NCBI GenBank assembly: GCA_900468625.1
Contig: UBUL01000024.1
Span: forward strand, 124,001 to 188,000
Length of the DNA: 64,000 nucleotides
Direction: 5' to 3'
Source of the DNA: Hyphomicrobiales bacterium
GTDB taxonomy: Bacteria; Pseudomonadota; Alphaproteobacteria; Rhizobiales; Rhizobiaceae
Both the position numbers and the translations under genes were made by a program. Positions 1 through 64,000 of this stretch are shown piece after piece. The notes under the pieces were generated by a model that was given only the letters and a program-made list of their open reading frames with translations, was not told the DNA's origin and searched no databases. Position 1 is the stretch's first letter, and each line of letters begins with the position of its first letter.

Positions 1-106
1 GGTTCTTCACCTCAAGTTTCGCAAGCGCGCCGAGATCCGACTGGGAAGCGGCGCCCTTCCCCGGCTGTGCATTGACGCTCTGGAAATTGTTGTCGCTCAT
101 GTTCAT
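1..106 (-). CDS. pstB: PstB, phosphate ABC transporter ATPase (N-terminal fragment)
   Basis: Only the first 35 or so codons lie in the window; the gene runs off the left edge. The visible residues begin MNMSDNNFQS and are a variable leader with no ATPase motif. The assignment therefore rests on position: it follows pstA directly, on the same strand, in the usual order pstS-pstC-pstA-pstB. A purine-rich AGGAA stretch precedes the ATG at 106, and a second in-frame ATG at 100 is an alternative start. PstB would be the cytoplasmic ATP-hydrolysing subunit of the phosphate importer. Confidence 0.75.
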   Translation of the reverse strand, partial: MNMSDNNFQSVNAQPGKGAASQSDLGALAKLEVKN

Positions 107-135
107 GGTCTCATTCCTATAGTTCGGCGGCTGCG

Positions 136-987
136 TCACTGACGGCGCCCACTCAAGACACGGGCAAGGATGTTCAGGGCAAGGATGGCGACGGTGATGA
201 TCAGCGCGCCGGCCCAAGCCAATTGTTTCAGATCCTCGCCGGGATCGGCGGCGAGCGTATTGATGGCGACCGGCAGCGTGGCGATCGGACCGGTCAGACC
301 CGCATTCATGAATTTGCTGTAGCCGGCCGTAAAGAGAAGCGGCGCGGTTTCCCCGCTGATGCGGGCGACGGCCAGCAGGATACCGGTGAGGATGCCCGTC
401 CAGGCGGAACGGTAGATCACCATCATCATGGACTTCCAGCGCGGTGCGCCGAGCGCGGCAGTCGCCTCACGAAGCGCATTCGGCACAAGCAACAGCATGT
501 CCTGCGTCGTGCGGTTGACGACCGGAAGGGCAATCAGCGCCAGCGCGAGGATGCCGGCGATGGCGGAGTTGCCGTGCATGGGCACGACCACGGCGCCGTA
601 GACGAACACGCCGACGATAATCGAGGGTGCGGACAGCAAGATATCGTTGAGGAACTTGGCTGCTTCGGCAAGTTTGGAGCCGTTGGCATATTCCACCAGA
701 TAGGTTCCGGCGAGAATGCCGATCGGCGCGGCGATCAGGATGGCACAGCCGGTGACGAGTACCGTGCCGTAGATTGCGTTGATCAAGCCGCCACGCGAGC
801 CCTGAGCCGGGATAGACATGGTAAAGACGTCAAGGTTCAGCGCCGATACACCGCGGAAAACCAAGGTTACGAGGATCACGCTGAGAAAGAATATACCAAG
901 GATGGCGGCGAGGAAGCACAAGGCCATCATCACCCGGTTCTTCCCATAGCGCCTCGACACTAGATTCTGACGAATTGCATTTTCCAT
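136..987 (-). CDS. pstA: PstA, phosphate ABC transporter permease
   Basis: This 283-residue inner-membrane permease forms the phosphate channel with PstC. It has six hydrophobic segments. The EAA loop that contacts the ATPase PstB is at roughly residues 170-200 and contains LREATAALGAPRWK, followed by the characteristic ARISGETAPLLF. Length is normal for the family. It lies 10 bases after pstC and just before pstB on the same strand, so it belongs to the pst operon. Confidence 0.96.
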   Translation of the reverse strand: MENAIRQNLVSRRYGKNRVMMALCFLAAILGIFFLSVILVTLVFRGVSALNLDVFTMSIPAQGSRGGLINAIYGTVLVTGCAILIAAPIGILAGTYLVEYANGSKLAEAAKFLNDILLSAPSIIVGVFVYGAVVVPMHGNSAIAGILALALIALPVVNRTTQDMLLLVPNALREATAALGAPRWKSMMMVIYRSAWTGILTGILLAVARISGETAPLLFTAGYSKFMNAGLTGPIATLPVAINTLAADPGEDLKQLAWAGALIITVAILALNILARVLSGRRQ

Positions 988-997
988 GATTTATTCC

Positions 998-1969
998 TCA
1001 GTGCGAGTCGCCGCGGCCGATCATCCATCTTGCCAGCGCGAGCACGCCGAAGGAAAGGATGAACAGAAGCAGGCCGAGCGCGATCAAGCTCGACAATTGC
1101 AGACCGTCGGCATCGCCGAAGTTATTCGCGATCTGGGCGGAAATGGTGGTGGACGGCGAGATGATCGACGACTGCAGGCGGCTCACCGAGCCGACAACGA
1201 AGGTGACGGCCATGGTTTCGCCAAGCGCGCGGCCGAGGCCGAGCATGATGCCACCGACGAGGCCGCGGCGTGTGTAGGGTATCAGAATGTGGCGAGCCAC
1301 CTCCCATGTGGTCATGCCCATGCCGTAAGCGGATTCGCGCAGCATCGGCGGCACTGTGCTGAACACGTCGCGCGAGATCGCGGTGATGAACGGCAGGATC
1401 ATGACGGCGAGCACGAGGCTTGCCGTCAGCAGGCCGACACCCGGTGCCGGTGGCTGGAACAGCAAGCCGATTACCGGCACCTGCCCGACCGTCGCGATGA
1501 GGAAAGGCAGGATATAATTCTGCATCAGCGGCACGAGAATGAACAGGCCGACGATGCCGTAGATGATGGAGGGAACGCCCGCCAGAAGCTCGATGGCCGT
1601 GCTGATCGGACGGCGCAGGCTACCGGGGCAAAGTTCCGTGAGGAAGATGGCGATGCCGATGCCCAGGGGAACGGCAATCAGCATGGCGATGAACGAACTC
1701 ACCAGCGTACCGACTACGGCAGGCACGGCGCCATAAATATCGGCCGGCGCGCTCCATTTGGTGCCCCAGAGGAACGACAGGCCAAAGGTTTGAAATGTAG
1801 GCAAGGCATCGATGACGAGAACCACAAGGATCGCCAGCAGCATAAGCACGACAAGAATGGCCGAGCCAAGCGTCATCAAATAGAAAATCCGATCCTGTAT
1901 CCGGAATTTTCTGGTGGCGGCGGAAGTATTCACAGCCTGGAAGCCAGCCATCTGAGTCGCGTCAGCCAT
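998..1969 (-). CDS. pstC: PstC, phosphate ABC transporter permease
   Basis: This 323-residue integral membrane protein is the second permease of the high-affinity phosphate importer. It shows a cytoplasmic N-terminal tail, a first membrane helix near residues 30-55, and a conserved EAA loop (LRESAYGMGMTTWEVARHIL) followed by GRALGETMAVTFVVG, typical of PstC. It is separated from pstS by a strong hairpin and from pstA by 10 bases. It would work as a PstA-PstC heterodimer fed by periplasmic PstS. Confidence 0.96.
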   Translation of the reverse strand: MADATQMAGFQAVNTSAATRKFRIQDRIFYLMTLGSAILVVLMLLAILVVLVIDALPTFQTFGLSFLWGTKWSAPADIYGAVPAVVGTLVSSFIAMLIAVPLGIGIAIFLTELCPGSLRRPISTAIELLAGVPSIIYGIVGLFILVPLMQNYILPFLIATVGQVPVIGLLFQPPAPGVGLLTASLVLAVMILPFITAISRDVFSTVPPMLRESAYGMGMTTWEVARHILIPYTRRGLVGGIMLGLGRALGETMAVTFVVGSVSRLQSSIISPSTTISAQIANNFGDADGLQLSSLIALGLLLFILSFGVLALARWMIGRGDSH

Positions 1970-1995
1970 CGATTTCCCCTTGTCCTGTCACGAAA

Positions 1996-2022
1996 GGCGG
2001 ACAGGGCAACACCCTGTCCGCC
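1996..2022 (-). promoter_or_regulatory. Intercistronic hairpin between pstS and pstC
   Basis: The arms GGCGGACAGGG and CCCTGTCCGCC are a perfect 11-bp inverted repeat with a five-base loop, in the 76-base gap between the pstS stop and the pstC start. There is no long T tract. Such structures after periplasmic binding-protein genes commonly stabilise the upstream mRNA or partly terminate, giving more binding protein than permease. That role is inferred here. Confidence 0.75.
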
Positions 2023-2045
2023 GCAACTTTCTCGGCTAGCACAAA

Positions 2046-3071
2046 TTATTTCGTGCCGAACTCCGTCTTCCAAGACTTCTCGACGATCTCGACAACATTG
2101 TCCGGGATCGCAAGATAAGACAGGGCAGTCGCGTCCTTCTGGCCATGCTCATAAGACCACTTGAAGAACTTCAGTGCCTCTTCATTCTTAGCAGCATCGG
2201 CCGGCTTCTTGTAGAGCAGAACCCAGGTGGAGGCTGCAATCGGCCAGCTCTTTTCGCCCGGCTGATTGGTGATGATCAGGTTGAAGTTCTTGGCCTTGGC
2301 CCAATCGGCATTGGAAGCAGCAGCCTTGAACGTCTCGAGGCTCGGCTCGATGACCTTGCCTGCAGAGTTCTTCATCTTCGCGAAACCGATGTGGTTGGCG
2401 ACGACATAGGAATATTCAACGTAGGAGATCGAACCAGCCGTCTGGTTGACGGTGGTGGAAACGCCTTCCGAACCCTTGGCGCCAAAACCGACCGGCCATT
2501 CAACAGCCGTGTTCGAGCCAACCTTTTCCTTCCATTCCGGCGAAACCTTCGCCAGGTAATCCGTAAAGTTGAAGGTCGTGCCCGAGCTGTCGGCGCGATA
2601 AACGACGGAGATCGGCGTGGAGGGCAGCTTTACTTCGGGGTTGAGAGCCTTGATGGCGGCATCGTCCCACTTGGCGATCTTGCCGAGGAAGATGTCGGCC
2701 AGCGTCTTGCCGTCGAGGACGAGTTCGCCCGGCTTTACGCCTTCGACGTTATAGGAAACGACGATACCGCCGGAGATCATCGGGAACTGGGCAATGCCGT
2801 TCTTTTCGAGGTCGGCGTCGCTCATCGGCTTGTCCGAAGCGCCGAATACGATGGTCTTGTCGAGGAGCTGCTTGATGCCAGCGCCCGAACCGACCGACTG
2901 GTAGTTGACGACATTGTTCGTCGCAGCCTTGTAGCCTTCTGCCCACTTGGACAGAACAGGCGCGATAAAGCTCGAGCCGGCGCCAGTGATGTCGGCAGCC
3001 ATAGCCGAAGCAGCCATGGTGACGACCAGGCCAGCAGTCAGGCAAAGGGAACGGAGTTTCAGGTTAAGCAT
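2046..3071 (-). CDS. pstS: PstS, periplasmic phosphate-binding protein
   Basis: This 341-residue protein binds inorganic phosphate in the periplasm and delivers it to PstCA. A Sec signal peptide occupies residues 1-25 with a probable AMA cleavage site before [10 protein letters not shown]. Phosphate-contact segments typical of PstS are visible: [18 protein letters not shown] near the mature N-terminus, [10 protein letters not shown] near 62, and [15 protein letters not shown] mid-protein. It is the first gene of the pst operon. A PHO box about 120 bases upstream indicates PhoB activation under phosphate starvation. Confidence 0.97.
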
Positions 3072-3192
3072 AGTAGACTCACTTCCTCAAGTGAATGAAA
3101 GGATGGCGAGCAGAAGATCGGCGCGAGGTCCCATGGTATATAACCTCCCCACCTGCATCTCCTGGCGACAGAGATGCCTCTAAAGACGCATT

Positions 3193-3210
3193 GTTTCAGT
3201 TTGATGACAG
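3193..3210 (-). promoter_or_regulatory. PHO box upstream of pstS
   Basis: Read on the minus strand this is CTGTCATCAAACTGAAAC, two 7-base half-sites (CTGTCAT and CTGAAAC) separated by 4 bases. This matches the alphaproteobacterial PhoB-box pattern of two CTGTCAT-like repeats with 11-bp periodicity. A further weaker half-site, CTTCATT, lies just upstream, so the box may continue to about 3232. It is the expected activator site for pstSCAB. Confidence 0.85.
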
Positions 3211-3329
3211 TTTAATGAAGCGGCGGTGACACAACCTGCGGCAAGCATGCGGCCGTTGGGGAACCACATGGAAAGGTTCGCATCCTTGGCAAGGGGCATC
3301 AGTCTTCACGTTTTGATTCAAGAGCATCC

Positions 3330-3674
3330 TCAGAGGCGGATCACATAGTCCTTGCAAGTCGTTTCAACGACTTCCCAGGTCCCTTTGAAGCCCGGCTTCA
3401 GGATCATGCGGTCGCCCGCGCGCAAATGAAAAGCCTCGCCACTGTCGGCGGTGACGATGGAGTAGCCTGAGAGGATGTTGAAGTATTCCCATTCGTCGTA
3501 GACGATCTTCCACTTTCCCGGCGTCGCCTCCCATATGCCGGCATAGAGGCCGCCGCCGGCCTCATCCAGGCTCCAGGTGCGGAAAGTCGGATCTCCCGAA
3601 ACGAGACGATCCGCCGCCGGCGCACCCGTCTCCGGTTCGACGCCGTCTTCGTTCAGTCGCAGGTAAGTCGCCAC
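3330..3674 (-). CDS. Cupin-domain protein (DUF861-like)
   Basis: This 114-residue protein is a single small beta-barrel cupin. The central block runs GLYAGIWEATPGKWKI, then YDEWEYFNILSGYSIV, then LRAGDRMILKPGFKGTWEV near the C-terminus. The pattern resembles the family of small cupins related to ureidoglycine aminohydrolase. The metal-binding histidines of classic cupins are largely absent, as is common in this subfamily, so no substrate can be proposed. It is a single gene between pstS and metY. Confidence 0.85.
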   Translation of the reverse strand: MATYLRLNEDGVEPETGAPAADRLVSGDPTFRTWSLDEAGGGLYAGIWEATPGKWKIVYDEWEYFNILSGYSIVTADSGEAFHLRAGDRMILKPGFKGTWEVVETTCKDYVIRL

Positions 3675-3784
3675 GTCCTGCCTCCCATCAATCGTGTCTC
3701 GGCTGCGAAATACAAACTCCGCGAGCGCCGTCGAGACGTTCGCGGGCCGAAAGAAACATGAAACGTCTGATCAGCAGAGATGAC

Positions 3785-3807
3785 CGAAAGGCTTTTCCAG
3801 CCTTTCG
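3785..3807 (-). terminator. Hairpin terminator after metY
   Basis: CGAAAGGCT and AGCCTTTCG form a perfect 9-bp stem with a five-base loop, 13 bases past the metY stop. No strong T run follows on the minus strand, so termination may be imperfect. Confidence 0.6.
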
Positions 3808-3819
3808 CAGGCGTCATCC

Positions 3820-5103
3820 TCAGACTTTCGCCAGCGCCTGCTCCAGGTCGGCGATGATATCCTTGACGTCCTCGATGCCGATGGACAGGCGCACCACGTC
3901 CGGACCGGCACCGGCGGAGACTTGCTGCTCGTCGGTCAACTGCTTGTGCGTCGTCGATGCAGGATGAATGACGAGCGAGCGCGTGTCGCCGATGTTTGCG
4001 AGATGAGAGAAGAGCTCCAGTCCCTCTACAAGTCCCCTGCCGGCGTCATAACCACCCTTCAATCCGAAGGTGAAGACAGACCCAGCGCCCTTCGGCGAGT
4101 AGCGCTGCTGCAGGGCATGGTTCGGATCATCTTCCAGACCGGCATAGTTGACCCAGGCCACCTTCTCCTGCGCCTTCAGCCAGCGCGCCACGGCAAGCGC
4201 ATTGTCGGAATGGCGCTGCATGCGCAGCGGCAGCGTTTCGATTCCGGTCAGAATCAGGAAGGCATTGAAGGGCGAGATGGCCGGACCGAGATCGCGCAGG
4301 CCGAGGACACGGCAGGCGATGGCAAAAGCGAAGTTGCCGAAGGTCGTATGCAGCACGATGCCGTTATATTCCGGCCGCGGCGAAGACAGCATGGGATATT
4401 TGCCCGAAGCCGACCAGTCGAACGTGCCGCCGTCGACGATGATGCCACCCATGGAGTTGCCGTGACCGCCGAGGAATTTCGTCAGCGAATGCACGACGAT
4501 GTCGGCACCGTGCTCGAGCGGCCGGATGAGATAGGGGCTTGCCATGGTGTTGTCGACGATCAGCGGCAGGCCATGCTTGTGGGCGACGGCGGCGATCGCG
4601 GCGATATCGACGAAAGTGCCGCCGGGATTGGCCAGGCTTTCGATGAAGATGGCGCGGGTGCGCTCGTCAATCTGCGCCTCGAAGGTGGCGGGGTCGGCCG
4701 GATCGGCCCAACGCACCCGCCAGTCGAAATTCTTGAAGGAGTGGCCGAACTGATTGACCGAGCCGCCATAGAGCCGCCTCGCCGCAACGAAATTGTCGCC
4801 TGGCTGCATGATGGTGTGGAAGGTCAGCATTTGGGCCGCATGGCCCGAGGCGACGGCAAGAGCCGCTGTCCCGCCTTCCAGGGCGGCAACCCGCTCCTCC
4901 AGCACGGCCTGCGTCGGGTTCATGATGCGCGTATATATATTGCCGAACTGCTGCAGGCCGAAGAGCGCGGCGGCGTGGTCCGCATCCTGGAAAACGAAAG
5001 ATGTCGTCTGGTAGATCGGGGTTGCGCGGGCGCCCGTCGTCGGGTCCGGCTGCGCGCCCGCATGGATCGCAAGCGTGTCGAAACCAGGATTGTTCGTTGG
5101 CAT
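3820..5103 (-). CDS. metY: O-acetylhomoserine sulfhydrylase (aminocarboxypropyltransferase)
   Basis: This 427-residue PLP enzyme of the Cys/Met metabolism family makes homocysteine from O-acetylhomoserine and sulfide. The N-terminus FDTLAIHAGAQPDPTTGA followed by PIYQTTSFVF is typical of MetY. The PLP lysine is K209 in HSLTKFLGGHG, and the cofactor aspartate lies in LIVDNTMASPYL. The C-terminal THKQLTDEQQVSAG block is also characteristic. Length fits MetY (about 425-430) better than the shorter MetZ or MetB. A hairpin covers the Shine-Dalgarno region. Confidence 0.95.
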   Translation of the reverse strand: MPTNNPGFDTLAIHAGAQPDPTTGARATPIYQTTSFVFQDADHAAALFGLQQFGNIYTRIMNPTQAVLEERVAALEGGTAALAVASGHAAQMLTFHTIMQPGDNFVAARRLYGGSVNQFGHSFKNFDWRVRWADPADPATFEAQIDERTRAIFIESLANPGGTFVDIAAIAAVAHKHGLPLIVDNTMASPYLIRPLEHGADIVVHSLTKFLGGHGNSMGGIIVDGGTFDWSASGKYPMLSSPRPEYNGIVLHTTFGNFAFAIACRVLGLRDLGPAISPFNAFLILTGIETLPLRMQRHSDNALAVARWLKAQEKVAWVNYAGLEDDPNHALQQRYSPKGAGSVFTFGLKGGYDAGRGLVEGLELFSHLANIGDTRSLVIHPASTTHKQLTDEQQVSAGAGPDVVRLSIGIEDVKDIIADLEQALAKV

Positions 5104-5144
5104 GATCTTTCCCTCCCGCCGATTCTGTCGGTTGCGGGAAGATC
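5104..5144 (-). promoter_or_regulatory. Leader hairpin overlapping the metY ribosome-binding site
   Basis: On the minus strand GATCTTCCCGC pairs imperfectly with GCGGGAGGGAAAGATC, and an inner CCGA/TCGG pair closes the loop. The 3' arm contains the GGGAGGGAAAG Shine-Dalgarno and ends at the ATG. Folding would hide the ribosome-binding site, suggesting translational control. The SAM-II riboswitch consensus was looked for and not seen. Confidence 0.45.
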
Positions 5145-5254
5145 ATAGCGGTCGGCCCGTCAAAGTTAATCGCGAAGTTTGCCATGCTTTTCGCTGCCCG
5201 GAAAAAACTTGCCCTCTTTCGGCGATATCGCGCGATAAACGCGCAACTCGCCGC

Positions 5255-5683
5255 TCAGGCGACCAGACGCGGATATTCTATGGCGGGACAGCGGTTCATG
5301 ACGACCCTTACGCCGGCGGCCTCCGCCCTTGCTGCCGCCGCGTCGTCGCGCACGCCAAGCTGGCCCCAAATGACCGGTGGCCGGGGCTCGATCATGATGG
5401 CTTCCTCGACCACGGATCGGAGATATTCGGGCGCGCGGAAAACATCGACCATATCCACAGGCTCGGGAATATCGGACAGACGCGCGTAAACCCATTGGCC
5501 CAGAATTTCCTTGCCTGCCTGTCCCGGATTGATGGGAATGACCCGATACCCTTTGTTCAGAAGATAGGCCATCACGCCGTTGCTCGGACGGGCGGGATTG
5601 GGCGAAGCGCCGACGAGCGCGACGGTCCTTACGGACAAGAGGATATCGGCAATATAAGAATCGTCATAACTGTCGTGGTTCAT
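5255..5683 (-). CDS. CoA-binding domain protein (YccU type)
   Basis: This 142-residue protein is a single Rossmann-fold CoA-binding domain. The nucleotide loop VALVGASPNPARPSNGV is near residue 20, followed by YLLNKGYRVIPINPGQ, VDMVDVFRAPEY and a conserved C-terminal MNRCPAIEYPRL. The start at 5683 was preferred over one 8 codons upstream because GGGAGG lies 9 bases before it. Proteins of this family bind CoA but their physiological role is not settled. It lies upstream of metY on the same strand with a 150-base gap. Confidence 0.9.
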   Translation of the reverse strand: MNHDSYDDSYIADILLSVRTVALVGASPNPARPSNGVMAYLLNKGYRVIPINPGQAGKEILGQWVYARLSDIPEPVDMVDVFRAPEYLRSVVEEAIMIEPRPPVIWGQLGVRDDAAAARAEAAGVRVVMNRCPAIEYPRLVA

Positions 5684-5794
5684 CACGAAGCCTCCCACTT
5701 CGATCACACTTGCGTTTTACCGCAAATATGGAAACCGAGATCACGCTCTCCATGTATATATTGCATTATAACAATTTCAGGGAGGATTGCCCCG

Positions 5795-6121
5795 ATGAAA
5801 AAGATCGTTCTCCTGAGCTTGCTGCTCGCGTCGGCCGCGACGCCTGCGCTGGCCATTTCGCGATATAATTCCATGTCCATGACCTGCGCCGAAGCGAGGG
5901 CGGTCATCAACCGCGAACGCGCGGTGATCATGCGTTATCCGGCCAGGCGGACGCCCAATATGACGCTCTACGACCGTTATGTCGCAGACAGCAACGCATG
6001 CGACAACGGCTTCTATGCCTATCAGGATTATATGCCGACGAAGGACCGCGCCTCCTGTCCCGTCTATACGTGCCGGCCGATGACGGATCTCGATGACGAT
6101 CTACTGATTTTTCGACGCTAA
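5795..6121 (+). CDS. Small secreted protein of unknown function
   Basis: The 108-residue product begins MKKIVLLSLLLASAATPALA, a clear Sec signal peptide, followed by a mature domain with four cysteines (TCAEARAVI, NACDNGFY, ASCPVYTC) that could form two disulfides. The start follows a strong GGGAGG ribosome-binding site; the reading frame is open further upstream but those codons overlap the CoA-binding gene on the other strand. It is probably a small periplasmic protein of the type common in Rhizobiales. Function is unknown. Confidence 0.85.
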   Translation: MKKIVLLSLLLASAATPALAISRYNSMSMTCAEARAVINRERAVIMRYPARRTPNMTLYDRYVADSNACDNGFYAYQDYMPTKDRASCPVYTCRPMTDLDDDLLIFRR

Positions 6122-6967
6122 GCGTGTTGCGCGACCTCTGACGATCAGGATGGGCCCGAATAGCCCGCTACGACCATTGATTGCTCCTGGCATGGCTTGC
6201 CGTCGACATGGCAGCCTCGCAAGCGCTGCGGCGTACCGGCACTTGAATTGCTTTTTCAAAGCGCTTTCAGAAACTTCTCCCGGAATGGCGAAATTGCGTT
6301 CTTCGGAAATGCAATCTTTGTTCGCTATTTATTCTCACGAAAATTAGAAAATACTCATGAAGACTGATCAAAATCAGAACCGATCGAGAACCGGAATATA
6401 TGCCGCCTCAAAATTTTTCGCAGAATAATTTTAAGATTCCGTACGTGATATACCAGAAAACTCCACACATTTTTACTTTTCTACTTGGAGAAAATATGAC
6501 CTCTCAACGACTCCGTCACTGACTATCATCAATACGAGCTGAAATATTTTTCATTGCTTGCGGAATTATTCACCGTATCTAGAGACCTGAAAGAGATCGG
6601 AGGCGGCTTTCGTCGCAATTTTCACATATGCGACCTATCCGCTGCCGGATGCATTCATTCCGACGATGCAACCCGCTGTCGCTTTTAAGTAAGTGATATC
6701 TAATTCTACTATCGCGTTCACAAGGCATGCGATGTTTGTTCGCGCTTCATACCCCAATAAATTAGTCATTTATAATGTCGGCGCAAAGGATTTAAAACAT
6801 AAAGAGAACGATCCTGGCAAGCCGCGCCACGGGGACACGGCCGAACAAGTAAAAACCTTACAATAGATGATAGCTTGTTGCTTTTTGATGCATTGCGGAT
6901 CATATGAGGTCAAACTTCCACAAATTGCCAAGTATTCACACCCGCTCGCCCATTTCCGAGGTTTTCC
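6122..6967. other. AT-rich gene-free stretch
   Basis: These 846 bases carry no convincing gene and are visibly richer in A and T than their flanks, especially 6240-6960. A frame at about 6496-6688 gives a protein-like string (DYHQYELKYFSLLAEL and onward) but its only upstream ATG is in another frame, so it may be the remnant of a decayed gene. The last part must hold the promoter of the EamA permease gene. Confidence 0.6.
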
Positions 6968-7804
6968 GTGTCTCTCGATGTCGTCGCGCTCGTCCTTTTC
7001 GGCGCATTGCTGCATGCGACATGGAATGCGCTCATCAAGGCGGGAACCGACAAATCGCTCGACGCGGCCCTGGTTTCGGCCGGCGGCGCGGTCGCAGCCC
7101 TCCCCCTGCTGCCGTTTCTGCCGTTACCGGCCTCCGCAGCCTGGCCGTTCATCGGCGCTTCGGCCATCCTGCAATTTGCCTATTTCCAGCTTGTTGCAGC
7201 CGCATATCGCGCCGGCGACATCGGGCTGGTCTATCCGCTGATGCGTGGCGTCGCGCCGCTGATCATCGTTTCCACAAGCAGCTTCATATTGAAGGAAACG
7301 CTTTCGGGCGGCGCGTTGATCGGCACCATGACCATCTGCGCCGGCATATTGACGCTTGCGTTCGAAGCGCGAAAAGGCGGTCGCCGGGCAATCGTCCTGG
7401 CGCTCGCCAACGCCGTCGTCATCGCGACCTATACCTATGTCGACGGCATCGGCGCGCGAATATCGAGCAATTCCGTCTCTTATACTCTATGGATGGCGCT
7501 CCTGCCGCCCGTCCTTCTGTTTGCCTTGGCGATCTCGCAGCGCGGCATCAACGCCGTCGCCGCGCATGTCCGCTATAATTGGTGGCGCGGGCTTATCGGC
7601 GGCGGCGGATCGATCGCTTCCTACGGGCTGGCATTGTGGGCGATGACCAAGGCGCCGGTCGCCATGGTTGCGGCTTTACGCGAAACCTCGATCCTCTTCG
7701 CGCTGGTGATATCGGTCGTCGTCTTGAAGGAACGATCCAGTATCTGGCGTTATCTTGCCGGCGCCATTATCGCTGCCGGAGTATTGGTTCTGCGCCTGGG
7801 TTGA
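6968..7804 (+). CDS. EamA-family (DMT superfamily) membrane transporter
   Basis: This 278-residue inner-membrane protein has about ten hydrophobic helices arranged as two EamA repeats. The first begins MSLDVVALVLFGALLHATWN; the second, after residue 140, contains WALLPPVLLFALAI and ends in the typical KERSSIWRYLAGAIIAAG. The translation start is GTG with GAGG 7 bases upstream. It probably exports a small metabolite; the substrate cannot be read from the sequence. It is transcribed alone after an AT-rich region. Confidence 0.92.
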   Translation: MSLDVVALVLFGALLHATWNALIKAGTDKSLDAALVSAGGAVAALPLLPFLPLPASAAWPFIGASAILQFAYFQLVAAAYRAGDIGLVYPLMRGVAPLIIVSTSSFILKETLSGGALIGTMTICAGILTLAFEARKGGRRAIVLALANAVVIATYTYVDGIGARISSNSVSYTLWMALLPPVLLFALAISQRGINAVAAHVRYNWWRGLIGGGGSIASYGLALWAMTKAPVAMVAALRETSILFALVISVVVLKERSSIWRYLAGAIIAAGVLVLRLG

Positions 7805-7889
7805 CGATAAAATGTGTGGTTTTCCTATACCACATAATCAACATATTGATTTTTAATCATAATTTTTACAAGCGCCAAAGGCGTCGATA

Positions 7890-7918
7890 TTGACCCGCGC
7901 GCTCAATCGCTCTATAAG
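7890..7918 (+). promoter_or_regulatory. Sigma-70 type promoter for rplM-rpsI
   Basis: TTGACC at 7890-7895 and TATAAG at 7913-7918 are separated by exactly 17 bases, near the ideal vegetative promoter. Transcription would start near 7925, giving a leader of about 118 bases before rplM. Confidence 0.8.
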
Positions 7919-7930
7919 CCGCCGCAGATC

Positions 7931-7957
7931 GCAGCCCCTCCGGCTGCTTTCTTTTTT
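7931..7957 (+). terminator. Attenuator-like terminator in the rplM leader
   Basis: GCAGCC and GGCTGC form a 6-bp stem with loop CCTCC, followed by TTTCTTTTTT. It lies just downstream of the predicted start site and upstream of rplM, where no gene needs terminating, so it reads as an attenuator in the ribosomal-protein leader. Confidence 0.6.
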
Positions 7958-8042
7958 GGCATGCATTCCATGCACGCCAAACCAAGCAACAAGAAACGCC
8001 CAAACGCCTTCGGGCCAAGGGTCTTAAAAGAGAGTATGCAAC

Positions 8043-8507
8043 ATGGCAACCTTCTCCCAGAAGCCTGCAGAGGTGGAGAAGAAGTGGGTTCTCATCGACG
8101 CCGAAGGGCTTGTCGTTGGCCGTCTCGCTTCTATCATCGCAATGCGTCTGCGCGGCAAGCATAAGGCTACCTTTACACCGCACGTCGACGATGGCGACAA
8201 TGTCATCGTCATCAATGCCGACAAGGTCGTTTTCACCGGCAAGAAGTACGAAGACAAGGTTTACTACTGGCACACCGGCTATGCCGGCGGCATCAAGGAG
8301 CGTACCGCTCGTCAGATCATCGAAGGCCGCTTCCCGGAGCGCGTCGTTGAGAAGGCTGTCGAACGCATGGTTCCGCGCGGCCCGCTCGGCCGTCGCCAGA
8401 TGAAGAACCTGCGTGTCTACGCCGGCTCCAACCATCCCCACGAAGCCCAGCAGCCCGTCGTCCTCGACGTCGCCAAGCTGAACAAGAAGAACGTAAGGAG
8501 CGCCTGA
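8043..8507 (+). CDS. rplM: 50S ribosomal protein L13
   Basis: This 154-residue primary rRNA-binding protein acts early in large-subunit assembly. It has the typical blocks [16 protein letters not shown] near the N-terminus, [19 protein letters not shown] in the middle and [20 protein letters not shown] towards the C-terminus. Length is normal. It is two bases upstream of rpsI, the universal L13-S9 pairing, and has its own promoter and leader hairpin. Confidence 0.99.
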
Positions 8508-8509
8508 CA

Positions 8510-8977
8510 ATGGCTGACCTCTCCTCCCTGAAGGATCTCGGCACGACGTCGGAAGCTGCTGCTCCGGTTCACGTCCGCAAGGTCGATTCGTTCGGCCGCT
8601 CCTACGCGACCGGCAAGCGCAAGGATGCCGTCGCCCGCGTATGGGTCAAGGCCGGCTCCGGCAAGATCATCGTCAACGGCAAGGACTACACGGCTTATTT
8701 CGCCCGTCCGGTTCTGCAGATGATCCTGCGTCAGCCGATCGTCGCCGCTGCCCGTGACGGCCAGTTCGACATCATCGCAACCGTTGCCGGCGGCGGTCTT
8801 TCCGGCCAGGCCGGTGCCGTTCGTCACGGCCTGTCCAAGGCGCTCACCTACTTCGAGCCGGGCCTGCGCTCGGTCCTGAAGAAGGGTGGCTTCCTGACGC
8901 GCGACAGCCGCGTTGTCGAACGTAAGAAGTACGGCCGCGCAAAGGCACGTCGTTCGTTCCAGTTCTCCAAGCGTTAA
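8510..8977 (+). CDS. rpsI: 30S ribosomal protein S9
   Basis: This 155-residue protein contacts the P-site tRNA through its C-terminal tail. It has an alphaproteobacterial N-terminal extension of about 25 residues, then [17 protein letters not shown], the [15 protein letters not shown] block and the basic C-terminus [16 protein letters not shown]. It is co-transcribed with rplM and is followed by an intrinsic terminator. Confidence 0.99.
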
Positions 8978-9002
8978 TCGCTTGCCCGAGACGGGATTTT
9001 GG

Positions 9003-9035
9003 AAAGGCCGGGGATTTCCTCGGCCTTTTTCTTTT
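9003..9035 (+). terminator. Intrinsic terminator of rplM-rpsI
   Basis: AAGGCCG and CGGCCTT form a stem extended by a few more pairs across one mismatch, followed by TTTTTCTTTT, about 25 bases after the rpsI stop. Confidence 0.85.
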
Positions 9036-9118
9036 GTAATCTTAGGGAAAAGAGCAATTCCGCCAGGCAAAAGACAAGTTTTGCGGCAAAGTCCGACCAC
9101 AAGCATCGGGGGAATTCC

Positions 9119-9382
9119 ATGCGTGGATTCATCTTTTCGCTTCTGCTCTTGATCGCCGGCGTCTCGCCGGCTCTTTGCGAGAATGCCAAACCGGCCAAGC
9201 CTGCCGAAAGGGCGGCGAACATGCAGAGTATGCGGGATTTTCTTCAGGCGAACCCGGATTGCCGGGAGTTCAACGACAACTGCTCCTATTGCGTCGTGAG
9301 AGACGGGAGGGCCGACTGCTCGACGCCGCAGATCGCCTGCGTGAAAAAGGCGTATCAATGCACGGCGAGATCGGGCAAATAA
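9119..9382 (+). CDS. Small secreted cysteine-rich protein
   Basis: The 87-residue product starts MRGFIFSLLLLIAGVSPALC, a Sec signal peptide. The C at residue 20 could be a lipobox cysteine (SPALC) but the preceding residues are not ideal. The mature part holds six further cysteines in C-x5-C-x2-C, C-x6-C and a final YQCTAR, suggesting disulfides. The start was set by a GGGGGA ribosome-binding site just upstream. Function is unknown. Confidence 0.8.
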   Translation: MRGFIFSLLLLIAGVSPALCENAKPAKPAERAANMQSMRDFLQANPDCREFNDNCSYCVVRDGRADCSTPQIACVKKAYQCTARSGK

Positions 9383-9445
9383 GCGTCGAGCACATTCGCC
9401 TGCTTTGACTAAACCGGAATTCCGTTCGCTCCCGTGAGGTACGCC

Positions 9446-9823
9446 ATGAGCACGCACAGAACATCCCGTTTTGCGGCCACGCCCGAGCCGCCTTATTACA
9501 TCGTTTCCTTCGCTTCGATCCGAACGGAAGGAGACAATGGTTACGGCGCGATGGGCGAGCGCATGGAAGCGTTGGCGCTGGCGCAAGAGGGCTGTCTCGG
9601 GCTTGAAAGCGCGAGAGGCGACGACGGCTTCGGCATCACCAATTCTTTCTGGCGGGACGAGGAAAGCATCCGCGCCTGGAAGAACGTCGTCGCCCATCTT
9701 GCGGCGCAAAAACTCGGTCGCGAGCGCTGGTATGAGCAATACAAAGTTCGCATAGCGCGGGTAGAACGGGCTTATGATTTCAAGCTGAGCAAAGGAGACA
9801 CCCTTGCCGAGCACGTCGATTGA
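9446..9823 (+). CDS. Antibiotic biosynthesis monooxygenase-like (ABM) protein
   Basis: The 125-residue product has the ferredoxin-like ABM fold: YYIVSFASIRTEGD as first strand, EALALAQEGCLGLESARG as the turn into the second strand, and SFWRDEESIRAWKNVVAHL as the characteristic helix with WYEQYKVRIARVE at the end. GAGG 7 bases before the ATG supports this start over a GTG four codons earlier. It overlaps speB by 20 bases and is probably co-expressed with it. Members range from quinol oxygenases to haem-degrading enzymes, so activity is unassigned. Confidence 0.82.
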   Translation: MSTHRTSRFAATPEPPYYIVSFASIRTEGDNGYGAMGERMEALALAQEGCLGLESARGDDGFGITNSFWRDEESIRAWKNVVAHLAAQKLGRERWYEQYKVRIARVERAYDFKLSKGDTLAEHVD

Positions 9824-10757
9824 TCACGCCTTTACCGCGACCGGCTTGACCTCTGCCGCCAGCGACCCGACATTCGCCGGCGCTCTCTCCTTCATGCGCC
9901 GCCGCTTCACCAAATCCCTTGAGGGTGCCGATGCCGTGGTATGGGGCATCCCCTTCGATGCCGCGACCTCCAACCGGCCTGGAACGCGCTTCGGGCCGCA
10001 GGCGATCCGCCGTGCTTCGGCGATCTTCGACAACGATCCGCAATATCCTTTCAGCCGCGATCTCTTCGCCGAGATGGCCGTGATCGACTATGGCGACTGC
10101 CTGCTCGATTACGGCAATCATCAGGATACGCCCGCCGCAATCGAAAGACAGGCGACGGCAATCCTCGACAGCGGCGCCTTCCTGCTGACGCTCGGCGGCG
10201 ATCACTTCGTCACGTGGCCGCTGTTGAAGGCCCACGTCGCCAAGCATGGGCCGCTGGCGCTGGTTCAGTTCGACGCCCACCAGGACACCTGGTTCGATGA
10301 CGGCAGGCGTATCGACCACGGCTCATTTGTCGCCCGGGCCGCGCGCGACGGGCTGATCGACCCGGACCGCTCCATACAGATCGGCATCCGCACGCATGCG
10401 CCTGACGACTTCGGCATTCACATGCTCTACGGCCATCAGATCGAGGACATGAGCGCCGGGGACATCACTTCGACGATCATCTCCCATACCAAGGGCGCGC
10501 CCACCTATCTGACCTTCGACATCGACTGCCTCGATCCGGCCTATGCGCCCGGCACGGGAACGCCGGTGGCCGGCGGTCCCTCCAGCGCCAAGGTCCTCTC
10601 GGTGCTGCAGAGACTGCATCAGCTGGACATCAGGGGCGCCGACGTCGTCGAAGTCTCGCCGGCCTACGATCACGCCGATATCACCGCCATTGCAGGGGCA
10701 ACGGTGGCGATGTATATGCTCGGTCTGCATGCCGAAAGGCGCGCGTCTGGTCGCTGA
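9804..10757 (+). CDS. speB: Agmatinase (ureohydrolase family)
   Basis: This 317-residue enzyme would hydrolyse agmatine to putrescine and urea with a binuclear manganese centre. The metal ligands are visible: LTLGGDHFVTWP, VQFDAHQDTW and TFDIDCLDPAYAPGTGTP. The start is a TTG with a strong AAGGAGA ribosome-binding site 5 bases upstream, inside the end of the preceding ABM gene. The neighbouring argC fits an arginine and polyamine context. Related guanidine ureohydrolases share these motifs, so the substrate is probable, not proven. Confidence 0.9.
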   Translation: MPSTSIDHAFTATGLTSAASDPTFAGALSFMRRRFTKSLEGADAVVWGIPFDAATSNRPGTRFGPQAIRRASAIFDNDPQYPFSRDLFAEMAVIDYGDCLLDYGNHQDTPAAIERQATAILDSGAFLLTLGGDHFVTWPLLKAHVAKHGPLALVQFDAHQDTWFDDGRRIDHGSFVARAARDGLIDPDRSIQIGIRTHAPDDFGIHMLYGHQIEDMSAGDITSTIISHTKGAPTYLTFDIDCLDPAYAPGTGTPVAGGPSSAKVLSVLQRLHQLDIRGADVVEVSPAYDHADITAIAGATVAMYMLGLHAERRASGR

Positions 10758-10839
10758 GCCGGCTGTTATCATTTTGAATCAACTTCATGGCAAACTGAGT
10801 CCGGAAACACTCTCAACCTATTGAAAGAGCAGGAATAAG

Positions 10840-11772
10840 ATGGCACCGAAGATCTTCATCGATGGCGAACACGGAACCACGGGCTTGCAGATCCGCACGC
10901 GCATGGCCGACCGCCGCGATGTCGAGCTGCTGTCCATTCCCGAAGCCGAGCGCCGCAATGCCGCCATGCGCGAGGACATGCTGAATAGCGCCGACATCGC
11001 CATTCTCTGCCTGCCCGACGACGCGTCGAAGGAAGCGGTGAAGATGGTGGCGGCCAACAATAATGTCCGTGTCATCGATACCTCGACAGCCTTCCGCATC
11101 CATCCCGACTGGGCCTACGGCTTTGCCGAAATGGACAAGAATCAGGGCAACCGGATCAAGGCTTCGCGCTTCGTCGCCAATCCGGGCTGCTATCCGACCG
11201 GTGCCATCGGCCTCATCCGGCCGCTGCGTGCCGCCGGCATCATCCCTGCGGGCTATCCCGTGACGGTGAATGCCGTTTCCGGCTATACCGGCGGCGGCAA
11301 GCAGATGATCGCGCAGATGGAAAACCCGGATCATCCGGATGCAATCACTGCACCGCACTTCCTCTACGGTCTGCCGCTGACCCACAAGCATGTGCCCGAA
11401 ATGACGACGCACGGCCTGCTGGATCGTGCACCGATCTTTTCGCCGTCCGTCGGCCGTTTCCCGCAGGGCATGATCGTTCAGGTGCCGCTGCATCTCGGCG
11501 ATCTTGCCGAGGGCGCGACGCTCGAAAGCATCCATGCGGCGCTTTCCGACCATTATGCCGGCCAGGATATAGTCCAGGTCGTTTCGCTTGAGGAGAGCCG
11601 CAGCCTGCCGCGGATCAATGCCGTCGAGCTCGCCGGCAAGGACACAATGAAGCTGTTCGTCTTCGGCACGCCTGGTGCTGCCCAGGTCAATTTGGTGGCG
11701 CTGCTCGACAATCTCGGCAAGGGCGCATCGGGTGCCGCCGTGCAGAACATGGACCTGATGCTGAGCGTCTAA
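10840..11772 (+). CDS. argC: N-acetyl-gamma-glutamyl-phosphate reductase (type 2)
   Basis: This 310-residue NADPH enzyme catalyses the third step of arginine synthesis. It is the shorter ArgC form found in many alphaproteobacteria. The N-terminus [18 protein letters not shown] binds NADP; the catalytic cysteine is C117 in [13 protein letters not shown]; and HKHVPEM lies in the substrate region. It follows speB by 82 bases and ends before a terminator. Confidence 0.96.
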
Positions 11773-11800
11773 ATCACGCGACGCAAATCGAAGCCTTACC

Positions 11801-11845
11801 GCTCGGCCTAGTCATCCGCAGAGGATCGATTGGGCCGAGCTTTTT
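11801..11845 (+). terminator. Intrinsic terminator after argC
   Basis: GCTCGGCC pairs perfectly with GGCCGAGC across a 24-base loop and is followed by TTTTT, about 30 bases past the argC stop. Confidence 0.75.
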
Positions 11846-12202
11846 CATGCCGGCAAGGGGATCTCCGCGATTTCGCGTTGCCAATGGCCTTCGGCCACAT
11901 TTCCGCCTTCCCTCTAAATTAGCTGGCACTGCACGGAAAAGTGATCGACCGTGAGGCTCCGCGACCAATTGCCGGCCGGATTTGCCCTCTAATGGCTTCA
12001 CTGGTCCGGACGAACGGGCACTCAAAGGCATCCCTTTTTTCAATGAATATCCAAGAATGAGCCATCGTAAAGGAATTGGTTACCATAATTCGGCATGCTT
12101 CCAGACAGTCGGCAAAGTGGTGGCCGGACGCGAATTCCGCGTCAAGGCGCGTGTGCATTTGTGAGCCGGCATAGTGTCTGTGTAGTTTGGATAACGAGTA
12201 TC
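11846..12202. other. Intergenic region before the DUF2778 gene
   Basis: These 357 bases hold no convincing gene. The frame of the downstream gene stays open to 12095 but those codons lack the composition of the protein. The 3' end should contain the promoter of the DUF2778 gene; no clear -35/-10 pair was recognised. Confidence 0.5.
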
Positions 12203-13519
12203 ATGGCGTTTGCGATCGAAACGTTCGGTAACTTCAATTCGCGTTCCGGCTACGCCCCGCGATCGAGAAAACCCTTCAGCATCCGTCCCGGCACCCTGGC
12301 CACCGGCGTCGCCGTAGCAGCCTTCGCCTGGGTCACCGCAACGCTGATAACGACGCAATCGATGGTGCTGTCCCTCCCCGGCGCGGCGGCATCGGCCGAT
12401 AGTTTCCTTGCACCGCGCGCTTCCGCCTTCATCGTTCCCCAAAGCCATATGGCGCACCCCGCCCGTTTCTCGGCTCAGATAACGTCGCTGGACGGACAAA
12501 GCCGTTTCGGCGGCGCTCCCGCGGCCGATACTGAAGTTCAAACGAAAGCCGGCAGCGCGGGCGCGGTTCGCTTGCAACTGGCGAACGCGCTGGCACAGCA
12601 AACCTCCGAGATGAAGCAGGCGCAAAGTGCCGTGGCGAGCATCAAGGGCGGCCGCATCGAAGTGGCTGCGGCCTCCCCTGAGAAGATCGACCATCTGCGC
12701 AAGGTGATCGCCATAAATTTCGCCGCTACGGTACAATCGCTCAATCAGGCCAGGTATGCTGCTGCCTTGATGCCAGCCGCCGGCCCGATCAACACGGTGG
12801 CGCAGCCGGCTGCGGTCGCGTCCGCAGCGCCCGAGGTGAGCCTGCCTGCTATCGCCGAAGCCAAGCCCCTGCCCGCCAAGGATGCGGACATTGCCGTAGC
12901 CGAGGCGGTGCTGAATGTCATTCCCGAGGCCCGGCCTGCCCGCGAAACGCCGGTGCAACGCGCCAGCGCCACAAGCGCGATCGCAAAAGCAACGGGCAGC
13001 GACGTGCCCGTCCGGCCGCCATCGCGCCTCATGGCCTATGCCGATCCGGAGGACAGCTCCGTGCGCAAGGCCAAGCCTTTCATCAACCCCTTTGCGTCGA
13101 TCAGCCCCGGCGCAGGCACTGCGATCTACGATATCGAGGCGAAGACCGTTTATCTGCCGAGCGGCGAGCGCCTGGAGGCTCATTCCGGTCTCGGCCATAT
13201 GCGTGACAATCCTCGCTATGTCGACCGCAAAAACACCGGCCCGACGCCGCCTGAAACTTATAACCTGACATATAGGGAAAGCCTGTTCCATGGCGTGCAG
13301 GCGCTGCGCCTGACACCCGCAAACGGCGCCCGCGTCTACGGCCGCGACGGCTTGCTGGCTCATACCTACATGCTCAGAGGAGGCCGCGGCGAATCGAATG
13401 GCTGCGTGGTCTTTAAGGATTACAACCGCTTCCTGGCTGCCTTCAGGCGCGGCGAAATCAAGCGGCTGAAAGTCGTCTCGCGGATGTCGTCGGCGGCAAG
13501 CGTCGCCTCCGCGCGCTAA
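12203..13519 (+). CDS. DUF2778 (L,D-transpeptidase-like) envelope protein
   Basis: This 438-residue protein has a short cytoplasmic N-terminus, one membrane helix near residues 30-60 (TLATGVAVAAFAWVTATLI), a long Ala/Pro-rich periplasmic linker to about residue 300 and a C-terminal DUF2778 domain. The domain carries LAHTYMLRGGRGESNGCVVF, whose histidine, GRG and SNGC arrangement matches the catalytic site of YkuD-like transpeptidases and Tlde1-type peptidoglycan enzymes. It is probably a membrane-anchored cell-wall enzyme. The start at 12203 was chosen because upstream codons look non-coding. It is convergent with ctaA. Confidence 0.85.
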   Translation: MAFAIETFGNFNSRSGYAPRSRKPFSIRPGTLATGVAVAAFAWVTATLITTQSMVLSLPGAAASADSFLAPRASAFIVPQSHMAHPARFSAQITSLDGQSRFGGAPAADTEVQTKAGSAGAVRLQLANALAQQTSEMKQAQSAVASIKGGRIEVAAASPEKIDHLRKVIAINFAATVQSLNQARYAAALMPAAGPINTVAQPAAVASAAPEVSLPAIAEAKPLPAKDADIAVAEAVLNVIPEARPARETPVQRASATSAIAKATGSDVPVRPPSRLMAYADPEDSSVRKAKPFINPFASISPGAGTAIYDIEAKTVYLPSGERLEAHSGLGHMRDNPRYVDRKNTGPTPPETYNLTYRESLFHGVQALRLTPANGARVYGRDGLLAHTYMLRGGRGESNGCVVFKDYNRFLAAFRRGEIKRLKVVSRMSSAASVASAR

Positions 13520-13565
13520 GCGCAGGCCGCGAAGTTTTGCGCGACACACCTTGAGAGGATTGGAT

Positions 13566-13586
13566 TTGAGGCGCGACGCGCCTCAA
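13566..13586. terminator. Bidirectional hairpin between DUF2778 gene and ctaA
   Basis: TTGAGGCGCG and CGCGCCTCAA are a perfect 10-bp inverted repeat around a single A. It covers the ctaA stop codon and lies 46 bases past the convergent upstream gene. There is no T tract, so it is called on symmetry and position. Confidence 0.5.
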
Positions 13587-14686
13587 TCTCTCACCACGAT
13601 CGATGTCTGGCGCGGCAGTTCGCCATAGAAGCCGCGCCAATTGGCAATTGCAAAGCCGAAGACGATCAGGGCGCCGGCCTGGTGCGCGAGAGCCAGATGC
13701 AGCGGCACATGCAGCAGCAGCGTCGAAATGCCGAGGATTGCCTGGATCAGCACGAGCACGAAGAGCACGACGGACCGGCGGGCATGTGTCGTTTGCGCCG
13801 CCGCACGCAAAGAGACGATCATGTTGATGGCCACAACGATGAACAGCGCATAGGCGCCGAGACGGTGAACGAACTGGACCGTCTTGGGGTTCTCGAAGAA
13901 ATTGATCCAGGCTGGCGACTGTATGAAAAGATCTCCCGGTACGACGGCGCCGTCCATCAGCGGCCAGGTATTGTAGCTGAGACCCGCATCGAGACCGGCG
14001 ACAAGCGCACCGAGGTAGATCTGGAACAGCGCCATGAAAGCGATGAGACCGGCGAGTTTCGCCGAATGGCGGGTCGGCGGCGGTTCGTTCGAATGCGGCG
14101 ACAAGGCCCGCATGAACCACATGCAGGCGGCAAAGATCAGACAGGCGGTGACGAGATGGGTCGCGAGACGATACTGACTGACGTCGGTGCGCGCTTCCAG
14201 GCCCGAGGACACCATCCACCAGCCGATCGCTCCCTGAAGACCGCCGAGCGCGAAAATGCCGGCAAGCGGCAGCCAGAGTTTCCGCTCGACACGGCCGGTC
14301 AGGACGAAGAACAGCAGAGGCAGGCCGAAGATGACGCCGATGGTGCGTGCCAACAGGCGGTGCGCCCATTCCCACCAGAATATGCCCTTGAACTCCTCGA
14401 CCGTCATATCCTTGTTCAGGATCTGGAATTGCGGGATGCGCTTGTAGAGGTCGAATTCGTCCTGCCATTCCTGCGCATTCAGTGGCGGGATGACACCATG
14501 GATCGGCTGCCATTGGGTGATCGACAGGCCGGAATTGGTAAGGCGCGTTGCGCCGCCCACCAGCACGAGACCGAAGAGAACCAGAAGCACGCAGGCCAGC
14601 CAGATGCGGATGGCGCGGCGGTTGCCGTCCTGGCGAGCCATTTCCTTCAAAATAGCCTGTTCGGTCGTAAAATTAGCGGCGGCCAT
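13583..14686 (-). CDS. ctaA: Heme A synthase (COX15/CtaA)
   Basis: This 367-residue inner-membrane enzyme oxidises the C8 methyl of heme O to a formyl, giving heme A for cytochrome aa3 oxidase. Eight hydrophobic helices are visible. The haem-ligand histidines appear in WWEWAHRLLARTIG, YRLATHLVTAC, QFVHRLGAYALF and LHLALAHQAGALIV. Length and the QWQPIHGVIPPLN block near residue 60 match the alphaproteobacterial COX15 type. It is monocistronic, convergent with the DUF2778 gene. Confidence 0.96.
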   Translation of the reverse strand: MAAANFTTEQAILKEMARQDGNRRAIRIWLACVLLVLFGLVLVGGATRLTNSGLSITQWQPIHGVIPPLNAQEWQDEFDLYKRIPQFQILNKDMTVEEFKGIFWWEWAHRLLARTIGVIFGLPLLFFVLTGRVERKLWLPLAGIFALGGLQGAIGWWMVSSGLEARTDVSQYRLATHLVTACLIFAACMWFMRALSPHSNEPPPTRHSAKLAGLIAFMALFQIYLGALVAGLDAGLSYNTWPLMDGAVVPGDLFIQSPAWINFFENPKTVQFVHRLGAYALFIVVAINMIVSLRAAAQTTHARRSVVLFVLVLIQAILGISTLLLHVPLHLALAHQAGALIVFGFAIANWRGFYGELPRQTSIVVRD

Positions 14687-14798
14687 GGCGTCTCCCTTCG
14701 ATCAGGCTGTTGATTTGCCCGATAGGCGCGTGCAAAACAAGTCCCGGGAGTTTGCGGCATGCCGTCGCGGCATGCTGTCATAATGAGGAGAAAAACCC

Positions 14799-15008
14799 GT
14801 GCCCCTTCGCCTGCGCAAATTCATCGGCATGATCCTGCTCGTGCTGCTGGTTGCAATCTATGCGATCGTTGCCATGATCGTTGCAGTGCGAACGCTTGCA
14901 GATCAACCCGGCTGGGTACATTTCCTGTATTTCTTTTTTAGCGGCATCGTCTGGGTGCTGCCGGCGATGGGCATCATTAAATGGATGGCGGGATCGCGCC
15001 CGCAATGA
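14799..15008 (+). CDS. DUF2842 small membrane protein
   Basis: This 69-residue protein has two membrane helices, roughly residues 8-31 and 41-64. The sequence RKFIGMILLVLLVAIYA followed by FFFSGIVWVLPAMGIIKWM is typical of the DUF2842 family, which is restricted to alphaproteobacteria and often lies near COX15. Translation starts at GTG with GAGGAG 9 bases upstream. No function is known; the position beside ctaA hints at a link with respiratory-chain assembly but this is inference. Confidence 0.88.
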   Translation: MPLRLRKFIGMILLVLLVAIYAIVAMIVAVRTLADQPGWVHFLYFFFSGIVWVLPAMGIIKWMAGSRPQ

Positions 15009-15142
15009 CCTTTGCACTGGCGCGATTCACACAAGACTAACCCTGATCCGCGCCTTATCCGGCGCAGGTGTCTCATCTTAAGCCAAAAATAAGCCGTTAC
15101 CCGCCAGACTGCGTTCGAATACCGCGGAGCGGAGAAGATCGG

Positions 15143-16402
15143 ATGCAGACCCAGACGCGAGATATCGCCGGCATGGCCGCTGCCGAGGCAGCGGGTGAAC
15201 GGATTGCATCCCTTCCGATGCAGCCTGCCGCCGTCGCCCCGCTGCGGATCGACGTCTTTGACAGCATGGCACCGCTCGAGGCGGAGTGGCGTGCGCTGGA
15301 GCGGGACGATCTCTCGTCGCTGCACCAGAGCTACGACTGGTGCACGGCCTGGGCGGAGAGCTTCGGGCATCCCCTTGCCATCCTTCGCGGCTCCATCGAA
15401 GATCGCATCGCCTTCATCCTGCCGCTCGAGATCATTCGCGGCCGCGGAATAAGACGGGCCGAATTCATCGGCGCGCGCCACAGCAATATCAATACCGGCC
15501 TGTTTTCGCCGGAGTTCCTGGCGAATGGAGACCTGACCTCAGCCCAGACGGCAGCCATCGCGGCAGCCTTGCGCAGCAAGGCCGATCTCGCCGTCCTGCG
15601 CAACGTGCCGCTTGAATGGCGCGGCCGTAAAAATCCGCTCGCGGCACTGCCCGCCATCGAAAATCAGAACCATGCCTTCCAGCTACCCTTCCTCGGCAGT
15701 TTCGAAGCAAGTCTGAAGCAGGTGAACGCCAAGCGGCGGCGCAAGAAATTCAAGCACCAGAGCCGGGTTCTCGATGCCAAAGGCGGCTACGAGCATGTGA
15801 TTGCCGAGCCCGACCAGCAGCACGCGCTTCTCGACCTCTTCTTTCGCCAGAAGGCGGTACGCTTCAAGGATGCCGGCCTGCCCGACGTCTTCGATGACGT
15901 TCCGACCCGATCGGCCTTCCATAGGCTGCTGCGGCAGAACGAGGACGGTGGCTTCGATGCGACGCTGCAGATGCACGCGCTGCGGCTGAAGGGAGAGCAT
16001 GAGGGACATATACCCGCGGTCGCAGCATTGTCTCGCAAGGGAGATCACGTCATCTGCCAGTTTGCCTCTATCGACGAGGCCACCGTTGCCGAGGCAAGCC
16101 CCGGCGAATTGCTTTTCTGGCTGATGATCGAGCGGCTGCATCGCGAAGGCGCCGCCCTCTTCGATTTCGGCATCGGCGACCAGATCTACAAGCGCTCCTG
16201 GTGCCCGATGGAGACCGTGCAGCATGACCTGTTCCTGCCTGTCTCAGGCATTGGCAATCTGGCTGCGATGGCACAACGGGGCGTCACGCGCACGAAGACA
16301 GCGATCAAATCCAATCGAAAGCTCTATTCGTTCATCCAGCGACTGCGGGCGCGACGCGGCGCCGGCGCAGCGGCGGACAACAGCGACAGCGACGGCGATT
16401 GA
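15143..16402 (+). CDS. CelD/BcsL-type GNAT acetyltransferase
   Basis: This 419-residue protein belongs to the FemAB-like acetyltransferase group often encoded with exopolysaccharide or cellulose genes. The N-terminal part has LEAEWRALERD and SYDWCTAWAESFG, typical of BcsL-like proteins. The C-terminal acetyltransferase half contains EGHIPAVAALSRKGDHVIC, SPGELLFWLMIERLHREG and FDFGIGDQIYKRSWCP. ATG at 15143 follows GGAG; the frame is open upstream but without a site. It abuts the co-polymerase gene tail to tail. It may decorate the polysaccharide with acyl groups. Confidence 0.85.
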   Translation: MQTQTRDIAGMAAAEAAGERIASLPMQPAAVAPLRIDVFDSMAPLEAEWRALERDDLSSLHQSYDWCTAWAESFGHPLAILRGSIEDRIAFILPLEIIRGRGIRRAEFIGARHSNINTGLFSPEFLANGDLTSAQTAAIAAALRSKADLAVLRNVPLEWRGRKNPLAALPAIENQNHAFQLPFLGSFEASLKQVNAKRRRKKFKHQSRVLDAKGGYEHVIAEPDQQHALLDLFFRQKAVRFKDAGLPDVFDDVPTRSAFHRLLRQNEDGGFDATLQMHALRLKGEHEGHIPAVAALSRKGDHVICQFASIDEATVAEASPGELLFWLMIERLHREGAALFDFGIGDQIYKRSWCPMETVQHDLFLPVSGIGNLAAMAQRGVTRTKTAIKSNRKLYSFIQRLRARRGAGAAADNSDSDGD

Positions 16403-18625
16403 TCAGGCTGCGTCGCGGCGCGTATCAGGGTCATGCTCCTCACGCCAGCCGGACATCAGGATGATGTGCTCATAGCCGGCCTTCTGAAACTCCGTCATGG
16501 CTGCCATGAACTGGCTTTCGTTGGGCTCGGGCATGGAGAGGATGATTTCCGTATCCTTGCTGCGGGTCAGCCGTGCGACGCCGGAAACCTCCGCCGCGCC
16601 ACACTCCACAAGAACGATGTCATAGGCGGAACCCAGCGCATCTAGTATCAGCGAGAGGCGGTCGGCGCCACGCATGGCGCGGGCAAGGTCGCTCGTGCCC
16701 TGCGGCACGAGATGGGCATCCGACAGGCGATCCGGATGGATCGTATCGGCAAAGGCAGCTTCGCCGCACAGCAGATCCGTCACGCCGGCCAGCTCGCCGT
16801 GTTCGGCCATAAGCCTCGAGGGACATCCGGTGCCGGTCATATCCACCAGCACGATGCGGCTTCCCGCATCGGCGACGGTCCGCGCAAGCATGACCGTTGC
16901 TGTAGAGCCATTGTCACCGGTCGGAGATATGGCGATCGCAAGCCGCGAACCGCTGTCGATCAGATAATCGGCGACGGACTGGATGGAGAAGTCCTCCTCT
17001 TCCTCCGTCGCCTGAGCCGCTTCCTTGAGTTCGTGCTGCGGAACGCTTGCAGCAGTCGCGACATGAACCGGGACGTCCTCTGCAGGGACCGAGAGCATAC
17101 TTGCGGGCACCTCCCTGTTTCCGGCTCTGGCAACGGCCCGCAGCGGGGCCGGCTCGTCAAAGGTGGGCTGAGCTTGCTCCGATGCCTCCTGCACGGCGGC
17201 ATCCTCCTTGCGAACAGTGCCGACCGGCCGCAATGCACGGCCGCTGAACAGCTCCGCAAGCATGATGACGATGGCCGTCAGGATGAAGGTCGCCAAGGTT
17301 GCAACGACGACAATGGGGCCGACCTTCGGAAAGGACGGATCGACCGGCTCGACCGCCGTCGAAACGACGCGGGCGTCGGCGGGGCTGGAATTCTTATCCA
17401 CGCGAGAGGCTGCCTCGCGATAGCGGGCAAGATAGGTTTCAAGCAACTGCCGCTCGGCGGCCGCTTCCCGCTCCAGCGCGTTCAGACCGACCTCATCCTC
17501 CCCTGCCCTGGCGCTGTCGGCCTTCAAGGTGTTCGACTGAGCCAACAGCTGCTGCTCGCGCAGTTGAGCCACCTTCGCCTCGTTCTCGATGCTTGCCAGA
17601 ATCCTCTGGGTCTCGCGATTGATCTGCTGCCGGATATCGGCGAGCTGCGCCCGCAAGCTCTTCAAGCGCGGGTGTCCGTCCATCAGCGTCGTGGAGAGGT
17701 CGGATATCTGCGACTCCAGGCTCGACTCCGTCGCCTTCAGCCGCTGAATGGTCTGCGATCCGGAGACATCGCTGAGCGTGTCGGTGGAGCGACCGCTCGA
17801 CAGCGCGCCGCGCACCGCTTGCGCCCGTGCCTCGGCATTGGCCCTGTCACCCCGCACCTGTGCCAGCTGCGTTGAAATGTCGGCAAGCTGCTGGGTGGCG
17901 AAATTATTGTTCTGGCTGGTCTGAAGCAGTCCGTTGGCGGAGCGGTAGTCCGCGATCTTCTTTTCGGCCTCGCTGACTTTATCGCGCAGCCTTGCGATCT
18001 CCGGTTCCAGCCAGCGCGTCGCCTCGCTGTTGGAATCGAGCTTGGCGCCGCTCTGCATCGACAGATAGACCTGCGCCATCGCATTCGGCACGCTAGCCGC
18101 AAGACCGGGATCACGGGAGGTGAAGCTTATGCCGATCACGCGCGAGGTATTGATCTGGTAAACCTGCAGCCGGGTATTGAAAGCGTCCAGCATTCGCTCT
18201 TCCGGTGCCTTATCGGCCGCAGCCCGCTTCAGGTGCAGCTTGACGAGAATGTCGGAAAGTGCGGAGCCGTTGCTGCCGGACGCAAACTCCGGGCGGTCGT
18301 AGAGCTTGAGATTGGTGATGACCTGTTTGACCAGATCGGCCGACTGCAGAATCTGAACCTGGCTGGCGATATTGAGCTCATCCAACAAGGGGCCGGCACT
18401 GGAATCATTGCCCGATGTCGTCGTCGCAAAGGCCGGAGCGCGCTGCTCTATTAGAATGCGAGCCTCGCTGCGGTATTCCGGCGAGATGACCTTGGCGATC
18501 ACGAACGCGGCGCAGGCGCCTGCCAGCGTGATCGCGATGACGCGCACCCGCCGCCGCCACACGGCGCGGAAGAGCTGAGCGAGATCGATGTCCACATCCT
18601 GCTGGGTATTGTTGACCGCGGACAT
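16403..18625 (-). CDS. Wzz/ExoP-like polysaccharide co-polymerase with degenerate kinase domain
   Basis: This 740-residue protein controls polysaccharide chain length. It has a cytoplasmic N-terminus, a first helix near residues 30-50 and the Wzz domain. A long coiled-coil region at about 200-400 contains the GNVR-type region, and a second helix lies near 430-455. The C-terminal domain has the fold of a bacterial tyrosine kinase, but its P-loop reads SPTGDNGSTATVML instead of a GxGKS/T loop. The second Walker motif reads IVLVDMTGTG, and no tyrosine cluster ends the protein (HDPDTRRDAA). It is probably kinase-inactive. It is divergent from the Wza-like gene. Confidence 0.9.
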   Translation of the reverse strand: MSAVNNTQQDVDIDLAQLFRAVWRRRVRVIAITLAGACAAFVIAKVISPEYRSEARILIEQRAPAFATTTSGNDSSAGPLLDELNIASQVQILQSADLVKQVITNLKLYDRPEFASGSNGSALSDILVKLHLKRAAADKAPEERMLDAFNTRLQVYQINTSRVIGISFTSRDPGLAASVPNAMAQVYLSMQSGAKLDSNSEATRWLEPEIARLRDKVSEAEKKIADYRSANGLLQTSQNNNFATQQLADISTQLAQVRGDRANAEARAQAVRGALSSGRSTDTLSDVSGSQTIQRLKATESSLESQISDLSTTLMDGHPRLKSLRAQLADIRQQINRETQRILASIENEAKVAQLREQQLLAQSNTLKADSARAGEDEVGLNALEREAAAERQLLETYLARYREAASRVDKNSSPADARVVSTAVEPVDPSFPKVGPIVVVATLATFILTAIVIMLAELFSGRALRPVGTVRKEDAAVQEASEQAQPTFDEPAPLRAVARAGNREVPASMLSVPAEDVPVHVATAASVPQHELKEAAQATEEEEDFSIQSVADYLIDSGSRLAIAISPTGDNGSTATVMLARTVADAGSRIVLVDMTGTGCPSRLMAEHGELAGVTDLLCGEAAFADTIHPDRLSDAHLVPQGTSDLARAMRGADRLSLILDALGSAYDIVLVECGAAEVSGVARLTRSKDTEIILSMPEPNESQFMAAMTEFQKAGYEHIILMSGWREEHDPDTRRDAA

Positions 18626-18689
18626 ATGCAAAAACTCCGTAATAGAAAGCCAAAATTAAACGTAAACGACTAGGGTAACCCAAGCGTTA

Positions 18690-18710
18690 ATAGTATTTCG
18701 CCGATACTAT
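18690..18710. promoter_or_regulatory. Operator-like palindrome between divergent exopolysaccharide genes
   Basis: ATAGTAT and ATACTAT are a perfect 7-bp inverted repeat with a 7-base spacer (TTCGCCG), in the 194-base region between the divergent co-polymerase and export genes. Spacing fits a dimeric regulator. A second short palindrome (CCGTTA-ACCC-TAACGG) lies at 18760-18775. No regulator is identified. Confidence 0.4.
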
Positions 18711-18819
18711 GTTTAGCGTCTCTAATTTTTTGCCGGAATTTTCCTTTGCTCTTTACCGGCCGTTAACCCTAACGGATTGATAACGACGGCAGTGATTTTC
18801 CCTTTCCAAAGAGCGCGAA

Positions 18820-19395
18820 ATGCCCTTCGCAAAGCCAAAGATTGTCCTGGCGCTTGGCATGGCCGCCGTGAGCGTCGCGCTTGCCGGCTGCAATACCTAT
18901 CAGCCTGCGCCGAAAGCCTTCAATGAGGCCACGATCCAGCCTTATGCGCTGGATAGCGGCGATCGGCTCCGGGTTACGGTATTCGACCAGCCGGGATTGA
19001 CGAATACCTATACCGTCGACCAGGCCGGCTATATTGCCTTCCCGCTGATTGGCCAGGTCGCCGCCCGCGGCCGAACCTTGCAGCAACTCTCCGGCCAGAT
19101 CGCGCAGAAACTCCGGCAGGGCTACATTCGCGATCCGGACGTTACCATCGACATCGATCGCTATCGTTCGGTCTACATCATGGGCGAGGTCGGTCAGCCG
19201 GGCCAATATTCTTATGTTCCCGGCATGACTATTCAAAATGCCATCGCAGTCGCAGGCGGCTTCACCAGCCGAGCCAACCAGGCCAATGCCGACGTCACCC
19301 GCAAGATCAACGGTCATGTCATGACCGGACGGGTCGGCATTTCGGATCCCGTGCTGGCAGGCGACACTATTTATGTCAGAGAGCGGTTGTTCTAA
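18820..19395 (+). CDS. Wza/ExoF-like polysaccharide export lipoprotein
   Basis: The 191-residue product has a lipoprotein signal with lipobox LAGC (residues 21-24), then a Poly_export domain (YALDSGDRLRVTVFDQPGL), and a SLBB-like domain (VYIMGEVGQPGQYSYVPG). The arrangement is that of short outer-membrane polysaccharide export proteins. It would form the channel partner of the divergently encoded co-polymerase. Nine bases separate it from the glycosyltransferase downstream, so it leads a five-gene operon. Confidence 0.92.
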   Translation: MPFAKPKIVLALGMAAVSVALAGCNTYQPAPKAFNEATIQPYALDSGDRLRVTVFDQPGLTNTYTVDQAGYIAFPLIGQVAARGRTLQQLSGQIAQKLRQGYIRDPDVTIDIDRYRSVYIMGEVGQPGQYSYVPGMTIQNAIAVAGGFTSRANQANADVTRKINGHVMTGRVGISDPVLAGDTIYVRERLF

Positions 19396-19404
19396 AGCCC
19401 GCTC

Positions 19405-20550
19405 ATGGTCAGACCGCTAAAAATCCTCCACTGCTTCAGATCCCCGGTTGGTGGAATTTTCCGCCACGTCCGCGATTTGGCAGAGGAGCAAAGCAAAGCC
19501 GGACACGAAGTCGGCATACTCTGCGACAGTCTGACCGGCGGCGAGCATGAGGACCGCTTGTTCGACGACATCGCGCCCTTTTTGACTCTAGGCGTCATTC
19601 GCATACCGATCCGGCGGCAAATCAGTCTTTCGGATGCTGCCACGCTCTGGGGCGGGTACAAAAAAATCAAGAGTTTGCGGCCGGACGTGCTGCATGGGCA
19701 TGGCGCCAAAGGCGGCCTGCTTGCACGCGTTCTCGGCTCGATGCTGCGGGTCAACAGGTATCGCGTAGCCCGCCTTTATACTGCGCATGGCGGCAGCCTG
19801 CACTTTCCTCGCGCTTCGCTGCAAGGCATGCTGGTGCACAGCCTCGAACGCATGCTGGAATTTCTGACCGACGGGCTGATCTTCATCTGCGATTTCGAAC
19901 GCCGCACCTATGAAAGAAAGATCGGCAAACCCCGAACCCGTTCGGTGATGATCTACAACGGTATCAGCGAAAGGGACTTTCGCGATGTACCGACGCGATC
20001 CGACTCCGTGCATTTCGTCTATATCGGCATGCTGCGGGACCTGAAGGGTCCCGATCTGTTTGTGGACGCTTTCGCCAAAACGGAACGGCGGGCCGGCAGG
20101 CCGCTCTCTGCATTGATGATCGGCGACGGTCCAGACAAGGACAAATACCATCGAATGATGATTGAACGGGGCCTCGGCCACCGCATCGGCATGCTGCCGG
20201 CCATGCGCGTACACGAAGCTTTCGCCGTTTCGCAAAATGTCGTCGTTCCCTCACGCGCCGAAGCGATGCCCTATATCGTCCTGGAGGCGCTCGCGGCCGG
20301 AAAGACCGTCATCGCCTCGCGGGTCGGCGGCATCCCGGAAGCGCTCGGCGAAAACAGCGCGGCGCTCGCCAGACCGGACGATGCCGATGATCTCTCGCGC
20401 ATCATGGCCGAAGCGATCGCGGAGCCGCAATGGGGACTTCGCAACATGCCCGATATTGGTGCAATCCGATCGAATTTTTCCGCCTCGCTCATGGCCCGGG
20501 ATACTTTGCACCTGTATCAAAATATACTTGGCCTGGACGCAGACGGTTAG
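19405..20550 (+). CDS. GT4-family glycosyltransferase
   Basis: This 381-residue protein has the GT-B fold. The N-terminal half begins KILHCFRSPVGGIFRHVRDL and contains DVLHGHGAKGGLLARVLG; the C-terminal half holds YIGMLRDLKGPDLFVDAF, LMIGDGPDKDKY and the donor-binding EX7E region in SRAEAMPYIVLEALAAGK. It should transfer a sugar to a lipid-linked repeat unit on the cytoplasmic face of the membrane. It is second in the exopolysaccharide operon. The related glycosyltransferase at 22482 has the same opening and may have arisen by duplication. Confidence 0.92.
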   Translation: MVRPLKILHCFRSPVGGIFRHVRDLAEEQSKAGHEVGILCDSLTGGEHEDRLFDDIAPFLTLGVIRIPIRRQISLSDAATLWGGYKKIKSLRPDVLHGHGAKGGLLARVLGSMLRVNRYRVARLYTAHGGSLHFPRASLQGMLVHSLERMLEFLTDGLIFICDFERRTYERKIGKPRTRSVMIYNGISERDFRDVPTRSDSVHFVYIGMLRDLKGPDLFVDAFAKTERRAGRPLSALMIGDGPDKDKYHRMMIERGLGHRIGMLPAMRVHEAFAVSQNVVVPSRAEAMPYIVLEALAAGKTVIASRVGGIPEALGENSAALARPDDADDLSRIMAEAIAEPQWGLRNMPDIGAIRSNFSASLMARDTLHLYQNILGLDADG

Positions 20551-20626
20551 AATACAAGCAAGTGTTGTAAGTGTTTCTTAGCTGATTTCTGTTAGGCAAT
20601 TTCCGGTAACGACCGGATAAATTGCC

Positions 20627-22183
20627 ATGAACACCAAAGAAAAGTCCGAGCAATTTAACTTGGACAGTATCCGCAAGCAGGTTTCGGAAATCCGCACCCG
20701 CGGTGTCGAAGAGACCAGCGGCGCTCACCTCAACGGCGTAAACGCCTATGCCCGGCAAATCGCCGACCAGTTTCGCGAAACGAACCAGTCGCCGGCGATC
20801 ATCATAGGGCAATACCGGCTGTTTGAATTTCTGTCGCTGCTTGCATTCGGGCTTGCGATCCTGTTCCTCGGAACGGCGGGCAATCACCCGTTCCTGGCAA
20901 AAGCGGTCGTGACCTGCGCGCTCAGCGGTCTGGCGGTCGTGTTCCTGCAGATCGCCGATGCCTATCAGATACCGGTATTGCGCTCGCCGCATCGCTTCCT
21001 GCACCGGATTCTCGGATCGTGGGCAGCCGCCTTCGCGGTCATGACTGTCGCTCTTGTCCCGTTCGACATCAACGATATCTATTCCGTCCACCTCCTCGGC
21101 GTCTGGCTTGCTGCGGGGGCGGCTTTCCTCCTCATCGCCCGTCTGCTCTTCGCCTATGGCATCCGCCACTGGGCTCGCAACGGTACGATGGAAAGACGCG
21201 CCGTGATCGTCGGAGGCGGCGAGCCGGCCAAGGAACTCATCCGCGCGCTCGAACATCAGCCGGACAACGATATCCGCGTCTGCGGCATCTTCGACGATCG
21301 CGGCGAAAAGCGCTCCCCCATCATGGTGGCGGGCTATCCGAAACTCGGTACGGTCGCGGAACTGGTCGAGTTCGCCCGGCTGGTGCGCATCGACATGCTG
21401 ATCATAGCACTGCCGATCAGCGCAGAAGACCGTATCCTGCAACTGCTCAAGATGCTGTGGGTGCTGCCCGCCGATATTCGTCTGGCGGCGCATGCCAACA
21501 AGCTGCGCTTCCGGCCCCGCGCCTATTCCCATGTGGGCGCCGTGCCGATGCTCGACATCTTCAACAAGCCGATCCGGGACTGGGATGGTGTCGCCAAGCG
21601 CATCTTCGACGTCTTCTTCAGCCTGGTCGCGCTTTCCCTGCTCTGGCCGATCATGCTCGGAGCGGCCATTGCCGTGAAGGCGACCTCGAAAGGGCCGGTC
21701 TTCTTCATGCAGAAGCGGCACGGCTTCAACAACGAGATCATCAACGTCTTCAAGTTCCGCTCGATGTACACGCATATGAGCGATCCATCGGCGCGTAACG
21801 CCGTGACCAAGAACGACCCGCGCGTCACGCCTGTCGGGCGCTTCATCCGCAAGACGTCGATCGATGAACTGCCGCAGCTTTTCAATGTGCTGCTCGGCAA
21901 CCTTTCGCTCGTCGGCCCGCGACCGCATGCGGTGCTTGCGGCCAGCCATAACCGCACCTATGCCGATGTGGTCGAGGGCTATTTCGCGCGCCATCGCGTG
22001 AAGCCCGGCGTGACCGGCTGGGCGCAGATCAACGGCTGGCGCGGCGAGATCGACAGCGACGACAAGATCAAGTTCCGCACGGCCTATGACCTTTACTACA
22101 TCGAGAACTGGTCGCTGCTCTTCGATCTGAAGATCCTCTTCCTGACGCCTTTCCGTCTGCTCAATACGGAAAATGCCTATTGA
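20627..22183 (+). CDS. Undecaprenyl-phosphate sugar phosphotransferase (WcaJ/ExoY type)
   Basis: This 518-residue initiating enzyme transfers a hexose-1-phosphate, probably glucose or galactose, to undecaprenyl phosphate. Residues 60-170 hold membrane helices, followed by a CoA_binding_3-like Rossmann segment (RRAVIVGGGEPAKELIRAL). The C-terminal catalytic domain has KRIFDVFFSLVALSLLWP, VFKFRSMYTH, RKTSIDELPQLFNVLLGNLS and LVGPRPHAV, all hallmarks of the bac_transf family. It is third in the operon and would start each repeat unit. Confidence 0.94.
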   Translation: MNTKEKSEQFNLDSIRKQVSEIRTRGVEETSGAHLNGVNAYARQIADQFRETNQSPAIIIGQYRLFEFLSLLAFGLAILFLGTAGNHPFLAKAVVTCALSGLAVVFLQIADAYQIPVLRSPHRFLHRILGSWAAAFAVMTVALVPFDINDIYSVHLLGVWLAAGAAFLLIARLLFAYGIRHWARNGTMERRAVIVGGGEPAKELIRALEHQPDNDIRVCGIFDDRGEKRSPIMVAGYPKLGTVAELVEFARLVRIDMLIIALPISAEDRILQLLKMLWVLPADIRLAAHANKLRFRPRAYSHVGAVPMLDIFNKPIRDWDGVAKRIFDVFFSLVALSLLWPIMLGAAIAVKATSKGPVFFMQKRHGFNNEIINVFKFRSMYTHMSDPSARNAVTKNDPRVTPVGRFIRKTSIDELPQLFNVLLGNLSLVGPRPHAVLAASHNRTYADVVEGYFARHRVKPGVTGWAQINGWRGEIDSDDKIKFRTAYDLYYIENWSLLFDLKILFLTPFRLLNTENAY

Positions 22184-22485
22184 GCGCGATCGACCTTTCA
22201 TTGCCTCGCGTCGCGCGACCGCAGCTTGCCACCATGCGGCTGCTCGGCACCGCGCGCGTCGCCATCGGCGTGTTCCTGTCCGGATTCCGCAGCCTGCTGC
22301 GCGAGCGGCCCGCGCAGCCTGTCGTCATGATCGCCTGGATCGTCATTCTCGGTCACCTCGGCATCGGCAATGTCATCGATACCGACCATTGGCGCCATCT
22401 CTACATGCTCGTCGGCATCGTCTGGGGCTGCGGCGCACTTGAGCAAAAGTATCAGCGTAGCTTGAGCGGAAGGGAAGCGCCGTGA
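22180..22485 (+). CDS. Small membrane protein in the exopolysaccharide operon
   Basis: The 101-residue product has one or two hydrophobic segments (PVVMIAWIVILGHLGIGNVI and LYMLVGIVWGCGALE). It begins at TTG overlapping the preceding stop (TTGA) and its own stop overlaps the next start (GTGA), so it is translationally coupled on both sides. That coupling is the main argument that it is real. No family was recognised. An internal ATG at codon 19 is an alternative start. Confidence 0.75.
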   Translation: MSAIDLSLPRVARPQLATMRLLGTARVAIGVFLSGFRSLLRERPAQPVVMIAWIVILGHLGIGNVIDTDHWRHLYMLVGIVWGCGALEQKYQRSLSGREAP

Positions 22486-23717
22486 ATATTCGCACCAGCA
22501 TCAGACGCCTGTCGCTGCTGCAGGTTCTCGAGCCGAGCGGCGGCGGCTCCGGGCGGCATTTTCTCGATCTGTGCCGGGCCATGCAGCATCGCGGCCATTC
22601 GGTGACCGCCGTCTACTCGCCGGTGCGTGCGGAGCCGGCCTTCGTCGCCGAACTGGAGCGGATCGGCCTCGACAATGTCGTTCCGCTCGCCATGCGGCGC
22701 GCTCCAGGTCCCTGGGACCTGTCGGCATGGTGGCATTTGCGCAAGATCGCTGCGGCGCACGGGCCGTTCGATCTGATCCACGGTCATAGCTCCAAGGCCG
22801 GCGCCCTGACACGGCTGCGGCTGCCGGGCCGCCATATTCCGATTCTTTACACTCCACATGCCTTTCGGACCATGGATCCGACGCTCGGCACCAAGGGACG
22901 CTTGATCTACGGCGGCATCGAGCGCTTTCTCGGCAGCTGGCTGACGGACCGCGTGGTCTGCGTTTCGCAGGATGAATACAATCATGCGCTGTCGCTCGGC
23001 ATTCCCAGGGCGCGCCTGCGTGTCGTCGTCAACGGCGTCAGGACGCCGCCTGCGAGCCAGCGCGCAGCCATCCGGAAACGATATGACATTCCGCAGGATG
23101 CGCTCCTCTTCGGTTTCGTCGGCCGGATGACAAAGCAAAAGGCGCCGGAGCGCCTCGTTGCGGCCTTTGTGCGGGTGGCTGCGGAATTGCCGCAGGCTCA
23201 TCTGCTGATGATCGGCATCGGTGAGTTGGCAGATACCATTCGAAACATGATCAAGGGCTCCGGTCTCGAACACCGCGTCCGGCTTGACGGTGGCGTGCCG
23301 GGTGCGACTGCCATCGATGCCTTCGACGCGGTCGTCATGCCGAGCCGCTACGAAGCGATGTCCTATGTGATGCTGGAGGCGGCCGCCGCCGGCAAACCGC
23401 TCCTGCTGACGGATGTCGGTGGCGCGCGCACGGTGCTGGAACACGGCAAGAACGGTTACATTATCCCGAACAGCGACGATCCGGCAGCGCTGGCTTCCGC
23501 GATGGTGCGCCTTGCCGATCCGACGGTGCTTGCAAGTTTTGCCATCGAAGCACGCCGCCGCAAGGACGGCTATACGCTGGCAGGCATGGCCGATGCGACC
23601 GAGAAAATCTACCATGACCTGCTCGGCTATCCCGCGCCGGCTCCGCTGGAGCTGGTCGCAAACAACATGTTGCGCGAGGCGATCGAGGACCACCGAAGAA
23701 GCGCGGCCGCCTATTAA
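22482..23717 (+). CDS. GT4-family glycosyltransferase
   Basis: This 411-residue GT-B enzyme starts at GTG, overlapping the previous stop. It opens with LSLLQVLEPSGGGSGRHFLD, then FDLIHGHSSKAGALTRLRLPG; the C-terminal domain holds FGFVGRMTKQKAPERLV and the donor site PSRYEAMSYVMLEAAAAGK followed by DVGGARTVLEHGKNG. It is the last gene of the operon that starts at the Wza-like gene and should add another sugar to the repeat unit. Confidence 0.92.
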   Translation: MNIRTSIRRLSLLQVLEPSGGGSGRHFLDLCRAMQHRGHSVTAVYSPVRAEPAFVAELERIGLDNVVPLAMRRAPGPWDLSAWWHLRKIAAAHGPFDLIHGHSSKAGALTRLRLPGRHIPILYTPHAFRTMDPTLGTKGRLIYGGIERFLGSWLTDRVVCVSQDEYNHALSLGIPRARLRVVVNGVRTPPASQRAAIRKRYDIPQDALLFGFVGRMTKQKAPERLVAAFVRVAAELPQAHLLMIGIGELADTIRNMIKGSGLEHRVRLDGGVPGATAIDAFDAVVMPSRYEAMSYVMLEAAAAGKPLLLTDVGGARTVLEHGKNGYIIPNSDDPAALASAMVRLADPTVLASFAIEARRRKDGYTLAGMADATEKIYHDLLGYPAPAPLELVANNMLREAIEDHRRSAAAY

Positions 23718-23885
23718 GGGCAGCGGCAATCTTTCAGATGCGCTTCCTTAGCTTCGGGCGCTTGATTTCGGGCACGTCGTTCCCACAAAACCGCCACGGA
23801 CCTTTGCGTGGCATGCTCTCGCTTCGCGCGCGATTTTTATCCGAAATCGGTTCCGCTTTTTGGGCTGATGAGATAAAGTTAACCC

Positions 23886-24176
23886 ATGATCACTTCAGCA
23901 CAATTACGTGGCGCGCGGGCCATGCTCGGATTGACGACAGAAACGCTTGCCAGCGAGAGCAGGCTTCCGGTTGCGACGATCGAAGCGCTGGAAACAGAGG
24001 GCGGTTCGACCGATATCAAGGCGCTTGCCGCTCTTCGCTCCGTCCTCGAAAACCACGGCGTACTTTTCCTCGCCGGCGGCAGCGACGGGATGGGTGGCGC
24101 CGGCATACGCTTCAAGCATTGGTCTGACGATGACGGCATCCGGCCGGAAAACCTGAATGCCACCAATGATGATTGA
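23886..24176 (+). CDS. XRE-family small DNA-binding protein
   Basis: The 96-residue product is a single helix-turn-helix domain: ITSAQLRGARAMLGLTTETL, then SESRLPVATIEALETEGG as turn and recognition helix, then ALAALRSVLENHGVLFLAG. The tail is short and acidic. This fits the one-domain transcriptional regulators common in Rhizobiales. Its targets are unknown; the exopolysaccharide operon ends 170 bases upstream. Confidence 0.85.
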   Translation: MITSAQLRGARAMLGLTTETLASESRLPVATIEALETEGGSTDIKALAALRSVLENHGVLFLAGGSDGMGGAGIRFKHWSDDDGIRPENLNATNDD

Positions 24177-24300
24177 CGGCCAAGGCAGGTTGCGGTTTCC
24201 AGAACGATTCAGCTTTTCACGAAGTCTCTGAACCGCTCTGTCTCTTTGTTTCTCGCAATTCCGGACGGCAAGACCGCTGCACGGTTTTGCGCGGCCTCCC

Positions 24301-25311
24301 TTAGGCTGCAAGCTTCCAGCTTTTGACAAGCTCTTCGGGCGCCGAAAGGGCTGCCGGCAGGATATAGCGTTCAGTGTTGTTGGCCGGTTCCCAGCCCTCG
24401 ACGATAGGGCCGACGGGCAGGCCATGTCCGAAGTCGTTCAGCGTTACCAGCTCGAGAATCATGTGGCCATAGTCGTCGCGCCATTCGCGCCGCTCGCCGC
24501 CCTCGAAGAGACGCAGCCGACCCTTGATGCGCGGACGCTCGCGTGCGGCAAGCCATTGCGCAACGGATGCCTCCGCATTGGCGAAGGATACCACCTCATC
24601 GGCATCGCCATGCCAGATGGAGACGACCGGAAAGCGTGCGGCTTCGGGGGAAACTTCGCGAACAAGGTCGCCCCATTTTTCGGCAGGACGGCTTGAGCCG
24701 CGTTTCATGACGTCAAGCGCCGACATGGCGTCGCGGGCGGCGCCGAAAGGCAGGCCGCCGATGACGGCGCCTGCGGCAAACAGTTCTGGATAGGTCACAA
24801 GCAGTGCAGCCGCCATGGCGCCGCCGGCCGACAGGCCCATCACAAAAATCCTGCTATGGTCAATCGTATGCAGCCGGCAGCTGAAATCGATCATTTCGCG
24901 AATGGAACCGAGCTCGCCGCGGTCGCGCGTCACCAGGCTCGGGCGAAACCAGTTGAAACAGAGATTTGGATTGTTCGATGCGTTCTGCTCTGCATAAAGC
25001 ACGGCAAATCCATGCTGACGGGCAAGTGCGGTCCAGCCGCTGGCGCGATCGAAATCCTCGGCATTCTGGTGACAGCCGTGCAGAACGACGACCAACGGCA
25101 TCGGGCCTTTCACGCCCGGCGGTACATATTCCAGCATGCGCAGACCGCCGGGATTGCGGCCGAACCACAAAACATCCGTCAGCCGCTGCGACGACGGACG
25201 CGTGGAAACGCGGCGGCGCGACGGCTGCGTCATCGGAAACTTGAGCTGGGGCAGCTCGACGGAATCGACAAGCAGGCGGCGAAGCCGGCTCGGAACTTTA
25301 AAATTCATCAT
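24301..25311 (-). CDS. PHB depolymerase-family esterase
   Basis: This 336-residue alpha/beta hydrolase matches the esterase_PHB family. The oxyanion region is PLVVVLHGCHQNAEDFDR; the nucleophile is in FVMGLSAGGAMAAALL; the aspartate in SIWHGDADEVV; and the histidine in DFGHGLPVG. No signal peptide is evident, although the basic start with RRR could hide a Tat-like signal. It may degrade intracellular polyhydroxybutyrate or a related ester. A second ATG at 25308 is the better spaced start. Confidence 0.88.
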   Translation of the reverse strand: MMNFKVPSRLRRLLVDSVELPQLKFPMTQPSRRRVSTRPSSQRLTDVLWFGRNPGGLRMLEYVPPGVKGPMPLVVVLHGCHQNAEDFDRASGWTALARQHGFAVLYAEQNASNNPNLCFNWFRPSLVTRDRGELGSIREMIDFSCRLHTIDHSRIFVMGLSAGGAMAAALLVTYPELFAAGAVIGGLPFGAARDAMSALDVMKRGSSRPAEKWGDLVREVSPEAARFPVVSIWHGDADEVVSFANAEASVAQWLAARERPRIKGRLRLFEGGERREWRDDYGHMILELVTLNDFGHGLPVGPIVEGWEPANNTERYILPAALSAPEELVKSWKLAA

Positions 25312-25534
25312 GGACCTTTCTATCCACGCCAGCCGCGGTCTGCTTTACCTTCGCTGCGGGCAGGCGCGCACTGCTCCTTTGCAGAATCAGTGACATCAAG
25401 ACATCGAATCCCTTTGTGCAGCGCAGCATATATAGGAAGGCCCGTTCGCTGCGAACAGGCACAAAGCATCATTGCTGCTATGTGAAATCAGCTTAAATCG
25501 ATTAGATTTTCGGCTGCAAAAAAACGCACCTGCG

Positions 25535-25747
25535 TCAGAAATAAGCCCGTGCAAGCGCAAGGAGTTTCGCGTCGTCCTTCACACCCTGGCGATAAAGCTG
25601 GATGATCAATGCACCGAGACGTTCAGCTTCAGGGCCGCGAGGATTCATGCCCCGATCTTTGCAAATCATATCCAACACCTTTTCAAGGCGATCCAGATCG
25701 TCTGAAAATAAGGGCAGATCTCTTGGATGGATAGGAGTTTCCAGCAT
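25535..25747 (-). CDS. Conserved hypothetical small protein
   Basis: The 70-residue product (MLETPIHPRDLPLFSDDLDR to LLALARAYF) is predicted helical, soluble and acidic. The composition and codon choice are those of a real rhizobial gene, with no signal peptide or known domain. It stands alone between the esterase gene and a secreted-protein gene. Confidence 0.7.
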   Translation of the reverse strand: MLETPIHPRDLPLFSDDLDRLEKVLDMICKDRGMNPRGPEAERLGALIIQLYRQGVKDDAKLLALARAYF

Positions 25748-26093
25748 TTGCGCGTCTCGTCATCCGTCGGCCAGAAGCACGCATCACATCGTCGGCACCC
25801 GATGTATGCCCGACGACTTCGATCGAGACTATGCGCTCTGTGCACAGGCTTGGCAAGGAAGCATTTTGGCCACCATCGCGACAGGCAATTCCGGGAAGTG
25901 CACGGTTCTCCGTCGGGAATTGCGCGAAATTAAAGGATAGAGCTTTTTTGCGATTCGAAGAAAGCAGAAAGGCTCTATTTTATCTCCAATTCGCAAATCC
26001 TGCGGCAAATCGTGCCAAGCGTACAATTTTAAGTTAGCCCATCACCAAGCCTTCATTCCTATCTGCGACAAGCAGGAAAATGGAGGCACGACG
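25748..26093. other. Intergenic region
   Basis: These 346 bases hold no convincing gene. One plus-strand frame ends in a 44-codon open stretch (about 25806-25940) without a ribosome-binding site. A GGAGG just before 26094 serves the downstream secreted-protein gene. Confidence 0.5.
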
Positions 26094-26486
26094 ATGACTA
26101 GATTTCTTATCCTTGCCGCTCTTGGCGCGGCATTTGCCGCTGCGGCACTGCCGGCTCTCGCGCAGAATTTTCCGAATCTTCCGCTGCGCAATCCCCGTCA
26201 ACCGTCGGAAGGATATATTTCCGTGCAATCCGGAATATCGCTCTCTTTTCCGGTAACGGATAGCGATAGCGAAGCGCAGCAGGAAAAGGCCTTGAAATCC
26301 TTTTATAAGATCGCCGTAAGCGGTTGCGCCACCCTGCTCGACACCATCGCCGACACGTGTGAGATCAGTGCCATGTCGAGCAATACCGCGGTCAACAATT
26401 TCGATAGCCGCGGCTCGAGACTTTCCGTCAACGGACAGGTGACGATGTCGGTGAAGCTCAAGCCATCCACGGCGGCGGCGAAGTAG
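26094..26486 (+). CDS. Secreted protein of unknown function
   Basis: The 130-residue product carries a clear Sec signal peptide (MTRFLILAALGAAFAAAALP, cleavage near ALA-QNF). The mature domain has two cysteines (SGCATLLD, DTCEIS) and a beta-rich end (LSVNGQVTMSVKLKP). GGAGG lies before the ATG. It is probably a periplasmic protein; no family was recognised. Confidence 0.82.
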   Translation: MTRFLILAALGAAFAAAALPALAQNFPNLPLRNPRQPSEGYISVQSGISLSFPVTDSDSEAQQEKALKSFYKIAVSGCATLLDTIADTCEISAMSSNTAVNNFDSRGSRLSVNGQVTMSVKLKPSTAAAK

Positions 26487-26578
26487 CCTTCGTCCATTGC
26501 TGTCAGCAATTCCGGGCGAAGCCAACGGATCGGTAAGAAATGGCGGCGATAATCCCCTCGTAACCGAGGGATGATACC

Positions 26579-27289
26579 ATGGCGAAAGCGAAACGACGCA
26601 CGCGGCGCAAGCCGCAATCAAAGGCGGGCAATTCGATGTGGCTATGGGGTGTCGTCGGTGTGGCGACGCTGGCTGGCATCTATGCCTATCAACATCGCAA
26701 GGACATGCCGTCGGTGCTCGCTCATGCCGGCACGGTCGCCGGCATGCCGCTCATGGCCCAGAGCACGTCGCAGGCCGCACCCGTGCCGATGACCAAGCCG
26801 AGGGTTAAGACGGCGGCTTCCGCCATTCCCGAACCCCGCACGACGGCTGCCTTGCCTGTGCCACCCGCGGCCATTCCGGTCGCGATGCCCGTCAGCAGGA
26901 TACCGGTCGATCACCCCTCCCCCGGCCTGCGGGCACAGACGGGCGGCCGGTTCGTGCTTTGCGGCCCCGGTTCAGGCACCAATTGCGTCGTCGACGGCAA
27001 TACCTTCTGGCAGGACGGCATCCGGATCCAACTGGCCGATATCGATGTGCCGGATGCCGGCACAGCGCGCTGCCCAAACGAGAGGCAGAAGGCAGTCGCC
27101 GCGAAATTGCGTCTGCAGGCCATACTCAACGACGGAACCTTCGTACTTTCCGCCAGCAATCGCCGCGACGACCAGAATGGCGGCAAGCTGCGCATCGCCA
27201 TGCGCGCGGGACGCTCGCTCGGCGACCAGATGGTTTCTGAGGGCCTCGCGCGCCGCTGGACGGGCCAGACATCATCCTGGTGTAGCTGA
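26579..27289 (+). CDS. Membrane-anchored thermonuclease-fold (SNase-like) protein
   Basis: The 236-residue product has a basic cytoplasmic start ([13 protein letters not shown]), a membrane helix near residues 20-38, a Pro/Ala-rich linker to about 120 and a C-terminal staphylococcal-nuclease-like domain: [20 protein letters not shown], then [20 protein letters not shown] and [17 protein letters not shown]. The usual catalytic arginine and glutamate pattern is only partly visible, so it may not be an active nuclease. It is the last host-type gene before tRNA-Pro. Confidence 0.82.
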
Positions 27290-27324
27290 TCTTTGGAAAT
27301 TTGATGGGAGTTCAAGGAGATAAA

Positions 27325-27401
<77 letters not shown>

Positions 27402-27508
27402 ACCTGCTCTATGAGCCAGATTTCCCTAGACTTTTGGGCATTGGGACGCAAGAGGAAAAATCGTCTTGTGAGAATAAAAATCGAACAAACTGACATGGAT
27501 TCCGATGA

Positions 27509-27540
27509 GTGGGACTTTCTGTCCCACCAAAGTCCCACCA
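27509..27540. repeat. Inverted and direct repeat at the prophage edge
   Basis: GTGGGAC and GTCCCAC (27509-27527) form a 7-bp hairpin around TTTCT. GTCCCACCA then occurs twice (27521-27529 and 27532-27540) with an 11-base period, one helical turn. It lies between tRNA-Pro and the first prophage gene and could be an arm-type recombinase site or regulator site. The role is inferred. Confidence 0.55.
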
Positions 27541-27605
27541 GATGTTCTAAACTTGTTCCGCCGAAGGAGACCACCAATGCAGATGATTGAGGAGGCCATA
27601 AGCTC

Positions 27606-28637
27606 ATGACAACAGGACGGACGATCGTCCGCATGCGATTCGGCTCCCACTTATATGGTACAGCGACTCCCGCATCGGACACGGACTTTAAGAGCATCTT
27701 TGTGCCGACAGCTCAATCGATCTTGACGCAATCCGCACCAAGAACTCTGAGCAATCAACGCCCGAAAAGCCACGGCGAAAAGAATTATGCCGGCGAAGTC
27801 GATGAAGAGAAGATCAGTGTCCAACAATTTCTAAAATTGGCAGCCGAGGGCCAGACGATGGCGCTTGATATGCTTTTCGCCCCGCCTTACGCGATCATTG
27901 GCGAAACGTCATGGGAATGGCGAGAGATCATCGCCAATCGGCATAAACTGTTGACACGAAAGTCCGCCGCCTTCATCGGCTATGCACGTACTCAGGCGAA
28001 CAAATATGGCATACGTGGATCACGAGTTGCGGCGGCTCGCGCGTCTCTAGCAATGCTGGAAAAGGCCGTAGACGATCATGGTTCGACGTCAAAATTGGAG
28101 GTCGTTGCTGATCAGATTGATGCGCTTATGATGGCCCATCAGCATATGTCTATATTTGAAGACACCACTCCGCATGGGCAGAAAATTTTGCTCTGGGAAG
28201 TTTGTGATCGAAAAATGCCGCTTTCGGCGTCAACCAAAAACGCCCGCGATATAATGCAGCGCGTTGTTGATGAGTATGGACGGCGCGCACTGATGGCAGA
28301 GACACAGCAAGGAATCGACTGGAAAGCGTTGTCTCACGCCGTACGCGTTGGACAGGAGGCTGTTGAGCTACTGACTTCTGGCCATATCACGTTCCCGCTG
28401 CCAAATACGGCGCATGTCGTGGATATCAAGCTCGGTCGTATGCTCTATCAGGATGTCGCGCAGGAAATCGAGGATCTGCTTGAACGCGTTGAGAAGGCTG
28501 CCGCCACCTCGGCATTACCCGATGGTCCAGACGAAGAATGGATCTGCAGTTTCATCACCCACGTCCACCAGCATGAAGTCAGACGCGAGCCCTATGGATC
28601 ATATAAGCCCATTGAGTGGGAAGGGTTTAACCCATGA
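27606..28637 (+). CDS. Predicted nucleotidyltransferase (RlaP-like, DNA polymerase beta superfamily)
   Basis: This 343-residue protein has the polymerase-beta-type signature near its start: [17 protein letters not shown], with GS at residues 13-14 and the metal-binding SDTD at 24-27. The rest is helical, with [20 protein letters not shown] typical of the RlaP-like family linked to RNA repair or RNA end modification. It would add a nucleotide to an RNA, protein or small molecule; the substrate is unknown. It overlaps the HD gene by ATGA. It is plus strand, opposite to the late genes, so it is probably a moron or early gene. Confidence 0.85.
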
Positions 28638-29137
28638 ACCAAAATAGCATTGAAAAATATGCGCTCCGGTTTGCCACCCAAGCGCACAACGGTCAAACGC
28701 GAAAATATTCTGGCGAGCCCTACATCGTTCACCCGATGGCGGTAGCCGAGATCGTCCGTAATGTGCCTCACTCTTCCGAAATGATCGCCGCCGCACTCCT
28801 GCATGATACTGTGGAAGATACCTCAGTCACGCTTTTTGATATCAAGGAGAATTTCGGGGCGAAGGTGGTGACGCTTGTTGCATGGCTCACCGACATTTCT
28901 ACACCGTTTCATGGCAATCGTTCGGCGAGGAAGGAACTGGACCGTCACCATCTGGCTTTAGCGCCGGCTGAGGTGAAAACCATCAAACTGGCTGACCTGA
29001 TTGATAATTCGGAATCAATCAGGAAGCACGATCCGGATTTCTGGCGTGTCTATCGTGCAGAAAAAATAAGATTGCTCGAAGTTTTAAAAGAAGGTGACGA
29101 AAGCTTATGGAAACGCGCTGCGGCACTCGTGGATTAA
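28634..29137 (+). CDS. HD-domain (p)ppGpp hydrolase-like protein (SpoT/MESH1 type)
   Basis: The 167-residue product is a stand-alone HD domain like the hydrolase part of RelA/SpoT. It has [20 protein letters not shown] (H18, R23 and H33), [12 protein letters not shown] (H57-D58, E61-D62) and a later KLADLIDN motif; these are the metal-binding and catalytic positions of the family. No synthetase, TGS or ACT domain follows. It may degrade the alarmone (p)ppGpp or a related nucleotide. Start and stop overlap the nucleotidyltransferase gene (ATGA), indicating coupled expression. Confidence 0.87.
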
Positions 29138-29197
29138 TTGACGCAGCTCTTCAGGAAGGCAAGGAGACGGGAGAATGAGGGGGGATTTTTACAAAGC

Positions 29198-29368
29198 CTA
29201 AAGGCGGGGCGAGTTGATCGCGGGCTTCTGGTTGGCGATTATCCCTTTGGGAGCCGAACTCTGATCGGATGGGGATAAATCGCAGACGGTTATCTCGTAT
29301 CGAGAGCCGTTCGGGGTGCGGGCGAGGCCGCTACCGTGGCAGGCGGGACAAGAGCGGTTGCCCTTCAT
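29198..29368 (-). CDS. 56-residue zinc-finger-like phage protein
   Basis: The short product begins MKGNRSCPACHGSGLARTPN, with one CxxCxGxG knuckle as in DnaJ zinc centres, and a further cysteine at residue 29. Its ATG overlaps the stop of the 57-residue gene (ATGA), so both are probably translated together. It is the last gene of the minus-strand late operon, facing the HD gene. A single knuckle would need a second chain or dimer to bind zinc. Confidence 0.7.
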   Translation of the reverse strand: MKGNRSCPACHGSGLARTPNGSRYEITVCDLSPSDQSSAPKGIIANQKPAINSPRL

Positions 29369-29538
29369 TTTTCCCACCGGAGTGAGCCGGCAAGCTCACG
29401 AATAGCCTCCACGATCCATTGAGCTGGCACTTTGCCGTAGGATAGATTGCCGATCCGGAACTCGTAGACGGGTTTCTCGCCATCAAGGCGGACGATGACC
29501 CGGATTTCAGGTGGATCGTCGTCTAGCGTCTTTTCCAT
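29365..29538 (-). CDS. 57-residue phage protein
   Basis: The product runs MEKTLDDDPPEIRVIVRLDG to ELAGSLRWEK. It starts inside the last codons of the metallophosphoesterase gene and ends in an ATGA overlap with the zinc-finger-like gene. Composition is acidic at the start, then mixed alpha/beta. No family was recognised. The tight overlaps on both sides support a real gene. Confidence 0.65.
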   Translation of the reverse strand: MEKTLDDDPPEIRVIVRLDGEKPVYEFRIGNLSYGKVPAQWIVEAIRELAGSLRWEK

Positions 29539-30548
29539 TTCAGGAACTCCGCCCCTTCCTCAGGATCAGCAAAACACTGAACACGACCAGTAGCAGGATC
29601 AATGACCGAAAAGATGGACGCTCCGTTCTGGTATTCCGCGAAGCCGTTGACCGTCGCATAGTGATCAAACCACTTATAGCCGCGTGTCTGGGCTAGCCAC
29701 GTCGTCTTGTTTCGCTCTGGGATTTCGTAATGATCAAGCTTGAAGGAATGGATGTGGCCGGTCACGAATAGATCGGCTTCCTGCCCGAACTTGGCGTCTC
29801 TGAGAGTGCCGTGGGAGGGATTGTAGAGGGAATTGCCCTTTCGGCCGTGGGCGGCGTCGATGCGTGTCTCAGAGCCATTCTTATGGATGAGACGGAACTG
29901 TGCGCGCCAATCGAGAACGGGAACGTAGGTTGCCCCTAGGCGCTTATAGAACTCATCCCCACCATTCCATGCGTCGTGATTGCCCAAGATCCACACCAAC
30001 CACTTAATGCCGGCAGAGAACATGAACCACTCAGCCATGCGTTTGGCGGTTTTGTTTGAAACTTCGGACTCGGACCAGAGTTTGGCCAGCCGGCCAGTCC
30101 ATGGCCAGTTGTCTGTCGTATCGCCTATATTGCCGGCATAGACACCGTCCTGCTGGCAGATAGCTATGTGCCGCTCAAGGAGCGGCCAATTGCATCCGCC
30201 ATTGTCGAGATGCGGATCGCCAAACCAATTGATGGCATAGGGCTTATCTTCATTGACCTTAATCGGAAACCAGTTTCGAGCCTCAGCCGCTTTTGCCTTT
30301 CGTTCGAAGGCTTTCCGCTGACGTGCGAGAACTTCCTCGATCGGTTCCTCATCATCGCCATCTTCCACAAATGACGGCATCTCTACCATCTTCGGAGCAT
30401 TATCGCCAAGGCGAGCCCGGGCATTCCTGATCCGATCCTGCATAGTTTGGCGCGCTATGCCGAATTCAGCTGCGGCAGCGGTAATAGAGCCACAACGCTC
30501 AACGGCGGCAAGCGTTTCGCGGTAGTCTTCATCGGAGGGTTTCTTCAT
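29523..30548 (-). CDS. Metallophosphoesterase with N-terminal helix-turn-helix
   Basis: The 341-residue protein has a Fis-like helix-turn-helix at residues 1-48 (GSITAAAAEFGIARQTMQDR) and then, after a charged linker, a calcineurin-type phosphoesterase. The metal-binding blocks are all present in order: WFGDPHLDNGG, YAGNIGDTTDNWP, ILGNHDAW, and VTGHIHSFKLD. It may cleave a phosphodiester or phosphomonoester, perhaps on DNA. The Shine-Dalgarno GGAGTAACGG overlaps the end of the upstream 110-residue gene. It lies beyond the lysis genes. Confidence 0.87.
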   Translation of the reverse strand: MKKPSDEDYRETLAAVERCGSITAAAAEFGIARQTMQDRIRNARARLGDNAPKMVEMPSFVEDGDDEEPIEEVLARQRKAFERKAKAAEARNWFPIKVNEDKPYAINWFGDPHLDNGGCNWPLLERHIAICQQDGVYAGNIGDTTDNWPWTGRLAKLWSESEVSNKTAKRMAEWFMFSAGIKWLVWILGNHDAWNGGDEFYKRLGATYVPVLDWRAQFRLIHKNGSETRIDAAHGRKGNSLYNPSHGTLRDAKFGQEADLFVTGHIHSFKLDHYEIPERNKTTWLAQTRGYKWFDHYATVNGFAEYQNGASIFSVIDPATGRVQCFADPEEGAEFLKWKRR

Positions 30549-30553
30549 GGCCG

Positions 30554-30886
30554 TTACTCCGAAGAACCGCGGGCGCGGAGCACCGTCATCAAGCTCTGTG
30601 TCAGACTATCAATCCGGCTATCGATGCGGCCGGCGAGACCCTCGATCGCGCGCAAGAGTTGACTATTTCCTTCTGAGTGATCAGACTTGCTCACATATTT
30701 TTCAGGTATTTCGGCTTTGAGGTCTGCGATGTCCTTGGCATTCTTGTCAGCTTTTTCATAGGCTTCTCTTTTCACCCCATTGATGTCGTAGTGAATTTTC
30801 CAGAGGAATCCGGAGACGATAGCCCCCACAATGGAGCATATGCCGATCACCCACGACAAAGTCTCCCATGTCACGTTTCCGTTCAT
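30554..30886 (-). CDS. Membrane-anchored coiled-coil phage protein (possible i-spanin)
   Basis: The 110-residue product has one N-terminal membrane helix (residues 9-28, LSWVIGICSIVGAIVSGFLW), then a charged, helical, coiled-coil-like domain (EAYEKADKNAKDIADLKAEI, then RIDSRIDSLTQSLMTVL). This is the layout of an inner-membrane spanin. A candidate outer-membrane partner is the 128-residue lipoprotein at 31731. The spanin role is inferred from layout and position only. Confidence 0.65.
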   Translation of the reverse strand: MNGNVTWETLSWVIGICSIVGAIVSGFLWKIHYDINGVKREAYEKADKNAKDIADLKAEIPEKYVSKSDHSEGNSQLLRAIEGLAGRIDSRIDSLTQSLMTVLRARGSSE

Positions 30887-30926
30887 GCGCGCGCCGCCCT
30901 TTAATTTTATGCATTGAAATCGCCCC

Positions 30927-31016
30927 TCAGGGCACCGAATGCCACGCTAGAAGGAGAAACCCCGCCAGCGTGGCTATGAAGATGATGGCCCCGAGGAGCT
31001 GGAGGCGTTCGATCAC
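30927..31016 (-). CDS. 29-residue membrane peptide in the lysis cassette
   Basis: The product is a single hydrophobic helix (LQLLGAIIFIATLAGFLLLA) with short polar ends, starting at GTG that overlaps the stop of the holin-like gene (GTGA). It would be a small inner-membrane peptide acting in lysis, for example a holin partner. The evidence is hydrophobicity and the overlap; there is no homology. Confidence 0.5.
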   Translation of the reverse strand: MIERLQLLGAIIFIATLAGFLLLAWHSVP

Positions 31017-31378
31017 TGGCCGATGGGCTTCTTGGCCTTGAACCGGCCGTACAAGGCGTAGAAGCTCGCAGCGATCGGGATTGCGGCCATGATGGCATCC
31101 GTTACTTGGCCCTGAAGGGCTGACGGAAAATCCACATGGAAATAGTTGAGGCCGACGCCAACGATAGCAACCGTCGAGCCCCAGAAGACGCGAGACTGAT
31201 AGAAGGGCTCGTTGTTGGTCGAATTCAGGACCGTTGCAGCCATGGATTCGGCGATCGGCGCAAGGGCTCCGATGAGAGCCGGGATTGACGATTCCTTTGC
31301 TTCAACATTGGGATCGGCAACCGTGGCGGCCACTGCAGCCGCCATCTGGGATTTGATCTGAGTTTGGATATCGGCCAT
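31013..31378 (-). CDS. Holin-like phage membrane protein
   Basis: The 121-residue product has a charged N-terminus (MADIQTQIKSQMAAAVAATV), two hydrophobic stretches near residues 65-85 (VFWGSTVAIVGVGLNYF) and 90-112 (DAIMAAIPIAASFYALYGRF), and a short basic tail. It lies in the lysis cassette between the endolysin/lipoprotein genes and a TM peptide gene. The layout fits a holin, but no family signature was recognised. The start was placed at the ATG with an upstream GAAGGAAG rather than at the far upstream ATG of the same frame. Confidence 0.65.
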   Translation of the reverse strand: MADIQTQIKSQMAAAVAATVADPNVEAKESSIPALIGALAPIAESMAATVLNSTNNEPFYQSRVFWGSTVAIVGVGLNYFHVDFPSALQGQVTDAIMAAIPIAASFYALYGRFKAKKPIGQ

Positions 31379-31403
31379 TTTCAGGGCTTCCTTCGATGGA
31401 GCT

Positions 31404-31718
31404 TCAACTGGCAGAGACGGCGGGAGCCGGATCGGGATGATTGGCAAGATAGCCCGCAAGGGCGTCGTCATGGGCCTGATCGATCTGCGCATCCATTTCC
31501 TTGAGGGATGCGAGCTGGTCAGGCGTGACGGCCGAATTCTGCTTCAGAAGGCCGATGATGCGCGTCACGATCGGAAGCAGGTTCTGATAGGCATCCACAA
31601 GCTGCGGAATGAGCGACTGAAGCCACGCGATAACGCTACCGACCGTTTTGGAATCATCAATCTGTGGGATGACGGCCAGCAACATATTGAGAAGGGTGGC
31701 GATGAGCTGAATGTTCAT
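31404..31718 (-). CDS. Helical phage protein of the lysis region
   Basis: The 104-residue product starts MNIQLIATLLNMLLAVIPQI after GGAG, and is mostly amphipathic helix (IAWLQSLIPQLVDAYQNLLP) with an acidic tail. It may associate with the membrane. It lies just downstream of the lipoprotein gene in the lysis cassette. No family or function was recognised. Confidence 0.68.
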   Translation of the reverse strand: MNIQLIATLLNMLLAVIPQIDDSKTVGSVIAWLQSLIPQLVDAYQNLLPIVTRIIGLLKQNSAVTPDQLASLKEMDAQIDQAHDDALAGYLANHPDPAPAVSAS

Positions 31719-31730
31719 CGGATGCTCCAA

Positions 31731-32117
31731 TTATTTCGAGGGGATGGAATTCTGGGCGAGGATTGTTTGAAGCGCGCTGACGGAAGCGGTGATTGCGCTG
31801 ACGAGAGTAGCCGGTCCCATCGTCGCATTCGGATTGTCAGTGACGAATTTCTCCGCAGCGTCGCGAGCTATGCGCGCAGCTTTCACGGCCGGCACGATCT
31901 TGTTCTTGATCACAGCGTCATCGCAGCCCTTGGGAGACGGGTTCGGGGTGCAGTATCGAATATAGGCCGTGGCAGCTGTCTCTACGGCGTCTACGCCGTT
32001 TGCGGCGACCATGATGGCATTCACGGGAACTTCAGTGCTGGAGAGCTTCTGCAGGGCCGCACAAGAGCCGAGCGAGATCGTCATGGCGGCTACTGCCACC
32101 AGGCTAAGCATGCGCAT
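31731..32117 (-). CDS. Phage lipoprotein (possible o-spanin)
   Basis: The 128-residue product has a lipoprotein signal with lipobox LGSC (cysteine at residue 19), then a helical domain with two further cysteines (YIRYCTPNPSPKGC). It is encoded 27 bases after the endolysin gene. Outer-membrane lipoproteins of this size and position often act as o-spanins in host lysis; this is inferred. Confidence 0.72.
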   Translation of the reverse strand: MRMLSLVAVAAMTISLGSCAALQKLSSTEVPVNAIMVAANGVDAVETAATAYIRYCTPNPSPKGCDDAVIKNKIVPAVKAARIARDAAEKFVTDNPNATMGPATLVSAITASVSALQTILAQNSIPSK

Positions 32118-32144
32118 TGGATTGTCCTTTGATGTTGAGGGGGC

Positions 32145-32663
32145 TTACTGCGCCCAAGCCTTACCGGTGGCTCTGACTTGAGCGACACGGCTGCCCCACC
32201 CTTTTCCGAAGTGAGGCCATGTCTTGAGCGATTGGAGGAATTTCAGGCGTTGGTCGCAGATGTTGTCGATCAGCGCGTCTTTGTTCGGATAGGCATTGAG
32301 CGCCGCCAGGGTTTGGGGACCGATGATGCCATCATCAGCAACGCCAAGGGCGCGCTGTAGCCATTTTGCCGACTGGCTGAGGCCAGAGTTTACGTTCCCA
32401 TCGAATTGGACGTAGGAGACGCCAGACGGCATCTGGTCGCATTTTCCGGCGAGCCAGTAGCTATTTCGGTAGATATCCGAAACCTCAGCATCCGTGATGA
32501 GTTTAACCGATCGTACGCCAAGCTTCTTTGACCAACGGTATTTGTCATATTCGGACTGAATAATTCCCCAGTTCGTCGCGCCACCAGGGTCCTGCGGATC
32601 GTTGGAATAGCCGCCTTCACTGACGAGCACCTTCGCCAGCGCCTGAGGAAACAGGTCTGTCAT
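32145..32663 (-). CDS. Endolysin, glycoside hydrolase 108 with peptidoglycan-binding domain
   Basis: The 172-residue product is a muramidase. The catalytic domain starts LFPQALAKVLVSEGGYSNDP, with the proposed catalytic glutamate E16 in the EGGYSNDPQDPGGATNWG signature; the C-terminal half holds a PG_binding_3-like segment (LGVADDGIIGPQTLAALNAY). No signal peptide, so release would depend on a holin. ATG at 32663 follows GGAGTTATATCC; the frame is open 11 codons upstream. A hairpin with T tract lies immediately upstream of the Shine-Dalgarno. Confidence 0.93.
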   Translation of the reverse strand: MTDLFPQALAKVLVSEGGYSNDPQDPGGATNWGIIQSEYDKYRWSKKLGVRSVKLITDAEVSDIYRNSYWLAGKCDQMPSGVSYVQFDGNVNSGLSQSAKWLQRALGVADDGIIGPQTLAALNAYPNKDALIDNICDQRLKFLQSLKTWPHFGKGWGSRVAQVRATGKAWAQ

Positions 32664-32670
32664 GGATATA

Positions 32671-32705
32671 ACTCCAAAAGAAAAGGCGCCCTCCAAAGGA
32701 CGCCT
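32671..32705 (-). terminator. Terminator-like hairpin abutting the endolysin ribosome-binding site
   Basis: On the minus strand AGGCGTCC and GGGCGCCT form an 8-bp stem with one mismatch, followed by TTTTCTTTTGGAG, so the T tract runs straight into the Shine-Dalgarno. The same layout occurs at 38911-38939 before the tail fibre gene. It could terminate upstream transcription or attenuate the endolysin gene. Confidence 0.65.
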
Positions 32706-32773
32706 GCGTAAATGAGCATCTTGACAGGTGCTCGTGGTCGGATACGGCTAGCCAGCGAATTTTAGGAGCCGGA

Positions 32774-33847
32774 ATGCCGAGATTTGTGATTTTAGATTTT
32801 GTCCGCTTCTTTCTGGCGGTTTTGGTCGCAATGATGCATTTCGACGGCTTCGGGGCTCCACATAAAGCCTATCTGGCTGTAGACTTCTTTTTCATCCTGT
32901 CGGGATTCGTCCTGAGTGCGGCATATGAGCGAAAAGCCAGTTCCGAGAATTTCTATCGGTCATTTATCATTGACCGAGTAGCGCGCCTCTACCCGCTCCA
33001 TGTCCTTATCCTGCTGCTGCTGATCCCGGTGAATCTGCTGTTCTACTGGACGAGCCACGGCCAACTTCTGGAAAATGGCTGGTCCTATCAGGATGGCCGA
33101 ATTTACACCCTCCTACTAAACCTGCTCCTTCTCCAAAATATTGGGCTGAATACCGCAGGTTCATGGAACGCACCGTCATGGTCCATATCGGTCGAGATGT
33201 TCGTGAATGTCTTTCTAGGGCTGCTGCTGATCCCAATGGCTCGAAGGCGGATCGTTTGGCCGTCCCTCTTGGCGCTTTCGACCATATGCTACATGATCAT
33301 TTTTGGTCAGTTCGGTAATCTCGGCGTGATCTATGAACGGGCATTCGGGTTCTTAAATGCGGGTCTGTTGAGAGGCTTCGCCGGGATATCACTAGGCGTC
33401 ATATCCTACCAGATTTGGCAATGGCTACAGGCGAACTCAGCGTGTCTTCCCTTGGCAAAAACCATGGCTGTCGGTAGTGCCATCGCATCCCTGCTCATTA
33501 TGCTTGTGTTCACCGACATATCGAACGGTGACCTTGCGATCATTCCGCTAATGTTCATATTCGTGACCAGCACGGCAATCGTTGAAAAACAGGCTCCAGT
33601 TAGGGATGGGCGAATTCGATCTCTCCTGATCGAGCTTGGCGCACTCTCCTATGGCGTGTATCTTTTTCACTGGCTGATTTTGACGATCATGCGCTACCAA
33701 CTTGTTTACGTCTGGAAGATGCCCATCAATTTCAATTCGCCCGTTTCGCTTCTTTCCTTCCTCGTAGTGGTGGTCGCAGCGGCGGCATTCATCCATCACA
33801 AATTCGAACTGCCCATGAAGGAATTGGTCAAAAAATGGTTAGCTTAA
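32774..33847 (+). CDS. Acyltransferase family 3 membrane O-acyltransferase (OafA-like)
   Basis: The 357-residue integral membrane protein has about ten helices. It shows the family's conserved start: MPRFVILDFVRFFLAVLVAM with the key histidine H22, then AVDFFFILSGFVLS, and later LSYGVYLFHWLI near the C-terminus. Such enzymes acetylate lipopolysaccharide, exopolysaccharide or lipid-linked sugars at the inner membrane. On a prophage this suggests receptor alteration of the lysogen. It lies on the plus strand between minus-strand genes and overlaps the esterase gene by 13 bases. Confidence 0.92.
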   Translation: MPRFVILDFVRFFLAVLVAMMHFDGFGAPHKAYLAVDFFFILSGFVLSAAYERKASSENFYRSFIIDRVARLYPLHVLILLLLIPVNLLFYWTSHGQLLENGWSYQDGRIYTLLLNLLLLQNIGLNTAGSWNAPSWSISVEMFVNVFLGLLLIPMARRRIVWPSLLALSTICYMIIFGQFGNLGVIYERAFGFLNAGLLRGFAGISLGVISYQIWQWLQANSACLPLAKTMAVGSAIASLLIMLVFTDISNGDLAIIPLMFIFVTSTAIVEKQAPVRDGRIRSLLIELGALSYGVYLFHWLILTIMRYQLVYVWKMPINFNSPVSLLSFLVVVVAAAAFIHHKFELPMKELVKKWLA

Positions 33848-34653
33848 AGCTCGCTACCATAGCATTTCTGCTTTCCGCCAGCGCAAGTTTGGCCGATGAC
33901 AACCCATACAAAATTGTGACAACTCCAGATACCTATATCGAGAGTATGAGCATCACGAGCAAAGAGCAGGTCGATTGCAAGTGGATTGCCCAGCGGAACC
34001 CCATCGTTATCTTCGGGACTGGCCAATCGCTCATCGGCAACAGTAACGGGTCCGTCCGTTGGGATCAGCGCACCAACCGGAATGTCTATGAACATTGGGG
34101 CACGCGCTGTTACAAAGCGAGTGAGCCGATTTATGGGGGGGCCGATGTCCATAGGTCATTTATCTTTCGTCTCGCGGACTTGATATCCAGAGGGACAAAT
34201 AAAGATGTTGTCATCAATCTAGCCGCCGTTGGAGGGGCAGATATCTCCCGATTTGCCCCAGGCGGCGATGTCCACCGCATCGTCATGGAACAACTTCGAA
34301 ATGCCCAAAGCGTCGGCTTGGGCCCCTCCTTTATCCTATGGGAGCACGGACAAGCTAATGTCGAAAGTGATCAACAGCAATATAAGGCTGCTGTCGAAAC
34401 ATTATTTCGCGAGATCCGAGGGCTAGGAATTTCAAGCCCAATTTTCATTGCTCAAGACACCATGCTTTCTTGGCAAAATTACCCCAAGATGCGCGAGACG
34501 CAGCAGCAGTTGGCGTCCGAGCCGGGGAATGCCCTCGGCCCGAACATTGATTTTATCCGCTTCAGAATGGACGGAACCCACATGGACGACGAGGGAGTGG
34601 ATACCCAGGCCGCCATGTGGTTTCAGGTCATTGCGGAAAAATTCGGCTGGTAG
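33835..34653 (+). CDS. Secreted SGNH/SASA-type carbohydrate esterase
   Basis: The 272-residue product has a Sec signal (MVSLKLATIAFLLSASASLA) and an SGNH-fold domain. Block I is IVIFGTGQSLIGNS, the middle glycine-asparagine region is INLAAVGGADIS, and ILWEHGQANVESD and RMDGTHMDDEGVDTQAAMWF carry the catalytic D-x-x-H (D and H) pattern. It resembles sialate-O-acetylesterase-type enzymes. It starts inside the last codons of the acyltransferase gene, so the two are made together. It may act on O-acetylated polysaccharide in the periplasm. Confidence 0.82.
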   Translation: MVSLKLATIAFLLSASASLADDNPYKIVTTPDTYIESMSITSKEQVDCKWIAQRNPIVIFGTGQSLIGNSNGSVRWDQRTNRNVYEHWGTRCYKASEPIYGGADVHRSFIFRLADLISRGTNKDVVINLAAVGGADISRFAPGGDVHRIVMEQLRNAQSVGLGPSFILWEHGQANVESDQQQYKAAVETLFREIRGLGISSPIFIAQDTMLSWQNYPKMRETQQQLASEPGNALGPNIDFIRFRMDGTHMDDEGVDTQAAMWFQVIAEKFGW

Positions 34654-34657
34654 CCGA

Positions 34658-37480
34658 TTAGATTGTTCCTCCTACTTTCCATGAGAAACCTGCAGCCACG
34701 TTTTGTACTGACGAAATAGCTATGTAGGTAAAGCTGGTGGCCGAAATGCCCGTAATCAGATAGGAAACTGCCCCGTTTGCTGAGGTGGGGACAAGAACAA
34801 CGTCGGATGCAGACGGTGTAACCGTAAATGGCGTTGTGAATGTCACAGTCACGGAGGGGGACGAGAAAAGATTTCCGTATCCAGACCAGCCAGTAGCTGC
34901 TGTTGTTGTTGTGCCGGTCTGAAAATCCCTTTGCGTGAACGTTGTAGTCGATAGGTTGTTTAGTGTTCCAGTCAGACCACTATAAGTATTTATGCCGATC
35001 TTACCGTTAGCGTTGCTGGCGCTAATGCCAATGCCAGTTGGAGTGCCACCATTTCCTTTGAAAACATTCCCCTCGATCAGGAAGTCCGTCACTGTGGCGA
35101 GGTTGATGCCAAAACCGGTTCCACTAGACAGATTAAAGGCATTACCCGTAATCGTCATTTCATTGATGAAGTTGCTTCCATCGGTTTGGATCCCGGTTTG
35201 GCCAACAGCCATTTGGTTGCCAGTGATGACGATATTGGAGAATTTGAAGGTGCCCGATGCTCTGTTAAAGGACATGTCCTGAGACGACATGTTCTCCATC
35301 GAGTTTCCTAGAATGAGCAGGTCGCTGGTGTTATTGCTCCCGTTGAATTGCATGGTGTAGGCCGAAGCGCCCTGCAGAAACTTGTTGCCGATAATCTTGA
35401 GGCCACCGCTCGCGTTTTGAAGAACGCCTGATCCAGATCCGGAAACACCATTGAAGTATGACCCCATAATCACGCTGTCGCCGCTGTCTGGATTGTTCGT
35501 GTTATTCACGATGACGCCGGCAGTATTGTAGGCGATGAATTCGCAGTTCGTGATTTGCCAATATGCGGCTGCCTGGAAATTAATCCCGGTCGGGACATAA
35601 GCGATCGTCACATTGAAGAAATTCGAATAATCGATTTCCCCAGAAGACGGTTTGAATGCGATGCCAGCGCCACCAGTTTTCGTAGGCGACCCGCTTGTCT
35701 GTGGAGCAAACAAGCTAAAATTCTGGAATATCGGAGGCGATGCTGTTCCCGTAAAGGTGATGAGGTCACCCGAGCCGGTATCGGTCGAGTTGAGGGTGGT
35801 GGCCGAACGGCCAAGACCAACAATACCGCCGGTCGTGATCGGGTTCAGGGTGGTGAAATTCCACGTACCCTGCGGATAGAAGATGACAAGCCCCGTGGCA
35901 TGGGCATTATTCATCGCTGCGGTGTTATTTGTCGATCCGTCACCAACAGCGCCGAACTCGCGAACGTCAGCCATGCCGTTGAAGACGGCCAGCCAGCATT
36001 TACCATCGGCGCTCTTTACCTGAGAGCCCCCATCGCCGTTGCCGGCATTGAGCGAGCATGCAGAACCAGATGCCTTGTAGAGCAGCGGAGGAGCATCTCC
36101 GGCCGCTGCATATCCATTTCTGACCACTGCAGAAACAGTTGCCGTAGAAATAGTTTGAAGCACCGTATTATTGGCGACAGAAGGTGTGAAGGTTGTGGTA
36201 CCGCCCGTGCCACCTGAACCGATTGGAAGAGGCTGCGCAAGTGTAACAACGCCGGTAGCACGGTTTATAGTAAGATAGGTCCCGAGAAAACTACCCGCAT
36301 CATTGAAAGCCTGAATTACCCAGTTTGATCCTGAGTTTGAGCCGCTTTCAGTAGAGTTATCTCCAGCCCAAGTTTGCCAACGCAAGTTTGACGCCTTGGT
36401 GCTTTGAATTAGACTACCATAGGCACCAGTTGCGGAATTTAGGTTAAGAATTCCATGCCACGGTCCATTAATGGTGCCATCGATGTACTGGGTATTTGAG
36501 AATGAATTCGCTTGGTTAAGAAGCGGTATTACTGCCGACGTGCCAACTGAACCCGTATTATAAGTGGCAGCCGTACCGAGACCAAGACCCGTCCGAGCGG
36601 TTGCTTGCGTTGTTCCGCTGGTCCCTCCATTTGCAATGCCAAGCGTACCGGTTACACCTGTCGTCAGTGGCAGACCGGTGACATTGGTCATTACACCTGA
36701 AGCGGGAGTCCCAAGCGCCGGCGCAACAAGGGTCTTTCCAGAAAGAGTTTGGGTATCAGTTGTGCCTACAATAGCACCAGATGGGAGCGTTTTCCCACTG
36801 TCTGAAAGCAGGGTGCCAGACGTATTCGCAAAAAGCGCTATGTCTCCAACAATAGAGGTGCCGGGGCCATTGACATTACCCGCGCCGGGAGGTGTCCCCC
36901 ATGTTCCATCACCACGCCAGAAGGTCGTGGAAGTCGCGCCAGTGCCGGAATTCAGATGAGAAACTGTTAGGTTTCCAGTGACCCCGGTGGAAAGAGGCAA
37001 ACCCGTAGCATTTGCAAGATTTGCAGCCGAAGGGGTTCCAAGATCGGGCGTAATTAATGACGGAGACGTTGCAAGAACAACAGAACCCGTTCCGGTAACC
37101 GAGCTGAGCTGCGTTCCATTGATTTTGAAAACATTCCCGGCACCAGCAGTATCGAACGTCTTGCCGGTCAGAGTCTGTGTGTCGGTTGTTCCAACGAGGA
37201 GTCCCGATGTCGGGAAAACCTGTGTGACACCCCCAACAGTTATCGTCCCGGTAAGAGCCGGATTTGAAATCGACGGGCTCGTAATCGTAGGAGATGTGAG
37301 CGTCTTATTGGTCAGCGTTTGGGTGTCAGTAGTCCCCACAAACGCGCCGCTTGGGATCGCCTTGCTATTCAGCGTCCCATTGATCGTAACATTATTAAAT
37401 GTCGGGGACGGATAGGTTTGCGCGGAGACAATAGTCCCCGTAGCCACCCAGAGGGCAGCGCAAATAAGCAACTTTTTCAT
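34658..37480 (-). CDS. Tailspike/tail fibre with pectate-lyase-like beta-helix
   Basis: The 940-residue product begins with a signal-peptide-like [20 protein letters not shown], unusual for a virion protein. Residues 20-330 are low-complexity fibre with the repeated motif [12 protein letters not shown] or [12 protein letters not shown], three copies. From about residue 505 a pectate_lyase_3-like start ([17 protein letters not shown]) leads into a right-handed parallel beta-helix (many NIVITGN-type coils), the usual polysaccharide-binding or degrading tailspike fold. It is the last gene of the tail module. Confidence 0.85.
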
Positions 37481-37488
37481 GGATTACC

Positions 37489-37953
37489 TTAGCTTAGGCT
37501 GAGGACGCCGCCGTTCCACCACGGGAGGTTCGGCTGTGCTGGCAACGTGTGGGGAAGGCTTTGCAAATAGGCTTGAAACAGGATCGAGACGCTGACGTTT
37601 GATATCGCTGTGATCCGGCCAAACTGATCGACGGTGAGCTGCACCACATGAGTGGTATCGCCATAGGTCCCGGCTACGGCTCCGCTCGGGGCTAACCCAA
37701 ATGTAAACGCGGCGCCCGCTCCGCCATCAGTGAGGGATATCTGTCCGGAAGCGCCCGTCGCTATTCTTGCGTTCGGCAAGAACGGGGGCTCGCCCACCAA
37801 AATGTATTGTCCGTTAGTGTGAACTTCAGCGACATTGGCAGTCGTTGTTTTTTCTGTGACGTATCCGAAGCCGGTATTTTTGGTGATTGGGATGTATTCC
37901 GTGCCGTCAAGACCAACAGCAATCGGCAATTCATCAATGGTGATGTTAGCCAA
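37489..37953 (-). CDS. Short tail-fibre-related protein
   Basis: The 154-residue product opens ITIDELPIAVGLDGTEYIPI, a pattern seen at the N-terminus of phage fibre modules, and continues beta-rich (GQISLTDGGAGAAFTFGLAP, VVQLTVDQFGRITAISNV). It sits between two fibre genes and could be a fibre adaptor or accessory fibre. The stop is 8 bases before the tailspike start. Confidence 0.72.
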   Translation of the reverse strand: MANITIDELPIAVGLDGTEYIPITKNTGFGYVTEKTTTANVAEVHTNGQYILVGEPPFLPNARIATGASGQISLTDGGAGAAFTFGLAPSGAVAGTYGDTTHVVQLTVDQFGRITAISNVSVSILFQAYLQSLPHTLPAQPNLPWWNGGVLSLS

Positions 37954-38008
37954 CGTCTCACTCCTGGGTCGAAGGCGGGATTAATCGCGGTTTATTGGTT
38001 GGAAAGGG

Positions 38009-38902
38009 TCAGCTAATGCGCTGTACGAGGACGTACGAATCGGCTCTGCCACGGGCAAGCCACAACCCTTGAAGGACAGTGCCTCCGTTGGATGAGGTCC
38101 GGTACGTCGTGATGTCGGCGGCGTCGAGATAGATATTCAGGGGCGCATTTCGGAACGGCGTCCCGATAGCCATCAATACTGCCCCGATGGGGAAATTCAG
38201 AAGATTAGGATCACCGGATGTTGAGGGATATGCCGTCGCTTGGGCTCCAATGGCCTGCGCAGTGCGCAGTGGTGTCATGCCAGTGAGATTGTCGGTGCCA
38301 GCCTGCGCTTGCGTTTGCGAAGCAATGCGCGCCGTTACATATTGATTTGTGCCGAGCGGCGTCATGTATACGGTATTGTCTGTGCCGGCTTCCGCCTGAG
38401 CCTCATTGGCAATTATAGGAGGGGTAACCCCACTATCACCAATCACGCGGCCTGTACTGTCCGTGAACATTGCCAGATTGCCCGAAGCTACGGGGGTTGC
38501 AGCCCCAAACGCATCAGGCCCCCTAAATGTACCGTTCCCCACAAGAATGACAAAGGCGGTCGAGTTTTGAGGTACGATGACGCCGGATGGCGAGGAAGGT
38601 GTCTGGACCGTTACGGTAAAATTACCAGTCGTATTGTTTCTAATTAGAAGCAACCGGCTAATATTTGGAAAGTTAACGGTGACATTTCCGGTAAGATTTC
38701 CAGAAAAAACAAAAAAGCCATTCTGGGTCTGGGATGTCGTGAGATTTACTGTTCCCGACGATAGCGCGATGTTTATAGAAGTTCCCAGAACAGAATCGAT
38801 AATGCTGAACACATTGGTATTCAGCTCATTACCCCAAGTCCCATCGTGTTCTCCTGTCGCCTGGAGTTCAAGATTTAGATTGGGTGTGTAGGTACTAGGC
38901 AT
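38009..38902 (-). CDS. Tail fibre protein
   Basis: The 297-residue product begins MPSTYTPNLNLELQATGEHD and GTWGNELNTNVFSIIDSVLG, a common fibre N-terminus that binds the tail. The centre is beta-rich (GNFTVTVQTPSSPSGVIVPQ). Two near-repeats follow, EAQAEAGTDNTVYMTPLGTN and QTQAQAGTDNLTGMTPLRTA, typical of phage fibre shafts. The ATG follows GGAGG, which itself abuts a hairpin and T tract. Confidence 0.85.
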   Translation of the reverse strand: MPSTYTPNLNLELQATGEHDGTWGNELNTNVFSIIDSVLGTSINIALSSGTVNLTTSQTQNGFFVFSGNLTGNVTVNFPNISRLLLIRNNTTGNFTVTVQTPSSPSGVIVPQNSTAFVILVGNGTFRGPDAFGAATPVASGNLAMFTDSTGRVIGDSGVTPPIIANEAQAEAGTDNTVYMTPLGTNQYVTARIASQTQAQAGTDNLTGMTPLRTAQAIGAQATAYPSTSGDPNLLNFPIGAVLMAIGTPFRNAPLNIYLDAADITTYRTSSNGGTVLQGLWLARGRADSYVLVQRIS

Positions 38903-38910
38903 GATGCCTC

Positions 38911-38939
38911 CAAAAGAAAAGCCGCCTCAGTGGGCGGCT
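38911..38939 (-). terminator. Intrinsic terminator abutting the tail-fibre ribosome-binding site
   Basis: On the minus strand AGCCGCC and GGCGGCT form a perfect 7-bp stem with a 6-base loop, followed by TTTTCTTTTGGAGG. It lies between the 989-residue gene and the tail fibre gene. The T tract fuses with the fibre Shine-Dalgarno, as in the copy at 32671-32705. Confidence 0.75.
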
Positions 38940-38962
38940 GCTCAATCAGTGATGTTGGTGGA

Positions 38963-41932
38963 TTATTGTCTGGGCTGCTCGGAGCTTTGAACTGCCGAAA
39001 GAGCTGATAGACGCCGCAAGCGAGCGGCAGCGCTCAACTCTGAGCCAGTATCGATACGCTTTGGAGCTTTCATCATCAGCGTTTTGGCAAGTTCCGGGTC
39101 AAGCATGGCATTCCGCACCAGGTCCTCGACATTGCGAATTCCGGCTTCACGCATACCGCCAAGTAGATGGCTTCCGATGATACCGGCCGCACTTCCGTAG
39201 ATCCCTCCTCCAACAAATCCAGCACCGCCACCAATGGCATGGGTGATGATCTTGGTTAGGAGAGATTCTTTCAGATTATGGGCACCGATCGCCGAAAGGT
39301 CCTGCGCTGTGTTTGATTGGCCTGGGAGCTTCGAGGAAGCGATAGAGCGATTTGCACGTTTCAGATCTTGGGCTATAGCACGCATGGTACCCAATTCTTC
39401 ATCGTTGAAGAGCTGGCGAAGCGCTTGATGGTTTTTACCCAAGAATGTCTGAAAGGCGTCCGACTTGATGAGATTTCGGCCCGATGTGCCGGCCTCTGTA
39501 TTCGAGACAAGCTTGTTTTGCATGTACTCGACGGCCGCCTTACGAAGGCCTTGAAGGGCATCAGGATTTTTCGCCGCCTCCTGCGCCAAGGATTTCATCT
39601 GGGCCACGCTATCCTTACGGTCGAAAACGGAGCCAATGGTTTTGACCACATCAGCGGGATCTTCGACCTTTAGAACACGTCCAGCGGCGCTCTTTTGATA
39701 GGCATCAAGGGCATCTTTACGGTCAGCAGCAACGCGAGTCAGATGATCTCCGGCCTTCGCAGCATCTTCAAACTTTGCCATCGTGCCAGGAGAAGATTCT
39801 TCAAGAGCCGTCAGGGCTGAAGAGTGCTGGTTCTTCCACGACTCAAGGGCTTTGGGGGTAATGATGCCGTTTGCCGCCTTATCACGAAGCGATTGTGCAG
39901 CCATGTTCTGAACGGAATTTATAGCATCCGCGCTATTGCCAGCGGCCTTGAGGGTGGAACGAACCGTGTCACCTCCTGCGTTCCCAGCCTTCCAGATGGA
40001 AGATGTGACACCAGCCGATGGCATCGTGAACGGCTGTGTCGAGCCTGGACGCTGAAGGATTTGAGAGACCGGCTTTGCACCGAACGTTTGCTTGCGTTCA
40101 GCGGTAGCGGCTGTGGCGGCCTTTAAGCGGCCGGCGGCTTCTTCATCGAGGAACGATTGTCCAGACAGATTCTCGCTGCCCGCACTATCACGAGATCCTT
40201 TTCCCGAAGCGCTTTCTGCTCCAGATGAGCTAGAAACGGTTGATGGTCCTCTGGCGGCAGTTCCCGCTCCAGAACCTGTTCCAGCACCTTCCACGGCTCT
40301 TGCATTTCGCCATGCCTCTGTCTCCTGCTGGAGACGCGCTGCCAAAGTGTCTTGAGGCTGCATGGCGCCTGTCGCCACGGCCTGTTGCTCTTGAGCAGAC
40401 CGTTGAGCAACGCTGTCTGATATAGCGTCCTCGATAGCACCTCGCAACTGTGTCAGGCGTGCATAGGCTGGCTGATTTGGCGAAAGTGGTGAACGGACAT
40501 CGCGCATCGCCTGCGAAACGGCGCTTCGCAGATCAATCAAGCGCTGGAAAGGCAGGATTTGGCCATAGTTGGAAACCACATTGGCGATCTGCCCCTCGAT
40601 GGGTGCCATTCCCAATTGAGACTCCGGCCCCATGTTTCCATAAATCTTCGAAACAGCCTGCTTGATAGGAGAAGAGACCGTCTGCAAGTTGCCTTCAGGG
40701 TCAACGGCATTCCAAAGAGTGCGCTCCTGCGAACGAACGTCATCCAGACGGTTTTGGAGAGCCGTGCGGGCTTGTTCTCCAAGCGTTGCGGCATCACCAC
40801 CGCCAAGGCCGGATGCAGCGTTACGGGCGGTCTGCTCGGCCGTCTCGTGAAGAGCCTGTGTCGTCTTATCCAGATCGTCCAACTGGTTACGGAAAAAGCC
40901 GCTGACGGCCTCTGGATGGCCTTCGGCTTGAATATCGTTCAAGGCGTCAAGGCGAGCCGAATTCTGTTCCGCACGGCGCGCAATAAATGCTTCTGGGGCT
41001 TGGGTGGCGACTGACCGCTCAAGATTGCCTAGACCAGTGTCACCAGTCAGTTGGAACGTCGTCGGCGAAGATCCAGGGACAATCTCTTTCGGAGCGCCAT
41101 TGATCGCAGAAATAGCCTCTTCCGGATTGCTTGCTGCGTTCGCCAAGGTTTGGCCTGCAAGACGTTCTTGCCCAGCAGATGTCAATGGGGCGGCATAATC
41201 AGCGGCAGCACGGACGCCGGATTTAACAACGCCAGGGACCGAGGAAAGCGCTTCTCCGGCGATACCACCGCCCAAGCCACCGACCAGTGACGCTAATGGC
41301 TTATATTTGTCCGGGACCGCTTCAGCCGCAGCCTGTCCACCAGCGCCAGAGGTCAGACCCACGGTAGCAGCTCGTGTGGCATTAGCCACCTCGCCCAGCC
41401 TCCCCATCATTGCTTCGGGGGCAAGCATAAGAGCGGCACCTTCACCGCCCATGCGCGCAATGCGTTCTTGCGGGTTCTGTGGCTCTGGAATAGAGACCCC
41501 AACCTTGTTTAGGGCCGCATCCCCGGCAGAACGCATGGCATCTCCGCTGCGAGGAACGTAGGGTGAGGCTTGAGGTACCTCTCCCCCCACAAGGCCAAGA
41601 CTACGACCCAGCGCTGAAAATGTGTTTTCTCCCGTCACAGGATTCGAAAATGTCAACGCGTCATGAAGGCCTTTCTCCATCAAGTCGCTAGTTCCGGTAA
41701 CGGCGTTCGGGATGCCGGTCAGGAGACCCAGACCGGCCTGCTTCGCCATGCCGCTCCACGTCGCCGGAGCTGAGTTATCTCCACCTGCCGACGAAAGAGA
41801 TGAGGAAGACGCACTCGTGTCAGGCTCCCCAAGCGTCCGGGTGCTTGAGAAATCAAGCCCAGTTGACGCAGGCGCTGATTGAGGTGCCGATTCAGGCGTC
41901 AGCGTTTGCGTGCTTGAGAAATCGAAGCCCAT
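38963..41932 (-). CDS. Internal virion/ejection protein (989 residues)
   Basis: A large, mostly helical protein. The start has two near-identical repeats, FDFSSTQTLTPESAP and LDFSSTRTLGEPDTS. Two glycine-rich hydrophobic stretches that could insert in membranes appear near 210-225 (LVGGLGGGIAGEALSSVPGV) and near 910 (GGGAGFVGGGIYGSAAGIIG). The middle has long charged helices. Together with the adjacent 1212-residue protein it fits podovirus internal proteins ejected into the host. It starts in a TAATG overlap with that gene. No catalytic domain was recognised. Confidence 0.75.
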   Translation of the reverse strand: MGFDFSSTQTLTPESAPQSAPASTGLDFSSTRTLGEPDTSASSSSLSSAGGDNSAPATWSGMAKQAGLGLLTGIPNAVTGTSDLMEKGLHDALTFSNPVTGENTFSALGRSLGLVGGEVPQASPYVPRSGDAMRSAGDAALNKVGVSIPEPQNPQERIARMGGEGAALMLAPEAMMGRLGEVANATRAATVGLTSGAGGQAAAEAVPDKYKPLASLVGGLGGGIAGEALSSVPGVVKSGVRAAADYAAPLTSAGQERLAGQTLANAASNPEEAISAINGAPKEIVPGSSPTTFQLTGDTGLGNLERSVATQAPEAFIARRAEQNSARLDALNDIQAEGHPEAVSGFFRNQLDDLDKTTQALHETAEQTARNAASGLGGGDAATLGEQARTALQNRLDDVRSQERTLWNAVDPEGNLQTVSSPIKQAVSKIYGNMGPESQLGMAPIEGQIANVVSNYGQILPFQRLIDLRSAVSQAMRDVRSPLSPNQPAYARLTQLRGAIEDAISDSVAQRSAQEQQAVATGAMQPQDTLAARLQQETEAWRNARAVEGAGTGSGAGTAARGPSTVSSSSGAESASGKGSRDSAGSENLSGQSFLDEEAAGRLKAATAATAERKQTFGAKPVSQILQRPGSTQPFTMPSAGVTSSIWKAGNAGGDTVRSTLKAAGNSADAINSVQNMAAQSLRDKAANGIITPKALESWKNQHSSALTALEESSPGTMAKFEDAAKAGDHLTRVAADRKDALDAYQKSAAGRVLKVEDPADVVKTIGSVFDRKDSVAQMKSLAQEAAKNPDALQGLRKAAVEYMQNKLVSNTEAGTSGRNLIKSDAFQTFLGKNHQALRQLFNDEELGTMRAIAQDLKRANRSIASSKLPGQSNTAQDLSAIGAHNLKESLLTKIITHAIGGGAGFVGGGIYGSAAGIIGSHLLGGMREAGIRNVEDLVRNAMLDPELAKTLMMKAPKRIDTGSELSAAARLRRLSALSAVQSSEQPRQ

Positions 41933-44900
41933 TATTTCTTTATCCGTAGTATGCCGTTGTCATTGAACATCGTGCCTGGAGGGGCATTATCGATGTCCGC
42001 TTGGCTTCGCGGAACGGTGGCAATTTTAAGGAGCGCCTGATTTGCATATTTCTCGGGGGGATTAACCTGATTGAAATACTCATCAGCGCCCTTGATGCTG
42101 CCGCCACTCTTGGACTGCCAATCCTGCAAGAAGGTATAGTAATCCATCTTGCGTTGGTTGGCCGCCTCTATGCCGGCGATGATACGCTGTGCGCCTTCCT
42201 TGGAGTTATAACCACCAGGGACAGCCGAAACGGCCTGATCAATCGTAGACGCCGCCTCGCGGGAGCCGAGCGTCTGACTAAGGTCAAAGCCGAGCCGCGT
42301 GGATAGTTTGTTCAGGTCTTGACCCGCTCCTACTGAATTCGGGTCAATTGCTGGAGGGAAGCCGGCCGCTTGCAACGTCGTGTTGATCGCATTCGCCAAG
42401 TTGACGCGGTTTTTGAAACCAGCCCCAGGCATTGTCCATGCAGAATCACCGATCGTAGCAAGATCGTGCTTCATTTCATTTATTTGCACCTGAGCACTTT
42501 GTGCGGCCTGGTACTCGGTTCTAGCCTTGTCACTTGCGGCCTTGGTCTCATCAGCAATGAGTTGCGTCCCTGTCGTAGAGAAATTACGACCATCGAATGG
42601 TATATTGTCCGGTGCCTTAGTCACGAACTGCTGTGGCGCTCCTACAGGTTGCGTTGGTGCTGCAGTTACCGGGGCATTGTTGGGAGCCGTAGTAGGTGCC
42701 GCAGGCGTTGCGGAAGCAGGAGCCGTGCCATGGGCGCCAGACGCCTGTGCTCCTATCGTCTCGTTGCTCATAGCCTGAGGCGGCAACCCGTTAGCTTGGA
42801 TATTCTGCCACGAATAGAACTGCGGCTGTGCAGTCGGATTTGTCGCATCGCGGATGAGCATACCCTGTGGGGTGTTAGTAACGTTCCACCGCTTGATTGC
42901 GGTTTCGGTGTTGATCCCTGCAGTTTGAGCCGTTTGCTGGCCAATGTCAGCCTTAGCCTTATCAGCCTCAAGCGCCAATTGCTTGCCACGAAGAGCGACA
43001 TCGGATTTCTGTGTTTCGATATTGGACGCCGCAAGCGCATTCTCGCGTTCACGCTGTTTCTGCGTATTCCAGGCTTCAACACCCTTGAGGCCGCCCGTAC
43101 CGATATTGGTCAGTGCGTTCGGGCTCGTGCCAGCCATCATGCCAAGGCCAGCGGACAGCAACGCCATGCGCTGGTCGTCCGACAGGTTAAGCAGATGACC
43201 ACCCTTGCCGCTCAGGAAGTTTCCAACGTTCCCGAAGATGCCTCCAAGGTTTGTCTGGCTCGACTCTGTTGTTGGCCCTGTTCCGCCTAGGATACCCGCA
43301 TGTGCGTTTTGCGGCGCGTCGGGTGGCGTGGTAGGCCGAGTGCTAGAAGCGCTGTAGTTGGGCAACTGCGCGTCACTGGTGGGTGCCGGTATGGTTGCAT
43401 TGCCATCACCCGAGAACTGCGGCGCAAGCGCTACAGCTTGGCGGATACGGGCGGCGGCTTCCTTGTTCCCCGGCTGGTTATAGCCCTTGAACGCCCACGC
43501 ATTATTCATGATCTGCTGCGCTTCTTGCGGAGACCGCGCCTTGTTGAGGCGATCGATCAAGCCGGGATCTTCCTGAAGGAAGAATTGCGCTTGCTGTTGT
43601 GCTGTGCCATTGCCAGAGCCGCCCTGCTGCTTGACGAATGACCGCAGATTGGCAAGGCGATCGCCATTCCACGACATAATGCCGCCGGCTCTGTTCTTTC
43701 CGTCCTGCCAATCACCATAGGCGTTGTTAGGAGCGAACCCGCTTTCATGGATACCCGTCGAGGCGATAGCCGCCAACGCATTCGGGTTCGTGATCGCAAC
43801 GCGACCGTTAGGGCCATCAAAGCCAGTGCGAACGGTATTCATGAACGGGTCATAGACCTGTTGATTGCCTGCCTTGGGTGCGCTGGGGAGATGCGAGTTT
43901 GCCGGAACGCCAACTACGCCAGTCGGAGAGGAATTAGGAACAACACCAGCGCCCGCATTCGCATCGTCGCCTGTATTCGCTACTGAGGCTACCTGCGGAT
44001 CGCGGTACGGGCGCGGCGTCGGAACCGGAATGTTCGATGGGACAACGCCCTGAGACTGATCCGGCGCGACGACTCCCGGTCCCTGAGTCGGGTCCGAGGC
44101 AATCGTTACCGGAGGCTCAAGCGCAGGTGCGGCCGGTTGAGGGTTAGGCAGATCAAGCCGAGCATCAGCAGCCTGCGTATCCGCCGAAATGATGCCAGGC
44201 GTCGGAGTTACCGGACGGGCTGGTTGAACGACAACAGGCGCCTGAGTTGGGCCAAGCAATCTGTTTAGATCCTCAACGGTTAGAGCATTCTGGCCTGCAT
44301 CAATGCCGGGATAATCAATGCCAGCATCTCCACCGTCAGCATAGCCCTTGATCACGCCCCCGTGGGCAAAGCCGAAGAGGCCGCCAAGCTTGGACAGAAG
44401 GCCGCCGGACTGATCTGAGGATGCTCCGAGAGGGGCACCAGACAAGGTTGGCCCTTGTTGCGGTGCCCCAGCTAGGATGCCGTTCGGGTACTGCTTCTTG
44501 AGGGCGGCGGCCTCGGCATTTATGCCCGTCTGCAACATCTGCTGGCCCTGGTCAGGTTGCTGCTGGACAGGGGTCGGATGGGCGGGGCCAATGACCCCTG
44601 TCGTGCCAGTAGCTGCCTGCGGCACATAGACGCCGTTGTCATTAGCAGCAGGCGGGTTGTTATTGTTTGCCGATACAATGCCGGAAGGACCCGTATAGGG
44701 AATGACACCACCAGGGGCATAGCCAGGGCGTGCGGAGTCTTCCTTATCGTGGACAGCGCCACCCTTGTTGAACAGCGAAGCGAGACCAAGAACGCCACCA
44801 AGAATACCGCTAGCGGTATTGCCGGCCGGCTGTGTGGTGGTGGTGGTGCCGCGACCAGCGCCGAGACCTTCCACAATGTTAGAAAGCCAGGAGATGTTCT

Positions 44901-45570
44901 GATACGGATAGGAAAGCGCGTTCTGGTACTGCTGGTAATTCCACTGTTGCTGTTGCGTACCAGCACCAACCTGTGCTGCGGCCTGCGCGAGGTCTGTCTG
45001 CATGGCCGTCTTGCCAAGGTCGGTAAGGCCACTTGCTGCCTGTTGCTGCAACGCCTTGTCCTGCTGGTCAGCGGTCATCGCCTGAGAATAGCCCTGATTA
45101 TAGAGGCCAGCGATAGTCTGCTGATTGGCTAGATTCTGCTGGCGCGCAAGTTCTGCCTGAGCTACGCCCACACGATTGCCACCAAGAGCCCCAAGAGCCG
45201 CCGCGTTGCCAAGGACGCCCTGCTGCTGCTCAGCATTCGACTCGTTCATGTTCGCCTGCGTGGCGTTCACCACGTTCTGAACATATGGGTTCATGTAGTT
45301 GCCGACATTGGCATAGGACGGCGTAGAAGACGCCATGTAATTGCCAGCGGCAGCCCCAAATTCCGGGTTAGACGAGCCTTGCAGGTTGGCGATGGTATTG
45401 AAGCCGGTGAGCTGGTTTTGCTCCATCCCAGTGCCGTCTACGCCGCCCGTATATGGCTTATAGGCGGTTTCAGCGACGGGGTTCGCCTTAGCAAGGAGGT
45501 CTTTGTACGCAGCTACGATCTCTGGCGGTAGCTCGGTCTTCTGCGTCGTGGTAGAGGATTTACCGCCCAT
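41932..45570 (-). CDS. Large virion protein with phage-tail lysozyme-like domain (1212 residues)
   Basis: This long protein has a Gln/Ala-rich N-terminal helical part. Low-complexity Pro/Gly linkers carry GGxV/I motifs (FNKGGAVHDKED, FAHGGVIKGYADGG, YAPGGVI). A lysozyme-like domain at about residues 588-716 contains IASTGIHESGFAPNNAYGDW with a probable catalytic glutamate, NRAGGIMSWNGDRLANLRSF and NNAWAFKGYNQPGN. The C-terminal third is helical. It probably opens the peptidoglycan during DNA entry. It ends in a TAATG overlap with the 989-residue gene. Confidence 0.78.
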   Translation of the reverse strand: MGGKSSTTTQKTELPPEIVAAYKDLLAKANPVAETAYKPYTGGVDGTGMEQNQLTGFNTIANLQGSSNPEFGAAAGNYMASSTPSYANVGNYMNPYVQNVVNATQANMNESNAEQQQGVLGNAAALGALGGNRVGVAQAELARQQNLANQQTIAGLYNQGYSQAMTADQQDKALQQQAASGLTDLGKTAMQTDLAQAAAQVGAGTQQQQWNYQQYQNALSYPYQNISWLSNIVEGLGAGRGTTTTTQPAGNTASGILGGVLGLASLFNKGGAVHDKEDSARPGYAPGGVIPYTGPSGIVSANNNNPPAANDNGVYVPQAATGTTGVIGPAHPTPVQQQPDQGQQMLQTGINAEAAALKKQYPNGILAGAPQQGPTLSGAPLGASSDQSGGLLSKLGGLFGFAHGGVIKGYADGGDAGIDYPGIDAGQNALTVEDLNRLLGPTQAPVVVQPARPVTPTPGIISADTQAADARLDLPNPQPAAPALEPPVTIASDPTQGPGVVAPDQSQGVVPSNIPVPTPRPYRDPQVASVANTGDDANAGAGVVPNSSPTGVVGVPANSHLPSAPKAGNQQVYDPFMNTVRTGFDGPNGRVAITNPNALAAIASTGIHESGFAPNNAYGDWQDGKNRAGGIMSWNGDRLANLRSFVKQQGGSGNGTAQQQAQFFLQEDPGLIDRLNKARSPQEAQQIMNNAWAFKGYNQPGNKEAAARIRQAVALAPQFSGDGNATIPAPTSDAQLPNYSASSTRPTTPPDAPQNAHAGILGGTGPTTESSQTNLGGIFGNVGNFLSGKGGHLLNLSDDQRMALLSAGLGMMAGTSPNALTNIGTGGLKGVEAWNTQKQRERENALAASNIETQKSDVALRGKQLALEADKAKADIGQQTAQTAGINTETAIKRWNVTNTPQGMLIRDATNPTAQPQFYSWQNIQANGLPPQAMSNETIGAQASGAHGTAPASATPAAPTTAPNNAPVTAAPTQPVGAPQQFVTKAPDNIPFDGRNFSTTGTQLIADETKAASDKARTEYQAAQSAQVQINEMKHDLATIGDSAWTMPGAGFKNRVNLANAINTTLQAAGFPPAIDPNSVGAGQDLNKLSTRLGFDLSQTLGSREAASTIDQAVSAVPGGYNSKEGAQRIIAGIEAANQRKMDYYTFLQDWQSKSGGSIKGADEYFNQVNPPEKYANQALLKIATVPRSQADIDNAPPGTMFNDNGILRIKK

Positions 45571-45579
45571 TTCAGATCC

Positions 45580-46053
45580 TTAATTGTCCCAAGCGCTCGG
45601 GCCTACGGCACCGCGGTTCCACACAAAGAACGCGCCGGCCTTTTCAAGCTGCTTTTCGTAGAGACGCACTTTCGCTTCGGTGCGGTGATTGCTGACAATG
45701 CCCACCATGAGGGGTAATTTCATCTTCTCCGATGCGTCCTTAGCCCATCCAAGAAGTTTTTTGGCGTAGTCGCTTCGCCTATGGTCTGGGTGGACGAAAT
45801 TCCATGCCTCATTCAGAAACCATGTCTCTGAATAGTAGGGCTGGCCGATTTCGAGGTAGATGCTTGCGATCGGGTCGCCATAGTCTCCGATGACGCCAAT
45901 GAGCGCGCCTTCCTTTCGGAAATAACGCTGCATGTAATCGCGTACCCTTTTCTCCGAGAGGGGGAAAAGGCCATTTTCGTCATGGAGGAGCTTGATCATT
46001 GAGACGATCTTGTCCTCGTCTGCCGGGACGGCAGGCCGTACAGCTTCAAACAT
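45580..46053 (-). CDS. Phage GNAT N-acetyltransferase-like protein
   Basis: The 157-residue product is a single GNAT fold: EAVRPAVPADEDKIVSMIKL, YFRKEGALIGVIGDYGDPIA, and the acetyl-CoA region WNFVHPDHRRSDYAKKLLGW; later KVRLYEKQLEKAGAFFVWN. Such proteins are often embedded in podovirus structural modules with unknown targets. It lies between the glycine-rich 158-residue protein and the 1212-residue virion protein. Confidence 0.85.
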   Translation of the reverse strand: MFEAVRPAVPADEDKIVSMIKLLHDENGLFPLSEKRVRDYMQRYFRKEGALIGVIGDYGDPIASIYLEIGQPYYSETWFLNEAWNFVHPDHRRSDYAKKLLGWAKDASEKMKLPLMVGIVSNHRTEAKVRLYEKQLEKAGAFFVWNRGAVGPSAWDN

Positions 46054-46065
46054 AAGGTTTTCCGG

Positions 46066-46542
46066 TTACCTATGGGGATTTGGCATTTTCTTCAGCTTCT
46101 TGATGTTCTGAGCACGCATGTGCTTGACCATCTCGTGCAGAATCTTGTGGCCACGCTTGATATCACCGTCGCCAATGCGGGCTACGACCTCGGGAGGAAC
46201 TACGAACTCGCCTCCGGCAGCCATGATCGGCACATTGCCGGGCACATTGCCGCCATTGGCACGAGCTGTTACGTTCGGGGCTGTGCCACCGGGGATGTCG
46301 AACATCTTATTGAAGATGGCGAAACCGGTCTTGGTGTTTCCCTCCCCTATCCCAGACACGATATCGGCCGGGATAACGAAGCTCTCTGGCTTCACATCCA
46401 TTGCGATGTGATCCGTTCTCCCTGCCACATGGCTATCAATCGGTCCTACATGGGGCACTGGAGCGGCATAGGGCCTTGAGGCTAGCTGAAGTGCGGCGGA
46501 AGCCGCATCACCTCCGTAGGGAGTTGGTGTGGTTTTAGTCAT
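46066..46542 (-). CDS. Phage structural protein with GGNV and basic C-terminal tail
   Basis: The 158-residue product has an Ala/Pro-rich start, then FVIPADIVSGIGEGNTKTGF and FVVPPEVVARIGDGDIKRG, which look like two copies of one unit. A short ANGGNVPGNVPIMAAGGEF link precedes the second copy, and the C-terminus is strongly basic (NIKKLKKMPNPHR). The start at 46542 overlaps the upstream stop. It may bind DNA or join virion parts; no family was named. Confidence 0.72.
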   Translation of the reverse strand: MTKTTPTPYGGDAASAALQLASRPYAAPVPHVGPIDSHVAGRTDHIAMDVKPESFVIPADIVSGIGEGNTKTGFAIFNKMFDIPGGTAPNVTARANGGNVPGNVPIMAAGGEFVVPPEVVARIGDGDIKRGHKILHEMVKHMRAQNIKKLKKMPNPHR

Positions 46543-46759
46543 AGTAGGCAATCTTCGCACTCGTCCCGTTAGGAAGGGTTACGACAATGAACCCCACGGG
46601 ATTAGCCGGTAGCGTGGCAGATCCCCCAGTTGCGGAGGTTGCGGTTCCAGTCGTCTGGGGGAATATCGTCCCGAGAGCAGTGCGAATGCCACTCAGTGCC
46701 TGCACGCCCTGCTGAAGGACCGAAAGAATGCTGAAACTGTTATTGCTTTCCATCGTCAT
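46535..46759 (-). CDS. Small phage structural protein
   Basis: The 74-residue product (MTMESNNSFSILSVLQQGVQ to NGTSAKIAYYD) has an N-terminal helix and a Gly/Thr-rich middle. It overlaps the end of the gp10-like gene by ATGA, and its own end overlaps the next start, so it is coupled on both sides. No function was recognised. Confidence 0.7.
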   Translation of the reverse strand: MTMESNNSFSILSVLQQGVQALSGIRTALGTIFPQTTGTATSATGGSATLPANPVGFIVVTLPNGTSAKIAYYD

Positions 46760-48786
46760 CTCTTCCCATCAGGGGCTGCTCGGATGCGAAGGCCCCCCAT
46801 ACGCCAGAATGAACCCGTTCCGGTACCTTCGATCCGCATAGCGATTTGGCGGCCGCGAATCCGTGGGTTTTTAAATGTCGTAGTTTGATTGATCGAATAC
46901 GGCCCTTTTGTTTTGACAGGGCCATTCGGATAGTTCGTGTATTTTAGCGTTATGTTGAGAGATGCCGTTGGTGGCGCATTGAATTTCCCATACCGAAAAT
47001 CGGGGATCATCCAATCGACAAACGTCAGGTTTTCACCTTGGGCTATCTGCGTGTACCCAGTCTCAAAGAATTCCCCCATGGGCTGACCGTCAGCATCATT
47101 GGCAACCTCGTGCTGATAGATAAATCCCGCCGTGTTGGCACCCACGGGCTGCCCCACCACAGACTGATCGATCCACGCTGTACGATCGAGCCGCCCACAG
47201 TCCCAACAGTTAAGAACAAAATTGAACTTAACGTAGGAGTCTATCTCGCCCGTTCCCCCAGAGATTGAAGGAAAATACCAAGCAATTTCTCCAAAACCAT
47301 TGTTGGAGGCAGCACAGATTTTATCGATATTATTCAGGTCCAAGTCCTGGAAAACGAAATCCCAGACGGAACATACAATGGGTTGTACACCATCGCCGGC
47401 ATAGACATAAAACTGGTTGTTCCCCATCCAGTAGACGGAGGAATTTACCACGCAGGCCGCATGGCGAGCGATAAGCCCGCATTCCTTGGAAAGCTTCGTA
47501 AAGCCGAAAACCAAAGGAGGCTGGACATATTGCATTGCCCAGACCTCAATATCGGTCCAGATGAAGGCGAATTGAGGCCCCTGAAGACCTCCCACAATCT
47601 TCGATCCGGTAGGAATACGATAGCCGCCGGCTTGCGTAAGCGCCGTCACCGTCCAGTTTGTATAATCACCAGAATCCGACCAGTTTATTAAGAGTGGATC
47701 CTGAACGCCATTGATCGAGGACGCCCATGCAACGAGGATTTGGTACGGGTCCGAGACAAAGATACCGCCATTGACCTCTGGAGCGTTTACAACCTTCGTT
47801 GCCACAAGATAGCCGCCCGTCGGCGACCACGTGAATATGGGGCCGTTTGTCGGGCACCCAATAAGGATTTCACCCCAGTTATCCAGCGTCCAATTGGTCG
47901 TTGTGATAGGCGTCCCAGATGAGGGAGACGGCGCAACTCCAATACCATAAGCTCCAGCACCGTAAGGCCCAATACCATAGCCTGCAGGTGGCGTGATGGG
48001 CGACAGGCCGATGTAATAAACGAACTGCGCGTTACCGCCGTTCATAGATTGCGTATCGGTCGAAGTGGCGTTGAATTGAGAATTGATGGTGAACTGATTG
48101 GAATTTATGACCGTTTGGACGACATACGATCCGGATACGGTCAGGCCTCCGACGACAGTTGGCGTTGGAACAGAAAAGCTTCCCCCTACCGAATAGCCGT
48201 GATTGGCGAGTCCAACCGTAATCTGCGGAGATCCCGAAACGGTTGAGAACGTTGGAGTAGTTCCACCATTAGCCACTGTGCTCGTGGCGTTAGAAGCCGC
48301 TTGAATTTCATACGAATTAGGACCTGTGATTGTCAGGATCGGATACGACCCCTGCAGGACCAAGCCTCCGACAGCAACGGGCGTGTTGAGGTAAATGCTG
48401 TCGTAAATCGATATAACAATATCAGGATCAGTGATCGTTACGATATTGCTGCTAGAGGTCGTAGAAAAGTTGGGGGCCGGATTGGTCGTTAGCGTCCTTG
48501 GCGTGATCGTCTGGAGAACATTATTGCTGATGACGCTGAGAGACGACTGAGCCCCTACTCCAAGATGGAGATCCGAGTTCAGACCCTCCCAAGCATGCAG
48601 GGCGCGCACCGGAGAACCGACAGAATTCGGGTAATATTTTGTCCATCCGCCAAGCTTCTCGACAAGCATCATCTTGCCAGCAGCCTTGAACCGAATGAGC
48701 TGCGATGTCTGAATTACCGCAGCATTCAACGTGGGCGTGGCCTCGATATTGACCCCAGGCTCCAGCACGATTGTTTCGAGAGGCAT
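46756..48786 (-). CDS. P22 gp10-like tail-hub/DNA-stabilisation protein candidate
   Basis: The 676-residue beta-rich protein starts MPLETIVLEPGVNIEATPTL. It includes KMMLVEKLGGWTKYYPNSVG near the start, many NPAPNFSTTSSSNIVTIT-type strands, and a later WMGNNQFYVYAGDGVQPIVC block, which resembles the beta-propeller of P22 gp10-like tail-hub proteins. The N-terminal opening matches proteins annotated as packaged DNA stabilisation proteins. Position after the two adaptor proteins supports this. It would close the portal and form the tail hub. Confidence 0.72.
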   Translation of the reverse strand: MPLETIVLEPGVNIEATPTLNAAVIQTSQLIRFKAAGKMMLVEKLGGWTKYYPNSVGSPVRALHAWEGLNSDLHLGVGAQSSLSVISNNVLQTITPRTLTTNPAPNFSTTSSSNIVTITDPDIVISIYDSIYLNTPVAVGGLVLQGSYPILTITGPNSYEIQAASNATSTVANGGTTPTFSTVSGSPQITVGLANHGYSVGGSFSVPTPTVVGGLTVSGSYVVQTVINSNQFTINSQFNATSTDTQSMNGGNAQFVYYIGLSPITPPAGYGIGPYGAGAYGIGVAPSPSSGTPITTTNWTLDNWGEILIGCPTNGPIFTWSPTGGYLVATKVVNAPEVNGGIFVSDPYQILVAWASSINGVQDPLLINWSDSGDYTNWTVTALTQAGGYRIPTGSKIVGGLQGPQFAFIWTDIEVWAMQYVQPPLVFGFTKLSKECGLIARHAACVVNSSVYWMGNNQFYVYAGDGVQPIVCSVWDFVFQDLDLNNIDKICAASNNGFGEIAWYFPSISGGTGEIDSYVKFNFVLNCWDCGRLDRTAWIDQSVVGQPVGANTAGFIYQHEVANDADGQPMGEFFETGYTQIAQGENLTFVDWMIPDFRYGKFNAPPTASLNITLKYTNYPNGPVKTKGPYSINQTTTFKNPRIRGRQIAMRIEGTGTGSFWRMGGLRIRAAPDGKR

Positions 48787-48789
48787 ATC

Positions 48790-49491
48790 TTATCCGCGTG
48801 GGGGCTGTGCGAGAGGAGTCGGCGAGAACGCTGTCCAGGAATCGGACCACGATTTCTTTCGAAGCTCTTCGATGTTCGCGGAGGTCTTGAGTGCCTGATA
48901 TTGATTTTCCCAAGACGACGACATTTGCGGGTCGCTGGCTTGCGCACCAAAATTGCGCATATAACCTGAGACAAACACCATCGAAGCCGCCAAGAAGAGG
49001 TCGTAAAGATACGTCGTAAGGAATGTCGTCGTATTGCTTGCGGAAAGAGGAGCGGGGCGAAGCGTCCCATAGGCCTCGATCGTGTAGAAATTATCCGGTG
49101 AAGGCCCGAAAATCACCTTCCACTGGTCAACCATCGCATACATCTGCGGCAAGCCAGTTGTGTTCGGATTCCCCCACAGTGCATAGATCACCTCTTTAGA
49201 GGTCGGCACTAGCGGGTTTCTGGATGCAATGGACGGATCGGTCGCAAATGGGGTAAGAACGTTAATACCCTGAACGGTGACAAACGTATTCGGTAGCGTC
49301 GCATTCGGATTCGCCTTTACCAACGCAACACTAGTATCCCGGAAGATGGTTGAGATCAGATCGAGTTCCCGGTAGATGCGCATTTCCGCATAATTAATGA
49401 CGGCCGGCAGGATCGTTTGGAAATCCGTATCTGTCGGATCCATGGCGATCATCTGCTCAAGCTGAGCGACATAGGTGGTGTAGTCAACCAT
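48790..49491 (-). CDS. Phage head-tail adaptor-like protein
   Basis: The 233-residue helical protein begins MVDYTTYVAQLEQMIAMDPT and contains ILPAVINYAEMRIYRELDLI, the pattern of adaptor proteins that bind the portal in SU10-type podoviruses. The C-terminus is Pro-rich (PTPLAQPPRG). It lies between the zinc-binding 111-residue gene and the gp10-like gene. The stop of the former overlaps its start by TGATG. Confidence 0.75.
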   Translation of the reverse strand: MVDYTTYVAQLEQMIAMDPTDTDFQTILPAVINYAEMRIYRELDLISTIFRDTSVALVKANPNATLPNTFVTVQGINVLTPFATDPSIASRNPLVPTSKEVIYALWGNPNTTGLPQMYAMVDQWKVIFGPSPDNFYTIEAYGTLRPAPLSASNTTTFLTTYLYDLFLAASMVFVSGYMRNFGAQASDPQMSSSWENQYQALKTSANIEELRKKSWSDSWTAFSPTPLAQPPRG

Positions 49492-49826
49492 CAGTTCGTC
49501 ACCAGCTGGAAGCCATCATTGGTTGCGATATTTATTCCGTTATCCGTGATGATCCATGTCGTCTCATCAATGGCGAAATATTCTGGACGAGGATTTCTGA
49601 TCGGAAGCGGATCGGGAGGAAGGATGCGCGCCTTAAGCTGTGGCTGCGGGACATCCCAACATCTTTCGCAAACGAGAAGCCTGAGATTTTGAAGCCGTGT
49701 GCCGGCCCATTGGACTTTCCAACGGAGATCGACGTGATTATACCAGATGCCGCAATCATCACAGCAGGCAAACGCTTGAGGACGGCTTGGGCTGACCTTA
49801 GCGCGGCCGTGAAATCGCCAAGCCAT
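49491..49826 (-). CDS. Zinc-ribbon-like phage structural protein
   Basis: The 111-residue product has two cysteine pairs about 28 residues apart, CCDDC at 21-25 and CERCWD at 53-58, a likely zinc-binding fold. Between them is WAGTRLQNLRLLV. The C-terminal part is beta-rich (WIITDNGINIATNDGFQLV). It sits between two adaptor candidates in the head-tail module, so it is probably a virion component. Confidence 0.75.
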   Translation of the reverse strand: MAWRFHGRAKVSPSRPQAFACCDDCGIWYNHVDLRWKVQWAGTRLQNLRLLVCERCWDVPQPQLKARILPPDPLPIRNPRPEYFAIDETTWIITDNGINIATNDGFQLVTN

Positions 49827-49830
49827 TGAA

Positions 49831-50526
49831 TTACCTCACATAATAGCCGCCTGTAGCGGGGCTTATAAAGAGCGGAACATTCTCGACGTCTTGTTCATGC
49901 GCATTCTCAAGCGACATCTGCGCTTTGGCTTCCAGTCGGCCGACCTGTGCCGGCGCATAGCTATGGGCCAGTCGAGCAGCCAGTCCCCACGCAAAGGCGT
50001 CATACCAGCGGTTCGGAAGGTCTGAAGTCTCGCCACCCTGCAGGTTCGCGTCGAAAATCTGCGTCACGCGATAATAGCGAAGCGTATAAGGGCCATTGCC
50101 ATCTGGGACTTGCCAGAGCGTTATGGAAGGCTGCAGAAGACGGTCGAACCAGAAGCTGGTGACGCGACCCTGCATACTCTTATTCGGCAGAGAGGCATAT
50201 TCCGTGCGAGACAGCGGCCAAATGATTGTATCAATCGGGTTGCCGTTGCCATCATCCATGCGCCAATAGGCATCGAGGACCATGATTGTGGCGGGATCGA
50301 CTGTATATTGCGCCTGTCCTTGGATAAGGGTCGTTTCGACCAGATCGACTTTCCAGAGGTTCGGCGTGTCGTTGTTCCACGCCGCCAGCATCAGGTTCAT
50401 GGCCATGTAGGCATCTTTGAGATGCTCTTGCGTAATGGCTGGGCGCCGGATACCGCACAAGCCATAGGCGTACATGATCAACTCGCCATAGCTGGGATTA
50501 AAACTGGTCGTGCCGCTTGATGTCAT
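49831..50526 (-). CDS. P22 gp4-like head-completion/adaptor protein candidate
   Basis: The 231-residue protein begins with a TSSGTTSFNPSYGELIMYAY helix and AYMAMNLMLAAWNNDTPNLW, which is the typical start of gp4-like proteins that extend the portal. It continues with QAQYTVDPATIMVLDAYWRM and RWYDAFAWGLAARLAHSYAP. It lies upstream of the zinc-ribbon and adaptor genes in the expected place. The family call is by resemblance, not search. Confidence 0.72.
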   Translation of the reverse strand: MTSSGTTSFNPSYGELIMYAYGLCGIRRPAITQEHLKDAYMAMNLMLAAWNNDTPNLWKVDLVETTLIQGQAQYTVDPATIMVLDAYWRMDDGNGNPIDTIIWPLSRTEYASLPNKSMQGRVTSFWFDRLLQPSITLWQVPDGNGPYTLRYYRVTQIFDANLQGGETSDLPNRWYDAFAWGLAARLAHSYAPAQVGRLEAKAQMSLENAHEQDVENVPLFISPATGGYYVR

Positions 50527-50530
50527 GGCG

Positions 50531-51226
50531 TTAGCTCAGAACAATGGCTGTTACAGCGCCACCGGAGACAGTGAGTGTCGCTTTCGAGGTGTACGTGCCA
50601 GTGACAGGGACGGTGAGCTGCTGGCTATTGGTGACGACAGTCTTGGTAGGAGCTAGGGAAATGCCCACGCTCTGCAGGGCACCGGATGACACGTTGACGG
50701 TTGCAAAGTCTGTAGAAGCGCTGACCGAAACGGTTCCCAAGCTCGTCGTAAAGCCATTGGAGATCAGCGTGTCCGTCGTGGCTGCAAGGGCGATCCAATT
50801 GATAAAGCCCGCAGTGATCGCGGCATTACCATTGAGTGCTCCCCCGCCGCCATTGTTTGCAACTTTGACCGACATGTTGTTCGTGACGAGTGCGGCAGTG
50901 CCGGGAACGCCGACATAGGAAAGCTGGCCCGTTGCCCCAACTATAGTAGCCGTGCAGCTTACAGAGGTGCCATCGGCGTCTTGAACCGGTACTGCCGATG
51001 CTTGGTTGGTAATGACCGTGCTCCCTGTTGGAAGCTTGGCAGATTGCATATTTCCGCCACTTACGCTGAGCGTGACGGTACCAAATTGCATTGTACCGTC
51101 TGGACCGGTCAGAGATTTAGATTGCCCATCTGTGACGACAGCACCGTTGGATGGGACAATTGTGCCGGGCACAAAGGAAATACCGCCCGGTCCCGAAAGA
51201 CCGTTTGCCGAAATCGTACCGGACAT
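50531..51226 (-). CDS. Beta-repeat phage structural protein
   Basis: The 231-residue protein consists mostly of imperfect tandem beta units of about 40 residues, each ending in a V/L-I/V-T/S-N/D core: VVTDGQ, VITNQA, LVTNNM, LISNGF and VVTNSQ. Strands of the type TVTLSVSGGNMQSAKLPTGS precede each core. It is low in charge and cysteine-poor. It could be a head decoration or fibre protein. No family was recognised. Confidence 0.7.
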   Translation of the reverse strand: MSGTISANGLSGPGGISFVPGTIVPSNGAVVTDGQSKSLTGPDGTMQFGTVTLSVSGGNMQSAKLPTGSTVITNQASAVPVQDADGTSVSCTATIVGATGQLSYVGVPGTAALVTNNMSVKVANNGGGGALNGNAAITAGFINWIALAATTDTLISNGFTTSLGTVSVSASTDFATVNVSSGALQSVGISLAPTKTVVTNSQQLTVPVTGTYTSKATLTVSGGAVTAIVLS

Positions 51227-51235
51227 GGATATTCC

Positions 51236-51583
51236 TCAGTTGATGGAGAACGACTGGCGCGTCTTCAACTCAAGGCTACCGCCTGTGAGTGTCGCTACGT
51301 TCAGACGAACCGCTGAGATCGGGAAAAGGTAGTTCCCTGTAATGGTGGCCGTAGAGCCAACTGGGAACTGCGGATCCGTCATCCAGCGAATATTGGGATT
51401 GGCAGTGTTGTCCTGAAGATTCAGCTCATCGAGCGTATATTCCACGCTATATGTGGCGGTCACGCCATTGGGGACGTAGACCTGAATTGCCACATTGAAT
51501 GGCCCAATGGACGGATCTAAATTGTACGGTACCGACGTGCCCGTTGCCGAAACAGTTGCAAATCGAGAAAGCGGAGATGGCAT
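51236..51583 (-). CDS. Beta-rich phage structural protein
   Basis: The 115-residue product is all beta in appearance (NVAIQVYVPNGVTATYSVEY, GSTATITGNYLFPISAVRLN) with few charged residues, and lies among the head decoration genes. It is 9 bases from the next gene. No family was recognised. Confidence 0.7.
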   Translation of the reverse strand: MPSPLSRFATVSATGTSVPYNLDPSIGPFNVAIQVYVPNGVTATYSVEYTLDELNLQDNTANPNIRWMTDPQFPVGSTATITGNYLFPISAVRLNVATLTGGSLELKTRQSFSIN

Positions 51584-51627
51584 AGCCTACCCTCAAAAAG
51601 AGAGCAGGAGCGCGAGCCCCTGCCTGT

Positions 51628-51795
51628 CTAAGATTGCTGAATGTCGGGATATTTGCGGTGGACTGCGCTTCTGATCTTTTTCTTTTCTTCGGATGAACCG
51701 AATTGAGAAACGCGAGCCAATGCGTTTCGTGCATGGCTCGCGTCAGGGATCGGGTACTTGCGCTTTCCAGGCTCCGCAAATTCAGAAGACGGCAT
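51628..51795 (-). CDS. 55-residue phage protein, DUF6582-like
   Basis: The short product starts MPSSEFAEPGKRKYPIPDAS and continues HARNALARVSQFGSSEEKKK to a basic end. The pattern LPxSxFAxPxxRKYPI with HARNAL is common in small phage proteins near capsid genes. It lies between the Lys/Gly-rich and beta-rich structural genes. Function is unknown. Confidence 0.72.
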   Translation of the reverse strand: MPSSEFAEPGKRKYPIPDASHARNALARVSQFGSSEEKKKIRSAVHRKYPDIQQS

Positions 51796-51838
51796 ATCTT
51801 GCCGCTCCTTATATGAAATGCGACCGCCTTTAGCGTAG

Positions 51839-52126
51839 TCAGTCGCCTTCCTTATTGGAAGGATCAGAAGTCTTGGCGGCAGACGAAAGCGGGCTGGTAT
51901 CAGCCCCTACTCGGCCACCGGACTTCCGGCCAGGACGGTCAAGGCGCATCTTGGACTTCTTGCCGTCCACCTTGCCCATTTCCTTTTTCTTGACGCGGCC
52001 GCCATCCTTGCGCTTGTCGGCTTCCTTCACGACGTTGCTGCCAGAACCGGTATAAACATCCTTTGGAGATTCATCCTTCGGGACGACACCGCCGTCCTTA
52101 CGGCAATTCTTCATCTTACCCTTCAT
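51839..52126 (-). CDS. Lys/Gly-rich phage protein with KDGG motifs
   Basis: The 95-residue product is strongly basic with repeated KDGG and GGRV motifs: NCRKDGGVVPKDESPKD, ADKRKDGGRVKKKEM, then GKVDGKKSKMRLDRPGRKSG. It closely resembles the 56722-57273 protein in both the KDGG and the GKV(D/E)GKK...DR segments. It may bind DNA or nucleic acid in the virion. It overlaps the upstream gene by ATGA. Confidence 0.75.
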   Translation of the reverse strand: MKGKMKNCRKDGGVVPKDESPKDVYTGSGSNVVKEADKRKDGGRVKKKEMGKVDGKKSKMRLDRPGRKSGGRVGADTSPLSSAAKTSDPSNKEGD

Positions 52127-52581
52127 GGCATATCTCCTGCCTGAGGAAGTTGAACATAGTAGGAGGTGACGGTGACGGTGCCGACAGTGGTAGCGCCTAC
52201 TGGCGTTACTGTGACGACGATGCCAGTGTTTGCTCCTACATTGAGCATCGCTGCGAGTTGAGCCGCCGTGTAGGTAATAGCGGCTCGGCCGGCAGTCTTT
52301 GCATTGATGCTGGCGACATATTGAGTGCCGCCAGCAGTCGTTCCAATGGTGAGGGTTGCAGAGGTCGCGGAATCGAATGCCGTCGTCACGTCAATGTTGA
52401 AATCCGTGAGCTGAGAGCCCACGGGAACATAGATCGTGGACGAAACGGCGTTCGTTCCGTTCTGCGCGAGAGAGGCGGACTGAGCCATCACGCAAAAGCC
52501 CTGGTCGGTATAGCCAGAGGCCGTACCGTCCAGTTTATGCGTGAAGGTCGAGACAGGTCCCGTAAAGGCTGTGGTGGTCAT
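52123..52581 (-). CDS. Beta-rich phage head protein
   Basis: The 152-residue product is a beta-sandwich-like protein (STIYVPVGSQLTDFNIDVTT, GIVVTVTPVGATTVGTVTVT) encoded directly after the major capsid gene. Position suggests a head decoration or fibre protein. It is rich in Thr, Ala and Val, with one cysteine. No family was recognised. Its stop overlaps the next start. Confidence 0.72.
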   Translation of the reverse strand: MTTTAFTGPVSTFTHKLDGTASGYTDQGFCVMAQSASLAQNGTNAVSSTIYVPVGSQLTDFNIDVTTAFDSATSATLTIGTTAGGTQYVASINAKTAGRAAITYTAAQLAAMLNVGANTGIVVTVTPVGATTVGTVTVTSYYVQLPQAGDMP

Positions 52582-52596
52582 TGGTTATTACCTCCA

Positions 52597-53511
52597 TTAA
52601 GCCGTTGGGAACGAGCCCCAGATGCCGCGCGGATCCTTGTAGCCGAAGCTGTAGCGCTCGTAGCCCTTGACGAGCAGGTTATCGGTGGTGAAATCGACCT
52701 GCATGTCCGTTTCAAAGGCAATGCGCTCCAGATAGAGCAGACCTTCGATGTTGGTGAGCAGGAACCACGCGAAATTGCTGGTCAAGAATTCCGAAACGAC
52801 ATAGCCATCAGCCAGACCGCCCGAAGTGGACAGGATGGCGTTGACATCGTTGTCGGCAGTACCGGGGCGCAGTTCCGTCTTGGTGAGGCGGATTGCGGTC
52901 GGTTCAAGCGCATTCGGAACCACGAGCTTGCGGGCGCGGGCGAAGACCTTCAGACCTGCGTTATCAACGAAGGTAACCGGAATGGTCGTCATCGCGTTGA
53001 GAAGCGATGCTTCGTTGAGATCGACCTGAACGGCCGGCGTGTTGGCAAACGTGGTGCCATCGATGGGATGAGCCGTAGAGCAAAGCGCTACGCCGTCTCC
53101 GCCGATTGCCGGATTGTAGACATTGGCCGTGTTAAGGACGTTCCAGGCGTAGATTTCCTTGGTCTGGGCAAAGGACTGCACCAAGCCGAGGTTCGACGGA
53201 TTGAACTGGGCCTTGTAGAGGTTGTCGTCGATGGCCTTACGCGTGATCGCATAACCAAGACCAATTTCATTGTGTTCTTGGTTGTAGATGAAGCGCTCAC
53301 CAGACTGATTGTCAAAGGCAGTCTGACCGCCTTCGGTCTTGAGCTTGGCGAGGCCCAGATAACGCATGGACGCGGTGCGTTCCAGCGCCATGTTGGACTT
53401 GCCCTTGGAGAACACGTTCGGCCAACGTGCGGGGATCTGATCGTACTTTCCTTCGACGCCACGGAGGCCAGGAAGCAGAAGATCGCGAATTTGTGCGAGA
53501 TTGACAGCCAT
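52597..53511 (-). CDS. Major capsid protein
   Basis: The 304-residue protein has the look of an HK97-fold coat protein with an N-terminal helix (MAVNLAQIRDLLLPGLRGVE), an elongated middle (RFIYNQEHNEIGLGYAITRK) and a C-terminus with VKGYERYSFGYKDPRGIWG. It lies after the scaffold and before decoration genes, the standard place. The middle resembles Mu gpT-like head subunits. Length is typical for T=7 heads. Confidence 0.88.
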   Translation of the reverse strand: MAVNLAQIRDLLLPGLRGVEGKYDQIPARWPNVFSKGKSNMALERTASMRYLGLAKLKTEGGQTAFDNQSGERFIYNQEHNEIGLGYAITRKAIDDNLYKAQFNPSNLGLVQSFAQTKEIYAWNVLNTANVYNPAIGGDGVALCSTAHPIDGTTFANTPAVQVDLNEASLLNAMTTIPVTFVDNAGLKVFARARKLVVPNALEPTAIRLTKTELRPGTADNDVNAILSTSGGLADGYVVSEFLTSNFAWFLLTNIEGLLYLERIAFETDMQVDFTTDNLLVKGYERYSFGYKDPRGIWGSFPTA

Positions 53512-53524
53512 GTCCTAACCTCCC

Positions 53525-54121
53525 TTACACGATGCCGGTCAGCGACTTGGTGTCGACGTTGTTGAACGCGACGACGATCCAGTTGCCGTTGGAAGACGAG
53601 TCCGTGCCAGGACCGCCGGGAGGATTGGTGATGAGGCCGACAATGCGGAACGGCAGCGTAGCCGTTGTCGCAATGGTTGCCTGGTTCGCGTATGCGCCGG
53701 AAACGCCAGTGATTGCGTTGCCTGTGCCGATGGCGAAGTTGATGTTCGCACCCACATCAGTCTGTGCGACCGGAGTGCCGGCGTTACCAGACTGAACCTG
53801 GAACTGAGCATTCGGATCGTTGATAATGTAGGCTTCTGGAACCGAGTTCGCGGCAGCTGCGCCAGATCCTGGCCAGAAGGGCGACCAAACGGTACGCCCG
53901 AGAGCTGCCGATAGATATTTGCAGCCGACGAAAATACCGGCAATCTGGGTTGTGCCAGCAACGGATTGGGCGACAGTGCCATCCGACTGCGTGGTCACGG
54001 GGTCGCCTGCATAAATCGCAGAAGCAGTCAGCGCGATCGTACGAGGAACTTGTTCGTACGTCGGAGCGGAGCCGGTGCCACGATACTGGGCAAACCCGAA
54101 AGGTGCAAAGGTGTTAGCCAT
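53525..54121 (-). CDS. Head decoration/capsid-accessory protein candidate
   Basis: The 198-residue product starts MANTFAPFGFAQYRGTGSAP after GGAG and is beta-rich with aromatic residues (YEQVPRTIALTASAIYAGDP). It is encoded between the scaffold-side 165-residue gene and the major capsid gene. Such proteins are often decoration or minor capsid proteins. The start at 54121 was preferred to one four codons upstream. Confidence 0.75.
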   Translation of the reverse strand: MANTFAPFGFAQYRGTGSAPTYEQVPRTIALTASAIYAGDPVTTQSDGTVAQSVAGTTQIAGIFVGCKYLSAALGRTVWSPFWPGSGAAAANSVPEAYIINDPNAQFQVQSGNAGTPVAQTDVGANINFAIGTGNAITGVSGAYANQATIATTATLPFRIVGLITNPPGGPGTDSSSNGNWIVVAFNNVDTKSLTGIV

Positions 54122-54218
54122 TGCGATCTCCATTCAGGGGAAAAGAGCATCGTCACCGGCCCGGTGATTCATCTCAGGTGATGCCGCAGCGGCCCGCTTT
54201 GGCAATTGATGGAAGCGA

Positions 54219-54716
54219 TTAGCCGTCGATTGGCATCGCTTCGTAGGAAGTCTGTATCTTGGGAGCCTGGCGCTGATGGTGGCCGTCTGGCGTCTCACCC
54301 ATCTGCATCTTCTTGGCTTCGATGGCTTCGCGAGCGGAGGCGCGGTCTTCTTCCTGCGCTTCCCGCGTCAATTCGATTGGACGCTCCATGAGCATCAGAC
54401 CATCACGGATGATTGGACCCTCGTATCCTTCGGCAACCATGTTTCGGTGCCTGGAAGCGGAAACCGGATCCCATCCCTGATCACGCAGCATGGCATTGTA
54501 GGAGGGGTTTTCCTTCCCGAACACAGAAACGGTTTTCCATTCGTAGCTCGTGCCCTCCGGAATATCCGACGCCTCGATATGGAATTGGTCGGCGACTTGG
54601 CCGCCCTTACGCTTACGGGTTTTCCCGCGGATGGAATCTGTGCGGATTTCAGAGCGCAGTTCTGCGCCTTCGCGGCGGGGGCGACCCGGGCCGCGGCGTT
54701 CGTTTTCGATTTCCAT
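54219..54716 (-). CDS. Phage head-region protein with basic N-terminus
   Basis: The 165-residue product has a strongly basic start (ENERRGPGRPRREGAELRSE, an AT-hook-like GPGRPRR) and an acidic, helical remainder (TREAQEEDRASAREAIEAKK). It starts after GAGGATTCTTTC. It sits between the scaffold and decoration genes. It may bind DNA; no family was recognised. Confidence 0.7.
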   Translation of the reverse strand: MEIENERRGPGRPRREGAELRSEIRTDSIRGKTRKRKGGQVADQFHIEASDIPEGTSYEWKTVSVFGKENPSYNAMLRDQGWDPVSASRHRNMVAEGYEGPIIRDGLMLMERPIELTREAQEEDRASAREAIEAKKMQMGETPDGHHQRQAPKIQTSYEAMPIDG

Positions 54717-54726
54717 GAAAGAATCC

Positions 54727-55629
54727 TCAATGGGTTGTGAGTTTGCCTTCGCGCTGAAGAGCAATCTTGTTCTTCGCGTATTCAGCGTCAGTCATCCCGC
54801 ACGCCGCAGCGAATTCACGCTCGGCAGCAGTGAGGCGAACAGTATTCTGTGAGGTACGCGGGGCTTCTGCTGATCCGCCACGGCTCACAGGAGCTGCGGG
54901 AGCGGCTGGCGTGCGTTGGGGCTGCTCGGATGCTGGCTGATGACCATCATCGGAACGCAGCCCGATTTCTCGCTCAATAGCTTCGAAATAAGCTGGTGTA
55001 TCGACCTGGATATTTCTTTTCATCGCACGATGATGTGCAGCGATCACAAAGCTGCGGTCTGCATCATTGAGAAACAGATCTGCATGGGCACGAACCCAAT
55101 TTGCAGAGGTGGCGCTCATGCCTTGCGTATACTGGTCGATCGGGTCAGGGCGCCGTTCAGCTTGGGTCTTGGCGTCTTCTGCCCGACGCTCAAGAGCTGC
55201 CTTGCCTTCCTTGATGCGCTGAGCACGCACAGCGATATCGGAAAGCTTCGCCTGTGCCTCGGCAGCGGCCTCGTAGTCGCCGGACTCCATTGCCAGTTTG
55301 TATTCGGCCTTGGCGTCTGCACGTTCGTGCTCGGCATTGGCAATGGCGTTGTCGATCGCCATCATCTCCGCAGAGACTACAGCAGATCGATTGGCGCTAT
55401 TTTCTCGCTCGACGCGGGCAAGTTCGTCGGCGCGCTGCTGCGCAAGGCGCTCTGCTTCTTCAGCCTTCTTCTGAGCGGCTTCGAACTGAGCTTTCCAGTC
55501 TTCAGCTCCTTCACCACTTTTGGGCGCCGGCTGCTCAAGCGTGATTTCGGCTGTACCGCCGCTATTACCAGCCGGAGCATCATCAATGGTGATTTCCAGC
55601 TCGTCCTTGTTTTCGTCGTCAACGGACAT
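54727..55629 (-). CDS. Scaffolding protein
   Basis: The 300-residue acidic protein is almost wholly helical: an acidic start (SVDDENKDELEITIDDAPAG), a long charged coiled-coil (AAQKKAEEAERLAQQRADEL to AERRPDPIDQYTQ), then a C-terminal part with TPAAPAAPVSRGG. This is the usual composition of phage head scaffolds. It lies between portal-side genes and the capsid gene. No protease domain is visible. Confidence 0.82.
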   Translation of the reverse strand: MSVDDENKDELEITIDDAPAGNSGGTAEITLEQPAPKSGEGAEDWKAQFEAAQKKAEEAERLAQQRADELARVERENSANRSAVVSAEMMAIDNAIANAEHERADAKAEYKLAMESGDYEAAAEAQAKLSDIAVRAQRIKEGKAALERRAEDAKTQAERRPDPIDQYTQGMSATSANWVRAHADLFLNDADRSFVIAAHHRAMKRNIQVDTPAYFEAIEREIGLRSDDGHQPASEQPQRTPAAPAAPVSRGGSAEAPRTSQNTVRLTAAEREFAAACGMTDAEYAKNKIALQREGKLTTH

Positions 55630-55639
55630 GGGAATTTCC

Positions 55640-56023
55640 TCAGTAGATGACGGCCGGATCGGTGACGCGGCCCTTGATGTGGATATCTTCGATCAGGCGG
55701 CAGTGAGTGCCATTGATATCGATCGAGAAACCGTCAGAGACGCGGTAGATCACCCAATCGCCTTCGTTGACGTTCTGGTCGTGGAAATCGGTGCTGCCTT
55801 CGCTGACAAAAGCCATAGGGCCTTTTTTGAGGACTAGGCCGACCTTGCCCTGCCATTTGTCCTCATCAACGGTTTTTTCCGTGAGGATAATGCCGCCGGC
55901 TGTTTTTTCAGGGCGCATCCAGATCCCAACGAGGATCTGATTGTGCATCACTTCGACCTGAGACAGGTCACCGATGGACGCATGAATTTCTTCCGCAGTC
56001 GCCTGCGGTTTGTTCTTCGACAT
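55640..56023 (-). CDS. Phage GroES-like co-chaperonin
   Basis: The 127-residue product shows a GroES-type beta barrel: VMHNQILVGIWMRPEKTAGG IILTEK, with the mobile-loop-like GIILTEKTVDEDKWQGKVGL, then KGPMAFVSEG and NEGDWVIYRVSDGFSIDING. The start follows AGGAGAACCC. Phages such as T4 encode GroES substitutes for capsid folding, and this gene sits beside the scaffold gene. It could help the host GroEL fold the capsid protein; that is inferred. Confidence 0.82.
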   Translation of the reverse strand: MSKNKPQATAEEIHASIGDLSQVEVMHNQILVGIWMRPEKTAGGIILTEKTVDEDKWQGKVGLVLKKGPMAFVSEGSTDFHDQNVNEGDWVIYRVSDGFSIDINGTHCRLIEDIHIKGRVTDPAVIY

Positions 56024-56036
56024 GGGTTCTCCTGGG

Positions 56037-56246
56037 TTAAGAGCGCTGATCGCCCATCTCACGAACGATTTCCGTGAGAACGTCTAGCGCGGTTTGAAAG
56101 CCGTTGATTTGGCCGGCCCGGTAGCGATAATCGGCGTAGTCATCAGCCAAGCCTTTGACTAAAGCCTCCGATCTGCTCTCGATAAGGTCACCGATCTGCT
56201 GGCGAGCCTTGTTAAGCAATTGAACGTCAAGATGCGTGGCGGTCAT
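56037..56246 (-). CDS. Small helical phage protein
   Basis: The 69-residue product (MTATHLDVQLLNKARQQIGD to TEIVREMGDQRS) is amphipathic helical. The start at 56246 follows AGGAAGACTATCC and overlaps the upstream stop by ATGA. It lies between the GroES-like gene and the 110-residue gene in the head module. No family was recognised. Confidence 0.72.
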   Translation of the reverse strand: MTATHLDVQLLNKARQQIGDLIESRSEALVKGLADDYADYRYRAGQINGFQTALDVLTEIVREMGDQRS

Positions 56247-56575
56247 GGATAGTCTTCCTGACGCGCCCTTTCGATTAAAAACAACTTGTTTCGAAGGAGA
56301 TAGCCTTCCAGCGCCCAAATCTTATTTCGGGCATTCTCGCGAGCGATCTTACGGCCTATCTCATGATTGAAGTTCTCAGGCGATGCGGAGGCACTCTCTC
56401 CCGTCACGATATAGCCGTTGCGCAGCGTAAGCGCGCATATGGTCAACGTCGTGTTGGGGAAAACGTGATACTGCTCGGAAACAATCGTCTCATCAATCAG
56501 GGTAGGCGTGAGACGGGGGGAATTGAGACCTTTGGCCTGAATTTCAACTTCAATCTGGGCTTCATCCTTGGACAT
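56243..56575 (-). CDS. Phage protein of unknown function
   Basis: The 110-residue product (MSKDEAQIEVEIQAKGLNSP to FLIERARQEDYP) is acidic at the start and mixed alpha/beta, with YHVFPNTTLTICALTLRNGY in the middle and FNHEIGRKIARENARNKIWA near the C-terminus. This last segment is reminiscent of the phage Gp49-like family (PF13876). It ends in an ATGA overlap with the next gene. Confidence 0.7.
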   Translation of the reverse strand: MSKDEAQIEVEIQAKGLNSPRLTPTLIDETIVSEQYHVFPNTTLTICALTLRNGYIVTGESASASPENFNHEIGRKIARENARNKIWALEGYLLRNKLFLIERARQEDYP

Positions 56576-56579
56576 CAAC

Positions 56580-56714
56580 CTACCCTTTTAACCTAAAGTA
56601 CTCGCTTGTCTGCTTACGCCGCCCTTCATGTCCACATGCGGCAACGGCGCCGCTCTTCGCGGACGAGCAAAACCTTGTTCCAGCCGCGAGCGGTGCCGGT
56701 TTGAAAAGCCGCAT
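56580..56714 (-). CDS. Possible 44-residue phage ORF
   Basis: A short open frame starts MRLFKPAPLAAGTRFCSSAK and fills the gap between the Lys/Gly-rich gene and the 110-residue gene. A second frame of the same DNA ends in HVDMKGGVSRQASTLG, which also looks phage-like, so the correct frame is uncertain. Reported because the gap is otherwise empty. Confidence 0.3.
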   Translation of the reverse strand: MRLFKPAPLAAGTRFCSSAKSGAVAACGHEGRRKQTSEYFRLKG

Positions 56715-56721
56715 GTCTCGT

Positions 56722-57273
56722 TCAGCGCTTGGCGTTAGCGCCGTATTCCTTCACCTTTTCGAGACGACCCTCTCCACTACCAGCTCCAGCCGTCATCTTG
56801 GGAACTCGACCGCCATCCTTACGCATCGGCATGCCGGGGCTCGGAGGCATTGGAGTGCCTGGACCAGCTTGAGCGGGAATCGGCGGAGGAACCGGAGGGC
56901 CACCAGCCGGCGGCATCATTGGAGCGCCCTGCCCCTTCGGAGAAGCCACGATGACATTGACCGTGGTCTGTGCGCCCTTCTTCTTCGGCTTGCCCACATT
57001 GCCGCCATTGGCGAACTTGCCGCGATCTTCACCCTTGGGGGCGCGATCCATGCGGGGCTTTGCCTTTTTCCCCTCGACCTTGCCACCATCGACACGACCG
57101 CCGCGCTTGTAGCCCTTGGCATATTCTCCGGATGCTTCGCCCTGCGTACCATCCTTGGCCGGAAGAACGTGACCCACGCCTTCATCCGTACTGAGATCAG
57201 CTGTGGTGATCTTCATGGAGCGCATCTTTTCGGCGCGGGATTGATCCGCCTCACGGCGCATTGAATGAGCCAT
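56722..57273 (-). CDS. Lys/Gly/Pro-rich phage protein with GGRV motifs
   Basis: The 183-residue product starts MAHSMRREADQSRAEKMRSM, then has basic GG motifs (GYKRGGRVDGGKVEGKKAKP, GKFANGGNVGKPKKKG), a Pro-rich linker and a C-terminal RKDGGRVPKMTAGAGSGEGR. The last segment and the GKVEGKK block closely match the small 51839 protein. It may be a virion DNA-binding protein. It lies directly after the portal gene. Confidence 0.75.
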   Translation of the reverse strand: MAHSMRREADQSRAEKMRSMKITTADLSTDEGVGHVLPAKDGTQGEASGEYAKGYKRGGRVDGGKVEGKKAKPRMDRAPKGEDRGKFANGGNVGKPKKKGAQTTVNVIVASPKGQGAPMMPPAGGPPVPPPIPAQAGPGTPMPPSPGMPMRKDGGRVPKMTAGAGSGEGRLEKVKEYGANAKR

Positions 57274-57290
57274 AATGCTCTCCTTTAGGG

Positions 57291-59546
57291 TTACTGGGGA
57301 CCGAGAACGCCCATGGAACGAGATGCGTCCTGCACTTCGTTCAGAGCGCTTTCGTGCTTGGCTAGATCGCCGAGGAAGTTCAGACCCGCGATGCGTTGCT
57401 TTGCCTGCAGCTCTGCGGCGGTTCCTGCGGCCTGCGTTTCAGCCAATTGCTGCTTGGCCTGAATTTCAGCATGATCCTTCGCGGCATCCTGATTGGCTAT
57501 CTTGTTCTTGAGCGCCAGCTCTTGAGCCTTGGCTGCGGACTTATCTTGCAGATCTTGCTGCTTGAGCTTCAATTCCGCCATCTTCGCCATGGCCTCAGGA
57601 GGAAGCTGAGGAGGCGCAGGAGGAGCAAAGAGAACGTCCGCGTCATCTACGCCCATCATCGTCAGAACGCGCTCTACGACAGCCTGAGAACTCAGCATGC
57701 CGGGATATGCCTTATCGACCTGTACAAGACCCTGCGCCTTCATCAGGCGGTGCATATGCGTCGGCGTGTTCGGATCAGCTACCGGAACGATCGATGCATC
57801 CTCAAGGGCCGCAACGAACATATTGGCATCCCAATCCAGCTTGCCCTTTACAGAGCGAATGAAGGATTCGGGATTTTCACGAAAGCAATCTTTGAGGAGC
57901 TGAAATTCCTCAGCCTGTGCGGCATGGAGGCGCTTATGGACTGCGCCCTCAATCTTGGTTGCCTGCTCCAGCAATGCAAGCGTAGTGCCAACAGGAGCGT
58001 CTTGCTTGCCCTCACCAATGCCGATTTCAGCGGTGCCACCGACACGCTGACCAGTTTCCGAGATATTCTGCACGAACTGCGCGAATGCCGGCCCAATGTC
58101 CTTATAGGGCAGCGGCATAATCGCCTGTCGGATATCGTTAATGCCATTTAGATCGATGGGAACGCCTCCACCGGGAGGAACGCGCATTTCGTTGCTGTTC
58201 TGCCTTCCTGCAAGCTTCGCATAGAGAAAGCCAGGGAAGTTGGCGAACATGCCAGCGTCCAGCAACTCGCGCCACGCAGCCGTCAAGGCGTTCGTCGTGT
58301 TGCCAAGGATATGGACAAGGCCGATGTCATAAAAGCCAAGGCCGGGGACGTACGAGTATTTGACGAAGCAGATCTTCGCCAGCTTGTTCTCGTCATCCTC
58401 ACGCCAGTTCCGGCGCACTTCCAGAACGCGCCGGCTGTCCTTGTCCATGACAACGCGATACGGAAGCGCAAGACCGGTCGGACCTTTCGAGTCCTTATCC
58501 TCAAAGCCACGGATATTCAGCTCGCAATAGCATTCGTAGATCGTGTGATCCCGATCATACTCCTGCATGGCGATCTGCGGATCAATGCCTTGGGTATTGG
58601 CGATTTCCTGATCAACCGCATTCAGCATTGAGGGGTTGGCAACACCAAGGCTGATATTCCGATAGGCGCCAGCCAACTGCATCCGACGAAGCGTAGACGG
58701 CTTCATCATGATTTGATGGGTGACGCGGCGACTGTTCCGAAGATCGGTAGCGGCGTCCGAGACAATCAGATCTTTCGCATCCACCGACTCCGAAACCGGG
58801 CGCTGGCGGATTGGGCAGTTGTAGACCTTCTTAAAGCCGCAACCACCGAAGCCAACATAGAAGAGCAGCCTGTCAGTGTCAGGATAATATTCCGTCGCCG
58901 TCGTGGTCAGGTAATAGTTCAAGTCACCTTCAAGAGACTCGGCCAAGTTATCATTGATGCCGTTTTCCTTGATCTTGTCCTCAACCTTGATCGGTCCAGA
59001 GGCGGGAAGCAATTCGCCACGGGCATTCGCCTGAAACCGGAGAACCGCTTCAAGCAATAGCGGATGGCGAACCGTGGACATGCCTTCAAGCGCCACGGAC
59101 GAATCCAGGCCGCTCTTAGGATTTTCCATCTTGAGCCCGAGCAGACGAATGCCTTCAGCTCTGGTTTCCAGCCAATCGGTGCGGGACTGATCGTCTTGCT
59201 GGATACCAAGAAGCAATTCTTCCGCTATGCGAGAGAGTTCGCTGTCATCGATATATTCGGCAAGATTGGCACCGTGGTCTTTCGCTCCGGCTGCCTTGTT
59301 CTCATCCATAGGCGGCTCAAAGTCCACCACCACGCCGCCGTCATCCGTTGCGATGATTGCAGCGCCTGTTTCAGGGTCAATGGAAACGCCGTCTACAGGA
59401 CCGTCAGCAGCGATATCGACATCAACGCCGTCAAGGATCGATGGCTCTTCCTGCGGTGCCTCACGGAGCGCAGAAGGCGCAAGTAGGCCCATCGGGAGAG
59501 CGACTGCCGGCGCTTCATCCCGAGGCGTGCGTGGTCTACGTGCCAT
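57291..59546 (-). CDS. Portal protein
   Basis: The 751-residue protein lies directly after the terminase region. The N-terminal 90 residues are acidic; the core has LLEAVLRFQANARGELLPAS, FYVGFGGCGFKKVYNCPIRQ and RRVTHQIMMKPSTLRRM, as in large podovirus portals. The C-terminal 100 residues are a long Gln/Ala/Lys coiled coil (LKLKQQDLQDKSAAKAQELA), the barrel. It would form the DNA-entry ring. Confidence 0.85.
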   Translation of the reverse strand: MARRPRTPRDEAPAVALPMGLLAPSALREAPQEEPSILDGVDVDIAADGPVDGVSIDPETGAAIIATDDGGVVVDFEPPMDENKAAGAKDHGANLAEYIDDSELSRIAEELLLGIQQDDQSRTDWLETRAEGIRLLGLKMENPKSGLDSSVALEGMSTVRHPLLLEAVLRFQANARGELLPASGPIKVEDKIKENGINDNLAESLEGDLNYYLTTTATEYYPDTDRLLFYVGFGGCGFKKVYNCPIRQRPVSESVDAKDLIVSDAATDLRNSRRVTHQIMMKPSTLRRMQLAGAYRNISLGVANPSMLNAVDQEIANTQGIDPQIAMQEYDRDHTIYECYCELNIRGFEDKDSKGPTGLALPYRVVMDKDSRRVLEVRRNWREDDENKLAKICFVKYSYVPGLGFYDIGLVHILGNTTNALTAAWRELLDAGMFANFPGFLYAKLAGRQNSNEMRVPPGGGVPIDLNGINDIRQAIMPLPYKDIGPAFAQFVQNISETGQRVGGTAEIGIGEGKQDAPVGTTLALLEQATKIEGAVHKRLHAAQAEEFQLLKDCFRENPESFIRSVKGKLDWDANMFVAALEDASIVPVADPNTPTHMHRLMKAQGLVQVDKAYPGMLSSQAVVERVLTMMGVDDADVLFAPPAPPQLPPEAMAKMAELKLKQQDLQDKSAAKAQELALKNKIANQDAAKDHAEIQAKQQLAETQAAGTAAELQAKQRIAGLNFLGDLAKHESALNEVQDASRSMGVLGPQ

Positions 59547-59549
59547 TGA

Positions 59550-59690
59550 TTACCTGTGTCGTTCCGAAACAAGAGCGCGAACCGCATCCTCAGTAGGACC
59601 GGTGGCGATACACTGAAATCCGATGAATGCGCCCCACTTGCCAGGCTCTATCTCGCGATAGGTGAAGCGGCGGACGAAGGGGACAAGCAT
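59550..59690 (-). CDS. 46-residue phage protein
   Basis: The product runs MLVPFVRRFTYREIEPGKWG and then AFIGFQCIATGPTEDAVRAL to VSERHR. Its ATG directly follows the stop of the upstream gene (TAA-ATG), and it ends 3 bases before the portal start. It is too short for family assignment, but composition and spacing support it. Confidence 0.65.
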   Translation of the reverse strand: MLVPFVRRFTYREIEPGKWGAFIGFQCIATGPTEDAVRALVSERHR

Positions 59691-59933
59691 TTACTTGCGC
59701 GCCGCACGAAGAGCTGCTGCAGCTATGTCTTTCGCAAACCACCAAAGCGGGGAAGCGTAAAGATGGGATGGATCTCTCAACAATTCAAAGTTTTGGCCGA
59801 GATACCCCACATAGTCAGGATCATATCCAAGGCATCGAACAATAGCCCGAGATGCTTTCTCTATTTCGTTTGCGTCCGGCTCCGCATCGATTTCTTCATG
59901 AGCGGCTTTGATGATGCTTTCGGAGATGGTCAT
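59691..59933 (-). CDS. Small phage protein upstream of the portal
   Basis: The 80-residue product starts MTISESIIKAAHEEIDAEPD after AAAGGAAAATACC and ends AAAALRAARK. It contains YDPDYVGYLGQNFELLRDPS. The same frame remains open to 60182 but those codons are Pro/Ser-rich and look non-coding. An alternative frame there carries a hydrophobic stretch (VAVTVLLSGAIVAEPI) without a normal start codon. The short start was chosen for its ribosome-binding site. Confidence 0.6.
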   Translation of the reverse strand: MTISESIIKAAHEEIDAEPDANEIEKASRAIVRCLGYDPDYVGYLGQNFELLRDPSHLYASPLWWFAKDIAAAALRAARK

Positions 59934-60272
59934 GGTATTTTCCTTTAGAGCCGGACGCTGTTGCCTTAGAACGTCCTTGGATCGCTCTTCCAACTCCATC
60001 CAGCTTGTTTGGGCGGTGATGCCATCAAAATCCTTGCCGAGTGTTTCTCGGACAGACCTAGCTCTCTCCTCACCTACGGGATGAAGGAGAAATTCGCTTG
60101 GCGATGGCGGAGGCAATGGGCTCGGCAACGATGGCACCGGATAGAAGAACGGTGACGGCAACCGAGATAAGAATTTAAACATCGTCACACCGAATAAAGA
60201 GGCCATTCATAGCGTTTCGCTGAGACAACGTGTATTGTCGTTCCCATCCAACGTTCTGAGGAAAATTTCGTC

Positions 60273-60476
60273 ATGAACCCCAGACTTGCCAGAATCGGCG
60301 CACTACAAGATCGAAATGATGTCGGCTCCAACGAGGAGTTCGTTGTTGGCGCTGAATACAAAGATGCAAACTGGCCTAACCGCATTTTCATCTTCACCGG
60401 GACAAGAACACAGCCCCATTGGGATTGCCATATTGTCAAGCCAGACGGCGAGCTTTATCACCCTACATCCAACTAA
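60273..60476 (+). CDS. 67-residue plus-strand phage gene beside the terminase
   Basis: The product starts MNPRLARIGALQDRNDVGSN after GAGG and ends DCHIVKPDGELYHPTSN. It lies on the strand opposite to the late operon, in a gap between terL and the gene at 59691, and its stop overlaps that of terL by 4 bases. It has a beta-rich look (KDANWPNRIFIFTGT). Possibly a moron. No family was recognised. Confidence 0.6.
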   Translation: MNPRLARIGALQDRNDVGSNEEFVVGAEYKDANWPNRIFIFTGTRTQPHWDCHIVKPDGELYHPTSN

Positions 60477-62098
60477 ACCGGATAAAGCGGTTTGCTATTG
60501 CTCGGCCGATAGGCCAACTCGTCTTCCATCTCAGCGGCCATTTCCGAACCGTGGATGAGGAACCCAGCGTCCCGAAGATGCTTGAGTGCCTGTGTCACGC
60601 TGTCCACCAAGTCGTCGTGTGGAGCGCGAGGGAACGAAGCCATTTCCGTAATCACCATGTCCGACCAATCTCGGTCAGGCGCATAGATCATCTCATCCGA
60701 GAACAGATGTTGGATAGAATAGGCCCGAGCGACCTTATCGCCGCCCTTGGGCTCCGTAAGCTGAACACCGTAGCCTTCAGCCGTGTGAAGCCGCCGCAGC
60801 TCTTGGGACACCGAAATCCCCGCTGCTTTGTTTTCAATCAGCAACCGGTCAACCTTGAACCGCCGGCAGGTTGCCGAAGTTCTTTCCACCAACTGATGAA
60901 GCGCGAGACGATCACGCCACGCATTCATCAGGATCGCCTTGGGCATTCCATAGCGATCGTAGAATAAGCCCCAGATAGTCAGAGCCGAGTAATCGTTCTC
61001 GGTCTTTTCAGTATAGGCGGTGTCCAGCGATGCGATGACATATTCGCAGTTCGGGAACCGCTTGAACTGTGGATCATCTGGATCTTCCGGGTTGCCCCAG
61101 AGCTGCCACCAGTCGCGTTTAAAGATCCCGCCACCACGAGGCGTAGGAGCCTGCTGATACTGCCCCGCATAGCCGTATGGGCCAAGAATGGACTTAAAGC
61201 TCTCGACAACACGGCGCGGAAAACGCTCTGGCCAAGCCAGTTCAAAATCATCGTCACGCGGATCACTCCAGCCGATCGATGTCTGATATCGCCGGCCATC
61301 CCATTCCATCGGGATCATGAGGTGTTCGTAGTCGCCTAACTCAATCAGGGCGCCAGAAACGTCATCCTCATGAACGCGCTGCATGATGACAGCGATTGCC
61401 GACTTCTCCTGATCGTTCAGGCGGTTCGACATGCCCTCTCGGACCCAGCGAACCGTTTCCTTACGAACCGTATCCGATTCCGCTTCCTTGACGTTGTGAG
61501 GGTCATCAAGGATTACCCGGTCACCACGCTCACCAGTACCGACGCCGCCAACAGACGAGGCGAACTTAAACCCCATCTTGTTATTGGTAATACGCTCTTC
61601 GCCCTTCTTTCTGATCTCGAAACAATGGCCGAAGATTTCCTGATACCAAGGGCTGATCAGCAGATCACGGAAGCGCCCGTTATCGCGGAACGTCAGCGTC
61701 GCCGCATATGAGAACGCCACATACCGCAGATGCGGGAACATGGTCCATTCCCATGCTGGCCAAAACACGTCACCAACGAGAGACTTCATGAAGCCAGGAG
61801 GAACATTCACAAGAAGACGGTTGATATCTCCATACGTGATCGCCTCGAAATGCTCACAGACAGCCTCAAGCGCCCAGCCCTCAACAAGTGGCGTCGCTGG
61901 CTCAAGGATATGCCAGGCTTCCTTAATGAAGCCCATGAGCGTCTGGCAATTGGTGCGGATCTGTTCAGAGCGCTCCGCAATCCTTAGACGTTCAGCTTCC
62001 TCGATGCGCCTAGCCTTCTCCTCCCGAAGCATCTTCAGCATCATCGTCGGTGACACTGGCAAGATGACCGAAGAGGGAGATGAGCCGTTCAATTTCAT
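60473..62098 (-). CDS. Terminase large subunit
   Basis: The 541-residue DNA-packaging motor has an N-terminal ATPase with a Walker A-like VPPGFMKSLVGD (residues 99-110) and Walker B VILDDPHN (195-202). The C-terminal RNase-H-like nuclease has IASLDTAYTEKTENDYSAL (D359), LLIENKAAGIS (E422) and PHDDLVDSVTQAL (D495-D496). It overlaps terS by 89 bases; later ATGs near residue 20 are alternative starts. Confidence 0.94.
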   Translation of the reverse strand: MKLNGSSPSSVILPVSPTMMLKMLREEKARRIEEAERLRIAERSEQIRTNCQTLMGFIKEAWHILEPATPLVEGWALEAVCEHFEAITYGDINRLLVNVPPGFMKSLVGDVFWPAWEWTMFPHLRYVAFSYAATLTFRDNGRFRDLLISPWYQEIFGHCFEIRKKGEERITNNKMGFKFASSVGGVGTGERGDRVILDDPHNVKEAESDTVRKETVRWVREGMSNRLNDQEKSAIAVIMQRVHEDDVSGALIELGDYEHLMIPMEWDGRRYQTSIGWSDPRDDDFELAWPERFPRRVVESFKSILGPYGYAGQYQQAPTPRGGGIFKRDWWQLWGNPEDPDDPQFKRFPNCEYVIASLDTAYTEKTENDYSALTIWGLFYDRYGMPKAILMNAWRDRLALHQLVERTSATCRRFKVDRLLIENKAAGISVSQELRRLHTAEGYGVQLTEPKGGDKVARAYSIQHLFSDEMIYAPDRDWSDMVITEMASFPRAPHDDLVDSVTQALKHLRDAGFLIHGSEMAAEMEDELAYRPSNSKPLYPV

Positions 62099-62477
62099 CC
62101 GGAGGTAAATTCGTTAGATCGATTTTGATTGGGCCGCCATTGGGACCGTCGAGACGCTTCTTATCGATGAGCAGACCATGGAGCTTCGCCTTGCCCATTG
62201 TAGCGGCCACAGCGGCGCTAGATTGCTTTTCGGCTACCGCTATACCTCGGGCCTCTTCAAGCTCGTCAGTTAGGCTCTGTATGGTCACGGCGGCACGTTC
62301 AGCCGCCCTACCTTGTATTTCAGCCACTCGTACTAAAATGCTCTCATTTGCGCTCAATCGAGATGCATTGCCGCGATGAGGCTTGAAGCCCGCTTCCTCG
62401 TACGCATCGTCTGCAGTCTTGCCCTTGGCGCGCTCTTGGGCGAACTTTTCATGCCGTGCGTTTTTCAAGACTGGCAT
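62010..62477 (-). CDS. Terminase small subunit
   Basis: The 155-residue product begins MPVLKNARHEKFAQERAKGK and TADDAYEEAGFKPHRGNASR, a helix-turn-helix start typical of phage small terminases. A coiled-coil oligomerisation region follows (RVAEIQGRAAERAAVTIQSL). The C-terminus is acidic (TDDDAEDASGGEG). It overlaps terL and would recognise the packaging site. Confidence 0.87.
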   Translation of the reverse strand: MPVLKNARHEKFAQERAKGKTADDAYEEAGFKPHRGNASRLSANESILVRVAEIQGRAAERAAVTIQSLTDELEEARGIAVAEKQSSAAVAATMGKAKLHGLLIDKKRLDGPNGGPIKIDLTNLPPDEIERLISLFGHLASVTDDDAEDASGGEG

Positions 62478-62482
62478 TCAGA

Positions 62483-62629
62483 TTATCCCGCACGCCGCGA
62501 TACGTTTATGAGCTTCCGACAATCCGTCAATCTCTGTCCCAGGCTACCGCTGATCGGATAAGGCATGCCTTCAGCCTTCAAGATGGCAATGAGGTTGTCG
62601 ATCTCAGTTTGCTTCTCTTGGGTGGTCAT
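62483..62629 (-). CDS. 48-residue phage protein upstream of terS
   Basis: The product runs MTTQEKQTEIDNLIAILKAE and continues PYPISGSLGQRLTDCRKLIN to SRRAG. Its ATG overlaps the stop of the upstream membrane protein gene (ATGA) and it ends 5 bases before terS. It may be a small helical accessory of packaging. No family was recognised. Confidence 0.62.
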   Translation of the reverse strand: MTTQEKQTEIDNLIAILKAEGMPYPISGSLGQRLTDCRKLINVSRRAG

Positions 62630-62901
62630 TTCAATTTAATCTTGGGAAACCGCCCATTGCCAATATCGGTATGGACACATGCGGCCTCTGTCCTGCACGG
62701 CTGCTTCCAGCGGTCTAATGCAGAAGGTTCTTCTCGCATTTGCCGCCTGAGCAGCCGAAATATGGCCCTTCCGCCCTCCCAAAGCGCGGCCAGAATGAAG
62801 CAAATGAGATTGATTGCTCCAAACATTGCGCAAAAGAACATCACGGCGATAGGTATGCTTCCCTCTATTGTCATTGAGGTCACAGCGTTCATTATTCCCA
62901 T
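62626..62901 (-). CDS. Small phage membrane protein
   Basis: The 91-residue product has one or two N-terminal membrane segments (GSIPIAVMFFCAMFGAINLI then CFILAALWEGG) and a basic, cysteine-containing cytoplasmic tail (RLLRRQMREEPSALDRWKQP). It lies upstream of the terminase genes. It might be a superinfection or lysis-timing protein, but there is no direct evidence. Confidence 0.65.
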   Translation of the reverse strand: MGIMNAVTSMTIEGSIPIAVMFFCAMFGAINLICFILAALWEGGRAIFRLLRRQMREEPSALDRWKQPCRTEAACVHTDIGNGRFPKIKLK

Positions 62902-63084
62902 CTCCGAAACCTAACCCGCCACTCTGTCCTGCAGATCACGACATCCTTAGGCGTGCCTATTGGTCTTTCCGTTATCCAGTATGGACGGTGGAAGAGCGAA
63001 AACAGCCAGTTCATTTATTTAAAAACAATTCGTTCTTCGGCCGCCTTCGTGGTAATAGATTTTTAATCAATTCACGAGGAACCT

Positions 63085-63357
63085 ATGGCCATCAAGTTCG
63101 CAGAAGTGCAATCCCCCAAAAGCGTGCTCGACAAGGCGAAGAAGGTTCGCCAGCAGGCGCAGGCGATTGAAGCGGCATTAACCGAGATCGCAGTGAAGCG
63201 CGGTAGAGGCAGGCCCGTATCCGGGAAGGAAACCGTCACTCTGCGCTTGGATAGCCGGACAGTGGCGTTCTTTAAAGGAAAATCATACGGCAAAGATTGG
63301 CGCCTGACGATGGCAGACGCCCTCGACAAAGCGGCGCATGTCAACACGCGAACCTAG
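63085..63357 (+). CDS. BrnA antitoxin-like ribbon-helix-helix protein
   Basis: The 90-residue product has a Lys/Gln-rich helical start (DKAKKVRQQAQAIEAALTEI), a short basic hinge RGRGRPVSGK, and a C-terminal segment ETVTLRLDSRTVAFFKGKSY with DWRLTMADALDKAA, which matches the BrnA antitoxin pattern (VTLRLD..VV.FF followed by a second helix). It starts after GAGGAACCT. No BrnT-like toxin gene was found next to it. It may repress a neighbouring promoter. Confidence 0.72.
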   Translation: MAIKFAEVQSPKSVLDKAKKVRQQAQAIEAALTEIAVKRGRGRPVSGKETVTLRLDSRTVAFFKGKSYGKDWRLTMADALDKAAHVNTRT

Positions 63358-63652
63358 CGGGGCTGTCGGACCATTTAACCAGCGGAACGTCTGAAACCAC
63401 ACTCGGAAGTCTCTGAGGCATTCGCCTCGAATTGGAGCAGAGGAACCGAATTGCACAGTTCTCTTTGTCGCGTGTCGCAGGAAGGCCGATCAACTCCCAC
63501 CGCTTCACCGTTATGCGCACTAGCGCTCTGCGGAATGAAGACCCACCGGGATGCGCATTGTTAAGAGGCGTGGCGGGTACTATTTCGTCGCTCGGAACCT
63601 TAGCCCCGAGCCGAGGATTATCCCGGTGGCCAGACCGGGGAGGGCCTCATAT

Positions 63653-64000
63653 TCATGCAGCTTGGCGTTTGCGAAGCTCTGCCTTCCGACGATTATCAGA
63701 TGCGATCTTCTTGCGCCATTCAACGATAGTGAATTCTTTGCAGAAGACCGTATCCCTGTCGCGCTCTGCAAATCGCTCTTTTCGGTTCGGCGCGTCTGCT
63801 GCGATGTTGTCAGAAATATGCTCCGAAACAGGGCCAACAGGCAACAGGGGATTTTCCCAACTTTGCGCATTGGATGAAGCGCCCCGAACAAGATACTGTT
63901 CAATAACAGCTATTGCTCTGTCTTTACGTCGGCTTCCCGTCATTTCATGGATACCTTCCGAACGGCACCACGCAGCGAATGAGACATCATAGTTCTTCCG
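63653..64000 (-). CDS. Phage protein, N-terminus outside the window
   Basis: The frame is open to the window edge, reading RKNYDVSFAAWCRSEGIHEM then TGSRRKDRAIAVIEQYLVRG, and ends RRKAELRKRQAA. An internal ATG at 63943 is possible, but the upstream codons look coding. The C-terminus is strongly basic and helical. Function is unknown. The 295 bases between this stop and the BrnA-like gene hold no convincing gene. Confidence 0.55.
   Translation of the reverse strand, partial: RKNYDVSFAAWCRSEGIHEMTGSRRKDRAIAVIEQYLVRGASSNAQSWENPLLPVGPVSEHISDNIAADAPNRKERFAERDRDTVFCKEFTIVEWRKKIASDNRRKAELRKRQAA

What the first reader, a model, noticed from the sequence alone, without database searches (positions are those of the whole stretch)
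27606..29137. RlaP-like nucleotidyltransferase coupled to a SpoT/MESH1-type HD hydrolase
The two genes overlap by ATGA on the plus strand at the edge of the prophage. The first has the GSHLYG...SDTD transferase motif; the second is a lone (p)ppGpp-hydrolase-type HD domain with all its motifs (H33, HDTVED). A writer and eraser of nucleotide modification, or an alarmone eraser with an RNA end-modifier, would be a new anti-defence or stringent-response-control pair. No known operon of this composition comes to mind.
Basis: partly seen in the sequence, partly recalled or inferred. Interest (0 to 1): 0.62.

Follow-up and report, generated by a model that had tools for sequence, protein, structure and literature searches.

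The report
Phage RNA-end repair gene pair
A prophage carries two overlapping genes, an RNA-end nucleotide-adding enzyme and a small enzyme that removes pyrophosphate groups; some related viruses keep such genes beside RNA-repair genes, which suggests a kit that mends transfer RNAs damaged by bacterial defences.

Summary
Window 27606-28637 encodes an RlaP-family nucleotidyltransferase, 28634-29137 a complete small alarmone hydrolase (SAH, MESH1/SpoT-type HD). They overlap by ATGA, 199 bp inside the prophage's attL. The pair recurs: 17 of 90 non-redundant viral RlaP loci have SAH within 1 kb, same strand (8 RlaP-first, 9 SAH-first; one single-ORF fusion), against 4 SAH genes in the other 1.10 Mb of flank. 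SAH genes also lie in RNA-repair clusters (30 of 67 non-redundant SAH loci). One isolated phage overlaps SAH with RtcB; one MAG has RNA ligase-SAH-RlaP in a row. The SAH of phage SSU5, 47.6% identical, is reported to undo the tRNA modification made by a toxSAS toxin. My reading: a tRNA-end repair, counter-defence pair; SAH clears 3'-pyrophosphate, RlaP refills lost nucleotides. That chemistry is inferred. Against it: no ligase in the prophage parts held; 37 of 67 SAH loci have no recognised repair gene within 3 kb; of 17 isolated phages with SAH, none has RlaP beside it and 11 show no RNA link I recognise, SSU5 included. A writer/eraser pair on one modification is not supported.

The parts
27606..28637 (+). 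RlaP-family (PF10127, Pol-beta superfamily) nucleotidyltransferase, 343 aa
   Evidence: model pLDDT 92.9
28634..29137 (+). small alarmone hydrolase (PF13328 HD_4, MESH1/SpoT type), 167 aa, catalytic residues complete
28634..28637 (+). ATGA overlap: start of the hydrolase within the stop of the transferase
27589..27595 (+). GAGGAGG, Shine-Dalgarno-like stretch before the transferase
   Evidence: read by eye; not tested
27363..27407 (.). attL core, 45 bp, repeated at C12:11306-11350 of the same genome (attR) beside an integrase gene
27325..27401 (-). tRNA-Pro (GGG), the integration site; the core covers its 5' half

Best explanation
A phage RNA-repair (counter-defence) pair. Shown: the two genes overlap, belong to RlaP and to the small alarmone hydrolases with catalytic residues intact, and this adjacency recurs in both orders and once as a single ORF; SAH genes of a part of the related phages also sit in RNA-repair clusters. 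Inferred: the hydrolase removes the 3'-pyrophosphate that toxSAS/CapRel-type immune toxins put on the CCA end of tRNA, and RlaP adds back nucleotides lost from damaged RNA ends, so that translation of phage genes goes on. In some relatives an RNA ligase (RtcB or T4-type) would seal breaks; the window's pair would act on ends alone, rely on a ligase I did not recognise, or protect the lysogen.
For: 17 of 90 non-redundant viral RlaP loci carry SAH within 1 kb, same strand: 9.7 per 100 kb against 0.36 per 100 kb further out. ATGA overlap in 7 of 14 pairs inspected (window, L032, L036, L042, L054, L096, L148) and 8-nt overlap in two more (L035, L037). Fusion L038, 556 aa with both Pfam domains. 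6 of 52 bacterial-genome RlaP loci have SAH next door, among them RNA ligase-SAH-RlaP in L236. RtcB beside RlaP and SAH in L032; RtcB overlapping SAH in phage BDU-MI-1. SAH loci: repair genes 22.8 per 100 kb within 3 kb against 2.3 beyond. The SAH of phage SSU5, 47.6% identical over 86% (I take it to be PaSpo), is said to remove the tRNA modification made by FaRel2 (PMC11559606, passages). RlaP is predicted to restore lost nucleotides beside RNA ligases (PMC7824862, passages). The RlaP model's nearest solved fold is HalB, crystallised with oligodeoxyadenylate, Z 9.6.
Against: No ligase, kinase, RtcB or TROVE match in the prophage parts held, no RtcB in the host. 37 of 67 SAH loci lack a recognised repair gene within 3 kb, and only 3 of these 67 (L112, L131, L148) have RlaP within 1 kb. 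Of 17 isolated phages with SAH that I read, none has RlaP in the stretch, 3 have an RNA ligase within 3 kb and 11 no RNA link that I recognise, SSU5 included; two isolated RlaP phages read have no SAH in 6-kb flanks. The host has one RelA/SpoT synthetase match, the long Rel, so no toxSAS is visible there. Seeds bias the share 17 of 90: 3 of 7 rows of the first query alignment and 6 of 10 of the second were SAH-adjacent. The repair families were picked because they were common in that same set. The fusion is one contig.
Confidence: 0.55

Rival explanations
1. The hydrolase is a plain alarmone eraser ((p)ppGpp or (p)ppApp), and stands by RlaP only because phages cluster unrelated counter-defence genes.
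For: Family match to MESH1/SpoT hydrolases. Published views treat phage SAHs as alarmone enzymes (PMC7824862, passages; PMC12846349, passages). Many phage SAHs have no recognised RNA-repair neighbour (37 of 67; 11 of 17 isolated phages).
Against: Overlapping frames in both orders, a fusion, and 27-fold local enrichment are more than loose clustering; recurrent neighbours are RNA-repair genes.
Confidence: 0.25
2. The HD protein heals 3' ends for the ligase (2',3'-cyclic or 3'-phosphate), as HD domains do in Runella HD-Pnk and in E. coli CCA-adding enzyme (both recalled, no call).
For: Neighbouring kinases are short (159 aa in L149) and a kinase of this kind is said to lack the 3'-phosphatase domain (PMC12846349, passage), so some other enzyme must heal 3' ends.
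Against: HDxxED, the mark of the pyrophosphohydrolase type (meaning recalled), is kept in 187 of 187 viral-contig hits scanned, near-copies included, though phage TPWB-08 lacks its last D. Calcineurin-like (by eye) and DSP-like genes in the same clusters could heal ends.
Confidence: 0.12
3. Writer and eraser of one nucleotide modification, or a toxin-antitoxin-like pair (MntA style).
For: Two enzymes of opposite type with overlapping frames.
Against: MntA model 13.3 bits against cut-off 60. RlaP is found more often without SAH within 1 kb (73 of 90 loci) and, in part of the loci, with ligases. No toxin gene recognised by eye among the neighbouring ORFs.
Confidence: 0.05

Closest known systems
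RlaP nucleotidyltransferases (PF10127; T4-type nrdC.11 kin, phrog_388) of phage RNA repair
   Same: Family score over cut-off, catalytic motif, some relatives beside RtcB or T4-type RNA ligase
   Different: Coupled to an SAH gene; no ligase found in the window prophage parts
Phage small alarmone hydrolases, e.g. PaSpo of Salmonella phage SSU5
   Same: 47.6% identity over 86%, same catalytic residues
   Different: The SSU5 gene has no RlaP or ligase recognised in its 6-kb flanks; here the gene overlaps RlaP
RtcB RNA-repair operons, e.g. RtcR-TROVE-RtcB-RlaP in L020/L234 (RtcR and TROVE named by eye)
   Same: RlaP 47% identical
   Different: No SAH there; no RtcB, TROVE or RtcR match in the window prophage parts
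toxSAS-SAH antitoxin modules (faRel/aTfaRel)
   Same: An SAH enzyme that can undo toxSAS products (PMC11782079, passage)
   Different: No toxSAS gene in the host by PF04607 apart from the long Rel

Membership tests
RlaP (PF10127) | Profile score above curated cut-off | tested here: met
   50.2 bits against 23
RlaP (PF10127) | Pol-beta catalytic motif GS...DxD with a further carboxylate | tested here: met
   G13 S14 D25 D27 invariant, D66 at least 90% in 51 rows; meaning of the motif recalled
RNA-ligase-linked RlaP repair operon | RNA-ligase gene in the neighbourhood | tested here: not met
   None in the prophage parts held, no RtcB in host; some relatives have it. So the gene is filed as RlaP by sequence only, not as part of a ligase operon
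RlaP (PF10127) | Nucleotide addition to RNA ends | not testable with these tools
   bench assay needed
Small alarmone hydrolase (SAH) | Lone HD_4 domain without synthetase domain | tested here: met
   HD_4 (and weak HD) only, 167 aa, no RelA_SpoT match
Small alarmone hydrolase (SAH) | H / HDxxED / D...N catalytic set of Rel and MESH1 | tested here: met
Small alarmone hydrolase (SAH) | Hydrolysis of alarmone or tRNA 3'-pyrophosphate | not testable with these tools
   bench assay needed
toxSAS-SAH toxin-antitoxin | toxSAS synthetase gene adjacent | tested here: not met
   one PF04607 match in the host, inside a 752-codon frame on another contig
Type VII MntA antitoxin | NCBIfam NF047752 above cut-off | tested here: not met
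   13.3 bits against 60
Hailong HalB-type nucleotidyltransferase | Fold similarity over the domain | tested here: inconclusive
   VIA Z 9.6, rmsd 4.2, 172 aligned; Foldseek best E 3.2e-3

The most novel reading that the evidence does not exclude
Phage small alarmone hydrolases of this branch are chiefly RNA-repair enzymes: a 3'-pyrophosphate-clearing part of modular tRNA-repair kits (RlaP-SAH, RtcB-SAH, kinase-ligase-SAH), which would mean that tRNA 3'-pyrophosphorylation by bacterial immunity is common enough for phages to carry a standing cure.
Probability: 0.42. Interest if true: 0.75.

Novelty: new variant of a known kind. Interest (0 to 1): 0.6.

Why it matters
SAH-like genes are common in phages: 458 of 50,697 records match at E 1e-3, 216 of them over 80% of the length; in the 60 listed they are named metal-dependent phosphohydrolase, (p)ppGpp enzyme or hypothetical, among other names. 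If they belong to RNA repair, their annotation and the search for their targets change, and a counter to CapRel/toxSAS immunity becomes predictable from gene order. The RlaP-SAH pair gives a small two-protein system to test it.

Tried and rejected
Writer/eraser and MntA-type toxin-antitoxin readings: rejected for lack of support (no toxin gene recognised next door by eye). Stringent-response control of the host as the main role: kept only as a rival. SAH-carrying isolated phages were checked for RlaP: none in the stretches of the 17 read.

A genome-contig scan with P0001 alone found no relative; a second with alignment A6 found 52. Rfam and PADLOC were not searched. The SAH tree is weak: 165 columns, 45 of 91 inner branches open, JG004, the host Rel, ACP17, XacN1, DLP_6 and BDU-MI-1 on long branches; on it the RlaP-adjacent label needs 9 changes and starred branches force at least 3, so I claim only that the pairing is scattered, not how often it arose. 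Rows with stops, under 135 aa, or from redundant loci were dropped before that tree. The label TROVE2 in my scripts is Pfam DUF2828/DUF7788; I do not claim it is a Ro protein. The DSP-like protein scores below the Pfam cut-off (26.4 against 33.5) and the calcineurin-like one has no Pfam match under 0.01. The JG004 gene annotated as phosphatase is a Macro match, so JG004 shares kinase (AAA_33; my kinase profile did not hit it), ligase and phosphoesterase but not the DSP gene; its SAH gene has no Pfam match under 0.01 and 3e-12 in my profile.

Papers: PMC7824862, PMC12846349, PMC11559606, PMC12691689, PMC9503650, PMC6514570, PMC9712102, PMC11782079, PMC5648845, PMC7881722 and PMC7790460 were seen as passages only. 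Not held: Burroughs and Aravind 2016, Kurata 2021, Jimmy 2020, the HD-Pnk paper; any of them may mention this link. That the SAH/RNA-repair link is not in print rests on searches of one open-access library alone.

Full report
What is there. Two + strand ORFs, 27606-28637 (343 aa) and 28634-29137 (167 aa), share ATGA. The first is an RlaP nucleotidyltransferase (PF10127, 50.2 bits against cut-off 23; phrog_388, E 2.1e-80), the second a lone HD_4 hydrolase (PF13328, 72.6 bits against 27.2; phrog_990, E 2.9e-42). In the PDB by sequence the hydrolase finds Lmo0812, Rel enzymes and MESH1; for the transferase profile the best hit is an unrelated sigma factor at E 0.22. H33, H57, D58, E61, D121 and N125 are invariant in 36 aligned rows; G13, S14, D25 and D27 of the transferase are invariant in 51 rows.

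Where it is. The prophage begins at 27408: a 45-bp core at 27363-27407, in the 5' half of tRNA-Pro, recurs at C12:11306-11350, just after an integrase ORF (C12:10138-11295, PF00589, E 2.3e-28). DNA matches to relatives stop at 27407 in 9 of 12 same-genus genomes; in two they run on by 54 and 73 bp, in one the match lies wholly upstream. The pair is thus the first gene unit inside attL. Its G+C is 51.6%, against 54.7% for the rest of the prophage in the window and 59.8% for the host side. No RtcB was found in the host. In the prophage parts held, my repair-gene profiles hit nothing at 1e-4, and tblastn of repair proteins gave one hit under 0.1, the phosphoesterase query at 0.045. The prophage is split over two contigs, so a part may be missing.

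Is the pair conserved? RlaP kin match 1598 and SAH kin 458 of 50,697 phage records. Two viral-contig scans with RlaP alignments gave 149 loci, 90 after removing near-copies. In 17 of the 90 an SAH lies within 1 kb, on the same strand; 4 more SAH genes lie 4.1-6.7 kb away. That is 17 in 176 kb near and 4 in 1104 kb far. Orders are 8 RlaP-SAH (fusion included) and 9 SAH-RlaP. The near/far comparison is not circular, but the share 17 of 90 is biased upwards: the query alignments held SAH-adjacent RlaPs (3 of 7 rows in the first, 6 of 10 in the second). The first scan alone gave 13 of 71. In 14 pairs inspected, 7 overlap by ATGA and two by 8 nt, in both orders. L038 is one ORF of 556 aa with RlaP then HD_4; a search with it listed no second fusion among its best 80 loci. 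In bacterial genomes 6 of 52 RlaP loci have SAH beside them: Allorhizobium taibaishanense, Mesorhizobium sp., Bradyrhizobium sp. Tv2a-2, Novosphingobium chloroacetimidivorans, an Acetobacteraceae MAG and a Planctomycetota MAG. In the last, T4-type RNA ligase (PF09511, E 2.7e-15), SAH and RlaP stand in a row, though its RlaP frame is broken in two. RlaP kin are rare in the window's order: 3 of 297 genomes, the own one included.

What surrounds the hydrolase elsewhere. An SAH-centred scan (best 80 of at least 560) gave 67 non-redundant loci. Clustering of neighbours put a DSP-like phosphatase, a calcineurin-like protein (named by eye), an AAA_33 protein that I read as polynucleotide kinase, and a T4-type RNA ligase among the commonest (families). 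Within 3 kb of SAH these occur in 21, 23, 19 and 14 of 67 loci; any of seven families, RtcB, TROVE-type and DUF2828/DUF7788 genes included, in 30 of 67. Density is 22.8 per 100 kb near and 2.3 far. RlaP lies within 1 kb in only 3 of them. These families were chosen from the same set, so the figure is inflated by selection. In 30 further non-redundant loci not in the earlier sets, fetched by similarity to the L038 fusion, 24 have such a gene or RlaP (one locus RlaP only), 13 a ligase, and 68 of 68 neighbours are on the same strand; many are close kin of the first set, so they are not fully independent. All 187 hydrolase hits scanned in viral contigs keep HDxxED (near-copies included).

Isolated phages. 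I read 17 chosen from the 60 listed of 458 SAH records, plus JG004, chosen because of a paper. RNA ligase within 3 kb: BDU-MI-1 (RtcB overlapping SAH), ACP17 (RNA ligase 1.9 kb; a gene annotated metallophosphoesterase overlaps SAH, no Pfam match under 0.01), RHph_Y2_11 (RtcB 2.6 kb). Other RNA links: 201phi2-1 (Thg1 as annotated, 2.4 kb), XacN1 (four tRNA genes), DLP_6 (tRNA-Arg and DUF2828/DUF7788). None recognised in 11: phiKM1, X66, D6, TPWB-08, PDP46 (two tiny genes annotated as RNA-binding or similar, not counted), OLIVR6, SSU5, pJN2-26, Cygsa01, pVa-21, JA33; most neighbours there are hypothetical and were tested only with my profiles. None of the 17 shows RlaP, and two RlaP phages read (vB_EliS-L02, Cr30) show no SAH. 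JG004 has kinase, RNA ligase, phosphoesterase and SAH on one strand within 3.9 kb. The paper on its relative Adele treats SAH and the kinase/ligases in different paragraphs and does not link them in the passages I saw.

Mechanism. [quoted passage not shown] RlaP is predicted to restore nucleotides lost from RNA ends, beside RNA ligases (PMC7824862, passages). Together they make a tRNA-end repair pair; shown are genes, motifs and neighbourhoods, inferred are substrates and order of action. The AlphaFold2 model of RlaP (pLDDT 92.9, pTM 0.84) is nearest to Hailong HalB (Z 9.6, rmsd 4.2, 172 residues), ahead of aminoglycoside transferases (Z up to 6.8); Foldseek alone gives no PDB hit under 1e-3, so this is only a hint towards nucleic-acid chemistry.

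Limits. The window's own prophage has no ligase in the parts held, and the host has a single RelA/SpoT synthetase match, so neither a full repair kit nor a toxSAS is visible here. The enrichment does not say which substrate is cleaved. The HD-as-end-healer rival remains open.

Known or new. RlaP and phage SAHs are both known. I found no paper joining SAH to RlaP or to RNA-repair clusters in ten searches, but key papers are not held. I rate it a new variant of a known kind: a new composition of RNA-repair cassette, testable with two purified proteins.

Noticed in passing
L022:4391-5570 (phage phiKM1): HicA-like, HicB-like and SAH genes stand in a row near the integrase, HicB and SAH overlapping by 4 nt; SAH coupled to a HicAB toxin-antitoxin pair.
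   Followed up: no
L033:6860-7747: An ORF that I read as a LAGLIDADG homing endonuclease ends in about 12 residues like the C-terminus of RtcB (E 0.001), in the place where L032 has a whole RtcB; RtcB apparently lost or replaced.
   Followed up: partly
L034:8797-9873: The SAH domain is in one frame with a cysteine-containing, HNH-like (by eye) region before it, right after RlaP.
   Followed up: partly
L020:1910-9465 (same contig as L234): Gene row RtcR-TROVE-RtcB-RlaP-second RlaP in a Methyloligella MAG (RtcR and TROVE by eye); the second transferase scores PF10127 E 1.8e-69.
   Followed up: partly
window 27577-27609: A 10-codon ORF whose stop overlaps the RlaP start by ATGA; possible leader, may be chance (read by eye).
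   Followed up: no
window 32774-34653: Two + strand prophage genes amid minus-strand phage genes, an acyltransferase-like membrane protein and a secreted hydrolase-like protein by eye; possible lysogenic conversion genes.
   Followed up: no
L204:13807-14367: The JG004 (Pakpunavirus) SAH is very divergent (branch 7.67) with no Pfam match under 0.01, though annotated as metal-dependent phosphohydrolase.
   Followed up: partly
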